Positions 1-64,000 of a stretch of 64,000 nucleotides of DNA are shown here, one piece after another. The notes under the pieces were generated by a model, which saw only the letters and a program-made list of their open reading frames with translations, did no database searches and had not been told where the DNA came from. Location: positions 124,001 to 188,000 of the forward strand of contig JAHDCU010000001.1 of assembly GCA_020629715.1 (NCBI GenBank). Reading direction: 5' to 3'. The translations under genes and the position numbers were made by a program. Numbering within the stretch: position 1 is the first letter of the stretch; every line of letters begins with the position of its first letter. The stretch comes from Saprospiraceae bacterium (GTDB lineage: Bacteria; Bacteroidota; Bacteroidia; Chitinophagales; Saprospiraceae).

Positions 1-3000
1 CTTACTTGGCACTACCTCGTATATTCCTCCCATTGCCATGCTCGGGAAGCTATACATCCCGATCGCACTCGTCGTATCTATAGTCGGTACTATTGTTCCC
101 TCTAGATCTACTGATACTGCCTCTACAGGTTCACTCTGTCTTGTGCTTACTTGTCCACTGATATTCAGCATCCCTTGTGCTGTGCAGATATCGACATCAT
201 TGTTGTCCTGTACCACCACAAAGGTCACACAGAAGTCTTGGTTGCCATTACTATCTGTCACCCATAGCTCGATCGCCTGCTGCCCTAGATCATTACAATC
301 AAAGATCACCTCTGTATCTGTCACATCTGCACTAAAGCTAAACGTCACTGGATAGCCACAGATATGATAGCTACTTCCATCAAAGCTACTCGCCTCCAAC
401 ATCACCATCTCCGCATCTGGTATGCCATCATTATTTAAATCCATCGCTACTAGCTCTGTACTCAAACCTTGGATACATACGGGTGTTGGATTCGTCGCAT
501 TCCGTACTTCAAATAGATAGTCTCCTAATACAATATTGCCACAGCCGTCTAATACTTCCCAGTAGATCCTGTGGATGCCGATTGGGTATGTGCCACTGGC
601 ATCATTGCCATTGTTACTGATATCTATACTGCCATCATTATTCGCATCGATCTCATATCTGATCGTTAGATCTTCTGTTGCGGTACAGTCATCCGTTGCT
701 GTCAGTACTAGGCTTACTTCTCCGTCTGCGCAGTTGGAATCAAAAGTCTCTACTACTACATCCGCTAGACTACTTGTAATCTGTGGTGCGATGCTATTCG
801 TCACTTTCAGCGTCTGCTGGTAGGTATATTGTGGAATTGTACCATCTGGATTACGTCTACACCAGTCGATTACTGTCCAGTCTCTCAATACTTTGAAACA
901 AGCATCTGTACCCGGTACGAAACCAAACTCTTGATCTACATAACTCATCGCCACCTGACTGCAGGCATCTCCTGTGTCTATGATCGGATACCCTACGCCT
1001 GGAGCTAGATTATCTGGATGTAGATCTTGCATTGTACATACATCATTATTGAATGTCATATCCGATGGCCAGTCACTTGCACTTGGACCCATATATGGGC
1101 TACTATCTTCAAACGTGATGCGTTGTGTACAGCTCATCGTTCCTCCTTGTCCATCTGGAATACTGATCGTTCGCTCTACTACTCCTAATCCACAGTTGTT
1201 TCGGTTATCTGCTACTACTTCCGTGATCGCATTCGCTGATGTACAGTTATCACTTACACTTGCATCTCCGAAGGTGATACTCATATTATTCGGATCGAAT
1301 ACGGTACCGCACTCTACGGTCATATCTGCTGGGCAACTGATGCTTGGTAGTTGCTTGTCCTGTACTTCTACACTGACCATACACTCATTATAATTGCCAC
1401 TCATATCATATACTCGGAAGATCACCATCTGTTCACTACCACCATCCGCACAACAGAAACTGACACTCTCTCCAAATACTAGATTATCTGCATCATTGCA
1501 ATTATCACTCATTCGTGCAATCTCAAAGCGGTCTATTCCACAATCATCAAAACTGCCTTGATCTACATCTATCGCATTCAAGATACCTACTCCTGCACTG
1601 TTCAGTGCTACTACCGTGTTGACTTGACAGATTGCGATCGGCTGGCTCTCATCCATCACCGTTACCGTCATCGTACAGCTGCTACTGTTGTAGCATTCAT
1701 CATAGGCAACATAGGTGATTACATTAGCTCCTGTACTTAGTACTACTGATCCGCCATTTTCATTATCTAAAAAGCCGCCTGGGTAGATTACATCGATCTC
1801 TACCTGTGCTGGATTACTTCCACTTAGGTTACATTGCTCTACTGCTGTAGCAGATGGTAAGCTTACCATCGCTTCGCATACATTCACTCCACTTGTACTT
1901 ACCGTCATATCGGATGGACAAGTAATGATTGGAGCGGTATTATCTTGTATCTGAATGATCTGAGCGCCCATCACGGTCATATCTGCATTGCAGTGCCATT
2001 CCCCTACTGTCCAAGTCCTTGTGATGGTTCTTACACAACCTACCGTACCGAGATCATTATCCTCATAGCTGACAAATCCATTGCAAAACTCCATCGGAAT
2101 ATCTGGGAATAGATCCGTACCTAAGTACGTCGGTACACCTGTTACACTCGGATCAGGATTACCATTCGCATCTACCGCATAGCCGCTTGTGCATTCTAAA
2201 GCTGTATTGCTTAACGCTTGGAAATTCATGCTTGGCATCACCACATCTCCTAGGTCGATACGCTCTAAGAAGATATTGAAACTACATACTTCACTTACAT
2301 TGCCTTGCGCATCTGTAGCTTGGTAGCTTCTTGTGATTCTTCTGATATAGTCTGGATCGCAACCCCCTAGATCATCGATCGTCTCATTCAACAAGGTCAA
2401 CGTATGGTCACCACAGTTTTCCATCACCGTAGGCTCTCCTACACTTGGTAGTGCCGTACAGGCTATCGTCATATCCGCTGGACAGTCAATCACAGGAGCA
2501 AACTTATCTTCTACCGTTACCTTACTCCAGCAACTGATATTGTCACATAGCGGTAAGGTCACCGTAATGAAAAACATTTCACCAATATCGGCGGCCGTAA
2601 ACGTACCGTCTACTCGGATATTACCATCCATATCTCGTATCTCTACTGTATACACGTAATCTGGATAGGTCGCTGGACTCAAGATCATACTCGGCGTAAA
2701 CGTCGTGCTACAATCCTCATCTAGACTGATATTGATCTCTGCATTACAGACAATCTCCTCACAGACTAATAACCATGCTTGATCGTGATCATCTTCATCT
2801 TCGCCTGCTCTTCCGTTTTCATCGATCTCATCATCGCTATCGCTATATGGCTCTAGACCATTATCATTGGTATTGTCATTATCATTGACACTATCAATAT
2901 CCAAGCCTGTACGGTCGTTGCCCATATCGTCCTCTGCACTTACTATCTCACTGTAGTTAATCAACTCTGATGGCTCTTCGCTAATCACCTCCAGCCATAT

Positions 3001-6000
3001 ACTAATCATCGCACAGTCGCCTACATTGATCACGGGCATATAGTCATACGTAGGATTCATAACATCCGTAGCATCCCAGCCCATATTCCGCGCATCAGCG
3101 ATATATTGTAAGCCTACTGGGATATAATCTACGATCGTAATATTAGACGCATTCTCTGTACCCTGATTGCAGATCTCAATCATAAACTCTACCTCATCAC
3201 CCATCTCGACCGGGACTAAAGCCGTAGTCTTGCGTAGGGCTAAATCGAAAATCGGCAAGGCTGCAGGATCATGGTCGTCTTCGTCCATGATGCCGTCGCC
3301 GTCAGTGTCACGTCCATCGTCATTAACCATATCATCGGTTGCATTGCTTGGATCTCCACCAGAGTCGTTTCCTTCATTTCCGTCTGGAGATGAATCAATA
3401 TCCATATTAGTCATATCCTCACCTGATCTATTATCTGCACCAAAAATTTCTGCAAAATTGGTTGTATTATCTAGACCTGCTCCAATCTGAACTTCTACTT
3501 CCATTTCTAATATCAGCGAATCCCCCGCTGCTAATAATCCTGCAAATGTTTTTTCATAAGATTTATCGATAACACGAGTCCAACCATTGGTATCTGTGCT
3601 ACTTAGTTCTAATGCCTCTGGTAGGTAGTCATACACTGTAATATTTGTTGCATCTATATTTCCTTGATTATAAATCTTGATCGTATGCGTTATAATATCA
3701 CCTGGAATGATAGGTGTCTGATCAATTCTATATTTAATCAAGGCAAGATCAAATATCGGAGGTTGAGCGGGGTCATGATCATCCTCATCTTCACCAGCAT
3801 TATTCTTTCCATTACCATCTACATAGTTATCATCAGAGGAATACAATTCTCCACCCTGATCATTATCAGGATCTGAATCTGCTGTACTATCGACATCTAA
3901 CAGAGTACGATCGATATCAAACTCGTCAAATGCAGAGCTAATTTCTGCGTAATTAATTAAGTTATCATAGTTAGCTCCTTGCTGAACCGTAAGCACAATT
4001 TCGATCGTAATCGAATCCAATATTGGAATTTCGTTGATCGTATACTCCGCATTATTAGCATCTATAGAGGTCCAGCCTATACTCGCAGGGCTCAAGGCAA
4101 ATCCAGCAGGTATATAATCCCTGACTTTCACATCCTTAGCCTGAATATTACCTTGATTATAAACCGTAATATCAAATTTTACATCATCACCTACTAATAC
4201 AGGATCAACATGATCAGTCGTCTTTTTGAGTGCTAAATCAAAAATCAAAATAGCTTCAAGATCGTGATCATCTTCATCTCTGATGCCATCTCCGTCTAAA
4301 TCTTGACCATCATCTAAAATATGATCATCGGAGTCCGTATTGAATTCCGCACCAGGATCATTATCAGGGTCCTGATCTGGCGTAGAATCGAAATCCATAG
4401 GCATGTTACCTTCAAGATCTTCAAAAGAGCTTATTTCAGCATAGTTGATATAATCCTCTAATACCATAAAAGGTCCTACTGTGAGCACTACTTCTACAGA
4501 AATACTATCACCTGCTGCCAAGGGATCTGAAAGTACCTTGGTCAACATAGAAGGATTGGTATCATCCCAAACATTAGGATCACTAGTGCTGTAACTTAGA
4601 CCGTTAGGCACGTAATCAGTGATTTCAATGTTTTGAAGCGGCATTGTACCTTGATTAAACACTGTAATTTTAAATCGTACGTCATCACCTACATTGATTA
4701 CGGTATAGTCAATTGCCAAAGTCTTTTTAAGTGCTAAATCTGCAAATGGAGGAAGCGCAATATCATGATCATCTTCATCACTATCAGAATTATCCGTGAT
4801 ATCATTTGATGGCACTCCATCATTATCTTCATCACTATCAGGAGTACTATCGATATCCTCAATATCATCACCATTTCCATCATGCGCATCTGCTATCTCA
4901 GCAGTATTGGTGTATGCTTCTCTAAAATCCGCATTATCTACCTGCTTTATAATCAATGAAATAGGAATAATCAAGGTATCCCCAGATGCTAATGCTCCAG
5001 CATGATTATAAGTTAGTGTAGCAGGCGCAGTAGCTGGACCTGACCAACCAGGATTTATACTATAATCAATATCATATCCTTGAGGAACATAATCAACTAC
5101 AGTAATATTACTGGCATCTATCGACCCTTGATTGATCACTAATATTTCATAATCAATAGCATCACCAAATACAAAGCCAGACATGGCATCTAGATTGGAA
5201 ATTCTCTTTATTGTAGCCAGATCAAAGAATTCTACTATCGCTGGATCATGGTCATCTTCATCGTCTGTACCATTGCCATCTACTTGATCATCTGTAGCTC
5301 CAGTTACTTCACCACCGCTATCGTTTTCGCTGTCATTATCTCCTGTGCTATCTGCATCAGTTTGTGGATTTCCATCAGCATCTTCGCCACCTGTGATCTC
5401 CGCTATATTAGTATAGTCCTCTGCTCCGTTAGCTTGCTCGAGACTCAATACAATATCTACTGAATCTACCATACCCGCTGGTATCACATTGCTAAATGTA
5501 TAAATCACTTCTGGGGCAGATGTATCGTCCCAATCACTATTCGCAGCAGCATCGAAACCTAATCCAGATGGGATGCTATCCGTCACTTCTACATTGTAGG
5601 CATCTACATTACCTTGATTATAGATGTATACTCTATACGTAAGATCATCGCCATATGAATATGGTCCTTCGGTTACTAGACTCTTTGTCAAGGCTAGATC
5701 GTAGATCTCGACCACTTCTGGATCGTGATCATCTTCATCACCATTGCTATTGTCCGTGGCATCATTTTCTGATGTTCCATCATTGGTACTGTCATCATCG
5801 GCTGTACTATCGATGTCTTCATCTGTCATGTCATTGCCATCCGTATCTTCACTGCTTGTGATCTCCGCTATATTCGTCCAGTTTCCTGCACTTCCATTCA
5901 GACATGCTTGTACTTCTAATTGGATACTTACTGTTGTACTTTCGCCACTAGCTAAGACTGTAGAAATGGTTGTCGTCGCTGAGCCTGTACCATCATATGT

Positions 6001-9000
6001 CCATACTCCATCATTCACTGCTAAGTAGCTTAAACCGCATGGGATGCTATCTTTTACAACAATATTATTCGCATCTATGCTTCCTTGATTGTATACCTCA
6101 ATTTCATAGGTAATCACATCGCCATAACTAAATGGTCCTGTTTGACTAGTTCGTTTTACTAATGCCAGATCATAAATCTCTACTATCGCTGGATCATGAT
6201 CATCTTCATCATCTGTACCATTGCCATCTACTTGGTCATCTGTAGCTCCATTAACTTCGCCTCCGTTATCGTTTTCACTATCATTATCACCCGTACTATC
6301 TGCATCAGTTTGTGGATTTCCATCTGCATCTTCACCGCCTGTGATCTCTGCGATATTGGTGTAATCCGCAGCTCCATTCGCTTGCTCTAGGCTCAATATG
6401 ATGTCCACTGAGTCTACCTCACCAGCTGCAATCGCATTGCCAAATGTATAACTCACTTCTGGTAAAGCCGTATCGTCCCAATCACTATTTGAAGCAGCAT
6501 CGAAGCCTAATCCAGATGGGATGCTATCCGTCACTTCGACATTGTAGGCATCTACATTACCTTGATTATAGATATAAACTCTATACGTCAGATCATCACC
6601 ATACGAGTATGGACCTTCAGTCACTAAACTCTTCGTTAAGGCTAGATCGTAGATCTCGATCACTTCTGGATCATGGTCATCTTCATCGCCATTACTATTG
6701 TCCGTGGCATCATTTTCTGATGTTCCATCATTGGTACTGTCATCATCTGAGGTACTATCGATATCTTCATCTGTCATGTCATTGCCATCCGTATCTTCAC
6801 TACTTGTGATCTCCGCTATATTCGTCCAGTTTCCTGCACTTCCATTCAGACATGCTTGTACTTCTAATTGGATACTTACTGTTGTACTTTCGCCACTAGC
6901 TAAGACTGTAGAAATGGTTGTCGTCGCTGAGCCTGTACCATCATATGTCCATACTCCATCATTCACTGCTAAGTAGCTTAAACCGCATGGGATGCTATCT
7001 TTTACAACAATATTATTCGCATCTATGCTTCCTTGATTGTATACCTCAATTTCATAGGTAATCACATCGCCATAACTAAATGGTCCTGTTTGACTAGTTC
7101 GTTTTACTAATGCCAGATCATAAATCTCTACTATAGCTGGATCATGATCATCTTCATCGTCTGTACCGTTACCATCTACTTGATCATCTGTAGCTCCATT
7201 TACTTCACCACCGTTATCGTTTTCGCTGTCATTATCTCCTGTGCTATCTGCATCAGTTTGTGTATTACCATCTGCATCTTCACCACCTCTGATCTCCGCT
7301 ATATTGGTGTAATCAGAAGCTCCATTCGCCTGCTCTAGGCTCAGTACTATATCTACTGAATCTACCATACCCGCTGATATCACATTGCCAAATGTATAAC
7401 TCACCTCTGGGGCAGATGTATCGTCCCAATCACTATTCGCAGCAACATCGAAACCTAATCCTGATGGAATACTATCCGTCACTTCTACATTGTAAGCATC
7501 TACATTTCCTTGATTATAGATGTAGACTCTATACGTCAGATCATCACCATATGAATATGGTCCTTCGGTCAATAAACTCTTTGTTAAGGCTAGATCGTAG
7601 ACTGGTAATATAGCAGGGTCAGAATTATCTTCATCCGTAGCTGCAGAGCTATCACCAGGGTTACCAGTACCATCTCCATCAATGGAATCATCAGCATCTG
7701 TATACACTGCTCCTCCGGCGTTATCATCAGGATCACTGTTGAGATCACTATCTATATCTTCATCGCTACGGTCTATTCCTTTTTGATCGAAGAATTCACT
7801 GATCTCAGCAACATTGGTATAATCTGTACCTTCGTCTGGAGTATTTAAAGTCAACCATAAGCAAACTGACTTTTGAGCAGTTGGGTATAAATCTTTAATA
7901 TACGTTCTGACCGCATCCGATCCGTCAACATTCCAAACACTATTGCCTGATATAGAGGCATCAAAACTAAGACCATTAGGAATGTAGTCATGTACAACCA
8001 CTGAATCAGCGATCATCGTACCTTGGTTATGCACTGTAATCAGATATTTGATCGTATCACCGTATTTAATATCGAGAAGATCAACAGATGGATCAATCAT
8101 TTTAGTCAGTGCTAAGTCAGCGAAGACTACATTTACCTCTTCAATATCATGATCATCCTCGCTACCAACTTGATCATTTCCTGTGCTTGAAATATTATTA
8201 TCTCCAGGACTATCAGGTGCTACATTATTTTCATTATTACTATCTGAGCCAGGCGTAGAATCAATATCAAATGGTGCTAAATCTCTACCTGTATTCGGAT
8301 CATAAGCAGCCATGATTTCAGCTGCGTTAATATAATCAGAGCTACCAGATGCGAGTTGTGCCTCGAGATATAGACATACCGTATCTCTTTCTCCAGGATT
8401 CAATAGACCAGGAATCGTAGCTTGTACTGACCCATTCCATCCTGCTGTTTGATTAAGGGGTTCATTTTCATCAAAGATATAACCTGCAGGTACATTGTCT
8501 TGTACAAGTACATTTTCTACTGGTATGTCTCCCTGATTAATAACTATTATATCAAACTTAACAAGCTCTCCAATAGCAATCGGCTCTGCATTATAGGATG
8601 AGTTTAATTTTTTCATCAAAGCGAGATCCATAACTTCTATCTCTATCTCTGCGGGATCGTGATCATCTTCGTCATCGTTTCCGTCTCCATCGAGTTGATT
8701 ATCGGAATCTCCACCTGCTTGTCCACCACTATCATTAGTAGGATCATAATCAGCTTCAGAATCTACATCTGGTAGATCAAATTCATTTTCAAAAGAAGAA
8801 ATCTCCGCATAGTTGGTAATCGAACTTCCTGTGAATCCAGAATCCATCATAAGACTTATAGAAATCTCGAGATGATCTTCTGGTTGCAATTCATCAATTG
8901 TAAAACTACCTGATCCTGAGGCAGTTACTTGAGCAGTATTCCCAAGATGAGTAGTCACGGAACCATCCGTACCAGAATCATAGCTCATACCCGTAGGAAT

Positions 9001-12000
9001 CAAATCTGTAACAGCAATATTTTGTCCTGCATAATATCCACCTTGGTTATAGACGCTTATTGTGTAAGTAATGACATCTCCAGGGAAGTATGGTCCAGGA
9101 TTAGTTGCTGTATCTACCTCTTTCATCAAAGCAAGGTCAAATGCTGGATAAAAACCAGCATCTACAGTCCAGTTACTTATGCCATTTGGCACAAAATATG
9201 AGCCTGTAAAACCTGAAGAAGTATCGGCATCTGAATCATCCTCATCATTACCTTGATCTTGCAAAGTAGGTACTAATTGATGATAAGGGGCCGTATTTCC
9301 TAGAGTATCGAATCTGACCACATAATTACCTTGTGGCAATGGTCTAAACACATAAAAACCATCGGCATCAGTCATTGTAGACTGTATAGGAGTACTAAGA
9401 TCCGTATTGTTGTATAGGTATACTGTAATACCCGGTATGCCTGGCTCTGAATCATCTTGAATCCCATCTACATTGAAGTCATACCAAACCGTGTCACCTA
9501 GTGCTGTACAAGCACAAGTTACCATACTTACCTCTTGGATAAATTCCGCAGCACAACCATTGGCATCTAGATAATCTAATCTAAATCTTGTGGTCTCACT
9601 TATTTCTGTATCGACCATGGCGTTAGCCTGATCTGCATTATTAATATTTGCAGAAGCATCTCCCGAATCTACAGACCAAGCGTAGTCGGAGCCATCTAAC
9701 GGTCCCGATAATGGGAAAGAAAATGCTGTATCACCACAATCCGTTATAGGTCCGCATACCTGATTGCTTATCTCTGCATAGGTCTCTGGATAAATATGTA
9801 CTGTAATCGTATCAAAAGTGTAGCAACCTTGTGCTCGCGATACTCTTAAACCATAATCCCATACGATAGTCTGCCCTGTATTATTGTCGTATGAAAAATT
9901 TGCAGGACTTACACTTGTCGATGGACTTAAAGCTGTGAGGTCAGAACCTCCTAAGCTAATCCATTCATAGGTATACTGATCGTTATCTGGACCAATAGAT
10001 ATCGTTTCATTAGAACATACGAAAACATCATCTGGAAGCTTGAGATCCAATGTAGCATCAAATTGGAATGAACCAGATTCTTTACAACTACAATTTTTTG
10101 CGATATCAATATATGCGATCAATCCACAGGATGCACCCGCTGGAATTGTAATTGTTTCAGTTACCGTTGTTGATTCCCCAGGAGTAAGACTTACTTGGAA
10201 CTCTAATGATCCTTGTATAACATCACCATTGTCTACCCTTCCATTATTATTTACATCATCGTACAAATCTACAATCAAATCAGCTCCTTGAGCCGTCTCA
10301 AAATTTCCATTGTTAATGATTTCTGCTTCAACTGTTAGCATTTCATCGGCACCATTGGCCATAGAACTTGCCGAAATACTGGTGATGGCTAAATCTGCTT
10401 TATCAATAAATATATTGGCAACGGCCTCATCACTTATTGATCTAACTGCACAATCTTCATCAGTCGCATCACAATACGCAATACCTGATTTGAACGTCTG
10501 TACCGTGATTGGATAATCTTTACAAGCTTGACCAATATCATTGGCTTGAATAGAAAAGCTAAACTCCGCAGAAGAACCAGGATCTAGACCATTTATACCC
10601 CAGTAAACCACATTGAGTCCTGAGCTATTTTGAACAACTGGAGGATCTGGTAACGGGTTAGTACCCTGTACATAAGAACCAGGCACAAAAGAAATACCAG
10701 CTGGAAGGATAACTCGTATAGAATCTTCATCAGTTGTTGAATCTGAACCACTTATACTATAATTAATTGTAACTGGAGCTTGATCATTATTACAAGCATT
10801 GAGTGCCGAATCGTCTAAATCTATTTCTGAAATAAAAGGCTCTGGTGCATTGGATACGGCGATCAATTTGCTAAAGTCTTTTTGTATCGGAACTAATGGA
10901 GTTCCGCAACCTTCTTTTGCGTTTGACTCGAAAAAGATCCTACTTCCTGATCCAAAACCACACTTTGTTTCTATATCAAAACGAACGTTTACCACATTGG
11001 TATTAAAAGCTGAACCTGCAGAACCTATAAGTCCAGTCTCAGCAAGTGTAGGCTCATTTTCGGAGATTTCTAATCGGAAGGTATTGCCGTATAAATAGTC
11101 GGGATCAGTTACTGAAATAAAGTCCGCATCTGGTGGAACTACGGCTAAATTAGGATCTGCAGGGTATGCAATCGCAAAAGATCCTGGGACGTACTTCACA
11201 TCTAATGGAAGATTCATATCTAAATAGAGATCACTTAAAAATCCAGGACCAGCAGCTACAAAATTAAGTACATAGGTCACGGTATCACATAAGTCACCAA
11301 GTACAGTATCCTCCGAAGGTTGCTTAGTTGCCATACTAAGGCTTCCTCTAACAGCTTTGAAGGTGATATCATCCTCAGAGCTACATATCGCTTCCTCTAA
11401 AATAGAAGGTGCATTGACACAATCATATCCTGAGTAAACAGTGAGCATTTCTTCTTCGCAGGTATTGACATACATACATAATTCATAGAGTTCATTGGCA
11501 TTTCCATTAAGATTACCAAGATCAAACATATTAAACTCATTACCCAAAACAGGATCTGAAGCTCCACCAGTGATTCTCGTCAAACTTGAGAATACAAAAC
11601 CAGTACCTTGCGAAGCAAAGCTTAACCATGTATTATTAGCCACTGAAGTACCTAGATTTCTTACCCTAACTCTAGAACAAGTTGGAAATCCGTCTACACT
11701 TATACAATCCTCAACTGCGGCTATTAAAATTTCTGCTCCTCCATCATATCGAAGGTTTGTAAGTTCATCTTCAAAAGTATATGAGGTGCTACAATATAAA
11801 TTTTCGCTCGTTTGATGCGTTGCTAACATTTGAGCATTTTCTACGGGTCCAGCTTCAAGATTACAAGTTGCAATAAAGTAAGGCTGAATACTCCAACTAT
11901 ATCCTTCGTCGGAGTCAGGATATGTACCACCATTGATATTTTGCTCAGCCAAAAAAGCAGCCATATCGAAATACAATTGGCTACCTACTATGGTAATAGC

Positions 12001-14922
12001 CGGATGTGAAGCTTGGATCTCAATACCATTATTGGGATATTGACCACCTGAGATCGTGCTTCCTAGATTATTGGCTCCTCCTGCATTCTTTCTACGAATG
12101 TATATTCGCATATAATTGAACACCGTACCACTTGGGATATTAGTCTCAAAGTTGGTTATGAAATTTACATTATTGATATACTCTCCTGGAAAATAATCCA
12201 CATTAGCCGATCCCAATCTTGCGTATCCTCTATAATACGGTGTACCTGTAGCACATCCCGAAAAACCAACTAACCCAGAGTTGAAATAATCAAAATCTGA
12301 TTGAACACCTACCTGACTAAGCCTATAATCAATAGGTAATCTACAAGTATATTCTGCACCACCGTAAGGCTCATCGCTGGCAAACATTCTGGTACGTTGA
12401 GTCAACTGTTGGATATCACCAGTAAACTGCTCGGTAGGCGTATAATAGAAGGTCAAAGCAAATGAATCTAAGTGTTCATACGTTGTTGGAGTAGTACATC
12501 CATTAGCCTGCAGTCTTGGAATAGACAAATCAGTAACTAGGGTTGTTCCTATAATCTGTTGAGTCAATACAGTGCAGGTAAAGCTGCCACCACCTTCTTC
12601 AAAAATTGTTACTTCTCCTCCAAGCGGGATAAAATTGGTATCTGCAAAATCAACCTCGGCATATACATAATCAAAATTGCTAAACGAACCGCCATTCGCA
12701 GATACGTAACCATTCATTTCTACTTTGATACTATCTCCTTTAAGAAATCGATCAGTTCGTAAAAGCCCTTCATTATATGGATCACCCTCGTTAGGTAGAC
12801 CGTTATTATCTGGATCACTTGTATACAAGTTTACACGTGCTGCTTGCGTATCCGTATGGACGAATCCATCACACTGACAATCGTCATCCATACCTGGACA
12901 CTTAATGACCACTGGTAGACTAGTTTCACATTCGATTGTTTCTGTTCCACAACCTGCACATGCACCTGAGCTCCAAACCGTAGATTTAGTAATTTCATCA
13001 TTGTAAAGAACAGGGCTACAATTGGGTCCTTCAGCTAATTCATTGACGCAGTCAGGCGTATAATCGAAGAATATTCCACTTGCTTCTGAGAATATGTCCA
13101 CACCATTAGGCGCTTGTCCCGTCCAACGCAGAATAAGCTCATCAGGGCCACCATCATTATCTGTATATGATATCATATCAGGTATCCATTGACTACCATC
13201 ATCATCATTCCAACTGGCACTACCAGGAATATAATCTAATCCATTTGGCAGTGTAAATGTGATCTCCGTATAGCAATCTGTACATTGATTTCCATTGAAA
13301 TAAATACTATTGCGTTCATCATCATCTTGCCAGTTATATCCTTGATTATTAAGATAACTGTTGGTATAGTTAGTGACTGTAGTCGATAATGTGCTGGTTT
13401 CACCTGCACAATTAGTTACTGGAGATTCCATAAAAGATCCTAAATCGACATCAAAATTAGGCCAAGCTACATTGTCTCTAACGAGCTGTTCTTGTACGAC
13501 AGTTCCACATAGATCCTCAATTTCAAAATCAGCGATATCTACACCAAATCTTCGAGGGACAGAACAACCACCACATCCGCATGGTACAGGATAGATATCA
13601 TATGAAAAAATAAGTTCTTGATCAACATCAAGCATTAGATCTCCAAACGTCACATTGAATCTTGATGCAAGATCATCACTATTACCGTATGCATTACCTA
13701 CACATGCTGAAAAAGATCCAGTGGTCGTATTGCTGATGGTAATATCAGTGACTGGAGTACCATCAATAGTAGCAACTATGCTTGTAATATCAATTGGCGT
13801 TTGCCCCCCGAATTCTGTAACGTAAGCATTTATACTTCCAGCTGGAGCTGTACCTTCATTTCTTAGAATCCATCGTTGAGTTTTTGGTGATCCATCAATA
13901 CAGGTAGGATCAAAAGGCTGAGTAGGATCTATATATTGGATGATTTCTGGCACTCTCGCTCCAAAATCTAAGGTTGCACTATATTCTGAAACCTGACAGA
14001 TATCAATAAGAGGGTCTAAAGAACAACTTGTAGCCGCCCCATAAGTAGCTTGAGGTATTTCCGTGCCTGGACAATCCGTAGTTAGCCATTCAGTACAGAT
14101 ATCGATGCCCTCATTAGTAGAAAATCCATCGACGCCAACAGTCATCTGATCCATCCAATAATAGCTACGACCACCATCTGTAGCTGCTAAATTTAATATT
14201 TGGCCAGTCTCGCAAACAAATACCGACTGAACTTCCATAAGCGGATGATCATCTACGAAAAAGAATAAAGAATCAATATTGGCTAGGCCTTCTTGAACGA
14301 CAGTTGTAGTCAAAGTATCAACCTCATTAAGTACAGATATAACCGTATTTTCTGTATTTCTACCTGGAGTACCCTGTGGTGGAATACTCACAGCTACATC
14401 TAACACAACTAGAGGCAATGAAGTGAACGTACATTGCTGAGTCATACCGTCTGCATCTATATAATCAAACGAGAAATTTACGGTTTCATCATCTGAAGCT
14501 CCACATTGCGCTTGAAGATCAAAAGTAAATGAAATTGCTCCACCACTTACATCTGGAATTATTGAAATAGATGGATCGGCAGAGGATAATGATCCTCCTG
14601 TCACATTGCCCGCAAATACAAAATCATTGGGTACAGGGAAATTAGCTACAATATTACTATTGGATCCTACTTGAGCTGAAAACGTAAATGTACCAGGGTC
14701 TCCGCATTCATTAAAGTTGGAATAGGTACCAGAAATTGCTGCGAATGGATTATTGCAATCCATAATGACTGCCTTCTTGAACTTATACTCCTTTAGCTGT
14801 TCACAAGTAAGCAAACTTTGGAAAATAGGATCTTCTGTCAAAGAACTTCCAAAGGCTGTAGATGCCACTTGAAAACATACAAATATGAAAGCAATTAGCT
14901 TTAAGCTTATTCTAAAATACAT
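1..14922 (-). CDS. Giant secreted multi-repeat surface protein (DUF11/SdrD-like/HYR), 3' end outside window
   Basis: The frame is open from the ATG at 14922 to base 1 without a stop, so at least 4974 residues are encoded and the C-terminus lies outside. The first 25 residues look like a signal peptide (MYFRISLKLIAFIF...). Residues up to about 1800 are Cys-containing Ig-like or DUF11-like modules. An SdrD B-like module (motif GDTVWYDFNVDGIQDD, near 9500) follows. About 14 DUF11 units then run from about 9200 to 2780, each opening with a FDLALxK-like motif and most closing with an acidic linker such as DEDDHDP. From 2760 to the edge the protein has HYR-like modules (PxxxCPADMTV) and ends in a carboxypeptidase-regulatory-like segment. 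The order matches the complete paralogue downstream in coordinates (15299-26269), so a T9SS sorting domain is expected beyond base 1, but this is inference. Likely role: extracellular adhesin or matrix protein, not proven. Confidence 0.9.
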   Translation of the reverse strand, partial: MYFRISLKLIAFIFVCFQVASTAFGSSLTEDPIFQSLLTCEQLKEYKFKKAVIMDCNNPFAAISGTYSNFNECGDPGTFTFSAQVGSNSNIVANFPVPNDFVFAGNVTGGSLSSADPSISIIPDVSGGAISFTFDLQAQCGASDDETVNFSFDYIDADGMTQQCTFTSLPLVVLDVAVSIPPQGTPGRNTENTVISVLNEVDTLTTTVVQEGLANIDSLFFFVDDHPLMEVQSVFVCETGQILNLAATDGGRSYYWMDQMTVGVDGFSTNEGIDICTEWLTTDCPGTEIPQATYGAATSCSLDPLIDICQVSEYSATLDFGARVPEIIQYIDPTQPFDPTCIDGSPKTQRWILRNEGTAPAGSINAYVTEFGGQTPIDITSIVATIDGTPVTDITISNTTTGSFSACVGNAYGNSDDLASRFNVTFGDLMLDVDQELIFSYDIYPVPCGCGGCSVPRRFGVDIADFEIEDLCGTVVQEQLVRDNVAWPNFDVDLGSFMESPVTNCAGETSTLSTTVTNYTNSYLNNQGYNWQDDDERNSIYFNGNQCTDCYTEITFTLPNGLDYIPGSASWNDDDGSQWIPDMISYTDNDGGPDELILRWTGQAPNGVDIFSEASGIFFDYTPDCVNELAEGPNCSPVLYNDEITKSTVWSSGACAGCGTETIECETSLPVVIKCPGMDDDCQCDGFVHTDTQAARVNLYTSDPDNNGLPNEGDPYNEGLLRTDRFLKGDSIKVEMNGYVSANGGSFSNFDYVYAEVDFADTNFIPLGGEVTIFEEGGGSFTCTVLTQQIIGTTLVTDLSIPRLQANGCTTPTTYEHLDSFALTFYYTPTEQFTGDIQQLTQRTRMFASDEPYGGAEYTCRLPIDYRLSQVGVQSDFDYFNSGLVGFSGCATGTPYYRGYARLGSANVDYFPGEYINNVNFITNFETNIPSGTVFNYMRIYIRRKNAGGANNLGSTISGGQYPNNGIEIQASHPAITIVGSQLYFDMAAFLAEQNINGGTYPDSDEGYSWSIQPYFIATCNLEAGPVENAQMLATHQTSENLYCSTSYTFEDELTNLRYDGGAEILIAAVEDCISVDGFPTCSRVRVRNLGTSVANNTWLSFASQGTGFVFSSLTRITGGASDPVLGNEFNMFDLGNLNGNANELYELCMYVNTCEEEMLTVYSGYDCVNAPSILEEAICSSEDDITFKAVRGSLSMATKQPSEDTVLGDLCDTVTYVLNFVAAGPGFLSDLYLDMNLPLDVKYVPGSFAIAYPADPNLAVVPPDADFISVTDPDYLYGNTFRLEISENEPTLAETGLIGSAGSAFNTNVVNVRFDIETKCGFGSGSRIFFESNAKEGCGTPLVPIQKDFSKLIAVSNAPEPFISEIDLDDSALNACNNDQAPVTINYSISGSDSTTDEDSIRVILPAGISFVPGSYVQGTNPLPDPPVVQNSSGLNVVYWGINGLDPGSSAEFSFSIQANDIGQACKDYPITVQTFKSGIAYCDATDEDCAVRSISDEAVANIFIDKADLAITSISASSMANGADEMLTVEAEIINNGNFETAQGADLIVDLYDDVNNNGRVDNGDVIQGSLEFQVSLTPGESTTVTETITIPAGASCGLIAYIDIAKNCSCKESGSFQFDATLDLKLPDDVFVCSNETISIGPDNDQYTYEWISLGGSDLTALSPSTSVSPANFSYDNNTGQTIVWDYGLRVSRAQGCYTFDTITVHIYPETYAEISNQVCGPITDCGDTAFSFPLSGPLDGSDYAWSVDSGDASANINNADQANAMVDTEISETTRFRLDYLDANGCAAEFIQEVSMVTCACTALGDTVWYDFNVDGIQDDSEPGIPGITVYLYNNTDLSTPIQSTMTDADGFYVFRPLPQGNYVVRFDTLGNTAPYHQLVPTLQDQGNDEDDSDADTSSGFTGSYFVPNGISNWTVDAGFYPAFDLALMKEVDTATNPGPYFPGDVITYTISVYNQGGYYAGQNIAVTDLIPTGMSYDSGTDGSVTTHLGNTAQVTASGSGSFTIDELQPEDHLEISISLMMDSGFTGSSITNYAEISSFENEFDLPDVDSEADYDPTNDSGGQAGGDSDNQLDGDGNDDEDDHDPAEIEIEVMDLALMKKLNSSYNAEPIAIGELVKFDIIVINQGDIPVENVLVQDNVPAGYIFDENEPLNQTAGWNGSVQATIPGLLNPGERDTVCLYLEAQLASGSSDYINAAEIMAAYDPNTGRDLAPFDIDSTPGSDSNNENNVAPDSPGDNNISSTGNDQVGSEDDHDIEEVNVVFADLALTKMIDPSVDLLDIKYGDTIKYLITVHNQGTMIADSVVVHDYIPNGLSFDASISGNSVWNVDGSDAVRTYIKDLYPTAQKSVCLWLTLNTPDEGTDYTNVAEISEFFDQKGIDRSDEDIDSDLNSDPDDNAGGAVYTDADDSIDGDGTGNPGDSSAATDEDNSDPAILPVYDLALTKSLLTEGPYSYGDDLTYRVYIYNQGNVDAYNVEVTDSIPSGLGFDVAANSDWDDTSAPEVSYTFGNVISAGMVDSVDIVLSLEQANGASDYTNIAEIRGGEDADGNTQTDADSTGDNDSENDNGGEVNGATDDQVDGNGTDDEDDHDPAIVEIYDLALVKRTSQTGPFSYGDVITYEIEVYNQGSIDANNIVVKDSIPCGLSYLAVNDGVWTYDGTGSATTTISTVLASGESTTVSIQLEVQACLNGSAGNWTNIAEITSSEDTDGNDMTDEDIDSTSDDDSTNDGTSENDATDNSNGDEDDHDPEVIEIYDLALTKSLVTEGPYSYGDDLTYRVYIYNQGNVDAYNVEVTDSIPSGLGFDAASNSDWDDTALPEVSYTFGNAIAAGEVDSVDIILSLEQANGAADYTNIAEITGGEDADGNPQTDADSTGDNDSENDNGGEVNGATDDQVDGNGTDDEDDHDPAIVEIYDLALVKRTSQTGPFSYGDVITYEIEVYNQGSIDANNIVVKDSIPCGLSYLAVNDGVWTYDGTGSATTTISTVLASGESTTVSIQLEVQACLNGSAGNWTNIAEITSSEDTDGNDMTDEDIDSTADDDSTNDGTSENDATDNSNGDEDDHDPEVVEIYDLALTKSLVTEGPYSYGDDLTYRVYIYNQGNVDAYNVEVTDSIPSGLGFDAAANSDWDDTSAPEVIYTFSNVIPAGMVDSVDIVLSLEQANGAEDYTNIAEITGGEDADGNPQTDADSTGDNDSENDSGGEVTGATDDQVDGNGTDDEDDHDPAIVEFFDLATIKRISNLDAMSGFVFGDAIDYEILVINQGSIDASNITVVDYVPQGYDIDYSINPGWSGPATAPATLTYNHAGALASGDTLIIPISLIIKQVDNADFREAYTNTAEIADAHDGNGDDIEDIDSTPDSDEDNDGVPSNDITDNSDSDEDDHDIALPPFADLALKKTLAIDYTVINVGDDVRFKITVFNQGTMPLQNIEITDYVPNGLSYSTSDPNVWDDTNPSMLTKVLSDPLAAGDSISVEVVLTVGPFMVLEDYINYAEISSFEDLEGNMPMDFDSTPDQDPDNDPGAEFNTDSDDHILDDGQDLDGDGIRDEDDHDLEAILIFDLALKKTTDHVDPVLVGDDVKFDITVYNQGNIQAKDVKVRDYIPAGFALSPASIGWTSIDANNAEYTINEIPILDSITIEIVLTVQQGANYDNLINYAEISSAFDEFDIDRTLLDVDSTADSDPDNDQGGELYSSDDNYVDGNGKNNAGEDEDDHDPAQPPIFDLALIKYRIDQTPIIPGDIITHTIKIYNQGNIDATNITVYDYLPEALELSSTDTNGWTRVIDKSYEKTFAGLLAAGDSLILEMEVEVQIGAGLDNTTNFAEIFGADNRSGEDMTNMDIDSSPDGNEGNDSGGDPSNATDDMVNDDGRDTDGDGIMDEDDHDPAALPIFDLALRKTTALVPVEMGDEVEFMIEICNQGTENASNITIVDYIPVGLQYIADARNMGWDATDVMNPTYDYMPVINVGDCAMISIWLEVISEEPSELINYSEIVSAEDDMGNDRTGLDIDSVNDNDNTNDNGLEPYSDSDDEIDENGRAGEDEDDHDQAWLLVCEEIVCNAEINISLDEDCSTTFTPSMILSPATYPDYVYTVEIRDMDGNIRVDGTFTAADIGEMFFITVTLPLCDNISCWSKVTVEDKFAPVIDCPADMTIACTALPSVGEPTVMENCGDHTLTLLNETIDDLGGCDPDYIRRITRSYQATDAQGNVSEVCSFNIFLERIDLGDVVMPSMNFQALSNTALECTSGYAVDANGNPDPSVTGVPTYLGTDLFPDIPMEFCNGFVSYEDNDLGTVGCVRTITRTWTVGEWHCNADMTVMGAQIIQIQDNTAPIITCPSDMTVSTSGVNVCEAMVSLPSATAVEQCNLSGSNPAQVEIDVIYPGGFLDNENGGSVVLSTGANVITYVAYDECYNSSSCTMTVTVMDESQPIAICQVNTVVALNSAGVGILNAIDVDQGSFDDCGIDRFEIARMSDNCNDADNLVFGESVSFCCADGGSEQMVIFRVYDMSGNYNECMVSVEVQDKQLPSISCPADMTVECGTVFDPNNMSITFGDASVSDNCTSANAITEVVADNRNNCGLGVVERTISIPDGQGGTMSCTQRITFEDSSPYMGPSASDWPSDMTFNNDVCTMQDLHPDNLAPGVGYPIIDTGDACSQVAMSYVDQEFGFVPGTDACFKVLRDWTVIDWCRRNPDGTIPQYTYQQTLKVTNSIAPQITSSLADVVVETFDSNCADGEVSLVLTATDDCTATEDLTIRYEIDANNDGSIDISNNGNDASGTYPIGIHRIYWEVLDGCGNIVLGDYLFEVRNATNPTPVCIQGLSTELVAMDLNNDGIPDAEMVMLEASSFDGSSYHICGYPVTFSFSADVTDTEVIFDCNDLGQQAIELWVTDSNGNQDFCVTFVVVQDNNDVDICTAQGMLNISGQVSTRQSEPVEAVSVDLEGTIVPTIDTTSAIGMYSFPSMAMGGIYEVVPSK
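5215..7600 (-). repeat. In-frame 948-bp tandem super-repeat (two and a half copies) inside the giant gene
   Basis: Two different DUF11 units (about 158 residues each) form a pair that repeats with a period of exactly 948 bp (316 codons). Copies occupy about 6653-7600, 5705-6652 and a partial copy 5215-5704. The stretch 5855-6186 is identical base for base to 6803-7134 (332 bp compared by eye), with flanking mismatches at 5854/6802 and 6187/7135. The rest of the copies differ by scattered substitutions. The period is a multiple of three, so gain or loss of a copy keeps the frame. This indicates recent duplication or gene conversion. Confidence 0.9.
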
Positions 14923-15072
14923 TGTGTAAGATTTTATACTCTTAAATGACTTTAATAAGCTCTATTATGGACTCTGGCGTATTAGGCTAAGGTTGGTGAG
15001 GTCAAATTATCTAAATGAAAGCAATGCAAAAATCAGAAATAAAATTCTAGCTTTTGTAATTACTCCTTTATG

Positions 15073-15080
15073 CAAAAGTA
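15073..15080 (-). promoter_or_regulatory. Possible -7 promoter element for the giant gene starting at 14922
   Basis: The minus strand reads TACTTTTG, which fits the Bacteroidota -7 consensus TAnnTTTG and is followed by C as is common. No good TTG-type -33 element lies 17-20 bases upstream, so support is partial. It would give a leader of about 140 bases. Confidence 0.35.
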
Positions 15081-15243
15081 ACGATATATCTACAATTAAT
15101 TTATAATATTATTTTTTTTACTAATATATAATAAGCTAAAAAACAATATTTAACACCTTAAAGACGTATTTTATTTCTCAATGTCACATACGGTGACTAA
15201 TTATATCTAAAATTATAATTCTAGAATGTGGATATTTACAAGT

Positions 15244-15278
15244 GAAAAAAAATAGGCTCTAGTGTAACTAGAGCCTAT
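15244..15278 (-). terminator. Rho-independent terminator of the giant gene 15299-26269
   Basis: A perfect 11-bp inverted repeat (ATAGGCTCTAG / CTAGAGCCTAT, 15252-15262 and 15268-15278) with a 5-base loop lies 21 bases after the stop codon. On the minus strand it is followed directly by a run of T (15244-15251), the classic intrinsic terminator layout. Confidence 0.88.
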
Positions 15279-15298
15279 CGTATTAAATAAAAGGTCGC

Positions 15299-18200
15299 TT
15301 ATTTAATCTTTATCATCTTGATGGTTTGACTTCTACCATCTTCGAGCTTTAGCTCAACATATGTCATACCATCGTAATCGAAATCTGATTTTTCAATAAT
15401 TATACTATTGATTCCTCTATTACTCCTTCTTGACTCATTGTAGAGAAGTTTTCCAGTGAGGTCATAAATAGTGATTTCTGCTGTTTGAGACTTCTCAATG
15501 TAAAACTCAATAGTCGTAACTTCATTCCAAGGGTTAGGCTCGTTTTGATATAGTATGAAGTCTCCTTCGATATTTTCAAATTTCTCAAGGTTGAGAGATC
15601 CTATTTCAAAATTATTCAAATAGATCTCAGGCTTGAAATTAGAATCATCTAAAATATCAATACTAGATCTGTCTATCACTTGACTTGAAGATATAGAGAA
15701 CAGTTCTTCTCCTTTCTCCACATTGATCAACTCAACATCATTAATACTGATAATAATTTCGGAATTTTCAACGTAAATATTAGCGGGAGTAACTTCAAAT
15801 AGTTCCGATGAAATCTGAATATCTGCCAATTCTTGAGCCGAATAAAGTTTGAGCTGCATACCATAAGCTGCTACACTTTCATCAATAGTGAACGAAACAC
15901 TATACTCTTCTGATTGCTCCATTTTGATAGGAATAATTTTACCATTTCGAGATGTAACAGATTCTTCTTGCATACTTGGACTAGTCCAACTACTATTGAC
16001 ATCTCCGATTTTTACTCCAACAAAGTCGGCGGTTATACTATTAGAAAGTAATGGCACCTCAACTACTTGATTATATGGTTGCTCCAATGGACTAATATCC
16101 GAATTGAACACAAAGGAATGATCTATCATTTTCCAAGAAGTATTATTCGGGAATTCCGCTATTGCACCCATGATTACTTTTCTAAGTTCAATAATATCTG
16201 CAGCAGAAATATGCTCAGAGTTATTGACATCACCTGCAATATACTCATATGGTCTATCCAGTAAATCAATACCAAGTATATGGCGCTGAAGTATAATCAG
16301 ATCTAATGTAGATAGACCCTGATCATGTGGTGTATCCATATTTGGAATAATATTGTATGATCCACCAGAGAACATTGATGGGAATGCATAATAACCTTCC
16401 AAATCAACATTAATGATAGGAAGATTACTCCCTTCTAGATTAACTTCACTGCCTATCAAAGCATTTCCAGAGACTGATTCGATATACCCATCCACAATAT
16501 TTGGTGGAGAAGTACAAAGTCCATCAGGATCTTCAAGTGTATAACCAGTCTTACATCTAAAGAAATTACCGCTTTGATCAAATACTACCACGTATATATC
16601 TTGTATGGGGGTTAGATCATCACAGCCTAATATAATATTTGGAAATAATGTAGTAGGAGGAACATTTTCATCATTAAATGGCTCTGTAAAGAAGAATTGA
16701 AAATCTCCTTCAACGGTGCAATTATCAGTTAATTCACATACAAACTCAGTCGGTACGATTGTGAAATCGCCTTGATCTGTAATATCATAAAATGCCTTTT
16801 TACACTCAAAAGAAGGTTTTTCAGTATCTGCTAAGACTGTCAAGGTGAATGTTTCGCTAGTTTCTAAACCACATACATCTACCGCTGTAACTGTAATATC
16901 GTAAACGCCAGCTGGATAAGTGCCACTAGCATCAGCAGTATCATTGGAATCAGCAAATGGACTATTATTTGAGCTACTTGCTAATCTACATTCCATAATC
17001 TGAGTCTCTAGATTAATAAATCCAAGAGGGCAATCTACAGTCAAATCATCGGGAACGACTAATACTGGTGCCGCATCATCGACAACGACTACCGCTTGAT
17101 CAAATGTAAATACACCAGCATCATCAATAGAGTTTAACTGGCAGGAATCGATGACGGTCCATCTTCTTGAAAGAGTATCAGCACTACAAGTTATTGTTTC
17201 ATTAATGATTTCTTGACTTATCGAAATTCTAGAACAATCTAAATCTGAATCATCCACTAGTACCATACCAGGTAGTGTAGACAGGTCCAAATCCGTACAC
17301 GGATCGATAAATATAGTATCCATTGGGAACGTAATATCTGTCTCTACAAGTGGATTATCTCCCGTCTCAATGGTAATAAATTGACTACATTGAAATGACT
17401 GATTGGTCGTAGGATTAGTAGCTGTAAAAGTTCTAATAATTGTACCAACGTCACATGCATTGAGATCCATCGTTACACTTTCTTCAATCACTAGCTGATT
17501 ACAAGCATTGACTACGGTAGGTTGCCCAAAAATACTAAGATCTGAAATATCCGAACCACAAGGTATCGTCACATTGGCTGGGCAATTTAATGACTCAGTT
17601 TCAACTACAGTTACCTGAACCTCGCATGATACTTGATTATCAGTACCATTACTGACGGTAACCATGACATTGTTATCACCGAGATCTTCGCAACCAAATG
17701 TACTCTGTGATAGAGAAATCGTAACTGGGTTACCACAAGAAGTCGCACTACCGTTATCAATATCTGATGATGATACTGTGACCATCCCAGCATCTCCTAA
17801 TTCTACCGTGATATCAGCTACTGAACATACAGGCGTTGAAATATCGACAACTGTAATTGTTGCTTGACAAGTCGTCACATTATTACCATTATCTGTAACG
17901 GTAACGGTAATCAAGTTATCTCCAATATCAGTACAATTTAGAGAAGTGATATCACTAGTAGTGGATACAATCTGACCACATGGATCCATCGTACCATTAT
18001 CCAGTGCAGATAAGTCAATTACAAAAGTTTCATTTTCATCGATACTGACTGTAATATCCTGAAGCATACATATTGGTGCTTGATCATCAACTACTGTCAC
18101 CGTTGCGGTACATGTGGAAGTTGACCCATTACTATCATCTGTTACTGTTAAGGTCACTATGTTTTCTCCAATATCATTACAAGCAAAAAAGTCTGGCTCT

Positions 18201-21200
18201 ATAGAAAACGAAACGTCATCTGAGCACCCTGCTGTACTACCATTATCAATATCTGATGCCGAAATATTTGCTTGGCCATTTTCATCGAGATTTACTGTAA
18301 TATCTTGTACCATACATATTGGTAAAGAAATATCTTCTAAGGTAACCGTCGCTGTACAGCTTGTAGTGTTACCACTATCATCTGTAACCGTAACTGTAAT
18401 CAAATTATCACCAAGATTTTCGCAAGATAAAGTAGCTGGTATCGCTTCGAAAGAAACGATCGAACCACAATCATCGAATGATCCATTATCTAAATCTGAT
18501 GCTACAATATTAGCAGTATCATTAGCATCTATACTTATGGTGATATCCTGGAGAATACAAGTGGGCGCAGTATTATCTACAACAGTGACTGTTGCTGAAC
18601 AGTTAGTGGTATTTCCACTGAGATCAGAAACCGTTACGCTGATTATATTATCACCAATATCTGTACAATCAAAGCTATCTTCACTTAAGATGAAACTTAG
18701 ATCATTATCATCGCCACATGCATCACTAGAACCATTATTAAGCATTGTTCCAGTTATAGATGTAGAACCTCCTTCGCTCACTTGTACTGTAATATCTTGT
18801 AGTTGACATACAGGAGCTACATCATCTGTAATCGTAACTTCAGCGGTACAAACCGTTGTGTTGCCGCTGATATCTGTCACAGTAATATTCACAGTATTTA
18901 AACCAATGTTATCACAATTAAATGTACTTGGTTCTACCATAAGGACAACTGCATCATCGGTACATGCATCTACAGAACCATTATTGAATTGATCTCCAGT
19001 AATAATCGCACTATTATTATCAAGTTGCACCGTAATATCTGCAACATTACATATTGGACCTGTAATATCATTTACTGTGATATCAACAGAACAAGTAGAA
19101 CTATTACCACACATATCTGATACAGTGTAAACTACAGTTGTAGTCCCAACTGGGTATGTACCCGAAGCACTTCCATTATTGGAATCTGCAAAATCAGAAT
19201 TATTAGTCACCGTAAAACTGGATATACAATCTGTATTTACAGAAGGGACATCTAATTGGACTGAAGCACTACATGTACCAACAGCAGCATCTACCGCAAC
19301 ACTTGATGGACAATCAATTATAGGTGTAGTAGTATTAAACAAGGCTATATTTTGATCAAACGTACAGACAAGTGGAAGATTACCACAATTGAATGTCACA
19401 GACCATGTACGTGTTATATTCGTACATCCATTACTACTATCTGTATTAGTCACGTCATTGAAGTCAATATCGAAATCACCACAAATACAATTAGGATCAA
19501 CCGTAAGCATACTTCCTAATGCAGCTGGAGATAGAACAGTATTGCAGGCCGTCACTTGAATATCAGAAGGTGGCATTATACAATCCTTAGGATCTATACA
19601 TACATTTACATCATTATTATCTTGTACATCCACTGTAGTAGAGCAAAAAGATGTATTTCCATTTGCATCTGTAACCCATAACTCAACGGTTTGAGGACCA
19701 AGGTCTAGACAGGTAAATGTTATTTTATCATCATCCACATCTGATGAAAAACTTAGATTGATAGGCGTATCGCAAGAGTGATAGCTACCTGCATCTACAT
19801 TTTCTACATAAAGACATGCTTGTTCCTCATCTGGGACTCCGTCGCCATCGAGATCTACTGGCTCAAGTGCAATACTTATACCATCGATACAATATGCAGT
19901 AGGTGTTTTACAACTCAATACAGTGAAACTCTGAGTACATGCATTTACATTTCCACATGCATCTTCAAAACTCCAGATTATACTATGAGTCCCGATTGGA
20001 TAATTTGCACTAGCGGATACTGTAGATGATGAACCCGAAACAGTAATTAAATCTTCACCATCACTAAATTCATCTAATACATATGTCCAGTTTAATAAAT
20101 TTCCTGGAGTACAATCATCTGTAGCAGACATGGTAAGGTCTACAAAAGCAGGACCACAATTTACATCAAAACTACATGTCTCAATTGCATCGCAATTACC
20201 TGTAAGCGTAGGAGCTTGATTATTACTTATTTTTATTATCTGATCATAGCTTTGAGTCAATCCATTTTGACACCAATCAATCACTGACCATTTTCTTAAT
20301 ATTTTTAAACATGCATCCGTATCAGGTACAAATTCAAATACTTGATCTGTATATGCATAGCTAGTGAGATCACATGCATCCTCAGAAAGGATAGGAAAAC
20401 CGTTTTCTGTAGGAAGGTTTTGAGGATCTAGTGAATTTCCTAAACATTCAGTTACAGTCTCATAATCTTCAGGCCAATCGATATCCATATGAAAATCAAA
20501 TGGGTCATTGTTAATAATTGTAATCGTCTGGGTACAATTAGAGAAGCCGTTAGCATCACTTGCTTGAAACTCTCTGGTAATAGTACCTACCCTACATTGA
20601 GATATATCAGAAGTGATTAATTCTCTCATCTGTACTTGACATGCGTCTGTAGCAGTAGCTACTCCAAATTCTGAAAGATCATTTAAATCATAAACATAAT
20701 GGCAATCTATCGTCACATCTGCTGGACATGTAATGACGGGTGCAAACTTATCTTGCACCTGAACATTGACCATACAATCATTAAAATTGCCTTGTACATC
20801 ATATGCACGGAGTACTACGACAATGGTATTGCCAACATCAGCACAGCAAAATCTAACAGATTCACCGAAATCGGTGATAGCATCTCCGCAAGATGCACCC
20901 TCATCCATTCTAAATACCTCTAGTCTATCTAAGCTACAATCATCAAACGAACCCTCATCAAAACTCTGCGCAAAGACAGTTGCTTCACCAGTTTGATTAA
21001 TGCTCACGACAGTCTCTTGATTACAAATAGTCACTGGAGCTGTCTCATCTACAACAGTTACCGTAAATGAACAACTTGAAGAATTATGACATTCATCGTA
21101 TGCCGTATAAGTAATTGTATTTATCCCAGAAGATAATGTAACGGCACCACCGTTAGCATTATCAATAAATCCATCAGGATAGGTGATATCGACAACAATA

Positions 21201-24200
21201 TCTTCTTTATCCGAACAAATATCATACAAATCAGCACTCGGTAAGACTACTGAAGCAGTACATGATACTCCTCCTGAAGCTACTGTCATATCTGCTGGAC
21301 AAATTATTTCTGGCTCTGTATCATCTTGAACCTCAATTGTCTGCATATATGTGATTGGAAGATTATTACTACAAGTCCATTCAAAAATGGTCCAAGTTCT
21401 AACTATTTTTCTTACACAATTAGACATCAAAATTTCCTCGTCATTATATACTGCCACTACACTACATGCCTCCGCAAATGTTGGATATAGAGGCATACCG
21501 TCTAATGAAGGAGTACCTGTTACGAAAGTAGATGGTCCTCCATTTTCATCAAATGGATATTCACCACATTGAAGATTAGTATCATCAGAAACCATAAAGT
21601 TATCTGGGTACACAATAGTCGAAATATCCAATCTCTCCACTGTTATATTCTGAGTACAGATTGCGGATTGGTTTCCGAAATTATCTGTAGCTTGATACTC
21701 TCTAGTTATTAATTTTACATTATCGGGATCACAGTCCAATGGACTAATCACCTCTGAAAGCAACGTCACGGTAGGAGAAGAATCACAATTATCAATAGCT
21801 AGTGGACCTTCATAAGTAAGCATATCATTACATGATATTGTGATATCCTCACATACAATACTTGGTGCAATCTTATCTTCAAGTGTAACGGTACTCCAAC
21901 AAGAATTACCACTACAACCATCCATGACCTTTGCCATAATAGGAGTCCATAAATGTTCAGAAGTTAAAGTTGCGTTGGGTATAATTTCTCCATTGCCATC
22001 CATTAACACTACAGCATATGCTGCAACTGGATTAAGAGGACTAGTCAATAACATTTCAGGGGTTATCTCTACCTCACAGTTTTGACTTGCAGAAATATTG
22101 ATAGAACCTATACATGCTAGTGCAGAGGTTCCACTTCCTACCGCAACCGTTGATGATACAGGAGCAAGGCATGAGCCAGCTAATGTAACAACAAGTTCTA
22201 CAGAGTAATCACCATTTGTTGTACCCCAAGCCACATCTATACTTGCACCTGTAGAGGCTCCAACTATTGTACCTCCAGCGGATACTGTCCATGAATATGT
22301 AGCACCTGAAATTTCTGAAGTACTATATGTCTCCGTACCCCCACCACATACGGCTAATGCCCCGTCTATATCGGGATCTGTATACGAAGGAGGATTAGCT
22401 TGACCATTTAAGGTTTCGAAACGACCCTGACCATCCGTTAATGTTATGGTATATCCTTGTGCATCGATATGTATTCCGTCTAAAATATAAGATGAGACAC
22501 CGTTACCTAGAACTGTTTCAGTCATATTGGCTCCCGCAGCACCTGTTACAAAAGCAACTGGATTTGCAGGTGGTGCAGGACTTGTTGAATCAAATAACCC
22601 ATTCACTTGAAATATATACCATGTCTCTCCAGACGCTGATACTATTTCAATTCTATCCAAGAATTGACCGTCTGTTGCATTTGATGCATTACCTAAACAC
22701 TCGTTTTCAATAATCAGACTGCCTTCAACAATTATTACTCTTGCAGGATCATGATCATCTTCATCAACAGTACCATCATCGGTAATATTATTATCATTAC
22801 TTGATCCTGCTTCTCCCCCAGTATCATTATCTGGATTATCATCAGCTGTCGAGTCACGATCATCATTGGATCGATCATTACCATTATTATCTTCAGCAGA
22901 TACTATTTCAGCTATGTTGATGAGTTCTGTGCTAGTGACATCAGCTTCAATATTAACTGTAATATCGACACTATATACCTCTTGACTAGATAGACCTCCA
23001 GGTACATTGACTAAAAAACTAGCTATCCCCGTACTTGGATCACCATTCAGATAGGACCAATCGTCGTCTGCCAAAGTCATCCCAGTAGGTAGATAATCAT
23101 AAATTGTAATATTATTGGCTGTAACTGACCCTTGATTTACCACATTGATTGTAAATGTAACTTGCTCACCTGGTGAAACAGTCTCGGTTGAAATAGTCTT
23201 GAATAAAGCTAAATCAAAATAATCGATACGGAGTAAAGCAGGATCATGATCGTCCTCATCTGTTATTCCATAATCGTCAATCTTATTGTCGGTAATACTA
23301 TTAGGTTGTCCTCCAATATCATTTGTAATATCTCTATCAGGCTTAGAGTCAAAGTCTTTGCTCAAAGGATTACCTTCGGCTCTAGACATACTGATTTCTG
23401 CATAGTTTATGATATCACCTGACTCATGATTATCCGATATCTTTAGTATGATCTCGTGACTTCTACTTTCTCCTGGTAATAATCTATCCGTATTTGTTAA
23501 AATAATTTCTGAGTTGGATTGAGCAATCCAATCAGCATCATTTTTAGCAGCATCAAAGATCAGTTCTGTTGGAACATAATCAATAATCTCGTATTCCGAA
23601 GCTATTTCTGATCCTTGATTATAAACTGTGATAATGTATGGAACGTCATCACCAGCTTGATAGACAGCTTGTGGAAATTTTAATTCCTTTCTCAATGCTA
23701 AATCAAGTATCAAGACTCTTTCAGGATCATGGTCATCTTCGTCTATCGTACCATTGCCATCTAAAACATCATCGCTGTTCGGTGCATTAGGAACACCACC
23801 TGCATCATTATTACGATCTTCATCTGGTGTTGAATCCATATCGTCACCTGAAAGACCGGTGGAGACATCTACCGCACCACTAATTTCTGCGACATTGATG
23901 TAGTTTAATGTTGGACTAGCTTCCACTAAAAGGTGAACGTATATGGAAGTGTACTCACCTGGTAGCAATTGTTCATCGATATTATATTTTAGAATTCCAT
24001 CTCTTTCTTTCCAGTTGGGGTTGATATCATCTATCCATGAATATCCACTTACTAAGTAATCCACTACGGAGATATCAGTTGCCGCCGCTGTCCCTTGATT
24101 ATGGATCTGAATTTCGAAGGTTGCTGTATCACCTAAAGAAACTAAAGGATCACCTTGTAATAATTTAATGAGGGCTAGATCAAATGATGGTAATGAAACA

Positions 24201-26269
24201 GGGCAAAGTCCTATATCATAACTATGATTTACGGGATCAGCATCGGATACAACAACGTCCATTTGTGGTGTAACAATATTTCCATTGCACGAACTCAACA
24301 AAGATAAATCCGAATCATTTTCATCAGCCTGTACTCCTGTACCAAAATTAGTAGAACAAATTTCAAATTGATCAGTACCAACACGTACACGATTTTCATT
24401 AATTAAAAATTGGCTATCATGTACGACGATGGTGTATGTTACATCTGATCTTAGACCATCGAATGATCCATCTAAATTAGAATCTACATTAGAATTATTG
24501 AAAAAGTATTGTCCTGATGAATTAGAAATCGTAGTACCTACAACTTGACAATCATCATTTACAAGATTTATGATTAAACCTGAAATTACATCTTCATCTG
24601 CATCCTGAATACCATTACTATTTTCATCAAACCAAACATAGTTTCCAATTTCTTTCGGAGGTTTTGGACAGATAGATACGATGTCTCCAAAACCAGTAGC
24701 TTTGCCCAATTGAAGATCAATATTATGAGTATAAAGCTGTATAGCGTCAAGCTTTCTTCCATTTATGGTGCTATATCTATGTAATCCTCCAGAGTAAGTA
24801 TCATAAATCGGATCATATACAGATGCTACAACTTCCGAAGTTCCGGGTAAAACGAATATACTTCCCAAAGCTAATTCCGGGTGATAATTTGGCCCTGCTA
24901 ACCAATAATCATCACCAAAAAATTCACCTCCTCCGGGTCCTTGGGTATTTCCAACACCAGATCCAGTCAGAGAACCTGCACTACCGTTGCTCTCTAGTGT
25001 CCACGTTCCATTATTATCCCAAGCAACAAGAAGATCAGGATTTTGAAAGTCCACACGATTGAGAGCATTATCACAATAGATATGACCTACCCTATCAGAA
25101 AGTGAGATAAGCATATTTCCCTCTTCAGTAAAATCTATATCGGTTAACCAATGCATAGGTTTTTCACCATCAGAAGGTGTATCGTACCAAAAACCCTTAA
25201 TATAATTGGTAGAAAATATTTCTGTAAATACTTTAGAATTAGGGTCAAACTCATAAACTATTGCTCTTGAATCATTTTGATCTTGTGAGTTTTCAGCCGT
25301 ACACGTTGTTCCTAAATATATTTTACCGTCGTACATCTTTAAAGCAAAAGGTATATAATCACCTCCGACACATCCAGGATTTGGTGTGGCTATTGATTCG
25401 GTTGTACTCACATTGGGATTATCAATATTGATCTTTACTAAAGTTTTTTCTTTGAGGTTTATTGTGTATAGATACTCGTCATTAGGACCAACCACTAGTG
25501 AGCCCAATCCCATTCGACCCACTTGTTTACCATATTGACAATCTTGTATATCACCAACTGGCTCACCGACATCAATACCTAAATCGCTCAGAGTTACCCA
25601 AGTTTCAGTTATTGGCGTATTGCCGAGGGTAGTTCTGAATATAGCTCCTGCACCATCTGCAGTCAAACTGGTATGTTGTTTTACAAAAGCTGATGAAAAT
25701 ATCTGTGACCTTCTATCATCCCATGCGATTCCCCAGATACTACCCGTCTGTGACTTCATAGCTAATTTCTGTGGACTTGTAGCTGTATTGAACTGATGAT
25801 CGAGCTGTATGATTGTTTCTATATTATCATTTTCACCCTGCTGACCTTGAACAAAACAGGTTAGTACAATCTGCGGATTTTCACCACAAGACGATGCCTT
25901 GGATCTCAGCCCCAAATTGATATCGCATGAAGGCGCTTCTACGAATTGCACTTTTGTACCGTTATCAGCAGAATATACAGTGCTAGTTTGATCGCTAGTA
26001 AAATCAAATTCTACTCGATAATCCTCTCCGTTAGAGAGTCCAAAAATGGAATAAACTCCGTCACTACTAGTAATATCGGAACCAGCTAGATTATTGGATG
26101 AATCATAAGCCTTAACCATAATATTACCTTGAAAAGTATTATCATCATTAAAACCATTGCCATCTTGATCTAGATAAACAACTCCAGAAATTGAATTAGG
26201 GAGAGCGTTGCATTGGGAATGAGCTGTGTAACCCATAAAACCAATAAACATGATGAGCAGAATAGACAT
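15299..26269 (-). CDS. Giant T9SS-secreted surface protein with SdrD-like, DUF11, HYR-like, dockerin-like modules
   Basis: The protein is 3656 residues from the ATG at 26269; a longer frame starts at ATG 26326. I prefer 26269 because MSILLIMFIGFMGYTAHSQ is a typical signal peptide and the extra 19 codons cover a palindrome. Order along the protein: an SdrD B-like module; a segment resembling a beta-propeller (about 25900-24720); a second SdrD B-like module (GNYVWFDENSNGIQDADED); three DUF11 units ending in DEDDHDP (near 23740, 23250, 22750); many HYR-like modules including an array of six (17600-19070); a dockerin-like segment with paired Asp-rich loops (AGDVNNSEHISAADIIELRK, near 16200); and a type A T9SS sorting domain in the last 85 residues (NEPNPWNEVTTIEFYI, YDLTGKLLY). 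It is expected to be exported by T9SS and anchored at or released from the cell surface. It is clearly paralogous to the giant gene at 1-14922. Its function as adhesin or matrix protein is inferred. Confidence 0.92.
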   Translation of the reverse strand: MSILLIMFIGFMGYTAHSQCNALPNSISGVVYLDQDGNGFNDDNTFQGNIMVKAYDSSNNLAGSDITSSDGVYSIFGLSNGEDYRVEFDFTSDQTSTVYSADNGTKVQFVEAPSCDINLGLRSKASSCGENPQIVLTCFVQGQQGENDNIETIIQLDHQFNTATSPQKLAMKSQTGSIWGIAWDDRRSQIFSSAFVKQHTSLTADGAGAIFRTTLGNTPITETWVTLSDLGIDVGEPVGDIQDCQYGKQVGRMGLGSLVVGPNDEYLYTINLKEKTLVKINIDNPNVSTTESIATPNPGCVGGDYIPFALKMYDGKIYLGTTCTAENSQDQNDSRAIVYEFDPNSKVFTEIFSTNYIKGFWYDTPSDGEKPMHWLTDIDFTEEGNMLISLSDRVGHIYCDNALNRVDFQNPDLLVAWDNNGTWTLESNGSAGSLTGSGVGNTQGPGGGEFFGDDYWLAGPNYHPELALGSIFVLPGTSEVVASVYDPIYDTYSGGLHRYSTINGRKLDAIQLYTHNIDLQLGKATGFGDIVSICPKPPKEIGNYVWFDENSNGIQDADEDVISGLIINLVNDDCQVVGTTISNSSGQYFFNNSNVDSNLDGSFDGLRSDVTYTIVVHDSQFLINENRVRVGTDQFEICSTNFGTGVQADENDSDLSLLSSCNGNIVTPQMDVVVSDADPVNHSYDIGLCPVSLPSFDLALIKLLQGDPLVSLGDTATFEIQIHNQGTAAATDISVVDYLVSGYSWIDDINPNWKERDGILKYNIDEQLLPGEYTSIYVHLLVEASPTLNYINVAEISGAVDVSTGLSGDDMDSTPDEDRNNDAGGVPNAPNSDDVLDGNGTIDEDDHDPERVLILDLALRKELKFPQAVYQAGDDVPYIITVYNQGSEIASEYEIIDYVPTELIFDAAKNDADWIAQSNSEIILTNTDRLLPGESRSHEIILKISDNHESGDIINYAEISMSRAEGNPLSKDFDSKPDRDITNDIGGQPNSITDNKIDDYGITDEDDHDPALLRIDYFDLALFKTISTETVSPGEQVTFTINVVNQGSVTANNITIYDYLPTGMTLADDDWSYLNGDPSTGIASFLVNVPGGLSSQEVYSVDITVNIEADVTSTELINIAEIVSAEDNNGNDRSNDDRDSTADDNPDNDTGGEAGSSNDNNITDDGTVDEDDHDPARVIIVEGSLIIENECLGNASNATDGQFLDRIEIVSASGETWYIFQVNGLFDSTSPAPPANPVAFVTGAAGANMTETVLGNGVSSYILDGIHIDAQGYTITLTDGQGRFETLNGQANPPSYTDPDIDGALAVCGGGTETYSTSEISGATYSWTVSAGGTIVGASTGASIDVAWGTTNGDYSVELVVTLAGSCLAPVSSTVAVGSGTSALACIGSINISASQNCEVEITPEMLLTSPLNPVAAYAVVLMDGNGEIIPNATLTSEHLWTPIMAKVMDGCSGNSCWSTVTLEDKIAPSIVCEDITISCNDMLTYEGPLAIDNCDSSPTVTLLSEVISPLDCDPDNVKLITREYQATDNFGNQSAICTQNITVERLDISTIVYPDNFMVSDDTNLQCGEYPFDENGGPSTFVTGTPSLDGMPLYPTFAEACSVVAVYNDEEILMSNCVRKIVRTWTIFEWTCSNNLPITYMQTIEVQDDTEPEIICPADMTVASGGVSCTASVVLPSADLYDICSDKEDIVVDITYPDGFIDNANGGAVTLSSGINTITYTAYDECHNSSSCSFTVTVVDETAPVTICNQETVVSINQTGEATVFAQSFDEGSFDDCSLDRLEVFRMDEGASCGDAITDFGESVRFCCADVGNTIVVVLRAYDVQGNFNDCMVNVQVQDKFAPVITCPADVTIDCHYVYDLNDLSEFGVATATDACQVQMRELITSDISQCRVGTITREFQASDANGFSNCTQTITIINNDPFDFHMDIDWPEDYETVTECLGNSLDPQNLPTENGFPILSEDACDLTSYAYTDQVFEFVPDTDACLKILRKWSVIDWCQNGLTQSYDQIIKISNNQAPTLTGNCDAIETCSFDVNCGPAFVDLTMSATDDCTPGNLLNWTYVLDEFSDGEDLITVSGSSSTVSASANYPIGTHSIIWSFEDACGNVNACTQSFTVLSCKTPTAYCIDGISIALEPVDLDGDGVPDEEQACLYVENVDAGSYHSCDTPINLSFSSDVDDDKITFTCLDLGPQTVELWVTDANGNTSFCSTTVDVQDNNDVNVCIDPKDCIMPPSDIQVTACNTVLSPAALGSMLTVDPNCICGDFDIDFNDVTNTDSSNGCTNITRTWSVTFNCGNLPLVCTFDQNIALFNTTTPIIDCPSSVAVDAAVGTCSASVQLDVPSVNTDCISSFTVTNNSDFADSNNGSASGTYPVGTTTVVYTVSDMCGNSSTCSVDITVNDITGPICNVADITVQLDNNSAIITGDQFNNGSVDACTDDAVVLMVEPSTFNCDNIGLNTVNITVTDISGNTTVCTAEVTITDDVAPVCQLQDITVQVSEGGSTSITGTMLNNGSSDACGDDNDLSFILSEDSFDCTDIGDNIISVTVSDLSGNTTNCSATVTVVDNTAPTCILQDITISIDANDTANIVASDLDNGSFDDCGSIVSFEAIPATLSCENLGDNLITVTVTDDSGNTTSCTATVTLEDISLPICMVQDITVNLDENGQANISASDIDNGSTAGCSDDVSFSIEPDFFACNDIGENIVTLTVTDDSNGSTSTCTATVTVVDDQAPICMLQDITVSIDENETFVIDLSALDNGTMDPCGQIVSTTSDITSLNCTDIGDNLITVTVTDNGNNVTTCQATITVVDISTPVCSVADITVELGDAGMVTVSSSDIDNGSATSCGNPVTISLSQSTFGCEDLGDNNVMVTVSNGTDNQVSCEVQVTVVETESLNCPANVTIPCGSDISDLSIFGQPTVVNACNQLVIEESVTMDLNACDVGTIIRTFTATNPTTNQSFQCSQFITIETGDNPLVETDITFPMDTIFIDPCTDLDLSTLPGMVLVDDSDLDCSRISISQEIINETITCSADTLSRRWTVIDSCQLNSIDDAGVFTFDQAVVVVDDAAPVLVVPDDLTVDCPLGFINLETQIMECRLASSSNNSPFADSNDTADASGTYPAGVYDITVTAVDVCGLETSETFTLTVLADTEKPSFECKKAFYDITDQGDFTIVPTEFVCELTDNCTVEGDFQFFFTEPFNDENVPPTTLFPNIILGCDDLTPIQDIYVVVFDQSGNFFRCKTGYTLEDPDGLCTSPPNIVDGYIESVSGNALIGSEVNLEGSNLPIINVDLEGYYAFPSMFSGGSYNIIPNMDTPHDQGLSTLDLIILQRHILGIDLLDRPYEYIAGDVNNSEHISAADIIELRKVIMGAIAEFPNNTSWKMIDHSFVFNSDISPLEQPYNQVVEVPLLSNSITADFVGVKIGDVNSSWTSPSMQEESVTSRNGKIIPIKMEQSEEYSVSFTIDESVAAYGMQLKLYSAQELADIQISSELFEVTPANIYVENSEIIISINDVELINVEKGEELFSISSSQVIDRSSIDILDDSNFKPEIYLNNFEIGSLNLEKFENIEGDFILYQNEPNPWNEVTTIEFYIEKSQTAEITIYDLTGKLLYNESRRSNRGINSIIIEKSDFDYDGMTYVELKLEDGRSQTIKMIKIK
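17600..19070 (-). repeat. Array of six HYR-like repeats of about 82 residues
   Basis: Six consecutive modules of about 245 bp each open with a C-x-x-x-DITV-type motif (for example VCQLQDITVQV, TCILQDITISI, ICMVQDITVNL) and contain a central DNGS motif and a closing TVTDxSGNTTxCxATVTV motif. Each has conserved Cys residues. The copies are diverged at the DNA level, unlike the 948-bp repeat in the neighbouring giant gene, so this array is older. Confidence 0.8.
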
Positions 26270-26283
26270 TCTGCATACATAAT

Positions 26284-26305
26284 TACGTACGAGTACTCGT
26301 ACGTA
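26284..26305. repeat. 22-bp perfect palindrome just upstream of the giant gene start
   Basis: The sequence TACGTACGAGTACTCGTACGTA is its own reverse complement with no loop, centred between 26294 and 26295. It lies 15-36 bases upstream of the preferred ATG (26269) and inside the coding region if the ATG at 26326 is used. It could be an operator, or form a hairpin in the leader next to the ribosome-binding region. No homologue was identified. Confidence 0.75.
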
Positions 26306-26455
26306 TGACGTAAGTATTGTAGTCATAGTGACCTTAGCTTTGTGTACTAAAATGTAAAATCGGTATCAAGGGGTATTCGTCAACCTTGACAAATGTTACT
26401 GTTTTGGATGTAGTAGTTTTCTTATGGAACCGGGGAAAGATTCCACACTATAATT

Positions 26456-26463
26456 CAAAGATA
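26456..26463 (-). promoter_or_regulatory. Possible -7 promoter element for the giant gene
   Basis: The minus strand reads TATCTTTG, a match to the Bacteroidota -7 consensus TAnnTTTG, in an AT-rich stretch. A clear -33 TTTG at the right spacing was not found. It would give a leader of about 180 bases to the ATG at 26269, which would carry the 22-bp palindrome. Confidence 0.45.
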
Positions 26464-26666
26464 TAAATAATCAAATAAAAATACATTACATATTATAATT
26501 TTATTTAATTTAACATAAATCAACAACTATAAAGACATGAATTACAAACATTTAATTCAATTATATACTCCTAAACAACAGTACCCAAATCATATAAAAC
26601 ATAGTAGACATAGTAGTTGGCCTTTTGACATTTGCTCTCAATACTCGATAAACTTTGTCATTGGAC

Positions 26667-26697
26667 AAAAAAAAAGCCCTCGATATGAGAGCTTTTT
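26667..26697 (-). terminator. Rho-independent terminator of the L25 gene
   Basis: On the minus strand AAAGCTCTC-ATATC-GAGGGCTTT forms a stem of about 9 bp (one G-U pair) followed by a run of nine T (26675-26667). It begins about 20 bases after the L25 stop codon. Confidence 0.8.
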
Positions 26698-26716
26698 ATT
26701 TTCAAATCTTAGTGTA

Positions 26717-27328
26717 TTATTTTTCAGCAGTAGCAACTTCACCACCACCAGCTTTTGCCTCAGCAGCAGCAGCACTCTTAAGAGCTCTCGGAATCTCAAC
26801 TAGTGCTATAGGAGTTGCACCTTCAGTCATAACCTCGATACCCTCTCCTATTTCTAAATCTCTCACTCTAACAGCATCTCCCAGCTCCAGACTAGAAATA
26901 TTTACATATAATCTATCAACAAGATTCTTAGGCAGAGTTTTAATTTTTACTCTTCTCATCTGCTGGATAAGCTTACCACCAGTTTTTACTCCTGGTGATA
27001 CTCCTTTAAATAGTATTGGAACTTCCACTTTTATAGGAGATCCTTCAACTATTTTAAGAAAATCAATATGTAATATTGCTTCTGTCAAAGGATGAAACTG
27101 CATTTCCTTAATAATAGCCTTATGCGATGTACCATCTACGTCTATATCAGCCAATTTGAAATCTGGTGTATAGATCAACTTTTTTACTTCATTATGGGTA
27201 ACACTAATATTAATATTTTCCCCACCACCATAAATAGTTGCAGGTATTCTACCAGATTTTCTAACAATTTTATTGTGTTTTTTGCCTGTTGCTTCTCTTT
27301 TTTGCGCTAGTACATTAAGTACGTCCAT
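26717..27328 (-). CDS. rplY: 50S ribosomal protein L25/CTC family
   Basis: The 203-residue protein is the long CTC form of L25, which binds 5S rRNA in the large ribosomal subunit. The N-terminal 5S-binding domain carries the family motif KSGRIPATIYGGGEN (residues 24-38). The C-terminal TL5/CTC beta-barrel contains PILFKGVSPGVKTGGKL and IPRALKS. The last 20 residues are an Ala/Gly/Glu-rich tail common in this family. Its length is normal. It has its own terminator downstream and a promoter-like box upstream, so it is probably monocistronic. The start at 27328 fits the conserved N-terminus. Confidence 0.95.
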   Translation of the reverse strand: MDVLNVLAQKREATGKKHNKIVRKSGRIPATIYGGGENINISVTHNEVKKLIYTPDFKLADIDVDGTSHKAIIKEMQFHPLTEAILHIDFLKIVEGSPIKVEVPILFKGVSPGVKTGGKLIQQMRRVKIKTLPKNLVDRLYVNISSLELGDAVRVRDLEIGEGIEVMTEGATPIALVEIPRALKSAAAAEAKAGGGEVATAEK

Positions 27329-27363
27329 GATCTACGTTTTAATATGATCTCTAAAAATGACTG

Positions 27364-27371
27364 CAAAGATA
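27364..27371 (-). promoter_or_regulatory. Probable -7 promoter element of the L25 gene
   Basis: The minus strand reads TATCTTTG followed by C, fitting TAnnTTTG, 36 bases upstream of the ATG at 27328. A small palindrome TATAG-TTT-CTATA (27378-27390) lies directly upstream, where the -33 region would be, and could bind a regulator. No clear TTG -33 element was seen. Confidence 0.5.
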
Positions 27372-27444
27372 TAAAAATATAGTTTCTATAAGCTGCCTTA
27401 ATGGAATAAATAATTTATACTAGATATAACTCAAAAAACGAAGA

Positions 27445-30063
27445 CTAAAAATCAAGCTCTATCGTATCTCCTGCTTGCAACTTTTCATTATTCCCGTCAT
27501 GTTTGTTCTTTGATTCTTCGCTCACTTTCACCCGTTCCGTTGGATCAATTTTCTTGATTTTAAATTCGCCAAGTTTATTCCCTGCCGCTTTCCAACCCTT
27601 GACATCTATAAACTCATCCAATTTTAACGTTTGCTCTTGCTTCTGCCCACCTTGCATATAGCTAAAGATGACCTCATCATTACCAAGTGCCGATGCATAA
27701 TAGAGCTTACTACTTCGATGATCAGAGATGTACTTATATCGCTCTCCTACTTTTGATGTCTCTATCAAAAAGCGCTTAACCATAGTCCAGCCCTTATCTC
27801 CCTCATAATAAACCGCACTTACCGCTTGCTCAGGCGTCCATTTGTGGATATCTAATATGGAATTGACATCATACTTTCTTTCCATGTTTAGATTTGAAAC
27901 CTCGTAACATCCATCTTTATAGAGTGCCAGTATTTTATTACCCGTATCAAAAGCACCTAGGTACTTACCTCTTTTTTCTTTATTTAATCTCCCACTGACT
28001 TCATCCATCCAAACCTTTATTGCACCTAGACTTGATTTTCCCTTTTTAACAAAAGTTACTTTCCTTACTGGATACTTGGTTACAATATTGCCCTGAGAGC
28101 CTCTGCCTTTGATCGCAATATCCGCAAAGTCAAATTCAAATAATTTCTTTTTTGCACTACAGCCAGGGGTCAATTGTATATTTAATATTTCAGATTCTCC
28201 ATTTCGATTTGCAGAAAAATAGAGGACTTTGGAGCCTGGTGTACCTTTTGTAAGAAGATATGGTTTATCTCTGGTTATGGCCGTCACATTGAATCGTTTT
28301 GCCATTGTTCTTCCGGATGCACCATCTAGATAGATTAGGTTGTACGTGGTACGATCATCGCCTTTCTTCCAAACGGCAGCATGCATGATATTTTTACCTA
28401 TAAATACTTTGTCAGAAATCCGTACTACTTTGAATTCTCCTTTTCTGGTAAAGGCAATGACATCATCGATATCTGAACAGTCACTAATGTACTCATCTTT
28501 TTTGAGCCCAATACCTACAAATCCTTCTTTATAATTTGCATATAATTTGGCATTATTGGCTACTACTTTTTGTATCTGTATATTCTCAAACTCAGTGATA
28601 ACAGTCTTTCTCTCTCTACCCTTTCCATATTTTTCTAGGAGTCTGGAAAAATAGTCAATGGCATATTCAGTAAGATGTGATAAATGATGTTTTACCTCCG
28701 CCAATTCATCATTGGTCTTAGCGATCAGTTCATCAGCTTTAAAGGTGTTATACTTAGATATTCGCTTGATCTTAATCTCTGTAAGCTTTACAATATCGTC
28801 TTGTGTAATAGCCCGCATGAGCAAAAGCCGATCATCAGAGGCTTTCGCTTTTTCTTCAGGCGTACGAACATACTTCCTTAATCCATCTTCTATAACCTGA
28901 AGTACATCCTCCCAAGTTTCACATTCTTCAATATCTCGATAGATTCTTTTTTCAATAAATATCTTCTCTAAACTGAGTAAATGCCATTTTTCCTCTAATT
29001 CGCGACGTCTGATTTCTAATTCTTGACGTAGCAAATCTTTCGTATTAAAAGTAGATTGCTCTAGAATATCAATCACTGATAAAAATAACGGCTTATTATC
29101 AATAATTACACAAGCATTTGGCGAAATAGATATTTCACAATTGGTGAAAGCATACAAGGCATCTATTGTAACTTGAGGAGATACGCCGGGAGCTAGATCT
29201 ATGGCTACTTCCACGTCTTTAGCAGTATTATCGACTACCTTCTTTATTTTAATTTGCCCCTTATCATTAGCTTTTATGATAGAATCGATTAGCGAGTTGG
29301 TGGTAATACCATATGGCAATTCTGTTATCGCTATTGTATTTTTATCCAATTGCTCAATCTTAGCTCTTACTTTGATCTTACCCCCACGTTTGCCCTGATT
29401 ATAATCAGTAACATCGATCATCCCGCCCGTCTGAAAATCTGGGTATATTTTAGTTGTCTTGCCTTCAAGTATTTTTATACTTGCTTTTATAAGTTCTTGA
29501 AAGTTGTGAGGCATTATCTTGGTAGACAGACCAACCGCAATACCCTCTACTCCTTGTGCCAAGGCCATTGGAAATTTGACAGGCAATAAGATCGGTTCTT
29601 TTTTTCGACCGTCATATGACATTTGCCAATCCGTGGTCTGAGGGTTAAATACCACTTCTAGCGCAAACTTGGTCAAACGTGCCTCTATATAACGAGAAGC
29701 GGCAGCACGATCACCTGTCCTGATATCTCCCCAGTTTCCCTGAGGATCGATGAGTAAATCTTTTTGACCTAAGTTTACTAATGCATCACCAATAGCTGCA
29801 TCACCGTGTGGATGGTACTGCATGGTCTGTCCAATGATATTAGCTACTTTATGGTAGCGGCCATCATCCATAACTTTCATACTATGAAGTATCCTACGCT
29901 GTACTGGTTTAAATCCATCCAGCAGTGCAGGTACCGCCCTTTCCAAAATAACATATGAAGCATAATCAAGAAAATATTCCTTGTACATGCCAGAAAGATT
30001 TACGATGTCCTCGCTGTTATTTTGATTTTGAGTTGGGGCCAATTCTTCATTTTGATCACTCAT
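27445..30063 (-). CDS. parC: DNA topoisomerase IV subunit A
   Basis: The 872-residue protein is a type IIA topoisomerase A subunit, which cuts and rejoins DNA and works with ParE (not in this window) in chromosome decatenation. The breakage-reunion domain starts with YASYVILERAVPALLDG (residues 34-50) and QRRILHSM. The motif YHPHGDAAIGDA is at 83-94, and the catalytic tyrosine is Y125 in RAAASRYIEARL. A long coiled-coil middle region (about 340-480) and a divergent C-terminal beta-propeller (about 500-820) follow. The overall form, without an obvious GyrA-box, matches the Bacteroidota ParC-like subunit rather than GyrA. The gene is read on its own; the L25 gene downstream has a separate promoter. 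Confidence 0.92.
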   Translation of the reverse strand: MSDQNEELAPTQNQNNSEDIVNLSGMYKEYFLDYASYVILERAVPALLDGFKPVQRRILHSMKVMDDGRYHKVANIIGQTMQYHPHGDAAIGDALVNLGQKDLLIDPQGNWGDIRTGDRAAASRYIEARLTKFALEVVFNPQTTDWQMSYDGRKKEPILLPVKFPMALAQGVEGIAVGLSTKIMPHNFQELIKASIKILEGKTTKIYPDFQTGGMIDVTDYNQGKRGGKIKVRAKIEQLDKNTIAITELPYGITTNSLIDSIIKANDKGQIKIKKVVDNTAKDVEVAIDLAPGVSPQVTIDALYAFTNCEISISPNACVIIDNKPLFLSVIDILEQSTFNTKDLLRQELEIRRRELEEKWHLLSLEKIFIEKRIYRDIEECETWEDVLQVIEDGLRKYVRTPEEKAKASDDRLLLMRAITQDDIVKLTEIKIKRISKYNTFKADELIAKTNDELAEVKHHLSHLTEYAIDYFSRLLEKYGKGRERKTVITEFENIQIQKVVANNAKLYANYKEGFVGIGLKKDEYISDCSDIDDVIAFTRKGEFKVVRISDKVFIGKNIMHAAVWKKGDDRTTYNLIYLDGASGRTMAKRFNVTAITRDKPYLLTKGTPGSKVLYFSANRNGESEILNIQLTPGCSAKKKLFEFDFADIAIKGRGSQGNIVTKYPVRKVTFVKKGKSSLGAIKVWMDEVSGRLNKEKRGKYLGAFDTGNKILALYKDGCYEVSNLNMERKYDVNSILDIHKWTPEQAVSAVYYEGDKGWTMVKRFLIETSKVGERYKYISDHRSSKLYYASALGNDEVIFSYMQGGQKQEQTLKLDEFIDVKGWKAAGNKLGEFKIKKIDPTERVKVSEESKNKHDGNNEKLQAGDTIELDF

Positions 30064-30346
30064 GCGCTCTGCTCAATTTTAGAAACTCAAAATTACATAA
30101 AAGAAAATAATTATACACAAATTGCTTAAAACCATGTGAGTACATATTTATTTCTGGGTAATCATACGTGAATTGGAAAAATTAGATTTGAACTATATTC
30201 TAGTATATTAAATCCCTAAAAAACTACTTTAGTAATTTTTTAACTTGCCTTAACATTGCAGAAACTATTAATACGCAGCTATACTCTTAGCTTCACCGTT
30301 ACTATATTGTACTTTAATTGCCATAAAGGTATTTATAACTGGTATC

Positions 30347-30910
30347 ATGGAATTTGTCTTAGACGTTCATAATCAGGAAAAGGATTTTATAAAAGCATGT
30401 GCAAATCAAGAACGATGGGCGCAGCAAAAGTTATATGAAGATTTTTATCCGAGTCTAATGCCTGTTTGCCTGCGATACGCCAACAATGAAAACGATAGTT
30501 TTGACATCCTCCACGAGGCTTTTATAAAAATCTTTAGAAATATTCATAAATATCAGTCTGGGACTTCTTTAAAAGCATGGATCAAAAGAATCGTAGTCAA
30601 TACAGCAATCGATTATTACAGAAAAAATGCCAGACGTCGAACTCAAAATATCGAAACTGCGTATTCTGTTTATGATGACTCCGTTGATGCCGTTTCCCAT
30701 ATGTCAGCAAAAGAAATCATGGCATGCCTACAGCAACTTACCCCAGCGTATAGAACTGTTTTTAACCTTTATGTAATAGAAGGATATTCTCATAAGGAAG
30801 TGGCAATAGCGATGGGAATCACAGAAAGTACATCTAGATCTAATTTGGTAAAAGCCCGAAGTAAATTACGAATACTGCTAAAAGCTAAGAGCATTGAATA
30901 TGGATCATAA
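30347..30910 (+). CDS. ECF RNA polymerase sigma factor
   Basis: The 187-residue protein is an extracytoplasmic-function sigma-70 factor. Region 2 spans about residues 25-95 (LYEDFYPSLMPVCLRYA, DSFDILHEAFIKIF). Region 4 spans about 125-180, with the helix-turn-helix YSHKEVAIAMGITESTSRSN. The next gene starts 11 bases before this stop codon in another frame, a sign of translational coupling, and encodes a membrane protein with an anti-sigma-like cytoplasmic part. The pair is likely a regulatory unit responding to envelope signals. Target genes are not apparent from the sequence. Confidence 0.92.
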   Translation: MEFVLDVHNQEKDFIKACANQERWAQQKLYEDFYPSLMPVCLRYANNENDSFDILHEAFIKIFRNIHKYQSGTSLKAWIKRIVVNTAIDYYRKNARRRTQNIETAYSVYDDSVDAVSHMSAKEIMACLQQLTPAYRTVFNLYVIEGYSHKEVAIAMGITESTSRSNLVKARSKLRILLKAKSIEYGS

Positions 30911-32507
30911 ATCCTTTGATCAATATATAAAACAACAATTGGAACAGCTCAGTGCCGATCCAACATCAAGCCGATGGGAATCATTGGCTTCTCGTATTGA
31001 TGAGCAGCTTGGAAGTGATTACACCTCTATTGAGGATAATAATTTGGATCAAGCCATTCGCCAAGAGCTTCGCAAAGATGGTATCCCATTACCAAAAAAT
31101 CGGTGGCCTAAATTGGCTGATAAGATTGATAATTACATATCCGTAGATCGTACTAGCAGAGCGGATGCTACTTTAGATCAAAACCTAAAAGAATCTCTGA
31201 TAAACACTGATATACCATTTCAAAATCGATGGGAATCTTTAGAGCAAAAATTGATCGAAAGCCAAAAACGCCGACGAAAGTTGATTTTTATAAAAATCAC
31301 AGAATTAGCTATTTTATTGTTATTATTTTCAGCACTCTATAACGCTGGGCTATTCGATGGTAACCCCTACGGCAATACTAATGCATCAAATAGTACTACT
31401 CAAAATGGAATAACTGCTGTTCCGTTAGTCGACGTACTTACAGATGAATCAAACTCTACCTCATTATTATCCAATAATATTTTAGATTGTGACCAACACC
31501 TAAGCTGTAGTGTGGGTCTAAAAGACACAGGAAAATCATTTGGGAATGATATAATATCAAATAGAATATTACAAGATACTCGTAAGGTACTAAATATTGC
31601 TCCCATAGATAAAAATAGAATTCAGATTGGGAACAGCTTGCCTAAGATAAAAGCTTCTATAAAGCCCCGTATTTCTAAAAAAATGGCTTCGCTGAAACTT
31701 GAAAATAGAAATATAATTGATTTAGAAGTAACTCCGTTTAGCAAGAAACCATATGTGCCTCTCATTTCAGAAACTAGAAAACTTAGTGTATCTGATGTGG
31801 TTTCCATAGATAATTCAGACAAGTATCAAAAAGCAAAATGGTGGATAAATAGCTTTGGCGCTTTAGATCTCAACTTGATTAATTCACCTTTTGACTTCGT
31901 ATATGAGTCATCGGCCTATCTTATCGAAGATTTAGGTTTGTCAGGAGGTTTAAGTTTATCTTATGATACAAAGCTTGCAGAATTAGAATTAGGATTTTTA
32001 TACTCTGAAAAAAATTACGTTCCAAGAAGAATTGGAGAAATAACAGGAAGTTTTAGTGCAGGATACAGACGTACAAGTCTCGAAGAAATAAAGTATACCA
32101 TAGCAAGTATTCCAATAAACCTAAAACTACATGCTAATCGAAGAGGTAAGTGGTCATATTATGCAGCGATAGGTGCCTCAGCCAATCTTATTTTAAATAG
32201 TCATTTTGACATTCAAAACGAAATATTAGATACACCCGCTTTTGGAGCTGATGGTGCAGTAGCTAATCAACCAAAACTTCAGAATAAGCCATTTGAGGAA
32301 GGTATTGTAGAGGGCGGAAGCTGGACTGATAACACCTTTTTCACAACTCAAGTAGGTCTCGGAGTACAACGGGTATTGTCTAAAAACATAAGCGCTTATG
32401 TCCAGCCCAGCTATAGCTATCACATGTTTGATCAAGGTGTTGGGCCTAACAAGGATTTTTTGCATACACTATCACTTCAACTAGGAGTAAAAGTGGCAAT
32501 TAATTAG
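30900..32507 (+). CDS. Anti-sigma-like membrane protein fused to an outer-membrane beta-barrel domain
   Basis: The 535-residue frame is read from the ATG at 30900; a TTG six bases upstream is less likely. Residues 1-125 contain three related modules of about 45 residues, each with a D-Q-x-[IL]-[KR] start and an RW-x-x-L end (SSRWESLASRI, KNRWPKLADKI, QNRWESLEQKL). A basic stretch and one transmembrane segment follow (about 128-147, IFIKITELAILLLLFSALYN). A low-complexity linker leads to a C-terminal region (about 310-535) with alternating beta strands typical of outer-membrane beta-barrel proteins. Overlap with the ECF sigma gene suggests that the N-terminus binds the sigma factor. Similar sigma-linked fusions are known in Bacteroidota; the threefold N-terminal repeat is what I see here. 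The function is inferred. Confidence 0.78.
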   Translation: MDHKSFDQYIKQQLEQLSADPTSSRWESLASRIDEQLGSDYTSIEDNNLDQAIRQELRKDGIPLPKNRWPKLADKIDNYISVDRTSRADATLDQNLKESLINTDIPFQNRWESLEQKLIESQKRRRKLIFIKITELAILLLLFSALYNAGLFDGNPYGNTNASNSTTQNGITAVPLVDVLTDESNSTSLLSNNILDCDQHLSCSVGLKDTGKSFGNDIISNRILQDTRKVLNIAPIDKNRIQIGNSLPKIKASIKPRISKKMASLKLENRNIIDLEVTPFSKKPYVPLISETRKLSVSDVVSIDNSDKYQKAKWWINSFGALDLNLINSPFDFVYESSAYLIEDLGLSGGLSLSYDTKLAELELGFLYSEKNYVPRRIGEITGSFSAGYRRTSLEEIKYTIASIPINLKLHANRRGKWSYYAAIGASANLILNSHFDIQNEILDTPAFGADGAVANQPKLQNKPFEEGIVEGGSWTDNTFFTTQVGLGVQRVLSKNISAYVQPSYSYHMFDQGVGPNKDFLHTLSLQLGVKVAIN

Positions 32508-32965
32508 AGATTCATTTTTTTTATTCGATCTAGCTCTCTTTTATTATCCTTTTGTTTTATCGAATTTCTTTTGTCATAGGAGTTTTTACCTTGCGCCAAT
32601 GCTATCTCGAGTTTGATCAGACCACGATCTGAAAAATACACTCGATACGGGATTATAGAGAACCCCTTTTCTTTTACCTTTTTTTGCAGTTTTTTAAGCT
32701 CTGTTTTTCTTAAAAGCAGTTTTCTATCTCGTCGTGTCTCATGATTATTGATGTTTCCAAAATCATACTCAGCAATGAACATGCTGATAACGTATAATTC
32801 ATCATTTTTAAAAGCACAATATGCATCATTGAGATTTACGTTACCTGCTTTGATCGACTTCACCTCCGTACCTAAAAGTTGAATACCTGCCTCAAATTCT
32901 TGATTAAAGTGATATTCATATTTGGCCTTCCGATTTACGATTTCTATTTTTTTAGGCTTCGACAT
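32504..32965 (-). CDS. smpB: SsrA-binding protein SmpB
   Basis: The 153-residue protein is the tmRNA-binding partner in trans-translation, which rescues stalled ribosomes. Diagnostic motifs are AKYEYHFNQEFEAGIQLLGTEVKSI (start of the OB fold, quoted here only as a span at residues 14-38), NLNDAYC, RRDRKLLLRKTEL and a basic C-terminal tail (KRELDRIKKMNL). Its length is typical. The gene is convergent with the preceding barrel gene and overlaps its end by 4 bases, so neither has its own intergenic terminator there. Confidence 0.96.
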   Translation of the reverse strand: MSKPKKIEIVNRKAKYEYHFNQEFEAGIQLLGTEVKSIKAGNVNLNDAYCAFKNDELYVISMFIAEYDFGNINNHETRRDRKLLLRKTELKKLQKKVKEKGFSIIPYRVYFSDRGLIKLEIALAQGKNSYDKRNSIKQKDNKRELDRIKKMNL

Positions 32966-33026
32966 AAGGTAAAGTTAGTTATAATCACAAATAAGTCGGA
33001 TAATCGTTTTAAATGAACAAATACAT

Positions 33027-33488
33027 ATGATGGTCAAAAACATATTATCATTTCTGAGCATAATTATCATTGCTACTAGTTGTAATACGAATGATTGTGA
33101 AAAAAATATCTGCCTTTGTGTTGAATGTGGCCTAGTGATATATGGATTGGATATCAGAATCTTTCAAGATGATCGCAATGCATTATTGGATCAAGATTCT
33201 ATGCTGATAAGTCCTAATGCAGCGCTACATAATAACAATGCTTCTTTCCATTACACTTTACCGATTACAGAGGATGGCATTATTCAGTATTACTCTGATC
33301 CAAGCCCAGAGGTTAAACTTGTTGTCAATCATTTAGATACAATTCATATTATACAAGATTATAATTTACTAGCTCCAGATGAAGGCGAATGCTGTGAGGC
33401 TTTGAAACTTACTAGTTTTGTAGTTGACGGACTTCAATATTGTAATGAAACATTATGTCCAACACAGATAGAAATATTCTTGGATTAA
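33027..33488 (+). CDS. Small Cys-rich lipoprotein, unknown function
   Basis: The 153-residue protein has a lipoprotein signal peptide (MMVKNILSFLSIIIIATSC) with the lipid-attached Cys at position 19. The mature part has several more Cys residues (CEKNICLCVEC, ECCEA, CNETLC), suggesting disulfide bonds in the periplasm or outer leaflet. I do not recognise a family. It sits between smpB (opposite strand) and the GLPGLI gene, 62 bases upstream of the latter, and may or may not be cotranscribed with it. Confidence 0.75.
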   Translation: MMVKNILSFLSIIIIATSCNTNDCEKNICLCVECGLVIYGLDIRIFQDDRNALLDQDSMLISPNAALHNNNASFHYTLPITEDGIIQYYSDPSPEVKLVVNHLDTIHIIQDYNLLAPDEGECCEALKLTSFVVDGLQYCNETLCPTQIEIFLD

Positions 33489-33550
33489 ACTATATTTTTT
33501 TTCGAGGGTCTGAGTAGAATAAGACGTCATTACATAAAACAAAAATATCT

Positions 33551-34324
33551 ATGAGAGTCCTTTCTATCCTACTGTGCTGTTTGTCTACATTTTTCTCCTT
33601 TTCACAAAATAGTGAAGGTGAAATTATTTACGAGGAAAAGATCAACATACATAAAAACCTTCCGCCTGAGGCTGAGGGGATGAAAGATAGAATACCAGAA
33701 TTTAGAACTACTGAAAAGATTTTATATTTCAACAGTAAAGAAGCTTATTACACTAGAGTCCCTAAAGAAAAGAGCAAGAAAAAGAATGAAGAATTCAGAG
33801 ATCGTAGAAATGGAAGAAGAGGTCGTGGAATGCGCATGATCGGTGGCCGTGGAGGACGAGGAAAATTATATACCGATATATCTAATGGAAATACTCTTTC
33901 TTCTACCGAGCTTATGGGTAAAAAATTTCTAGTTAGTGGCAAGAAGAAAACATACCAATGGAAAATGACAGGAGAGTCAAAGCAAGTGGGTTCTTATCTA
34001 TGCCAAAAAGCGGTTCATCAAGATTCTACTTCCACGGTAGTTGCTTGGTTTTCTCCAATGATACCTGTATCCATAGGGCCAGATCAATATAGCGGCCTTC
34101 CTGGTATTATACTTCATCTTGATATCAATGATGGAGATAGAACCATTACAGCACAAGAAGTTACCTTAAAAGAACTCGAAGAAAATCTCATCATTAAACC
34201 AACGGAAGGAGAAGCAATTTCTCAAGAAGAGTTTAAGGTCATCCGAGAAGAAAAAATGGAAGAAATGCGAAAAGAGTATGGTGATAATCCAAGAATGATA
34301 ATGAGAAGAGGAGGACGAGAGTAA
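33551..34324 (+). CDS. GLPGLI family secreted protein
   Basis: The 257-residue protein has a signal peptide (residues 1-19, ending FSFSQ). The family motif is YSGLPGIILHL (180-190), the motif from which GLPGLI proteins (TIGR01200) take their name. The biochemical role of the family is unknown; members in Bacteroidota are exported and often lie next to outer-membrane receptors. An unusual Arg/Gly/Lys-rich stretch occupies residues 72-105 (for example GRGMRMIGGRGGRGK), and a similar RRGGRE ends the protein. Its stop codon overlaps the ATG of the next gene by one base, so the two are surely cotranscribed. Confidence 0.88.
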   Translation: MRVLSILLCCLSTFFSFSQNSEGEIIYEEKINIHKNLPPEAEGMKDRIPEFRTTEKILYFNSKEAYYTRVPKEKSKKKNEEFRDRRNGRRGRGMRMIGGRGGRGKLYTDISNGNTLSSTELMGKKFLVSGKKKTYQWKMTGESKQVGSYLCQKAVHQDSTSTVVAWFSPMIPVSIGPDQYSGLPGIILHLDINDGDRTITAQEVTLKELEENLIIKPTEGEAISQEEFKVIREEKMEEMRKEYGDNPRMIMRRGGRE

Positions 34325-37083
34325 TGGGTAAATCAGTAAAAACTTACTTAGCTCTTGTTGTTTTTCTTCTTTATGCAAGTCTATCTGCAGGTCAGCTTTC
34401 GGTAAATGGCAAAATTATCAATAAGCTAAATGAAGCACTACCCAGTGCCACGGTTGTGATACTAAATACGCAAGATTCTACTTTTGTAGGTTTTGGGCTT
34501 AGTGATGACAGTGGTCTCTTCGAGTTAAAAGATATAAACTCAGGCAAGTATACCGTGCAGGTAAGCTATTTGGGATATGAGCAATGGGATCAAAAAATTG
34601 ATTTAGTAGAGTCCATCGACCTCGGTAATATTACTTTAAAATCATCTAGCAATCAAATCAAAGAGATTGTCGTAAAAGGTGAAACAACACCTATAGAAGT
34701 CAAAAAAGATACACTCGAGTATAATGCCAATGCTTTTACCACTCAAGAAAATGATGTAGTCGAAGATTTGCTTCGTAAAATGCCAGGCATAGAAGTAGAA
34801 AGTGATGGGACCATAGTAGCCCAAGGAGAAGAGGTAGAAAAAGTACTGGTAGACGGAAAGGAATTCTTTGGAGACGATCCGAAAATTGCCACTAAAAACC
34901 TACCAGCTAAAGCCATAGACAAGATCAAGTTTTATGATAGTCAAAGTGATCAAGCAGAATTCACAGGAATAGATGATGGTGAACGTACTAAAACCATGGA
35001 TCTCAGCCTGAAAGAAGAGTATAAAAAAGGATACTTTGGTAATGTAGGAGGAGGATATGGAACAGATAATCGATATGAGCTCAATGGATCAATCAATCGA
35101 TTTGATAAAAAACTGCAAGCCTCGCTTCTCGGTAATTTTAATAACATCAATGAACAAGGATTTTCTACTACAGACTACTTTAATTTTATGAGTCGTGCTG
35201 GTGGTGGACGTGGACGTAACAGTGGATTGCAGATCAACAATGGTCTGAGCGACGGCTTCGTTACTACTGCATCTGGAGGACTTAATCTCAACTACCAATT
35301 TAATCCGAGATCTAAGCTCAATGTATCTTATTTTTTAAATGATATTGAAAATGAGATTGTACAATCATCGATCAGAGAATATTTCTTAGAAGAGGACAAC
35401 GAATTATTTCAAAATGAATCTTCAGACCAAACCAATACAAATACCAGTCATCGATTACAAATGGAATGGGACTATGAAATAGATTCTACGCAAGACTTAA
35501 GAGTAAGGCTTACCGGTAACCTAAGTGAAGGTAGCATCATCAATATTGCTAATACTACCGTAACTACAAATGCATCAAATACCAATCCTAATAATCAGAC
35601 AATTGCAACTACCCTATCAGAAAGCGAAGAAAGCTCCATAGGTGGTAACTTAAATTACCGAAAGAAGATTAGTGCTAAAAACCGAATACTTTCTTTCAGC
35701 GGCTCTATTAATGATAGCGATCAAAGTGATTTTTCAGATGTTATCAGCGAAAGTTTACTATTCGATGATCCCTCTAACCCTACTATAGACCTACTTGAGC
35801 AGATAGCTGATCAGTCTAATACCAATGGCAACTATAGTCTACGAGGCTCATACGTAGAACCTATAGGCGGTGGTAAATACTTAGAGGCATTCTATAACTT
35901 CCGAAATTTTAGTACCGATCTTGATCGTATCGTTGACGACATCACCAATGATGCAACCATAAACAACGAATCACTAAGCATTGCTTATAATCGAGACTTT
36001 TGGTATCACAAATATGGTCTTGCTCTCCAATGGAATACGGAGACCACGAGCATGAACTTTGAAGGGGCCTTGCAAAGCTCAGTCCTAGACGGCACCATTA
36101 AAGATGAAAACATCGATATTCGCAATGATAATATTGCATTTCTGCCTCGTGCCAGTATCAGGCACGAACTAGAGTCAGGAGCCAGAATCAATCTCAGATA
36201 TAACACCTCAGTAAACGAGCCTAGCCTCGAACAATTACAGCCTATCGTAGATAATAGTGATCCACTCAATATCTACATAGGTAATCCTGATCTACAGACA
36301 GAATACAGTCACCGCCTTAGATTGAACTATATCAAATTTGATCAATTTAATTTCAGAAGTTTATTTGCCTTTGTCAACATGACTTACAGCCGCAATACAA
36401 TTACTAATCAAACTTCCTTTGATGAAAGCTTTAGACAAATCACTACTCCAGTCAACGTTAAGGATGACTTTAGCATCAGCGCTCGTGTAAGTTATGGTTC
36501 GCCGATCAGAAAGCTGGGAATAAAATATCGTCTCACGACCTCCTCAAGCTATGATAATAGTATTGTCTTTATCAATGCTATCGAAAATGATGTCAATCGA
36601 TACCGTGCAAATCTCGGATGGACTTTAGAAAATAGAGATAAAGATTATTTTGATATCAGTGTAGGTACTAATTGGACATACAATCTCAATACATTTTCTG
36701 AAAGCGCTCAAAGTTCGCAGTCCTTTTTCAATCAAAGCTACAATAGCCGATTAGCCGTTAATACTTTTAAAAATTGGTCAATCGAAAGTGTCTTTGATAT
36801 CCAGGTCTTTGACGAACAAGATTTTGGAGAAGCTCTCAATATTCCAATTTGGACGGCTAGTGTTTCCCATTTTTTACTGGGTCGGAGACTAGAACTTAAA
36901 CTAAAAGTATTCGATATCTTGAACCAAAACCAAGGCCTCAATAGATCCAGTACATTAAACTATGTAGAAAACGAAGAAGTAGTATCTCTAGGTCGCTTTG
37001 CTATGCTTTCTGCATTATATCAACTCAAAGGGTTGGGAGGATCAAGTCATAAAAGCAATAATAAACAGATGATTAGATTTTAA
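34324..37083 (+). CDS. TonB-dependent-receptor-like outer-membrane protein with carboxypeptidase-regulatory-like N-terminus
   Basis: The 919-residue protein has a signal peptide (1-23, ending LSAGQ) and a carboxypeptidase-regulatory-like domain (about 25-110, with VNGKIINKLNEALPSATVVI and GKYTVQVSYLGYE). A plug-like region (about 115-225) contains DVVEDLLRKMPGIEVE and VLVDGKEFFGDDP. A long beta-barrel of about 650 residues follows. It resembles the outer membrane beta-barrel family typically found downstream of GLPGLI genes in Bacteroidota rather than a SusC transporter; no SusD partner is present. A Gly/Arg stretch (SRAGGGRGRNSG, near residue 290) echoes the Arg/Gly stretch of the coupled GLPGLI protein. 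The substrate is unknown. Confidence 0.88.
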   Translation: MGKSVKTYLALVVFLLYASLSAGQLSVNGKIINKLNEALPSATVVILNTQDSTFVGFGLSDDSGLFELKDINSGKYTVQVSYLGYEQWDQKIDLVESIDLGNITLKSSSNQIKEIVVKGETTPIEVKKDTLEYNANAFTTQENDVVEDLLRKMPGIEVESDGTIVAQGEEVEKVLVDGKEFFGDDPKIATKNLPAKAIDKIKFYDSQSDQAEFTGIDDGERTKTMDLSLKEEYKKGYFGNVGGGYGTDNRYELNGSINRFDKKLQASLLGNFNNINEQGFSTTDYFNFMSRAGGGRGRNSGLQINNGLSDGFVTTASGGLNLNYQFNPRSKLNVSYFLNDIENEIVQSSIREYFLEEDNELFQNESSDQTNTNTSHRLQMEWDYEIDSTQDLRVRLTGNLSEGSIINIANTTVTTNASNTNPNNQTIATTLSESEESSIGGNLNYRKKISAKNRILSFSGSINDSDQSDFSDVISESLLFDDPSNPTIDLLEQIADQSNTNGNYSLRGSYVEPIGGGKYLEAFYNFRNFSTDLDRIVDDITNDATINNESLSIAYNRDFWYHKYGLALQWNTETTSMNFEGALQSSVLDGTIKDENIDIRNDNIAFLPRASIRHELESGARINLRYNTSVNEPSLEQLQPIVDNSDPLNIYIGNPDLQTEYSHRLRLNYIKFDQFNFRSLFAFVNMTYSRNTITNQTSFDESFRQITTPVNVKDDFSISARVSYGSPIRKLGIKYRLTTSSSYDNSIVFINAIENDVNRYRANLGWTLENRDKDYFDISVGTNWTYNLNTFSESAQSSQSFFNQSYNSRLAVNTFKNWSIESVFDIQVFDEQDFGEALNIPIWTASVSHFLLGRRLELKLKVFDILNQNQGLNRSSTLNYVENEEVVSLGRFAMLSALYQLKGLGGSSHKSNNKQMIRF

Positions 37084-37084
37084 A

Positions 37085-37106
37085 TATGCTTAACTAAATA
37101 AGCATA
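37085..37106. repeat. Palindrome, first copy (TATGCTTA-N6-TAAGCATA)
   Basis: Perfect 8-bp arms separated by six bases (ACTAAA), directly after the stop of the barrel gene and followed by ATG. A second copy with the same arms and spacing lies 97 bases downstream, also followed by ATG. It is possibly an operator for the ATPase gene downstream. Confidence 0.8.
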
Positions 37107-37181
37107 ATGTCTATTTTAATGCTTTTTGCATTAAGTAATTAAATTCATAGTTGCTTAATCAATATTGCATATTATTACATT

Positions 37182-37203
37182 TATGCTTAATTCAGTAAGC
37201 ATA
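37182..37203. repeat. Palindrome, second copy, abutting the ATPase start codon
   Basis: TATGCTTA-ATTCAG-TAAGCATA, with the same perfect arms and 6-base spacer as the copy at 37085-37106. It ends immediately before the ATG at 37204. Related half-sites (TGCTTA, TGCATA, TGCATTAAG) lie between the two copies at about 37120-37171. Confidence 0.8.
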
Positions 37204-38415
37204 ATGGACAAAAAATTAAAAAATATAGACTCCATCTATGAGGAACATCAAACAATTATCAACCAGTTTGAGCCCCGCTTCCGTCGATTCTATATTGATG
37301 AAATAGATTGGGATGATCGACTTAGCTTCATATTAGGTCCAAGAGGTGTGGGTAAAACAAGTATTATCCTTCAACACATCAAAGAAACTCATGGCACCGA
37401 TCGTAAAGCCCTGTATGTCTCCATGGACGATTTACTCGTCTCCGATATGCGATTATATGATATAGCACAATATCACTACTCCATAGGTGGAACTCACTTA
37501 TATGTAGATGAAATACATAAATATGAAAACTGGAGCTTAGAACTCAAAAACATCTACGATAAACTCAGAAAACTCAAAGTAGCAATATCGGGATCTTCAA
37601 TCATGGAAATACAGAAAGGCAATGCAGATCTTAGCAGAAGGAGTGCCGTATACAAAGTGCCTGGATTATCTTTCAGAGAGTATATCAATATCGTCACAGA
37701 ACATCAACTTGAAGCCTACAGCCTTACCGATATAGTAGAAAATCATGTTGATATTGCACATAGTATAATTGATATAGTGAGACCATTAGAGTTTTACAAG
37801 GATTATCTTGAGCACGGTTTTTATCCGTACTTTCTAGAAGGAAAAAAAAGTTATCTGCGAAAACTCAATAATGTACTCAACCTAATACTAGAGGTGGATA
37901 TGCCTAGTCTACTAGGTGTGGACATCTCCAATGTATCAAAACTCAAAAAACTAATTTATATAATTACGACTCAAGTACCATTAACCATTAACTCCTCAAA
38001 GCTTTCTACAAGTATCGGCCTTAATAGAAATACACTAAATAGCTACTTACACTATCTAGATCAAGCAAGCATTTTCAAATTACTCTGGAATGATGGACGC
38101 TCCTACTCTATTTTGGCTAAACCTGACAAACTACTATTGCATAATACCAACATATTGCACCTTACAAAAAGGGAAATCAATATAGACACCTTGAGAGAAA
38201 CATTTATCGCCAGTCAACTACAACACGAGCATACCATAACATTACCTAAAAGTGGTGACTTTCTCATCGATCAACACATCACCATAGAAATTGGAGGACC
38301 TAACAAGGATTATACACAGATTGCTAATCTACCCAATACCTACATTGCTCAAGATCGGTTAATGATAGGAAGCGGAGCAAAAATACCTTTATGGTTATTT
38401 GGTTTCCTGTACTAA
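37204..38415 (+). CDS. AAA_14/DUF4143-type ATPase
   Basis: The 403-residue frame is read from the ATG at 37204 (MDKKLKNIDSIYEEH). In-frame TTG 37165 and ATG 37183 upstream would put a palindrome inside the gene and are less likely. Walker A is GPRGVGKT (45-52), Walker B is HLYVDEIHKY (98-107) and a sensor-like SGSS is at 129-132. The C-terminal half (about 220-400) has a winged-helix-like stretch (STSIGLNRNTLNSYLHYLDQ) and a nuclease-fold-like DUF4143 end with GDFLIDQHITIEIGG. This is a widespread but poorly understood family in Bacteroidota and archaea, sometimes with accessory-genome distribution. No partner toxin or transposase is seen beside it. Confidence 0.88.
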   Translation: MDKKLKNIDSIYEEHQTIINQFEPRFRRFYIDEIDWDDRLSFILGPRGVGKTSIILQHIKETHGTDRKALYVSMDDLLVSDMRLYDIAQYHYSIGGTHLYVDEIHKYENWSLELKNIYDKLRKLKVAISGSSIMEIQKGNADLSRRSAVYKVPGLSFREYINIVTEHQLEAYSLTDIVENHVDIAHSIIDIVRPLEFYKDYLEHGFYPYFLEGKKSYLRKLNNVLNLILEVDMPSLLGVDISNVSKLKKLIYIITTQVPLTINSSKLSTSIGLNRNTLNSYLHYLDQASIFKLLWNDGRSYSILAKPDKLLLHNTNILHLTKREINIDTLRETFIASQLQHEHTITLPKSGDFLIDQHITIEIGGPNKDYTQIANLPNTYIAQDRLMIGSGAKIPLWLFGFLY

Positions 38416-38522
38416 AAGATTTGAAATCCGAAAGGTAGGAGTGCCGACAAATATAAATCATGGATACTAACCTAAGCAACCATATACAACGCATTGTAGT
38501 ATGGGGGTATAAAATATCAACC

Positions 38523-39215
38523 ATGATTAAGCATTCCATATTAGTTGTACTTTCTGCGATATTCTTCGCAAGTTGCATAGGAGATGACATTATCAATGAT
38601 AGAGTACCTGAAAGGCTCACTATCACCGATAGCATTGACACGTTAGGAGTTGGAGATACACATCAACTCATGTATCAATATACCAATAATGTCGGTCAAG
38701 TAAGTGGTGCAGATGTTTTTTGGGAATCATCTAATCCTGAAATAGCTACAATAGATGATACGGGCCTAATCAATGGCATCAAAAAAGGTAATGCCACTAT
38801 CAAAGCAACTACCATTTCACAAGATTTTGAGGACGATATAGAAGATAACCTAAGTATCGTGATAGACGAAGAAACAGTAGAGCCAGATCCTTTGGGTAGT
38901 CGATCTGGATCGCTCGAAACTACAAGTAGTTATCAGCTTATCGGATCATTCTCTTTGAATGAAACCGAAGGAGATCAACTCATATTAAATTTTGGAGAAG
39001 ACTTCAAAACCTCAGACGCTCTGCCAGGACTATATGTTTACCTTACCAACAATCCAAACTCTGTAAATGATGCCTATGAAGTAGGACCTGCAAAGACCTT
39101 TGTGGGTGCACATAATTATGACATCGACAGTGAAATAAGTCTCGAACAATTTTCTCACGTATTGATGTATTGTAAGCCATTCAATGTCAAAGTTGGAGAC
39201 GGAGCATTTGAATAA
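38523..39215 (+). CDS. Lipoprotein with Big2-like and DM13 domains
   Basis: The 230-residue protein is read from the ATG at 38523 because MIKHSILVVLSAIFFASC is a clean lipoprotein signal peptide with Cys18; a longer frame from 38460 lacks one at its N-terminus. Residues about 35-110 resemble a bacterial Ig-like Big2 domain (VFWESSNPEIATIDDTGLI, KKGNATIKAT). The C-terminal 100 residues are a DM13 domain (LIGSFSLNETEGDQL, LPGLYVYLTNN, MYCKPFNVKVGDGAF). DM13 domains have been proposed to take part in redox or electron-transfer chemistry at the cell surface; the Cys in the YCKPFNV motif is kept. It lies 20 bases upstream of the barrel protein gene, so the two probably form an operon. Confidence 0.85.
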   Translation: MIKHSILVVLSAIFFASCIGDDIINDRVPERLTITDSIDTLGVGDTHQLMYQYTNNVGQVSGADVFWESSNPEIATIDDTGLINGIKKGNATIKATTISQDFEDDIEDNLSIVIDEETVEPDPLGSRSGSLETTSSYQLIGSFSLNETEGDQLILNFGEDFKTSDALPGLYVYLTNNPNSVNDAYEVGPAKTFVGAHNYDIDSEISLEQFSHVLMYCKPFNVKVGDGAFE

Positions 39216-39235
39216 AAACTTCAAAAACAGAAATC

Positions 39236-40087
39236 ATGAGACACATATCTATCATCATATCCGCAGTATTCCTATTATCACTCTCTTTACAAGCAGGAGG
39301 AGGCTGGCCACAACCCAAAGGAAAAGGCTATCTAAAACTATCTGAATGGTGGATCATTTCTGACCAGCACTTTACAGATACGGGAGCTATAGATCCTAAT
39401 GTAACCACAGGTTTATTCAATACCAATCTGTATTTTGAATATGGTCTCACTGATAGATTTACGGTCATTGCCAATGGAGCTATTTTCAGCAGAAGTTTCA
39501 ACAACAATATTGTATCCGGAACTACAGGAGAAATACTGGATACAGGTGACGCCATCAATGGCATAGGTGATATTGATCTTAGTCTTAAGTATGGTCTATT
39601 TAGTACAGCTGGATTTTCAGGAAGTGCAAGTATAACTTTCGGTTTGCCGCTAGGAGAGGAAAAAGGAGGACCACAAAAAAATCTTCAACTAGGTGATGGA
39701 GAGTTTAATCAGATGCTACAATTTGATCTTGGAAAATCGTTTGACTGGGGATACGGTAATGCCTATGCCGCTTATAATAATCGTACTGAAGGCTTCTCAG
39801 ACGAATTTAGATTTGGAGTAGAGGCCGGCACTTCCATATTAAACCGTAAACTTTCTCTCACCATAAGAGTATTTGGCATCTTGAGCTTGCAAAATGGTGC
39901 AGAAAATCTGGAGCCAGCATTTACAAGTGTATTTGCCAATAATACGGAACACATAAGCTTTCAGCCAGAAGTGAACTATAACTTTAATGATAAGTATGGC
40001 GTAAGCGTTAGCGCTGGTGGAGCATTCTATGGGCGATTGATTTTCGCTAGTCCTAGTTATTCCGTGGGCTTTTATGCCAAGATCTAG
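39236..40087 (+). CDS. Putative outer-membrane beta-barrel protein, unknown function
   Basis: The 283-residue protein has a signal peptide (MRHISIIISAVFLLSLSLQA) and then alternating hydrophobic/polar strands (GKGYLKLSEWWI, FGVEAGTSILNRKLSLTIRV), ending with an aromatic-containing strand YSVGFYAKI, as outer-membrane barrels do. I do not recognise a precise family; a transporter/phenol-pathway MetA-type barrel is one possibility. It is 20 bases downstream of the DM13 lipoprotein gene, so the two products may act together at the outer membrane. Confidence 0.75.
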   Translation: MRHISIIISAVFLLSLSLQAGGGWPQPKGKGYLKLSEWWIISDQHFTDTGAIDPNVTTGLFNTNLYFEYGLTDRFTVIANGAIFSRSFNNNIVSGTTGEILDTGDAINGIGDIDLSLKYGLFSTAGFSGSASITFGLPLGEEKGGPQKNLQLGDGEFNQMLQFDLGKSFDWGYGNAYAAYNNRTEGFSDEFRFGVEAGTSILNRKLSLTIRVFGILSLQNGAENLEPAFTSVFANNTEHISFQPEVNYNFNDKYGVSVSAGGAFYGRLIFASPSYSVGFYAKI

Positions 40088-40108
40088 GTCATCACAGATG
40101 AGCAAAAA

Positions 40109-40696
40109 TTAAAGATCCTTCTGATATCGTTTGACCATTTCTGCTTGTGTCTCTTCAGGATTATTGGTACCTAGTTGATCATTCAACATTTTTCCCATCG
40201 TAGGAAAATCTTTTCTTTTGATTTGAGCCGAAGCATCCCACAATTTAGATCGCATGAGTGCTTTAGCACAATGTAAAAAGACCTCCTCTACCGTGACCAA
40301 AATACAGCATTTGGGAGGTATTCGTTCATTTGAAAATAAACCGAGATATTTATCTTCCGTCGTGATTTCAGCGCTGCCATTAAGACGTAATGTTTCATCT
40401 ACACCAGGGATCAAAAAAAGCAATCCTACCCTACCAGTATCGACAATATTTTGAAGACTATCGAGACGGTTATTTCCTTTGGCATCTGGAATTAAAATAT
40501 GCCTATCGTCTAGAATGTGGACAAAGCCTGGGGCCCCACCTCTCGGAGAGCAGTCCATATTACCACAACTATCACAAGTACTCATGGTTAGAAATGGCGA
40601 TGTTGCTATGAAATGCTTACTATGCTTTTCAAGGGATTTTAAGGTTTTGATTTTTGCTCTACCGCTTGCTTCTGGATATAAAGGGCGAAGTTGCAT
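40109..40696 (-). CDS. Pyridoxamine 5'-phosphate oxidase-like FMN-binding protein
   Basis: The 195-residue protein belongs to the flavin split-barrel PPOX class, DR_2398/MSMEG_1061-like group. Motifs include a Cys cluster (STCDSCGNMDCSPRGGAPGF, residues 39-58), a barrel strand DDRHILIPDAKGNNRLDSL and the GRVGLLFLIPG strand. The substrate is unknown; members may reduce or oxidise small molecules using FMN or F420-like cofactors. The gene is last in a minus-strand cluster (folD-dinB-prmA-hypothetical-PPOX) with a 3-base gap to the preceding gene, so it is very likely in the same transcript. Confidence 0.85.
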   Translation of the reverse strand: MQLRPLYPEASGRAKIKTLKSLEKHSKHFIATSPFLTMSTCDSCGNMDCSPRGGAPGFVHILDDRHILIPDAKGNNRLDSLQNIVDTGRVGLLFLIPGVDETLRLNGSAEITTEDKYLGLFSNERIPPKCCILVTVEEVFLHCAKALMRSKLWDASAQIKRKDFPTMGKMLNDQLGTNNPEETQAEMVKRYQKDL

Positions 40697-40699
40697 AGC

Positions 40700-41395
40700 C
40701 TAAAAATTTAAAGTTAATCCTACACCATTGGGAGCAACTTTCATATTGATATTAAAAGAACTAGATTGGTCACTCCCCAAACTTTCAAGTGCATTTGACA
40801 TTGATTTATGTGCCGCATTATCCAATAAAATCGAAAGTAAACTACCTCCAATAGAAAGCCAGTATAGACCATCTCCCACGACATCAACATCTTCGCGTAG
40901 GCGCTCCACGGTACCGAAGCCTAGAAAATAACCACTCACTCCTCCAGTTATATCCGCTAATACATTCAGTAATTCCCCATTGCGGTATTTATTATAAAGT
41001 TGAGCATCTTGTTTTAATGCAGTCATTGCCTCAGTTTTGGAGATTCTTTGGCCTTTATGATAATACCTTTTCCCTACGAAGCCTCTTTCCAAAAAATAAT
41101 CACTGCCTTCATATCTAGACTCAGGATTGACAATATCCTCCACGGATACGTCATCCAAAAATTTAATCATTCTTCCATTTTCGTACTTAATGTAAACTAC
41201 TCCCACCAGGTCTCTTTTATAGACTTCAGCATCGTCGCTTTTCCACTTCTTATAATGTATGAATTCTTGATCTACCGATTCTATCTTGACCAACATCATC
41301 TGATCATTTTCAATGGCAATGATGTCTTGACCATAGTTTACAGTTGATATAAAGCAAATTAAAATAAAAGCAAGAGCAACTCTAATCAATACCAT
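40700..41395 (-). CDS. Secreted or envelope protein, unknown function (paralogue of 61748-62203)
   Basis: The 231-residue protein has a signal peptide (MVLIRVALAFILICFISTVNYG). The middle has the segment YYHKGQRISKTEAMTALKQDAQ, followed by a Gly-rich hydrophobic stretch (LADITGGVSGYFLGFG and YWLSIGGSLLSILL) that may insert into membrane. It ends in NGVGLTLNF, a barrel-like terminal strand. The same motif order is found in the protein at 61748-62203, so they form a small family; I do not recognise its function. The gene is 31 bases downstream of prmA and in the folD cluster. Confidence 0.75.
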   Translation of the reverse strand: MVLIRVALAFILICFISTVNYGQDIIAIENDQMMLVKIESVDQEFIHYKKWKSDDAEVYKRDLVGVVYIKYENGRMIKFLDDVSVEDIVNPESRYEGSDYFLERGFVGKRYYHKGQRISKTEAMTALKQDAQLYNKYRNGELLNVLADITGGVSGYFLGFGTVERLREDVDVVGDGLYWLSIGGSLLSILLDNAAHKSMSNALESLGSDQSSSFNINMKVAPNGVGLTLNF

Positions 41396-41426
41396 ATCGG
41401 ATCAAATTACTTAAAAAATCAAGAGA

Positions 41427-42260
41427 TTATCTTCCCAGCCTCAAACACAACCAGTCTCCACGTTGATCAATATGCTGGATAACAAATCCAGCTTTTTCGT
41501 ATGTCGAGCTTACGAGATGGCGATCTTCATTCAATATACCACTTATTAAAAGTATTCCATCATCAGATAAGTGACTATATAGAGCCGAGACATGCTCCAG
41601 CAGTACATGTCTATTGATATTGGCAAGAATCACCTGATATTGTGTCTTTTCAATATTCGATAATTCAGCATGTTTTGAAGTGATTTTGCTGCACTGATTA
41701 AGTTCGGCATTCTCAATGGTATTATTCGCTGATTCTATATCGTAATCAATGGCCAAAATATCTTTAGCACCAAGTTTTTCAGCTAGGATGGCAAGTATAC
41801 CCGTCCCACATCCGTAATCAAAAACCTTCTTACCCCTAAAATCAATAGATTGCATGGCCTTCATCATCATGTAAGTCGTCTCATGATGCCCCGTACCAAA
41901 GGCCATTTTAGGGCTGATCACGATCTCATGGTCAAAATCATCATCAGTGTTGTGAAATTCGGCTCTAATTCTACAAAAATCATCTATAGTTATGGGTTTG
42001 AAATTGGCTTCCCATTCTGCATTCCAATTTTTGTTTTCTACTACTTCTCTTGAATATTCGAAAGTGACAAAGCTTTGGAGCTCATCTATCAAATGATCAA
42101 AATCATTCGGTATATCCTTTTCTTCAATATAAGCCAGAAGATCTACATCTCGTTCTTCAAATGATTGAAAAGGGTACTGCGATAGCAAAGCGATCAAAAT
42201 GGTATGATCCCCTTGAATCGTGGTAAATGTATACTTATAAAAAACCGAGTTGGATTTCAT
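41427..42260 (-). CDS. prmA: Ribosomal protein L11 methyltransferase
   Basis: The 277-residue protein methylates ribosomal protein L11 using S-adenosylmethionine. The SAM-binding motif I is DYGCGTG (148-154), preceded by the family motif FGTGHHETT (121-129). Motif IV is LANINRHVLLEH. Length and order fit PrmA, with a somewhat divergent N-terminal substrate-recognition domain. It lies 12 bases downstream of the DinB-like gene and 31 upstream of the next gene in the folD cluster. Confidence 0.93.
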   Translation of the reverse strand: MKSNSVFYKYTFTTIQGDHTILIALLSQYPFQSFEERDVDLLAYIEEKDIPNDFDHLIDELQSFVTFEYSREVVENKNWNAEWEANFKPITIDDFCRIRAEFHNTDDDFDHEIVISPKMAFGTGHHETTYMMMKAMQSIDFRGKKVFDYGCGTGILAILAEKLGAKDILAIDYDIESANNTIENAELNQCSKITSKHAELSNIEKTQYQVILANINRHVLLEHVSALYSHLSDDGILLISGILNEDRHLVSSTYEKAGFVIQHIDQRGDWLCLRLGR

Positions 42261-42272
42261 AGGATAGCAGTT

Positions 42273-42776
42273 TTAAGCCTGTTCGCGATGTCGTAAAGTC
42301 GATGCTGCTACACCTAGATCTTCATCAATATTACATCCAGGAAAATGGTGTCGTATGCCCATTTTAATGATTGCCAGGTGGTGTATCGCATGATCATAAG
42401 CATACACCAGCTCCCTGCCGAGTGTTGATTTTACGATTACTTGATCATGATCGTTGACAGTAAAGTCGGCAATCACATCTATGGTTTTGTCTTCATCACA
42501 ATCTTCTAGTTGATCTCTTAAAGTGCATAGACACGATAGGGCAAAATTGGAAGATTCTTCGATCGTAGTATTTCGCTCTCTCTTGGAGTAATCCAGTATA
42601 TCTTTTTGACTAGCATGTGTGACGGTGGCATAGAAATCATGAATATGTCTCACATGCTGCCCAATGGAAGAACCATTAAATAAATCCAATTTCTGAGCAT
42701 ATTGATCCACGGTCAACTGATCAATCAATCTTTCTATTTGATCCATCATCAGATGGCAACTCTTTTTTGTATTCAT
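42273..42776 (-). CDS. DinB-like four-helix protein
   Basis: The 167-residue helical protein resembles the DinB/YfiT superfamily of putative metal-dependent enzymes. Likely metal-ligand histidines are H41, H44 and H46 (SIGQHVRHIHDFY) and H129, H132, H133 (AYDHAIHHLAIIKMG). The substrate is unknown; some relatives act as thiol-dependent transferases. Spacing is 14 bases after folD and 12 before prmA, so it sits in the same operon. Confidence 0.82.
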   Translation of the reverse strand: MNTKKSCHLMMDQIERLIDQLTVDQYAQKLDLFNGSSIGQHVRHIHDFYATVTHASQKDILDYSKRERNTTIEESSNFALSCLCTLRDQLEDCDEDKTIDVIADFTVNDHDQVIVKSTLGRELVYAYDHAIHHLAIIKMGIRHHFPGCNIDEDLGVAASTLRHREQA

Positions 42777-42790
42777 TGGAAGTGGGTGCT

Positions 42791-43675
42791 TTAAAATTCG
42801 ATTTCACCCTTAGCAGCACGTAGTGTATTCTTTAGTAAAGAAACGACCGTCATCGGACCTACTCCGCCTGGTACTGGAGTAATATAACTGACTTTATCAA
42901 GCACATCATCAAAGTTGACATCACCTGCCAATCGATATCCTCGTTTGCGGCTGCTGTCCTCTACTCTATTGATCCCAACATCGATGATCACTGCTCCTTC
43001 TTTGACCATATTAGAGGTCACAAAAAATGGAATACCGATTGCTGCGATAATGATATCCGCTCGTTTGACTTCCGCTTCGAGATCTCTTGTTCTACTATGC
43101 GTAAGTGTTACGGTAGCATTTCCAACTTTGGCCCTACGTGACATTAAAATACTCATGGGAGTTCCGACTATATTACTTCGTCCAATCACGACACAATGCT
43201 TGCCGGAAGTTTCTATATTATATCGCTCCAGCATCTGTAAGATACCAAATGGTGTTGCTGGTAGATAGCTATCCAAACCCTGCGCCATTCGTCCAATATT
43301 GATAGGATGGAAGCCGTCAACATCTTTCTTATAATCTATCGCTAAGGTTACAGCATGTTCATCGATATGCTCTGGCAATGGAAGCTGTACAATAAAGCCA
43401 TCGATATCTGGATTTTCATTTAAATCCTTGATCACATCCATGAGTTCTCCTTGCGTGATAGAGCTTTCTTTTCTGATCAGCGTTGATTTGAAACCTACTT
43501 TTTCACAGCTTCGGACTTTATTACCTACATAGGCCTCGCTCGCGGGATTATTTCCCACCAGTACAGCGGCCAGATGCGGTGTCTTAAGACCCTGAGATTG
43601 CATTTCTTGTACCTCTTGGGCTATTTCTTCTTTTATGGTAGCGGCAAGTGCCTTGCCGTCGATGAGTTTTGACAT
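42791..43675 (-). CDS. folD: Methylenetetrahydrofolate dehydrogenase/cyclohydrolase
   Basis: The 294-residue bifunctional enzyme interconverts 5,10-methylene-, methenyl- and 10-formyl-tetrahydrofolate in the cytoplasm. The catalytic lysine is K53 in YVGNK. Further motifs are DGFIVQLPLPEHI, the Rossmann motif GRSNIVGTPMSILM and PVPGGVGPMTVVSLLKNT near the end. It is the first gene of a minus-strand cluster and has a good Bacteroidota promoter upstream (43695-43723). Its 10-formyl-THF product also feeds Fmt, encoded at 48959. Confidence 0.96.
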   Translation of the reverse strand: MSKLIDGKALAATIKEEIAQEVQEMQSQGLKTPHLAAVLVGNNPASEAYVGNKVRSCEKVGFKSTLIRKESSITQGELMDVIKDLNENPDIDGFIVQLPLPEHIDEHAVTLAIDYKKDVDGFHPINIGRMAQGLDSYLPATPFGILQMLERYNIETSGKHCVVIGRSNIVGTPMSILMSRRAKVGNATVTLTHSRTRDLEAEVKRADIIIAAIGIPFFVTSNMVKEGAVIIDVGINRVEDSSRKRGYRLAGDVNFDDVLDKVSYITPVPGGVGPMTVVSLLKNTLRAAKGEIEF

Positions 43676-43694
43676 AGATATATAGGCTATGACG

Positions 43695-43723
43695 CAAATA
43701 TATTCTTAATGCTTCAAATGCAA
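43695..43723 (-). promoter_or_regulatory. Probable promoter of the folD operon
   Basis: On the minus strand TATATTTG (43702-43695) fits TAnnTTTG and is followed by C. A TTG (43723-43721) lies 18 bases upstream, near the -33 spacing used by the primary sigma factor of Bacteroidota. The -7 box ends 19 bases before the folD ATG. Confidence 0.6.
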
Positions 43724-43860
43724 GGTGCATTTATTTGTTTTATACTTAACACAAGGTTTAGATTTTCAAAAAGCTTAATTTACATATACCACTCAATTCT
43801 CATGCAAGATCTAGCCTATAATTGTCTTTGTACAATCCCCTATCTGCCACCAACATATCG

Positions 43861-43868
43861 TACCTTTG
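43861..43868 (+). promoter_or_regulatory. Probable -7 promoter element of the UPF0173-parAB operon
   Basis: TACCTTTG followed by C matches TAnnTTTG exactly, 20 bases upstream of the ATG at 43889. A TTTG at 43827-43830 is too far (30 bases) to be a normal -33 element, so only the -7 part is convincing. Confidence 0.5.
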
Positions 43869-43888
43869 CCGCCGCTCAAATATAAACT

Positions 43889-44569
43889 ATGAAGTTACGA
43901 TTTCTTGGTCAGTCAAGTTTTTCAGTGGAAATGGGTGGAAAACAGCTCATCTTTGATCCTTTTATATCCGCTAATCCAAAGGCTACAGACATTAATATCG
44001 AGGATTTAAAGGCTGACTATATACTTTTATCACATGGCCATCAAGATCATGTTTTGGATGCAGAGGCCATTGCCAAAAACAATGAAGCAACGATCATCAG
44101 CAACTATGAAATCGTGACTTGGTATGGTGCAAAAGATATCAAGGGACATCCTCTCAATCATGGTGGACAATGGAAATTTGATTTCGGAAATGTGAAATAT
44201 GTCAACGCTATACATAGTAGCGTATTGCCAGATGGCACATATGGCGGAAATCCAGGAGGATTCGTAATCAATAACGATGAGGCTTGTTTTTATTTTGCAG
44301 GAGACACGGCCTTGACTTGGGATATGAAATTGATCCCAATGACCTCACCCAAATTAGACTTTGCCATACTCCCTGTTGGAGATAATTTTACTATGGGCAT
44401 ATCAGATGCTGTGATAGCAGCGGAATTTATCAATTGTGATAAGATTGTAGCTTGTCATTTTGATACATTTGGGTACATCGAGATCGATCATCAAGCCGCT
44501 AAAGAAGCTTTCGCCGCAAAGGGGAAAGAGCTCATTATTTTAGAAGTTGGAGAAGAAATAGAGATATAA
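43889..44569 (+). CDS. UPF0173 metal-dependent hydrolase
   Basis: The 226-residue protein has the metallo-beta-lactamase fold. The metal-binding motif HGHQDH is at residues 49-54, and AGDTALTWD provides a further ligand region. It matches the small UPF0173 family (RomA/UlaG-like) over its full length. The substrate is unknown. It lies 4 bases upstream of parA and appears to head an operon with parA, parB and the DUF5683 gene. Confidence 0.92.
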   Translation: MKLRFLGQSSFSVEMGGKQLIFDPFISANPKATDINIEDLKADYILLSHGHQDHVLDAEAIAKNNEATIISNYEIVTWYGAKDIKGHPLNHGGQWKFDFGNVKYVNAIHSSVLPDGTYGGNPGGFVINNDEACFYFAGDTALTWDMKLIPMTSPKLDFAILPVGDNFTMGISDAVIAAEFINCDKIVACHFDTFGYIEIDHQAAKEAFAAKGKELIILEVGEEIEI

Positions 44570-44573
44570 ATAG

Positions 44574-45359
44574 ATGTCGAAAGTAATAGCAATAGCGAAC
44601 CAAAAAGGTGGTGTCGGAAAAACCACCACTGCCGTAAATCTTGCCGCAGCTTTGGCAATATTAGGAAAGAAGGTACTACTTATAGACAGTGATCCACAGG
44701 CCAATGCAACTAGTGGCACAGGCTTGGGACAAGTAGATTTTGATTATGACACGTATGAGATCTTGATCAATAATGTGGATGCCAAAGATGCCGTATTAGA
44801 GACACCCACTCCGAATCTTTATGTAATACCCTCTTCTATTGATCTTGTAGGTGCGGAAGTGGAGCTGGTCAATCGAGATCGCAGAGAATATTATATGAGA
44901 GATGCTTTGAAGACCATCAGAGATGACTACGATTATATTTTTATCGATTGTCTCCCTTCTCTAGGTTTGATAACTGTCAATGCACTTACTGCTGCGGACT
45001 CGGTGATTATCCCCGTACAATGCGAGATATTTTCACTTGAAGGATTGTCTAAATTGAAAGATACCATAGCCACCGTAAAGGCAACGCTAAATCCAGATTT
45101 AGAGATAGAAGGCATCGTGCTCAGTATGTATGACAAGCGACTACGCATGGCTAACCTAGTCGTGGATGAGGTAAAAGCAAATGTTACAGATACGGTATAT
45201 GATACCATCATTCATCGAAATTCTAAAATAGGAGAAGCTCCGAGTATGGGTCAACCTGTGATCCTTTATGATGCTAAGAGCAAAGGATCTATTAATTATC
45301 TTAATCTTGCTTCAGAGTTTTTAAAACTCAATCAAGATCAACTACATACTTCAAAATAA
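44574..45359 (+). CDS. parA: Chromosome partitioning ATPase ParA/Soj
   Basis: The 261-residue ATPase has the deviant Walker A KGGVGKTT (residues 11-18), the DSDPQANAT switch region (39-47) and the Walker B-like [12 protein letters not shown]. It has no N-terminal helix-turn-helix extension, as in chromosomal ParA/Soj. It works with ParB on parS sites to segregate the origin region. It is followed after 6 bases by parB. Many Bacteroidota have this exact gene order. Confidence 0.95.
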
Positions 45360-45365
45360 TATCAC

Positions 45366-46256
45366 ATGGCTAAGCGAAAGGAATTGGGCAAAGGAATCAG
45401 AGCCTTACTGAACAATATAGAAGAAAAAAATAGTCCTGAACAACGAAGTGAGGTAGTCAAAGAACTGAGTAAGAGTATAGGTCAGATCCCAATCGATCAG
45501 ATTGAGGTCAATCCTTTTCAACCTCGTGTAGAATTTGACCCTATTGAACTGGAAGAATTATCTACTTCCATAAAAACGTATGGCCTTATACAGCCTATCA
45601 CTGTCCGACGCTTGTCAGACCAGAAATATCAGCTCATCTCTGGTGAGAGAAGGCTACGTGCCAGTAAACTTGCAGAACTCAGCGAAGTACCTGCCTATAT
45701 CAGAATCGCCAATGATCAAGAGCTGATCGAAATGGCTTTGGTAGAAAACATACAGCGATCTAACTTAAATGCTATAGAAGTAGGTATAGCTTATCAGAGA
45801 CTCATTGATGAGTGTGATCTTACGCATGAGACCATGGCCGCAAGAGTTGGAAAAAATAGGAGTACGATAACTAACTATATCCGTCTACTCAAATTACCAC
45901 CACAGATACAAGCTGCGCTTAAAGAAGGGAAAGTATCGATGGGACATGCAAGGTCTCTCGTAGGAGTAAGCAATGTAGAGGACCAGTTATATGTATTTTA
46001 TGAGACTGTAAATAAAGGGCTCTCCGTAAGAGCATTAGAAAAACTCATCAAAGGTCTACATGCTCCAAAAGCTAAAACTGAGTCAACAGAAAGTAAAGCC
46101 TTCGCAGCAGAACTCCAAAAAATGAGTGATACCTTAAGTCATAAGTATGGTGCAAAGGTGAAGATCAAAAGAGACGACAAAGGACGAGGACAGTTCATTT
46201 TTGGATTTAATAATGATAATGAACTCAATGATCTTTTTGAATCTTTTGATGCCTAG
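45366..46256 (+). CDS. parB: Chromosome partitioning protein ParB
   Basis: The 296-residue DNA-binding CTPase has the ParB/Srx N-terminal domain (about 35-125), with VNPFQPR and the SGERRLRASKLA motif (95-106). A helix-turn-helix region follows (THETMAARVGKNRSTITNYI), then a C-terminal dimerisation region. It pairs with ParA, 6 bases upstream. I did not recognise a parS site in the window. Confidence 0.95.
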   Translation: MAKRKELGKGIRALLNNIEEKNSPEQRSEVVKELSKSIGQIPIDQIEVNPFQPRVEFDPIELEELSTSIKTYGLIQPITVRRLSDQKYQLISGERRLRASKLAELSEVPAYIRIANDQELIEMALVENIQRSNLNAIEVGIAYQRLIDECDLTHETMAARVGKNRSTITNYIRLLKLPPQIQAALKEGKVSMGHARSLVGVSNVEDQLYVFYETVNKGLSVRALEKLIKGLHAPKAKTESTESKAFAAELQKMSDTLSHKYGAKVKIKRDDKGRGQFIFGFNNDNELNDLFESFDA

Positions 46257-46271
46257 CGTAACAGCGAGGCT

Positions 46272-46925
46272 ATGCCTAGCGTTTTATCATTTGTGAAAGT
46301 TATTAGTCATATCATTTTTTTAATACTGCTGAGTATTACGTGTATATCTGCACAAGATATTGTTTCTGACAGTACAGCTGTAGATTCAACTAATATCGTT
46401 TACAAGAAATCCGAAGGGCCATTTAAAAAATTATTTAGAGGGAAACCTGGCAAAGCTGCGCTTTGGGGACTAGCCATACCTGGTGGTGGTCAGTTTTATA
46501 ATCGTAAGTACTTGACAGGTATCATAGCTGCAGGTATAGATGCCACTTTCTTGTCTATACTTATTTATAATCAACGTCAATTCAATAACCTCGATGATAT
46601 TTATTTTTGTAGACTTGAGAGTTGCCCCACTGATCTTGTAGGTATAGATACGGATGTCATCATCGCTGCACGAGATGTAGCTCGACAAAACAAAGAACAA
46701 TCCATCTTATATTTCGCTGGGGCTCACCTCTTTACAGTTCTCTGGGCTTATGTGCAGGCTCACCTGATGGAATTTGACGATAGTGATGATCTCAGTTTAA
46801 AATGGGAAATGCCAGAGTATAAGCAATTTGCTCCATCACTATCTAACTACCCACAACTGACACTTTCAATTTCATTGAATTCGGGTGCTAAAAAGATCAA
46901 TACAGACAATCTTATCCAACCTTAG
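46272..46925 (+). CDS. DUF5683 domain membrane protein
   Basis: The 217-residue protein has a signal-like hydrophobic N-terminus (residues 5-26) and the DUF5683 signature KAALWGLAIPGGGQFYNRKY with two hydrophobic segments (about 70-98 and 140-160). DUF5683 genes commonly follow parAB in Bacteroidota; the function is unknown. It lies 15 bases after parB and ends 2 bases before the convergent OmpA-type gene, so there is no room for separate terminators. Confidence 0.85.
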   Translation: MPSVLSFVKVISHIIFLILLSITCISAQDIVSDSTAVDSTNIVYKKSEGPFKKLFRGKPGKAALWGLAIPGGGQFYNRKYLTGIIAAGIDATFLSILIYNQRQFNNLDDIYFCRLESCPTDLVGIDTDVIIAARDVARQNKEQSILYFAGAHLFTVLWAYVQAHLMEFDDSDDLSLKWEMPEYKQFAPSLSNYPQLTLSISLNSGAKKINTDNLIQP

Positions 46926-46927
46926 TA

Positions 46928-48814
46928 TTATTGCTTGACTCCGTCTTGAAAATGCATGACATACGCATTTGGATATTCACGATGAACATATGATTTCATA
47001 AAAAGTGTAGCTTCTTCTTTTGTTTGAAAATCTCCAATCAAGTAATAGTAAAAATCGTTGATCTTAACTTCTTTAAGTTTTACATGCTTGCGGTAATATT
47101 CATGTGTTTCAGGCAAACTGCGATTGGTGTAGTGAATTACTATTTTATGACCAGTATATCCAGGATAATGAATGACAGTATTTGCAGATGTATCCTCCTC
47201 TCTGATAACTTTTACAAATACCTCTTTTTCGATACTTGTATCGTTTAGATTCTGATCTGTACCTGCTGGAGTTTTGATTGGATCATTATGAAACTGTGGA
47301 TTGGCATCATAAGCCTTTGCTTTTTCTACCTGCGAATCCACCTTTTCTTCAATGCTATTGACTCGCTCCTCCACTGTCGAATCGACTATTTTTGATGTAG
47401 ATTCTGCTTTCATCATCTTTTCCACTTCCGCTTCTAGGGCAGCTTCACTTTGGATCAATTCTGTTTCCATTAAAGGATTTATTTCTTCAATCTGTACATC
47501 ATTGACTTCCTTGATAGTTTCGATCACGGTTTCCACAATCTCTACATTCTGAGAATGTTCAACTTTTACTGATTCCTTTATGTTTCCGTTTTGGTCTGAT
47601 GATTTTTGCTTTTGCGATTCAATATATCTACGTAAATCTTCTGGCATTTCATCGCCAGCGCTTACTTGTACGGTTTCTTCTTCTAATTCTTCAAGGATTT
47701 CATCCATATTCTCGTCTCGCTTCATACTGGCCAGTGATTTGAATACTTCTTCTTTTTGATCTAATCCAAGAATTTTAAGCTCTGTTCTTCTATTTTGGGC
47801 ATGCTCTTCCTCATCACATTTTACCCCATCTTGGCATTTGTTTATAAGTTGTGACTCTCCATATCCTTTGCTAGTGATTCTATTAGCTGGAATGTCATAT
47901 GTTCTGCGTAGATAGCTTACCGCTGAATTTGCTCTTTTCTGAGATAGATTTTTGTTAAAAGCATCACCTCCACGACTATCAGTATGAGATCCGAGTTCGA
48001 TATTGAGTCTCGGGTTATCCTTCATGAAAGTACCTATTCTGATTAGCCGCTCTTTACCCTCCTCAGTGATATTCCATTTACCGAGCTCATAGTAGATATT
48101 TTCAAACTCTATTTTTTGACCTATAAATAGTGGTTCTAATTCTACATTGGCTAGCAAGGTACCCGTCACATTACCTTCTGTCAGATTATCTGATACCCCT
48201 GGTTCTACATCCCCTAAGCCTTCAAAACATAAGATACATCCTTCAACATCAACATATGCCTCCATTCTTTTTGCTAGGAAACCCTCTTTTCTAATCAGAA
48301 TGGTATAGTGATTACCCTTGAGCATATTGAGTTTAAAATCTGGTTCTTTGTAATCTTTTAAAACCATGATTTCTTTTCTGGTCGTATTGTTATATACTTC
48401 GATCAGGGCTCCTTTGAGACCATCCGTTGTTGCAGCTCCTTCAAGTCTGCGTTCTGCCAGCGTAATATCAAAAATATAGCCGGGTGCCCTTTTCATTTCT
48501 AATTTCACAAAAGCCTTTTCAGTTCCTGCTTTTATCTCAACCTCCTTTTCTAATGGAAAAAACAAATCTTTCTCAGCTAATACTTTCAATCCAGTGACTC
48601 CTGCCTGCACAGAAAACGAAAAGAAACCATCAGAATTAGTTCTATCCGAAATGATTATTGCTCCGTATTGATCTAAAAGACTTACTGATACTTCATTGAG
48701 ATATCCTCGATTTCCAGTTTCATAAGCATATCCCTCTATCGTCATAGATTGTCCAAAAAGGAATACATTACATATACAAAACAGAAGTATCCAACCTAAC
48801 CGAAATGTTTTCAT
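46928..48814 (-). CDS. OmpA-family protein with carboxypeptidase-regulatory-like and SPOR-like regions
   Basis: The 628-residue protein is read from the ATG at 48814 (MKTFRLGWILLFCICNVFLFGQ, a signal peptide); a longer frame adds ten residues. It has a carboxypeptidase-regulatory-like beta-sandwich (about 25-100) and a second beta-rich segment. An OmpA C-terminal domain (about 240-347, IYYELGKWNITEEGKERL, SHTDSRGGD, NRRTELKIL) should bind peptidoglycan. A long, strongly acidic linker of about 170 residues leads to a C-terminal SPOR-like domain (YYYLIGDFQTKEEATLFMKS). It probably anchors the outer membrane to peptidoglycan; carrying two wall-binding-type domains is unusual. Confidence 0.85.
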   Translation of the reverse strand: MKTFRLGWILLFCICNVFLFGQSMTIEGYAYETGNRGYLNEVSVSLLDQYGAIIISDRTNSDGFFSFSVQAGVTGLKVLAEKDLFFPLEKEVEIKAGTEKAFVKLEMKRAPGYIFDITLAERRLEGAATTDGLKGALIEVYNNTTRKEIMVLKDYKEPDFKLNMLKGNHYTILIRKEGFLAKRMEAYVDVEGCILCFEGLGDVEPGVSDNLTEGNVTGTLLANVELEPLFIGQKIEFENIYYELGKWNITEEGKERLIRIGTFMKDNPRLNIELGSHTDSRGGDAFNKNLSQKRANSAVSYLRRTYDIPANRITSKGYGESQLINKCQDGVKCDEEEHAQNRRTELKILGLDQKEEVFKSLASMKRDENMDEILEELEEETVQVSAGDEMPEDLRRYIESQKQKSSDQNGNIKESVKVEHSQNVEIVETVIETIKEVNDVQIEEINPLMETELIQSEAALEAEVEKMMKAESTSKIVDSTVEERVNSIEEKVDSQVEKAKAYDANPQFHNDPIKTPAGTDQNLNDTSIEKEVFVKVIREEDTSANTVIHYPGYTGHKIVIHYTNRSLPETHEYYRKHVKLKEVKINDFYYYLIGDFQTKEEATLFMKSYVHREYPNAYVMHFQDGVKQ

Positions 48815-48958
48815 AATCTTGATTTTCCTAAAATTTAGACCCAAATAATATACCTAAGTTACATTTAGTTAATAATCTTTGTATCGTAGCAATTGAAAAA
48901 TTAATTTCTCAGCTCTATCATCAAGGGCTCTACTGTCTGACTTATCAAATCAATACTT

Positions 48959-49882
48959 ATGAGGATAATATTTATGGGGACTCCAGACTTTGCCGTAGCA
49001 AGTTTAAAAATATTAGTAGAAAATGAATATGATGTCGTAGCGGTAGTCACTGCTACTGATAAGTATGGTGGACGAGGTGGTAAGCGATTGATTGAATCAG
49101 CAGTCAAGAAATATGCACAATCTCAGAATATCGATATCCTACAACCACCCAATCTCAAAAATCCCGAATTTGTAGAAAGACTTAGGTCATACGAGGCAGA
49201 TTTACAGATTATCGTCGCATTCCGGATGCTGCCAGAAGTGGTATGGAATATGCCAAAATCAGGCACATATAATCTACATGGATCATTGTTACCAAAATAT
49301 CGTGGTGCGGCTCCTATACATTGGGCGGTCATCAATGGAGATAAACAGACGGGAGTGACTAGCTTCAAACTCAAGCATGCCATAGATACTGGTGATCTTG
49401 CTCTTCAAAAAAGGATGCCAATCTACAGCGACGATACAACGGGTACAGTCCATGATCGTATGATGCATATTGGTGCTCAGACTATATTGGAAACGGTTGA
49501 ACTCATAGCTCAAGATCGTATAGAACTACATCCTCAAGACGATAGCCTGAAGTGTCCAGCACCTAAACTTAATCAAGAAAACAGCAAAATCAACTTTGAT
49601 CAAAGTTGCAAAACAGTGTATGATTTTATACGAGGAATGAACCCTTTCCCTTCAGCATGGACAGAATTACACGGAAAGAAACTAAAAGTCTATGCTTGTA
49701 ACTACAGTTTCCAAGGTCCTCAAGAAAATCCTGGTCAAATTTACTCCGATCGAAAAACGTACATTCAAATAATATGTGCAGATGGCCACATAAACTTACA
49801 GGATGTTCAATTAGCGGGTAAGAAAAGAATGCTAGTATCAGATTTTCTTAATGGATACAATTGGCCTGATAGCTTGCATTGA
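48959..49882 (+). CDS. fmt: Methionyl-tRNA formyltransferase
   Basis: The 307-residue enzyme formylates initiator Met-tRNA using 10-formyl-THF. The start MRIIFMGTPDFAVASL is the family N-terminus. The active-site motif NLHGSLLPKYRGAAPIHW (105-122) includes the catalytic Asn105 and His107, and the catalytic Asp lies in DTGD (143-146). The C-terminal domain is a typical OB-fold-like one, slightly short. It is transcribed divergently from the OmpA-type gene (144-base gap). Confidence 0.95.
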   Translation: MRIIFMGTPDFAVASLKILVENEYDVVAVVTATDKYGGRGGKRLIESAVKKYAQSQNIDILQPPNLKNPEFVERLRSYEADLQIIVAFRMLPEVVWNMPKSGTYNLHGSLLPKYRGAAPIHWAVINGDKQTGVTSFKLKHAIDTGDLALQKRMPIYSDDTTGTVHDRMMHIGAQTILETVELIAQDRIELHPQDDSLKCPAPKLNQENSKINFDQSCKTVYDFIRGMNPFPSAWTELHGKKLKVYACNYSFQGPQENPGQIYSDRKTYIQIICADGHINLQDVQLAGKKRMLVSDFLNGYNWPDSLH

Positions 49883-50087
49883 TGATATCTTCTGCCTTAT
49901 TGATGATAAAGTCAATGATTTTGGTATCCGGCAGCGACTTTACGATGCGATCACTATCCTGAATAATACTATTGAGTGCTGAAATGTCTTCTGTATGGAG
50001 AGACATACTGTAAAGGTATGCTGCACTACTCATACTGAGCATGATAAAACAGCATAAGAGGATTTTTTCAATTGTTTTTGATCTCAT
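49848..50087 (-). CDS. Small membrane protein, unknown function
   Basis: The 79-residue frame is read from the ATG at 50087 (MRSKTIEKILLCCFIMLSMS). It has one N-terminal hydrophobic segment and a short polar C-terminal part. It overlaps the end of fmt by 35 bases tail-to-tail. I do not recognise a family and it could be a chance frame; the basic residues followed by a membrane segment make it plausible. Confidence 0.45.
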   Translation of the reverse strand: MRSKTIEKILLCCFIMLSMSSAAYLYSMSLHTEDISALNSIIQDSDRIVKSLPDTKIIDFIINKAEDIINASYQANCIH

Positions 50088-50268
50088 TGCAGTAGTTTGA
50101 TTGGTATAGAGTTTACTTACATAAGTAAGTGACACAAAAATATAACGAGGGTTGCATCCGATAAGTTACACTAGGGTTAAAAAAATTAAAATTTTCTTAA
50201 GAATGGAACGATTTTGAGAGGTTATCAGCACATCAGACTTCTACAAAATCGAATTTCAAAATGCCAAA

Positions 50269-51993
50269 TTAGAACTTCAATACTGGTACACTAGCTAATA
50301 AATTCTGCGTATAGGCAGTCCTTGGGCTATCTAAGATCTCATCCTTATATCCTATCTCAACTGCCTTTCCCTCCTTCATCACCATGATACGATCAGATAT
50401 AAATCTAATGACGCTAAGATCATGCGAGATAAACAGATAGGTCAGACCAAACTGCTTTTGGAGATCTTTTAGAAGATTCAAGATCTGTGCCTGCACCGAT
50501 ACATCCAATGCTGAGACCGATTCATCACAGATGATAAATTTGGGTTGCACAGCAAGCGTACGAGCTATGCTTATTCTCTGACGCTGACCTCCAGAAAACT
50601 GATGAGGGTATCGCTCATAATGTTCAGGGCTCAACCCTACGAGCTCAAGCAACTCTAATGTCTTCTGTTTTCGTTCTGATTTTTGATAAATGTTATGTAC
50701 GTCCATTGGTTCTTGGATAGCCACTCCGATTTTCATACGAGGATTGAGAGCACTATATGGATCTTGAAAGATCACCTGTATATCTTTACGAGCTAGACGC
50801 ATAGATCTATTATCTAGTGTCAAAAGATCTTTTCCTTCAAAAATCACTTGCCCACTTATATTATCTAACATCCTGACAATACTCATACCCAAGGTAGATT
50901 TACCCGAGCCACTCTCCCCTACTAAACCTAAAGTCTCACCTTGTTTGACTTGAAAACTCACATCATCTACCGCCTTGGTGAAGCTTTTAGCTTTGCCATA
51001 CCAGTTGCGACTTTTGACATAGTATTTCTTCAGATTTTTTACTTCTAAAATATTAGCTCTAGCCACTAAGGACGAGTTACGATTTTGAGTATCAAATATT
51101 GATATTGCATGCTCCTCGTTGAACTTGACGATATCGAACGATTCTGATTCTAAAAAATTGGATACCGTAGCTAATCTAGCTGTGTTTCGATCCAATGGCG
51201 GTCGGCAGGCGATTAATCCTTTGGTATATGGATCTTTTGCATTTAGGAATAGATCCCGAGTACTGCCTTTTTCTACCACTCTTCCTTTGTACATTACAAG
51301 TACTTCATCCGCTATCTCATTGATCACTCCGAGATCATGAGATATAAAAATAATAGCACATCCATATGTAGATTGGAGATTTTTAAGCAACTCAATAATG
51401 GTCTTTTGGACGGTAACATCAAGTGCTGTTGTAGGTTCATCAGCAATAATTATTTTAGGCTTACAAGAGATAGCCATCGAAATCATGACACGTTGTATCT
51501 GCCCTCCAGATAACATGTGTGGATAAGAGTCAAAGATGCGATCTGGGTCGGGCAGATCTACTTGCTCAAACAAAGAAATGACCTCGAGTCTAGCCTCTTC
51601 CTTTGTCATCGTGGTATGAAGCATCAGGGCTTCTTGAACCTGCTGACCACATCGATGAGATGGATTGAGCGAAGTCGATGGATTTTGAAAGATCATGGAT
51701 ATATCCTTACCTCTGATTGCTCTGATTTCTTGCTCTGACATACCGAGTAAATCCCTAGTCTCCCCATTGCTAGTAAATGATATTTTACCATTGGGGTAAT
51801 GCGCTGGTGGACTTTCAAGCAACTTCATGATAGATAAAGCTGTGACAGACTTTCCAGACCCCGACTCCCCGACTATACCCAGCACTGAAGATTCTTTAAG
51901 CTCAAAGTCAATTTTATTAACTGCTTTTACAACATCATTTCCATTGCCAAAGTGGACTGATAGATTTTCGACCTTGAGTACTGTCTTTTTTAT
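50269..51993 (-). CDS. Fused double-ATPase oligopeptide ABC transporter protein, no standard start codon
   Basis: The protein contains two ABC ATPase domains of the Dpp/Opp (YejF/GsiA-like) type. The first has Walker A GESGSGKS and LSGGQIQRV, the second GESGSGKST and FSGGQRQRI. Each is followed by a helix-rich C-terminal extension. The first ATG/GTG/TTG-type codon is GTG 51885, which would begin just before the first Walker A and remove the essential first strands. The frame stays open upstream to a TAA at 52008-52006 and encodes a perfect family N-terminus ([17 protein letters not shown]), but the codon before KKT is ATA (51993-51991), preceded by ATC. The coordinates assume this ATA as start (574 residues). 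No permease gene lies beside it. Confidence 0.8.
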
Positions 51994-52199
51994 GATCTTA
52001 AAATTTTACTAATACGTGTAAACCCTATGTGATCCTACTTGCGATAATCGTCATATTTGATATGTTCTATAGACCATAGGATCAGATAAAAAAGTTACCT
52101 GACATGAATTTATTCTTTAATCGATCAAGAAAAGAACACTTTCGATAAAAAAAGAGTCTAAACATTAAATTCGGTTTACCAAAGCATAGAATTACGTAT

Positions 52200-55100
52200 A
52201 TGAAGGTTTTAAAAAAGATATTTAAGTTTTTCGGTTATACCTTATTGCTTCTGCTACTTTTGATGTTCTTGCTACCTTACCTCTTTCAAGATAGAATCAA
52301 AGAAGAAATCAAACTTGCCATCAACGACAATGTCAATGCCGAAGTAGAATTTTCTGACGTAAGTCTAAGCCTTTTTAAAGAATTCCCTTATCTCAATATC
52401 GGAGTAGAAGATATCAGCGTATTGGGTATCGGTGATTTTGAAAATGTACTTCTTTTCTCAGCGGATAATGCTGGATTGAGCATCAATCTTTTCTCAGTTT
52501 TCAATGATGATCCTTATGATCTAAAGTCTATCCGCTTAGATAATCCTTTTATCAATGTATGGGTCAAAGAAAATGGTATCGCTAACTATGATATCACGAA
52601 ATCCGTAACTACTGAAGAACCTACAGAAGATTTATATTATAAGCTTGCTCTACAGTCCTATAGTGTCAACAATGGACATATCACCTATAGAGACGACCAG
52701 CTGCAGATGCTTCTTGATCTTACGAATATAGATCACGAGGGTAATGGTGATTTTACTCAGGATATCTTTGATTTAAGGACTCAAACCAAGGCAGATGCCA
52801 TGACCGTCCGATACGAAGGGATGACCTATCTATCTAGGGTTCCGCTCACAGCCGATGCCGATATAAATATAAACATTACCGAATCTAAATATACCTTAAA
52901 AGACAATCGTATATCTCTCAATTCTCTCGATCTAGAAGGATCTGGAATGGTGCAACTTGCTGGAGATGATATCATCACAAAAGCCAATATAACTGCTCCT
53001 AAAAACGAATTTAAAGACTTTATTTCGATCTTACCTGCAGCAATCATTGGCGATCTGAAAGGTGTAGAGACTTCAGGAACTGCTGATATCAATCTCAATA
53101 TCGATGGTACTTACGGTGCTATATCGGGAAAACTTCCACTGATAAAATCAACCATAAATATCGTCAATGGATATCTAAAATACCCTGATCTACCTGACGC
53201 CTTGAAAGATGTAAACGTGGACCTTAGTTTTGAAACTTTTGATAATAAAGCGCAAAATTTTGAATTGAATATCCCAAAGCTTAAAGCTCTACTTGGCAGC
53301 AATAGCCTAGCCGGTAAACTCTCCGCGAAAGGAAATCAATCTAACCCAACTTACGATGGAGTCTTTACAAGTAACATTAATCTGGCAAGCCTACAGAGAG
53401 GGTTACCTCTCGAAGGAATCAATAAGCTAGAGGGGCTATTTGATGCAAATCTGTCACTTAAAGCCACTCAACAGGATATCGATGCTAGCAACTTCGGCGC
53501 TATCGCCTTTGATGGAAAAGCCGATCTTAAGGATTTCGTTATCGAAAATGAAGGACAACCTGCAGTATCAGCATCATCTATTTCTGCTAGCGCAAGTCCT
53601 GCAAGAATGACACTCAAAACCTCAAAAGTGAAGCTTGGAAAGAGTGATATGACTATCGATGGTGATGTGAAAAATCCTTTAGCCTATTTCATTAATGACC
53701 AAATGATGGAGGCTAATGTAAAAGTACAATCGGATTACTTGCTAGTCGATGAATGGTCGTCAAGCACTACAACAGAAGAATCAGAAGTACCCTCAGAAAC
53801 AATAGCTATAGATAGCCTAAATGAAGCCTTTATCACAGATGCTAAGATCAACTACAACGCTGATTTTCAGCATATACAATATGAAGATGTTGCAGTAAAA
53901 AACCTGAGTAGTAGTGGCACCTTAAACGCCAACAATATCGCCATCAACAATTTTTCTGCGAAACTAGATGAGAGCAATATACAGATGAATGGAAACATCC
54001 AGAATGCATATAATTACTTGATGAAAAATGATACGCTTAGGGGTGATATAACTGTATCTAGTAAACGCTTAAATCTCAACCCGTATCTTGTCGAGGATAC
54101 TGACTCATCCACTAGTGAAGAAGAGTATATCACACCGATCATTCCCAAAAAAGTGAAAATCAATATCAATACTGATATCGATGAACTCAACTACACTAAT
54201 ATCGATATGTTCGATCTACGTGGTATGATGCGTATTGCTGATGGAAATATCGTGATGCAAGATGTGAGCACTCGAGCACTTGGAGGGAAAATGAAATTTG
54301 ATGGTCTATACAGCACCTCTGATCCAGAGGACCCAAACTTCTCTTTTAAGTACAATCTCTCTGAAATCAAGTTTAATGAAACTGTAGAAAAGCTGTTGAC
54401 AGTAGAGCAGCTTGCACCAATTATGAAGTACATAAATGGGTTTTTCAATTCTACCCTAGTCATGAGTGGATCACTAGACGACAAATTATTTCCTAAGCTT
54501 GAGAGTCTGAATGCCTCAGGTTTTATAGAAACACTCAATGGTGCAGTAAATGGCTTAGAACCACTCAATAAGATAAGCGACAAACTGGGAATCGAAAAAC
54601 TGAAAGGGATAGACCTCAGTAACACGAAAAATTGGTTTGATATCAAAGATGGTAAGTTTTTCATTAAAGAGTTTGACTACAACTATCAAGATATCGACAT
54701 GAAAGTCAGCGGTAATCATAGCCTCACTCAGGAGATGGACTACCAAATCATAGCCGACATACCTAGAGAAATGCTCAAAGCTAACGCCATTACAAATGCT
54801 GCGAATACTGGTCTGAGTTTGTTAGAAAACGAAGCCGACAAGCTGGGACTTAATATCTCTCAAGGCGACTATATTAAGATGCAAATCAACCTAGGTGGTA
54901 ATATCACACAACCATCAGTAAAATTAAAGCCTCTATCTAGTGGAGGTAAGTCTGCGAAGGATGCTGTAAAAGAAGAAATTTCCAATAACATAGAGGAAGC
55001 CAAGCAAAAAGCACAAGACAAAATAGATAGTACAATCACTGTTGCAAAGGATAGCATCACCAACGTAGTCACTGAAAAAGTAGACACCCTAAAAGCTCAA

Positions 55101-55328
55101 GCAAAAGAGAAAGCTACTGAAGTCGTCAACCAAGTCAAAGACGAAATCAAAGATCAAGTCGGTGATAAGGTGGACTCAACCCTCAAAGAAATACTCCCTG
55201 ATAGTCTCGGCAATAAAGTCTTAGACAATGTCAAAGATCAGATCGGGGATAAAGTCAATACAGAGGATATAAAAGATAAACTGGAAGGTTGGAATCCGTT
55301 CAAAAAGAAGAAAAAAGATAATGATTAG
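52200..55328 (+). CDS. AsmA-family protein with amphipathic LEA-like tail
   Basis: The 1042-residue protein has an N-terminal transmembrane segment (about 9-31, FGYTLLLLLLLMFLLPYLFQ). An AsmA-like N-terminal region follows (KLAINDNVNAEVEFSDVSLS, FPYLNIGVEDISV), then long repetitive beta strands typical of AsmA/TamB-type proteins that bridge the envelope and may move phospholipids between membranes. The last 120 residues differ: a helical, Lys/Glu/Asp-rich repeat (AKQKAQDKIDSTI, AKEKATEVVNQVKDEIKDQ) resembling LEA or apolipoprotein-like amphipathic helices, ending KKKKKDND. Length is within the family range for Bacteroidota. It lies 46 bases upstream of the next gene. Confidence 0.88.
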   Translation: MKVLKKIFKFFGYTLLLLLLLMFLLPYLFQDRIKEEIKLAINDNVNAEVEFSDVSLSLFKEFPYLNIGVEDISVLGIGDFENVLLFSADNAGLSINLFSVFNDDPYDLKSIRLDNPFINVWVKENGIANYDITKSVTTEEPTEDLYYKLALQSYSVNNGHITYRDDQLQMLLDLTNIDHEGNGDFTQDIFDLRTQTKADAMTVRYEGMTYLSRVPLTADADININITESKYTLKDNRISLNSLDLEGSGMVQLAGDDIITKANITAPKNEFKDFISILPAAIIGDLKGVETSGTADINLNIDGTYGAISGKLPLIKSTINIVNGYLKYPDLPDALKDVNVDLSFETFDNKAQNFELNIPKLKALLGSNSLAGKLSAKGNQSNPTYDGVFTSNINLASLQRGLPLEGINKLEGLFDANLSLKATQQDIDASNFGAIAFDGKADLKDFVIENEGQPAVSASSISASASPARMTLKTSKVKLGKSDMTIDGDVKNPLAYFINDQMMEANVKVQSDYLLVDEWSSSTTTEESEVPSETIAIDSLNEAFITDAKINYNADFQHIQYEDVAVKNLSSSGTLNANNIAINNFSAKLDESNIQMNGNIQNAYNYLMKNDTLRGDITVSSKRLNLNPYLVEDTDSSTSEEEYITPIIPKKVKININTDIDELNYTNIDMFDLRGMMRIADGNIVMQDVSTRALGGKMKFDGLYSTSDPEDPNFSFKYNLSEIKFNETVEKLLTVEQLAPIMKYINGFFNSTLVMSGSLDDKLFPKLESLNASGFIETLNGAVNGLEPLNKISDKLGIEKLKGIDLSNTKNWFDIKDGKFFIKEFDYNYQDIDMKVSGNHSLTQEMDYQIIADIPREMLKANAITNAANTGLSLLENEADKLGLNISQGDYIKMQINLGGNITQPSVKLKPLSSGGKSAKDAVKEEISNNIEEAKQKAQDKIDSTITVAKDSITNVVTEKVDTLKAQAKEKATEVVNQVKDEIKDQVGDKVDSTLKEILPDSLGNKVLDNVKDQIGDKVNTEDIKDKLEGWNPFKKKKKDND

Positions 55329-55374
55329 TCGATAGATCAAAGATGAAATAGTAACTTACAGGAAAGACATTGTT

Positions 55375-55932
55375 ATGAAAGACCTGAAGTTATTATTTCC
55401 GGAAATATTGATACGTTTTGTGATCTTTCTAGTGATCATGAGTCTTTTAGATTTACTTCTTTACGATGAATTTAGGGTTTTTAAGAACATTTTGATTTGG
55501 CTTGTGCTTATACCCTTTGTTGAGATTCCAAGAATAAGAGACACGAGAAGGACACTTGCTCAAATTGGAGTTGATCTCAATGAAGCTTCTCAATTAAATA
55601 CAACGCAACAAAAAGTAATACAGACTCAAAAAACTCCAAAAGCGCTAATAAATGCGATTTCAGAATATGATTTGATCAAGTTAGAGGTGTTGAGAGAGCA
55701 GGAAAATTCACTGCACTTAGAACACAAGAGACCATGGTTTTATGCTAACGATATCATTACTATAGCATGGAAGGAAGTGGATTTGGAATACACATATGAG
55801 ATATCTAGTAAACCTAAATACGCTTGGCTAAAAATAAACCCGGATCACGGTAGAGCTCATTACAACCTCAAAATCATTGAAGATATATTGCTGGATAATC
55901 GATCAATCTTTTGTTATGCTTTCAATGACTAA
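55375..55932 (+). CDS. Membrane protein, unknown function
   Basis: The 185-residue protein has two N-terminal hydrophobic segments (about 12-30 and 38-50), probably forming a membrane hairpin, followed by a soluble part with a mix of helix and strand. No recognisable motif or family was found. It starts 46 bases after the AsmA-family gene and may be cotranscribed with it. Confidence 0.6.
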   Translation: MKDLKLLFPEILIRFVIFLVIMSLLDLLLYDEFRVFKNILIWLVLIPFVEIPRIRDTRRTLAQIGVDLNEASQLNTTQQKVIQTQKTPKALINAISEYDLIKLEVLREQENSLHLEHKRPWFYANDIITIAWKEVDLEYTYEISSKPKYAWLKINPDHGRAHYNLKIIEDILLDNRSIFCYAFND

Positions 55933-56115
55933 TCGCTAAATAAGTCTATAGCCATAAAGTCATGAGCTTCCTAAAGATTTGTTAAAATGACAGTAAAAAA
56001 TAATCTTTCCTTAAAGACATCTTAACAGGCATATTAGACTTTGGTTAATCTTCTGAAAATGTGTGACTAATGCCCTAATTTTCAATTATTGTAAGACAAA
56101 TAAAAGATCAATCCA

Positions 56116-56790
56116 ATGAAAGCAAATCTACTTTACCTCCCCATACTTTTCCTTTTCCTTAGCTCTTGTGCTCCTAAGATTTGGGTTCAAGATGCTTTTT
56201 CTCGTCGCCCAGAAATTGATGCCACAAAGGACGTGGATATTAATATACGTTTCGCTGGTGATGCACTCAACTACTTAACCTTCGAACTCGACATCGACAA
56301 TCATAGCGATCAAGACATCATTCTTTCTAGAAAGGACATCAATATGGAAGTTGACCTGAATACTGGTGAATATCTCAATCTAAAACCACTTGATAAGTAT
56401 CGTGTAATTAATGATCTTGAAAATGCTCAGGAGCAAGTCAATCGTGATAAAAAAAGAGCCACCCGAAACGGGATCTTATTCGCTGCACTAGATATCGCTA
56501 CGGTTGCAACCACTGGTACGGATGTAGCTATACTTGCAGGTGGATCTACGGTAGATATACTCAACACCCGAGATCGTTTCAAAGCGCTGGAAGGTAGTCT
56601 AGAAGATCAAATGGCGTATGTCTATGATTGGGTACTAGATCAAGATACCATAGCAGCTGGCACCACTAAAAGTGTAGATCTATTATTTGAAAGTGGATTA
56701 TATACAGGTGATGCCATGCTACGACTCCAATCGGATTATGGCAGCTATCGTTTTCCTTTTACCATGAGTTTAGTGGAGCGAAAATTGTGA
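56116..56790 (+). CDS. Lipoprotein, unknown function
   Basis: The 224-residue protein has a lipoprotein signal peptide with the lipid-bearing Cys at 18 (LLYLPILFLFLSSCAPK). Residues 40-85 are beta-rich (LNYLTFELDIDNHSDQDIIL) and resemble a WHy/LEA-2-type Ig-like fold. A hydrophobic Ala/Gly-rich segment (FAALDIATVATTGTDVAILA) sits in the middle and the C-terminal part is again beta-rich. The function is unknown. It stands alone between two intergenic gaps. Confidence 0.7.
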   Translation: MKANLLYLPILFLFLSSCAPKIWVQDAFSRRPEIDATKDVDINIRFAGDALNYLTFELDIDNHSDQDIILSRKDINMEVDLNTGEYLNLKPLDKYRVINDLENAQEQVNRDKKRATRNGILFAALDIATVATTGTDVAILAGGSTVDILNTRDRFKALEGSLEDQMAYVYDWVLDQDTIAAGTTKSVDLLFESGLYTGDAMLRLQSDYGSYRFPFTMSLVERKL

Positions 56791-56831
56791 TTTCGGCGTC
56801 TGATAAGATAGGCTATATGTTAGCATGATAT

Positions 56832-57308
56832 CTACCTCCTCTTCATCCTAGAAAAAGGATAACCACCGCATCCTTTCATTAAATTAGCTTTATCGGTATT
56901 GCTTTTATCTCTAGCTTCTTCAGCAGTCATTTCTTCATAACTGCTAAAGCAGAATGCCCACTCGTATGGAGGCATATTCTTTAACTTTTGATAATCTATT
57001 CTGGTATATAGAGATGGAGCATAAGTATTCAATGAGTCGTTTTGAAGTATTAAAAATTGATTCTCTCTATCTACACTCAATATGTGAAATTTATCATTTG
57101 GGAGTAACCAGAACACTTTTTCATCAATTTGATATTGTATCCCATAATCATCTTCAAACTCACCAATCAAATATTTTGGAATGCCAGACTTGTTGATCTT
57201 AGTGGAAGTTGAACATGAAAAATGTACAAACCCAATCAGAAGGAAAACTAGGATAATCCGATTTATCGTTTTTAGAGATATTACTTCTTTCTTCAATAGA
57301 AACCTCAT
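56832..57308 (-). CDS. Lipoprotein, unknown function
   Basis: The 158-residue frame is read from the ATG at 57308; the longer frame adds nine residues without a known feature. The signal segment is NRIILVFLLIGFVHFSC with a lipobox-like Cys. The mature part has WLLPNDKFHILSVDRENQF and a Cys near the end. I do not recognise it. It follows the pseudogene on the same strand; its ATG overlaps the last shifted-frame stop of that pseudogene, and a -7-like box lies 14 bases upstream within the pseudogene remnant. Confidence 0.6.
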   Translation of the reverse strand: MRFLLKKEVISLKTINRIILVFLLIGFVHFSCSTSTKINKSGIPKYLIGEFEDDYGIQYQIDEKVFWLLPNDKFHILSVDRENQFLILQNDSLNTYAPSLYTRIDYQKLKNMPPYEWAFCFSSYEEMTAEEARDKSNTDKANLMKGCGGYPFSRMKRR

Positions 57309-57321
57309 TGTAGTGATAGTA

Positions 57322-57329
57322 CAAATATA
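57322..57329 (-). promoter_or_regulatory. Possible -7 promoter element of the lipoprotein gene at 57308
   Basis: The minus strand reads TATATTTG, fitting TAnnTTTG, 14 bases upstream of the ATG at 57308 and inside the remnant of the preceding pseudogene. No convincing -33 element is present. Confidence 0.4.
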
Positions 57330-58069
57330 TTCCATTCACCAACAAAACAGTCTTCTACAATCATATTCACTCCGGTATTTATAGTTATAATTCCCATATC
57401 TGAGCGTAGCTGCTTTAGTATTGAAATCAGACGAAAAAATAACGTCTTGATTCGATCCAGCGGAGTTATCTAGTTCAAAGTTTTCCCAGGATGCACTCTG
57501 CATATCAAAAGTCATGGTATTTTGGGACTGACCTGACAATGGAGCAAAAGTCTTAAACAGGCTATTATCCGTATCAATATCAATGGTGGCACCTGCCTCA
57601 AACAAAACGGTAGGATCGGTTACTGCCGATCCATGTCCGCTAACTAATATAGAAGATGACTCTGCTATTAAACTACTAGTGGCGTCTACGTACAATGCTG
57701 ATTTTTCTACGGTATTGGACCTGCGAGCCACTTGTACGGTTGAAGTGTCTATAGTGAACATTCCATTATTAATCACGTGTATTTCTTCAAATACTTGAAG
57801 GGCCCGATTCTGTGCTGCACTGCGATCTTTTACAAAGAGCTGACCACCATCAACATAAATATTATCTAGTCTTAAGCGAAATGGCAGATAGACATTGGCT
57901 TGTACATTCGAGTTTTTAAATAGCATGGTATGAGCTGTTCGATTTCCCGGAAAGGTGATCTGATTATCATCGATCTGAAAGCTTTTATTATCAAAAATTA
58001 AAGTATCACACGTCGATATTGCTCCAGTACCCGCTGGACATGCCCCACTACTAAATGACCAATTTTCTT

Positions 58070-61000
58070 GATCATCCCATACTCCTGTACCACCAATCCA
58101 ATATAATTTTCCCGCATCAGTATATTGTGTAAAGTCAATATTCTGATTATTTCCATCATCGATTCCGTCTGGCGCATTTAGAGTACCCATCTCTACGTGA
58201 ATGTCATTGAACTCCAAAGGTCCTTCGACACATATATTTTTACCAGCAAAAAGCTGTGCAGTAGATTGGGTAGAAGCAATCATCTCAGCACCAGCACTCA
58301 GTGATGTGATGGATTCATTAATGTAAATACCATCAGTATCTCTGATAGCAAGCTTAGCTAAAGGACTATCAAAAATCAGCTGTTCAATGGTTGTTTTACC
58401 GACAGGAGATCCAAAGAAACCAATCCTAACTTCAGTTCCTTTTAGAATGAAACGTTCAACATCTATTTCTCTTCTTGGACCTTGGGCAGTAACTATATTA
58501 GTCATTTGAATTTCATAAAATGTACCGTCATCTGCAAGAAATTACTTACAAATAATAGTGGCTTCATCACCATCATAACTCAATTGATCAGTTACTCAAG
58601 GGTCCAGATCAAATGGACCATCTACAGTAACAGTACTTGTTCCAAAATCTAATAGGAGAGCATCTGCAGTGAATGGTTCAACGCAAAATTGAATCGTGAT
58701 GATATCATAATTATTTGTAAATAATTGTCCTATTTTGAAACGAAAGCGTTCGCAGTTCAAAACAGAAAGAAGACTAATTACAGGATTAGAATTCTTGGTT
58801 GAAATGGTAGGCATGAATACATTTTTTGTATCCAATTCCATATCAGGACTGATAATATTGATTTCTACAGATTCGTGAGCATTTATGATCATATTAGGTT
58901 CAAGCACGATGTCACCAAAGATATACATGCTTGGGTTCAATTGAACTGTTGTAGGGAAATTTATACCAATATTAGAATGTTGATCTGCATTCCAAAATAG
59001 GGTTTTAGCGTAAGCTATTTTATCATTTTCTATTTCTACCTTTTGATTATCCGACGTAAAGCTATTATTATCGAACATTACATTATCATTTAAGGAAGGT
59101 AGGCAAGAGGTGCTAAGCGGAGCACCACCAGAGCTCAATGACCAATTAGTAGATTCATGCCAAGATCCGTCACCACCTACCCAGAAATAATTCTGACCTG
59201 CAGAAGGAGCTGTCACCGTCCAAAAGCTTTCAGTAAGTAAAACGATACTATTTAGGGCATTGAATGTAGCTCCAGCACTTGTTTTGATGCCTTCGATGAT
59301 GGCATTTTCTATATTTAATGTCCCGCTTGTTTTTCTAAAAAGAAATCAGAAGATCCATCATAAGACCATCGGGATAAACCACCGCAGGAATGATCTCGCT
59401 CATTTATGATATCACCGCCAATGGTCAAGGTAGCTGACCCATTAAACCCTTGTAGCACAATTTCACTAGTATTCTTTATGGTAAAATCGCCATGTATTGT
59501 TCCACCCTGATCAAGTGTGAATTTACTCTCGGTATCCAAGACAAGATGCTGGACAGAACCGCCAACCTGTCTCAGTTCTCTATCATATGGTTCAATTGGA
59601 TAATTATATATTTCGACGGTATCGACATCTGTTCCCCCTAGATAGGCTTAAGCACATTTTATTTTATAGTCTCCAGAAATGAGTAGCGATCCATAATTAA
59701 ATGAAGCTTCAAACAAATTGCACAGGATCAATGATCCATCAAAATCATAATTTTTAGTTGGACAGTTTGATCCGCTACAATTGCCACCGATGTCAAAAAC
59801 ATCCGTGGTAAGATTGTATCCATTTGTTGTTAAATCACCAATTTCAAATTCTATACGATAGCTGACCAGTAAGTCAGAAGCTAGCTCAATGAACGTCTCA
59901 AATTCTTCATTCCTAATCTGATTCATATCCACACCTTTGGTATCCAATACATGTGGTTCGTTACTTATCAAATGCCACGTATTTGTTGGTGAATTATCGT
60001 ATGTCATTGTTACACTGCTGGTCAGACTAATATTACCATTTACAAAGATATCTACGGCATCAATCGATGTAGCTCCAAGTAAATTGAATTGGACAGTTTC
60101 GTTCACACTGGGATCTATATGAAAGTCATGAATATAGTATACTCCGCCAGGAAACTCAATTACGGATGTATTGCTTAAACCAGATTGGTTGTCGAAAATC
60201 ACATTGGTAAAAGCATCCGGTAGACAAGAAATATTAGCGGGTCCGCCCGAAGAAGTAGAGAAATGATTAATGTCATTGAAATCGCCTGATCCCCCAATCC
60301 AATATAAATCGCTGATGGCAAGGTTATCGAAGATGATACCTGTATTACCTCCGAAATCGATCCCATTGACGGTGGTGAGACTTCCCGACCCGGTATGAGT
60401 CGTTCTTCTAAAATTAATCCGATCAACAGTCAGGGCATGGTTGGTTTCAATAGTGGCCGTTGAAGTGCTAAAGTAGCTCTCGGTCGTGACTGCTGTACAA
60501 CCATTAATGATGGTTAAGTCATTTTCAAGGAGCAGGTGATCATTCGTTCCAAGAATAAACGTTGAGCCCGCATCTATATTTAATTGATTGCTCACTTTGA
60601 GATTTCGAAAGAGGTTGAATTCTGTGGCATTTATCAGGGATAAGTTGGCGATATCCGAATCAAAATTATCATCATTTGCTCCACCAGTTTTTATACTTAC
60701 ATTTCCTAAGTCACCATCCAAAATGACCGCAGGGTATTCAAAGTCTGCTCCAGGATAAAATTCGGAAGAAGTGATTTCGGTATTGGTGAGCTGAAGGGTA
60801 AGTAATGTGGCAGCATCTACAAATTTCGCATCCCAAGTTCGGCATTGAATCATTGTATTCGTTGCATTGAAGAGAACAGGGTCTGGGCCTAAGAATTCAA
60901 TATGATTTTCGGCGGTTAAATGGTATCCTGATAGATTGAATTCTCCGCCAGTCATAAGTAGATCATAGCACAATAGATCGGATGATAGATTTACAACAAG

Positions 61001-61390
61001 ATTTGCGTCTATGATATGTACCCTTGGAAGTCGCTGATCGTTAGAATTCAAGGATCGTGAACCTGTTCCAACGAAAAAAAGATTCATATAAAAACGTTGA
61101 AAAAATCAACCATGTCATTTCCTATATAGTCTCCAGCTACATCAATATTTACAATTGAACTGGGTATAATATTTATTTCTTCGTCCAGTGTGGAAAAGTC
61201 AATTCCCGCAGTCTCACATGTGCCTGTAGACATATTTACCGTTCCTAGTGCAGAAAAGCTTGCTGCATCAAAAATTACCGTATTTGCAGAAGTCGGAACA
61301 GATGCTCCACTAGGACCACCACTTGTGGTAGACCAATGCGCTGTATCATTCCAACTCCCTGTACCACCTACCCAGTATCTATCCTGCGCT
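58070..61390 (-). repeat. Four protein repeats of about 1.1 kb with YWxGGxGxWND openings
   Basis: Motif starts lie near 61377 (YWVGGTGSWNDTAHWS), 60307 (YWIGGSGDFNDINHFS), 59190 (FWVGGDGSWHESTNWS) and 58110 (YWIGGTGVWDDQENWS), about 1.08-1.12 kb apart. Each is followed by an SxGGxP-type segment and a DNxSF-type motif. These belong to the pseudogene 57305-61470 and show that its ancestor had a regular repeat structure. Confidence 0.8.
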
Positions 61391-61498
61391 AGTACAGAGG
61401 AGATCGATAAAACAATGAATAAAATTACTAGGGATATAGAAAAACGAGACCTGGCTTTATTTTTCGTCAAAATTAAATCATGACCAGGTCTAATACTC

Positions 61499-61512
61499 CA
61501 CCCATATGGGTG
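61499..61512. repeat. Perfect 14-bp palindrome upstream of the pseudogene
   Basis: CACCCATATGGGTG is its own reverse complement. A second inverted repeat, AGACCTGG (61447-61454) and CCAGGTCT (61484-61491), brackets the start of the pseudogene. Both may be remnants of regulatory signals of the decayed gene. The rest of the gap 61471-61747 is AT-rich with nothing recognisable. Confidence 0.55.
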
Positions 61513-61747
61513 AATATATATTAGGAAGTGACTATACTTCCAGTATTATTCTGATGATTGCTATTCTATCGTTTTAAAAGGTTGGTATGTTTATCCCTAT
61601 TAATATTTTCAGAATTGTAGCATTGAATAGCTATAGTTTTTATTATTCATGAGTTAATGTGGACGATTATAAAGTGTTGAATCGAACAAAAACGATTCAC
61701 TTAAAGTATAGCAACTAATACACATTAAGAATACATAAAAATCAACT

Positions 61748-62203
61748 ATGAAAATTTCTCAATTTGTCATTTCAGTTTTATTTGTTGCCTTTATTACCAA
61801 AGTTACCGCTCAAGAAATAACCGTATTTCCAGGATTCTGGAGTGAGAAATACTATCAGGACGATACTCAAATCTCTAAAAAACAAGTAGAAACTCTAATG
61901 CTAAGTGATGCTGAAGCTAGTACGTACTGGCAAAAATCTAAAAATCATATGACCATAGCATGGGTAGCTTTTGGTGCTGAGGTAGGATTTCTAGTTTGGC
62001 AACTTAATCGGGGAAATAATGGGGATAGTCAAACCGTACCATTAATTGGTGTTTTGGGATCTGCGGGTGTTGCAATAGGCTTTGCATTATCCTCTAGCAA
62101 TCTTAAGAAAAAGGCCATATTGAGCTATAATAATAATCTAGAAACGAATACTCTTTATTTAGGTCCTACACAAGATGGTCTTGGTTTAAGTCTTAGCTTC
62201 TAA
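61748..62203 (+). CDS. Secreted or envelope protein, unknown function (paralogue of 40700-41395)
   Basis: The 151-residue protein has a signal peptide (ISQFVISVLFVAFITKVTA). Its segment YYQDDTQISKKQVETLMLSD matches YYHKGQRISKTEAMTALKQD of the protein at 40700-41395. Hydrophobic Gly/Ala-rich segments (WVAFGAEVGFLVW, GVLGSAGVAIGFAL) follow, and the end is GLGLSLSF versus GVGLTLNF there. It lacks the N-terminal domain of the longer paralogue. The function is unknown. It is a single gene with gaps on both sides. Confidence 0.72.
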   Translation: MKISQFVISVLFVAFITKVTAQEITVFPGFWSEKYYQDDTQISKKQVETLMLSDAEASTYWQKSKNHMTIAWVAFGAEVGFLVWQLNRGNNGDSQTVPLIGVLGSAGVAIGFALSSSNLKKKAILSYNNNLETNTLYLGPTQDGLGLSLSF

Positions 62204-62315
62204 TTCTTAAAATAAAAAACCAATTTTTTTTGATCGATCCGTTAAAGTAGATTCTATTATCGTTTGGATTAATTATTTGAGTGAACAATTAGTAGTCTTA
62301 TGAGCTTAAAGAGTT

Positions 62316-62780
62316 ATGAAATACATCGCACTCCTCTTTATAGCAGTCTTATTATTCTCTTGTAGTAAAGACTCCACCGATCCAGTCTCACTTAATGGTG
62401 AGCGATGGACAGGTCCAACTATTACATTTTCAAAAGCCGCCGGAGCAGACCCAACTCTAGCAGAAAATCAAGATCGCATCACGGATAATGTTTGGCTTAC
62501 CAGAGGTAACGACGGCGGTCAAATCTATAATGCCGTCACTGAAACTAACGCCGATAAGAATGACAGTCCAAACGGGACTTCCTGGGCCATCGGTACAATC
62601 GATAATATTGAAAATCTAGAGTTCAAAAGTTTCCGATCTACCCTAGAAAAACCGAAAGATCACATCGGCACTGAGCTCGTACTCTACCTTCAACAAGATG
62701 AAATCTACATCAGCTTCAAGATTACCTCTTGGCAATCCGGTATGCAGGGCGGATTTAGCTATGAAAGGTCTACGCCTTAA
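62316..62780 (+). CDS. Lipoprotein, unknown function
   Basis: The 154-residue protein has a lipoprotein signal peptide (MKYIALLFIAVLLFSC, Cys16). The mature protein starts KDSTDPVSLNGERWTG and is beta-rich, with few charged clusters. It ends 10 bases before the start of the next small secreted protein gene, so they probably form an operon. No family is recognised. Confidence 0.72.
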   Translation: MKYIALLFIAVLLFSCSKDSTDPVSLNGERWTGPTITFSKAAGADPTLAENQDRITDNVWLTRGNDGGQIYNAVTETNADKNDSPNGTSWAIGTIDNIENLEFKSFRSTLEKPKDHIGTELVLYLQQDEIYISFKITSWQSGMQGGFSYERSTP

Positions 62781-62790
62781 AATAAGGATT

Positions 62791-63141
62791 ATGAAAGCTC
62801 TTATTACATTCAGTATTCTACTACTAGGATCCTACGGACTTAGTGCTCAAACGGATTTTGTTCTAGACCCATCACAAAGTATGTTGATGACGGGTAAAGG
62901 ACCTGGGCAAGATGGCACTATCAATCCATACGATGGTAAAGACTGTTACGCTGTCATTGAAAGCACGGGTGATGTAGAGTTTTATATACGTATCCAGTCT
63001 AAAACAGAAATTGTACTTACACAAACTATTACACCAGGAACTAGTGAAAAAATAATATTGAAAGCAGGGCAAGAATTATACTTAGATCCTAATGAAAAAG
63101 CTACTGGTAATGCTCGAGTTTCTTATGAACCCTTAAAGTAA
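62791..63141 (+). CDS. Small secreted protein, unknown function
   Basis: The 116-residue frame is read from the ATG at 62791, where MKALITFSILLLGSYGLSAQ is a standard signal peptide; the longer frame from 62698 overlaps the preceding gene. The mature part is beta-rich (DVEFYIRIQSKTEIVLTQTI) and could be a small Ig-like or stalk-type periplasmic domain. It is unrecognised. It is cotranscribed with the lipoprotein upstream, judging from the 10-base gap. Confidence 0.7.
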   Translation: MKALITFSILLLGSYGLSAQTDFVLDPSQSMLMTGKGPGQDGTINPYDGKDCYAVIESTGDVEFYIRIQSKTEIVLTQTITPGTSEKIILKAGQELYLDPNEKATGNARVSYEPLK

Positions 63142-63241
63142 ATCCATCTCCGGTTTCGATAATTTCTATAAAATCAAGCCCATCTCTGTAACCTTATCTC
63201 AACTGTTGCGACTATCCTCTTGAAAATCTTAATTTCAAAAG

Positions 63242-63784
63242 ATGGCAGAGGAAAAACAGCAGCGATTTTGGAAAGCATATGAGGAGGCTCACGAAGCTTT
63301 TCTAAGATACTGCTCTGCCCTATCCTATGGTAAAATGGATACCGAAGACCTTGTTCAGGACGTACTGTTATCGGCTTATAAAAACTTTGATAAGATCAGT
63401 CCAGAAAAACCTTTCATACACTACTTAATCCGTGCCGCTAAAAATAGGAAGATAAGCATTTGGCGAAAGCTTAAATTCAGTACAGAACTTATCGAACAAC
63501 AAGCTCTCAGACTACAGTCAAAAGATGTAGCTCCAGATAAGATCTTAGAAATCCAACATCTCTATCAAACACTAGATCGATTGCCTAAAAGCCAAAAAGA
63601 GGCGATCATACTTTTCGAAATTAGTGGATTTTCCATGCGAGAAATTGCGGAGATTCAGAATAGTACTGAAGGTGCCATAAAAACAAAGGTGAGTCGCGGT
63701 CGTACAATGCTGAAAAGGCTACTTCAACAGGAAGATAATCATCTCAGCACAAGCATGAATAATCTCAAAACGATAATGCTATGA
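63242..63784 (+). CDS. ECF RNA polymerase sigma factor
   Basis: The 180-residue protein is a sigma-70 factor of the ECF type. Region 2 spans about 15-75 (DTEDLVQDVLLSAYKNFDKI). Region 4 spans about 120-165, with the helix-turn-helix FSMREIAEIQNSTEGAIKTKV. It is more divergent in region 2 than the sigma factor at 30347. Its stop overlaps the ATG of the next gene (ATGA), which begins a membrane protein likely to be its anti-sigma factor. Confidence 0.88.
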   Translation: MAEEKQQRFWKAYEEAHEAFLRYCSALSYGKMDTEDLVQDVLLSAYKNFDKISPEKPFIHYLIRAAKNRKISIWRKLKFSTELIEQQALRLQSKDVAPDKILEIQHLYQTLDRLPKSQKEAIILFEISGFSMREIAEIQNSTEGAIKTKVSRGRTMLKRLLQQEDNHLSTSMNNLKTIML

Positions 63785-64000
63785 ATCCAGAACTACAGAA
63801 CATTCTTGCTCAAGCACGATCGGTCCCAACTGAGCTCAGTACTGAGGAAGTACGTGCTATGTTTGATACAATCGTACCTCAACCAGAGCAAGCTGAATCA
63901 AATAACCACAAGCTTACCCCTAATCAAATAAAACTAATCATCATGAGCCTTACTACTCTTAGCCTGAGCCTTGTCATTTACTTTTTTGGATTTGCAAACA
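63781..64000 (+). CDS. Probable anti-sigma factor, partial (cut by window edge)
   Basis: Starting from the ATG at 63781, which overlaps the sigma gene stop, the frame is open to the edge (73 codons). The N-terminus (MNPELQNILAQARSVPTELS) is soluble, and a transmembrane segment appears near residue 55-70 (MSLTTLSLSLVIYFFGFAN). Position and topology fit an anti-sigma factor, with the short N-terminal part in the cytoplasm. The remainder lies outside the window. Confidence 0.6.
   Translation, partial: MNPELQNILAQARSVPTELSTEEVRAMFDTIVPQPEQAESNNHKLTPNQIKLIIMSLTTLSLSLVIYFFGFAN

Follow-up and report, generated by a model that had tools for sequence, protein, structure and literature searches.

An ECF sigma factor of Saprospiraceae and its barrel-ended, anti-sigma-like partner with an N-terminal module array of variable copy number

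Introduction

The gene pair considered here has its closest described counterparts in Dma1/Dma2 of B. thetaiotaomicron and in EcfO-Reo of Phocaeicola vulgatus and Bacteroides fragilis. For Dma1 and Dma2, the published account describes an ECF neighbour, an N-terminal anti-sigma part, one membrane helix, a long disordered tether and a C-terminal beta-barrel (PMC13088901). In EcfO-Reo the sigma gene is followed by the gene of a large, periplasm-spanning anti-sigma protein which ends in an outer-membrane barrel. According to the parts of these reports available to us, toxins that damage the outer membrane induce the system, among them a bacteriocin that targets BamA, and NigD lipoproteins belong to its regulon (PMC9308784, PMC13114119).

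At the level of single domains, CnrY of Cupriavidus metallidurans is assigned to class II and is described as two helices in less than 50 aa, which bind sigma regions 4 and 2. The same survey, from 2020, places a class I anti-sigma domain near only 6% of Bacteroidetes ECF factors (PMC7406223).

Here we describe a pair of genes from the window, by which we mean the whole stretch of 64,000 nucleotides of a Saprospiraceae genome that was analysed. With a probability of roughly 0.6, we consider it to be an autoregulated, envelope-sensing ECF sigma and anti-sigma pair of the Dma/Reo kind, likened to these systems by their described plan, in which the repeated N-terminal modules of the partner would be sigma-binding units and their array would set how much sigma factor can be held.

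The sigma gene and its partner

The two genes overlap by 11 bases (Table 1). In the sigma open reading frame Pfam identified Sigma70_r2 at residues 29-97 and Sigma70_r4_2 at residues 123-174, both above the cut-off; NCBIfam gave general sigma matches only, of which sigma70-ECF alone exceeded its cut-off. For the partner gene, the ATG at 30900 was preferred over the TTG at 30894 of the mechanical ORF list, and the frame that follows is free of internal stops.

Table 1. Features of the sigma/partner locus; positions are those of the window.
Feature	Residues	Position	Strand	Basis
ECF-type promoter of the sigma gene, GCAGC-N17-CGTT		30275-30300	+	dyad conserved upstream of orthologues
ECF sigma factor, 187 aa		30347-30910	+	Pfam regions 2 and 4; orthologue profile A2
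Partner protein (anti-sigma-like), 535 aa		30900-32507	+	
Module 1, helices 5-15 and 25-36	1-36	30900-31007	+	held-out profile, model
Module 2, helices 46-59 and 69-80	47-78	31038-31133	+	held-out profile, model
Module 3, helix 87-102 and a second helix merging into the membrane helix	90-121	31167-31262	+	held-out profile, model
Membrane helix	127-149	31278-31346	+	hydropathy; helix 110-148 in model
Disordered periplasmic tether	158-306	31371-31817	+	pLDDT about 40; changes fastest in close pairs
OmpA-type outer-membrane beta-barrel	313-533	31836-32498	+	pLDDT mostly 90-98; Foldseek; VIA-align

The AlphaFold model of the partner, built from 54 orthologues, contains three helix pairs, one membrane helix, a disordered stretch and a well-modelled barrel; the confidence of the module blocks is modest, with block means of 53-78. 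Foldseek matched the barrel to NspA, OmpA, OmpX and OprF, and VIA-align to NspA, OmpA, OprF and OmpW with Z of 16-19. The profile libraries recognised the barrel only, and below their cut-offs, in Pfam (OMP_b-brl_2, E 7.7e-4, 20 bits against 27) as well as in NCBIfam. Pfam gave no match to a class I anti-sigma domain in the partner, and the search of the PDB with the whole partner alignment returned chance-like matches only. The original prediction, made from the letters of the window, had joined a sigma factor to a membrane-spanning partner with an outer-membrane-type barrel at its end. Pfam, the AlphaFold model, Foldseek and VIA-align bear this out, and the two parts of the partner, which a frameshift might have separated, lie in a single frame here and in the orthologues.

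Elsewhere in the window, a second ECF sigma gene (L144; 63242-63784, plus strand) lies at the right end and precedes the gene of a 432-aa protein which has a membrane helix but lacks the module. On the minus strand, positions 15299-26326 form one open frame of 3675 aa.

The repeated module

The module spans about 37 aa and two helices; its sequence follows the pattern F/L-D-x2-I/L-K/R-x2-L-x10-12-W-x2-L/M/F-x2-K/R-L/I-D/E, in which D and W are almost invariant. The three RW-x-x-L modules pointed out from the window alone proved to be real when examined with a held-out profile, and RW-x-x-L is the second half, or core, of this larger unit.

The orthologue set consisted of 137 proteins, reduced to 114 by the removal of copies with identical last 200 residues and of proteins shorter than 380 aa. 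When proteins were scored with a profile derived from the half to which they did not belong, at least two modules were detected at 3 bits in 108 of the 114 orthologues, against 13 single and no double matches in 570 shuffled N-termini; this held-out test guards against over-fitting, not against the initial choice of the seed segments, which were picked by the W motif.

Two predicted helices in less than 50 aa correspond to the size of a class II (CnrY-like) domain, at modest pLDDT. At about 37 aa and two predicted helices, the module falls outside class I, whose domains have four helices and at least 50 aa. Compared with PDB chains, the module profile matched no anti-sigma protein, CnrY included; the best match, at E 4.5e-5, was a designed TIM barrel over 16 positions and was judged to be due to chance.

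Occurrence of the pair in Saprospiraceae

The named records closest to the window in sigma sequence place its genome in Saprospiraceae. A search with the single partner sequence (E <= 0.001) found it in 55 of 100 related genomes, namely in 55 of the 61 that belong to the family of the window; the 39 genomes from the order's remaining families gave no match. An ECF sigma gene lay directly upstream of the partner in 54 of these 55 loci, the exception (L058) beginning at a contig end. All 86 loci of another, overlapping set also had the pair. Here 83 loci were recognised by an automatic rule and three by reading; of the three, one had an assembly gap, one a longer spacing and one a contig end, and the module was present in each of them. 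The neighbourhood is partly kept: a topoisomerase subunit gene is in reach in 47 of the 86 loci and smpB in 19, many of the flanks being short. The sigma profile itself matched at E <= 1e-55 in 281 of 298 Saprospiraceae genomes, among which some of the weakest matches (about 1e-55 to 1e-62) may be paralogues.

No natural fusion of sigma and anti-sigma was found. Two orthologous sigma genes lie inside far longer open frames, of 524 aa (L246:2640-4214, minus strand) and 376 aa (L247:1620-2750, plus strand), and both loci retain a separate module-bearing partner.

Module number and its evolution

How does the number of modules vary among orthologues? At 3 bits, the 114 proteins carried one module (6 proteins), two (55), three (34), four (12), five (3), seven (1), eight (2) or ten (1). 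The threefold N-terminal repeat expected from the window is real; three is one state within a copy-number series which runs from 1 to 10. Among named species, the profile found two modules in Lewinella cohaerens, four in Portibacter lacus, five in P. marinus and four in Flavilitoribacter nigricans. The start of the membrane helix shifts by about 37 residues per extra module, up to four modules, and the length behind the helix is constant (coefficient of variation 0.06 against 0.46 in the 114 orthologues). Read by eye, the longest arrays repeat regularly every 30-45 aa as far as the membrane helix, and their inner modules score lower. A model of one long array (L227) had a mean pLDDT of 41.5 and was uninterpretable except for repeated helix pairs.

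On a tree built from the 114 sigma proteins, module number requires no fewer than 34 changes, a count that is rough because only 27 of the 111 inner branches are strongly supported. Shuffling gave a mean of 51 changes, so copy number is also inherited. Within the genus, three modules are found in the window and in its close relative L060, and two in a third member, L039. Tree neighbours one module apart include F. nigricans (L084/L242) with its four and L217 with three, L211 with four and L197 with three, and L190 with four and L178 with three. Tandem Repeats Finder detected a period of 114 bases in L227, of 111 in L242 and of 120 in L211, the copies matching at 81-91%, and some arrays thus show tandem duplication at the DNA level; the same program found no such repeat in the window's own array.

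In all 36 close pairs listed, every module had fewer amino-acid than silent differences per site; between L223 and L237, for example, all seven aligned modules had 0.01-0.06 amino-acid differences against 0.11-0.36 silent ones. Strong evidence of selection comes from the closest pairs only, because pairs further apart have almost saturated silent sites. These sequence comparisons indicate that the modules are under purifying selection. Strictness varies along the protein: in several pairs the inner modules are often less strictly kept than the first and the last, the tether is kept least strictly, and the D and W positions are retained in the inner modules too. Between close pairs, silent differences are often fewer in module 1 (30900-31007 in the window, and in orthologues) than in the remainder of the gene; a possible reason is that this module begins within the sigma gene.

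What might the number of modules set? Two modules are the commonest state, and conservation is highest in the first and last modules, which differ from each other in sequence, H preceding W in 65% of the last ones. Such a distribution would suit a clamp, in which at least two modules jointly grip one sigma factor and the array raises affinity rather than capacity. However, six of the 114 orthologues have a single module, and seven to ten modules far exceed what one sigma factor of about 190 aa would need, which makes the clamp a somewhat unlikely explanation. It is also conceivable that only the first or the membrane-proximal module binds sigma, the others being spacers or drifting duplicates. 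This would agree with the weaker conservation of inner modules in several pairs, with their lower scores in the longest arrays and with the single module that serves most relatives outside the family. But inner modules keep D and W and have fewer amino-acid than silent differences, which speaks against this view, and we hold a single binding module to be unlikely. In our judgement, sigma-holding capacity is preferable to a clamp or to spare copies: a clamp on a single sigma factor would hardly account for seven to ten units, and the inner units are kept. We consider it most likely that each module is a small unit that binds sigma and that the array sets this capacity.

Units outside the family and other sigma genes

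In other families the unit is mostly single and stands before the membrane helix of a protein that adjoins an ECF sigma gene, often with a remaining part of barrel size. In a class-wide sample, 125 of 246 genomes had a unit match at E <= 0.05. Arrays of four to about eight units were found in family f71 (L386, L390, L392-L394) and of four or five units in family f80 (L384, L385, L387-L389, L391), and L157 of family f29 has two units in tandem. The single-unit form is thus common and the array looks derived; the sigma tree cannot tell gain from loss. In family f20, L159:1795-2679 (minus strand) encodes an anti-sigma-like protein of 294 aa with about four tandem units before the membrane helix, beside a sigma gene at 2701-3363. 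This protein is too short for the same barrel plan.

The genome of the window has 29 ECF-like matches, and its three modules are only 26-32% identical to each other. Both facts would be compatible with different modules holding different ECF sigma factors of the same cell. In that case the number of modules might be expected to grow with the number of close sigma paralogues, yet it does not rise with them (Spearman -0.22, p 0.12, 51 genomes). Moreover, many other sigma genes of this genome have an adjoining membrane-helix protein of their own: two have a one-module partner by profile (L117/L161, 422 aa; L118/L160, 214 aa), and several more partners with the W motif and a membrane helix were recognised by eye. 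A division of modules among sigma factors is therefore highly improbable. Module number was not correlated with genome size either (Spearman -0.08, p 0.60).

Promoter and candidate regulon

The usual ECF promoter consists of a -35-like element, 16-17 bases and a -10 element containing CGT. The dyad CAGC-N17-CGTT stands before the sigma gene in 81 of 112 loci, and the best of any dyad in five shuffles reached 11. When a longer upstream stretch was used, the gap was 17 in 88 and 16-18 in 96 of 114 loci, at a median of 86 bases before the start. This conserved, predicted ECF-type promoter implies autoregulation of the pair, which would fit the behaviour of ecfO, induced under stress along with the system to which it belongs.

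Across the whole genome the promoter pattern showed no clear enrichment, with 8 matches against 5 for the reversed pattern in the genome of the window and 3 against 5 in the sister genome. A stricter pattern gave 50 matches against 17 reversed in 60 Saprospiraceae genomes; among the 30 of these matches that were examined, ten lay before the sigma gene, two before bamA and one before ftsH. The window's own site, with C in front of GCAGC, is missed by a pattern that demands A or G at that position.

Upstream of bamA in 57 genomes, three sites exceeded 12 bits, two of which had prompted the search, against none on the other strand and one on the reversed sequence. The looser pattern CA[AG]C-N16-18-CGTT occurred before bamA in 14 of the 57 genomes (9 CAAC, 5 CAGC), the reversed control giving 3 and 0. 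We treat bamA as a lead for a possible regulon member, and ftsH likewise. In L297 and L298 the sites before bamA equal the sigma gene's own promoter in quality. The genome of the window and its sister (L327, L328) share a weaker site, 52 bases before bamA.

Proposed mechanism

Judging from the Dma/Reo relatives, the cytoplasmic part of the partner would hold the sigma factor inactive, and the barrel, embedded in the outer membrane at the far end of the tether, would report the state of that membrane. The sigma factor would then be freed when the outer membrane or barrel assembly is disturbed, and would transcribe its own operon too. The induction of ecfO-reo by a bacteriocin that targets BamA fits a sensor which would itself be a client of barrel assembly. 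The anatomy of the partner suggests further steps. Each module may act as a small class II (CnrY-like) sigma-binding unit that places its first helix on region 4 and its second on region 2. Through the array, one anti-sigma molecule may carry more than one sigma factor, in which case copy number would set both capacity and threshold. The original prediction had suggested that three such modules could give a graded response.

The threshold of a sigma/anti-sigma pair is usually discussed as a matter of affinity and expression ratio. The orthologues of the partner form a natural series in which a discrete unit count goes from one to about ten and the rest is constant, so the relation of anti-sigma valence to dose response becomes directly testable. 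The module also provides a minimal unit for a cytoplasmic domain of the Dma/Reo kind.

A wider proposal, which we offer only tentatively, is that the array of 1-10 units is a multivalent sponge for sigma factor. Duplication or loss of a unit of 111-120 bases might then reset the capacity, threshold and sharpness of the outer-membrane stress response and leave the sensor, the sigma factor and the promoter untouched, and such arrays might have arisen several times in Bacteroidota.

Comparison with known systems

By the published description, the gene order and domain plan of Dma1 and Dma2 are the same as those of the window pair; one N-terminal anti-sigma domain is described there, whereas the window protein has three modules and its orthologues have 1 to 10 (PMC13088901). 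EcfO-Reo, which is tied to outer-membrane stress, also has the same plan by description; the parts of those reports available to us give a NigD regulon and mention no repeat, in contrast to the three modules of the window partner (PMC9308784, PMC13114119). A one-component envelope sensor of this plan had been called unusual in the original prediction, a view that does not hold, since the plan is already found in Dma1/Dma2 and EcfO-Reo (PMC13088901, PMC9308784, PMC13114119).

The barrel of the window protein has the same fold as the OmpA-type barrels NspA, OmpA, OprF and OmpW, at 9-16% identity, and differs from them in being tethered to an inner-membrane helix and a cytoplasmic array. CnrY lies next to a membrane helix, in a single copy, and is not known to carry a barrel. 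The module is similar to CnrY in size and in its two helices, and the same wrapping of the sigma factor is proposed for it (PMC7406223); in sequence it differs, having no detectable match in the PDB. In the open-access literature, which misses most subscription journals, we found no description of a repeated sigma-binding unit. The overall plan is known from Dma/Reo, and the module array of variable copy number looks new.
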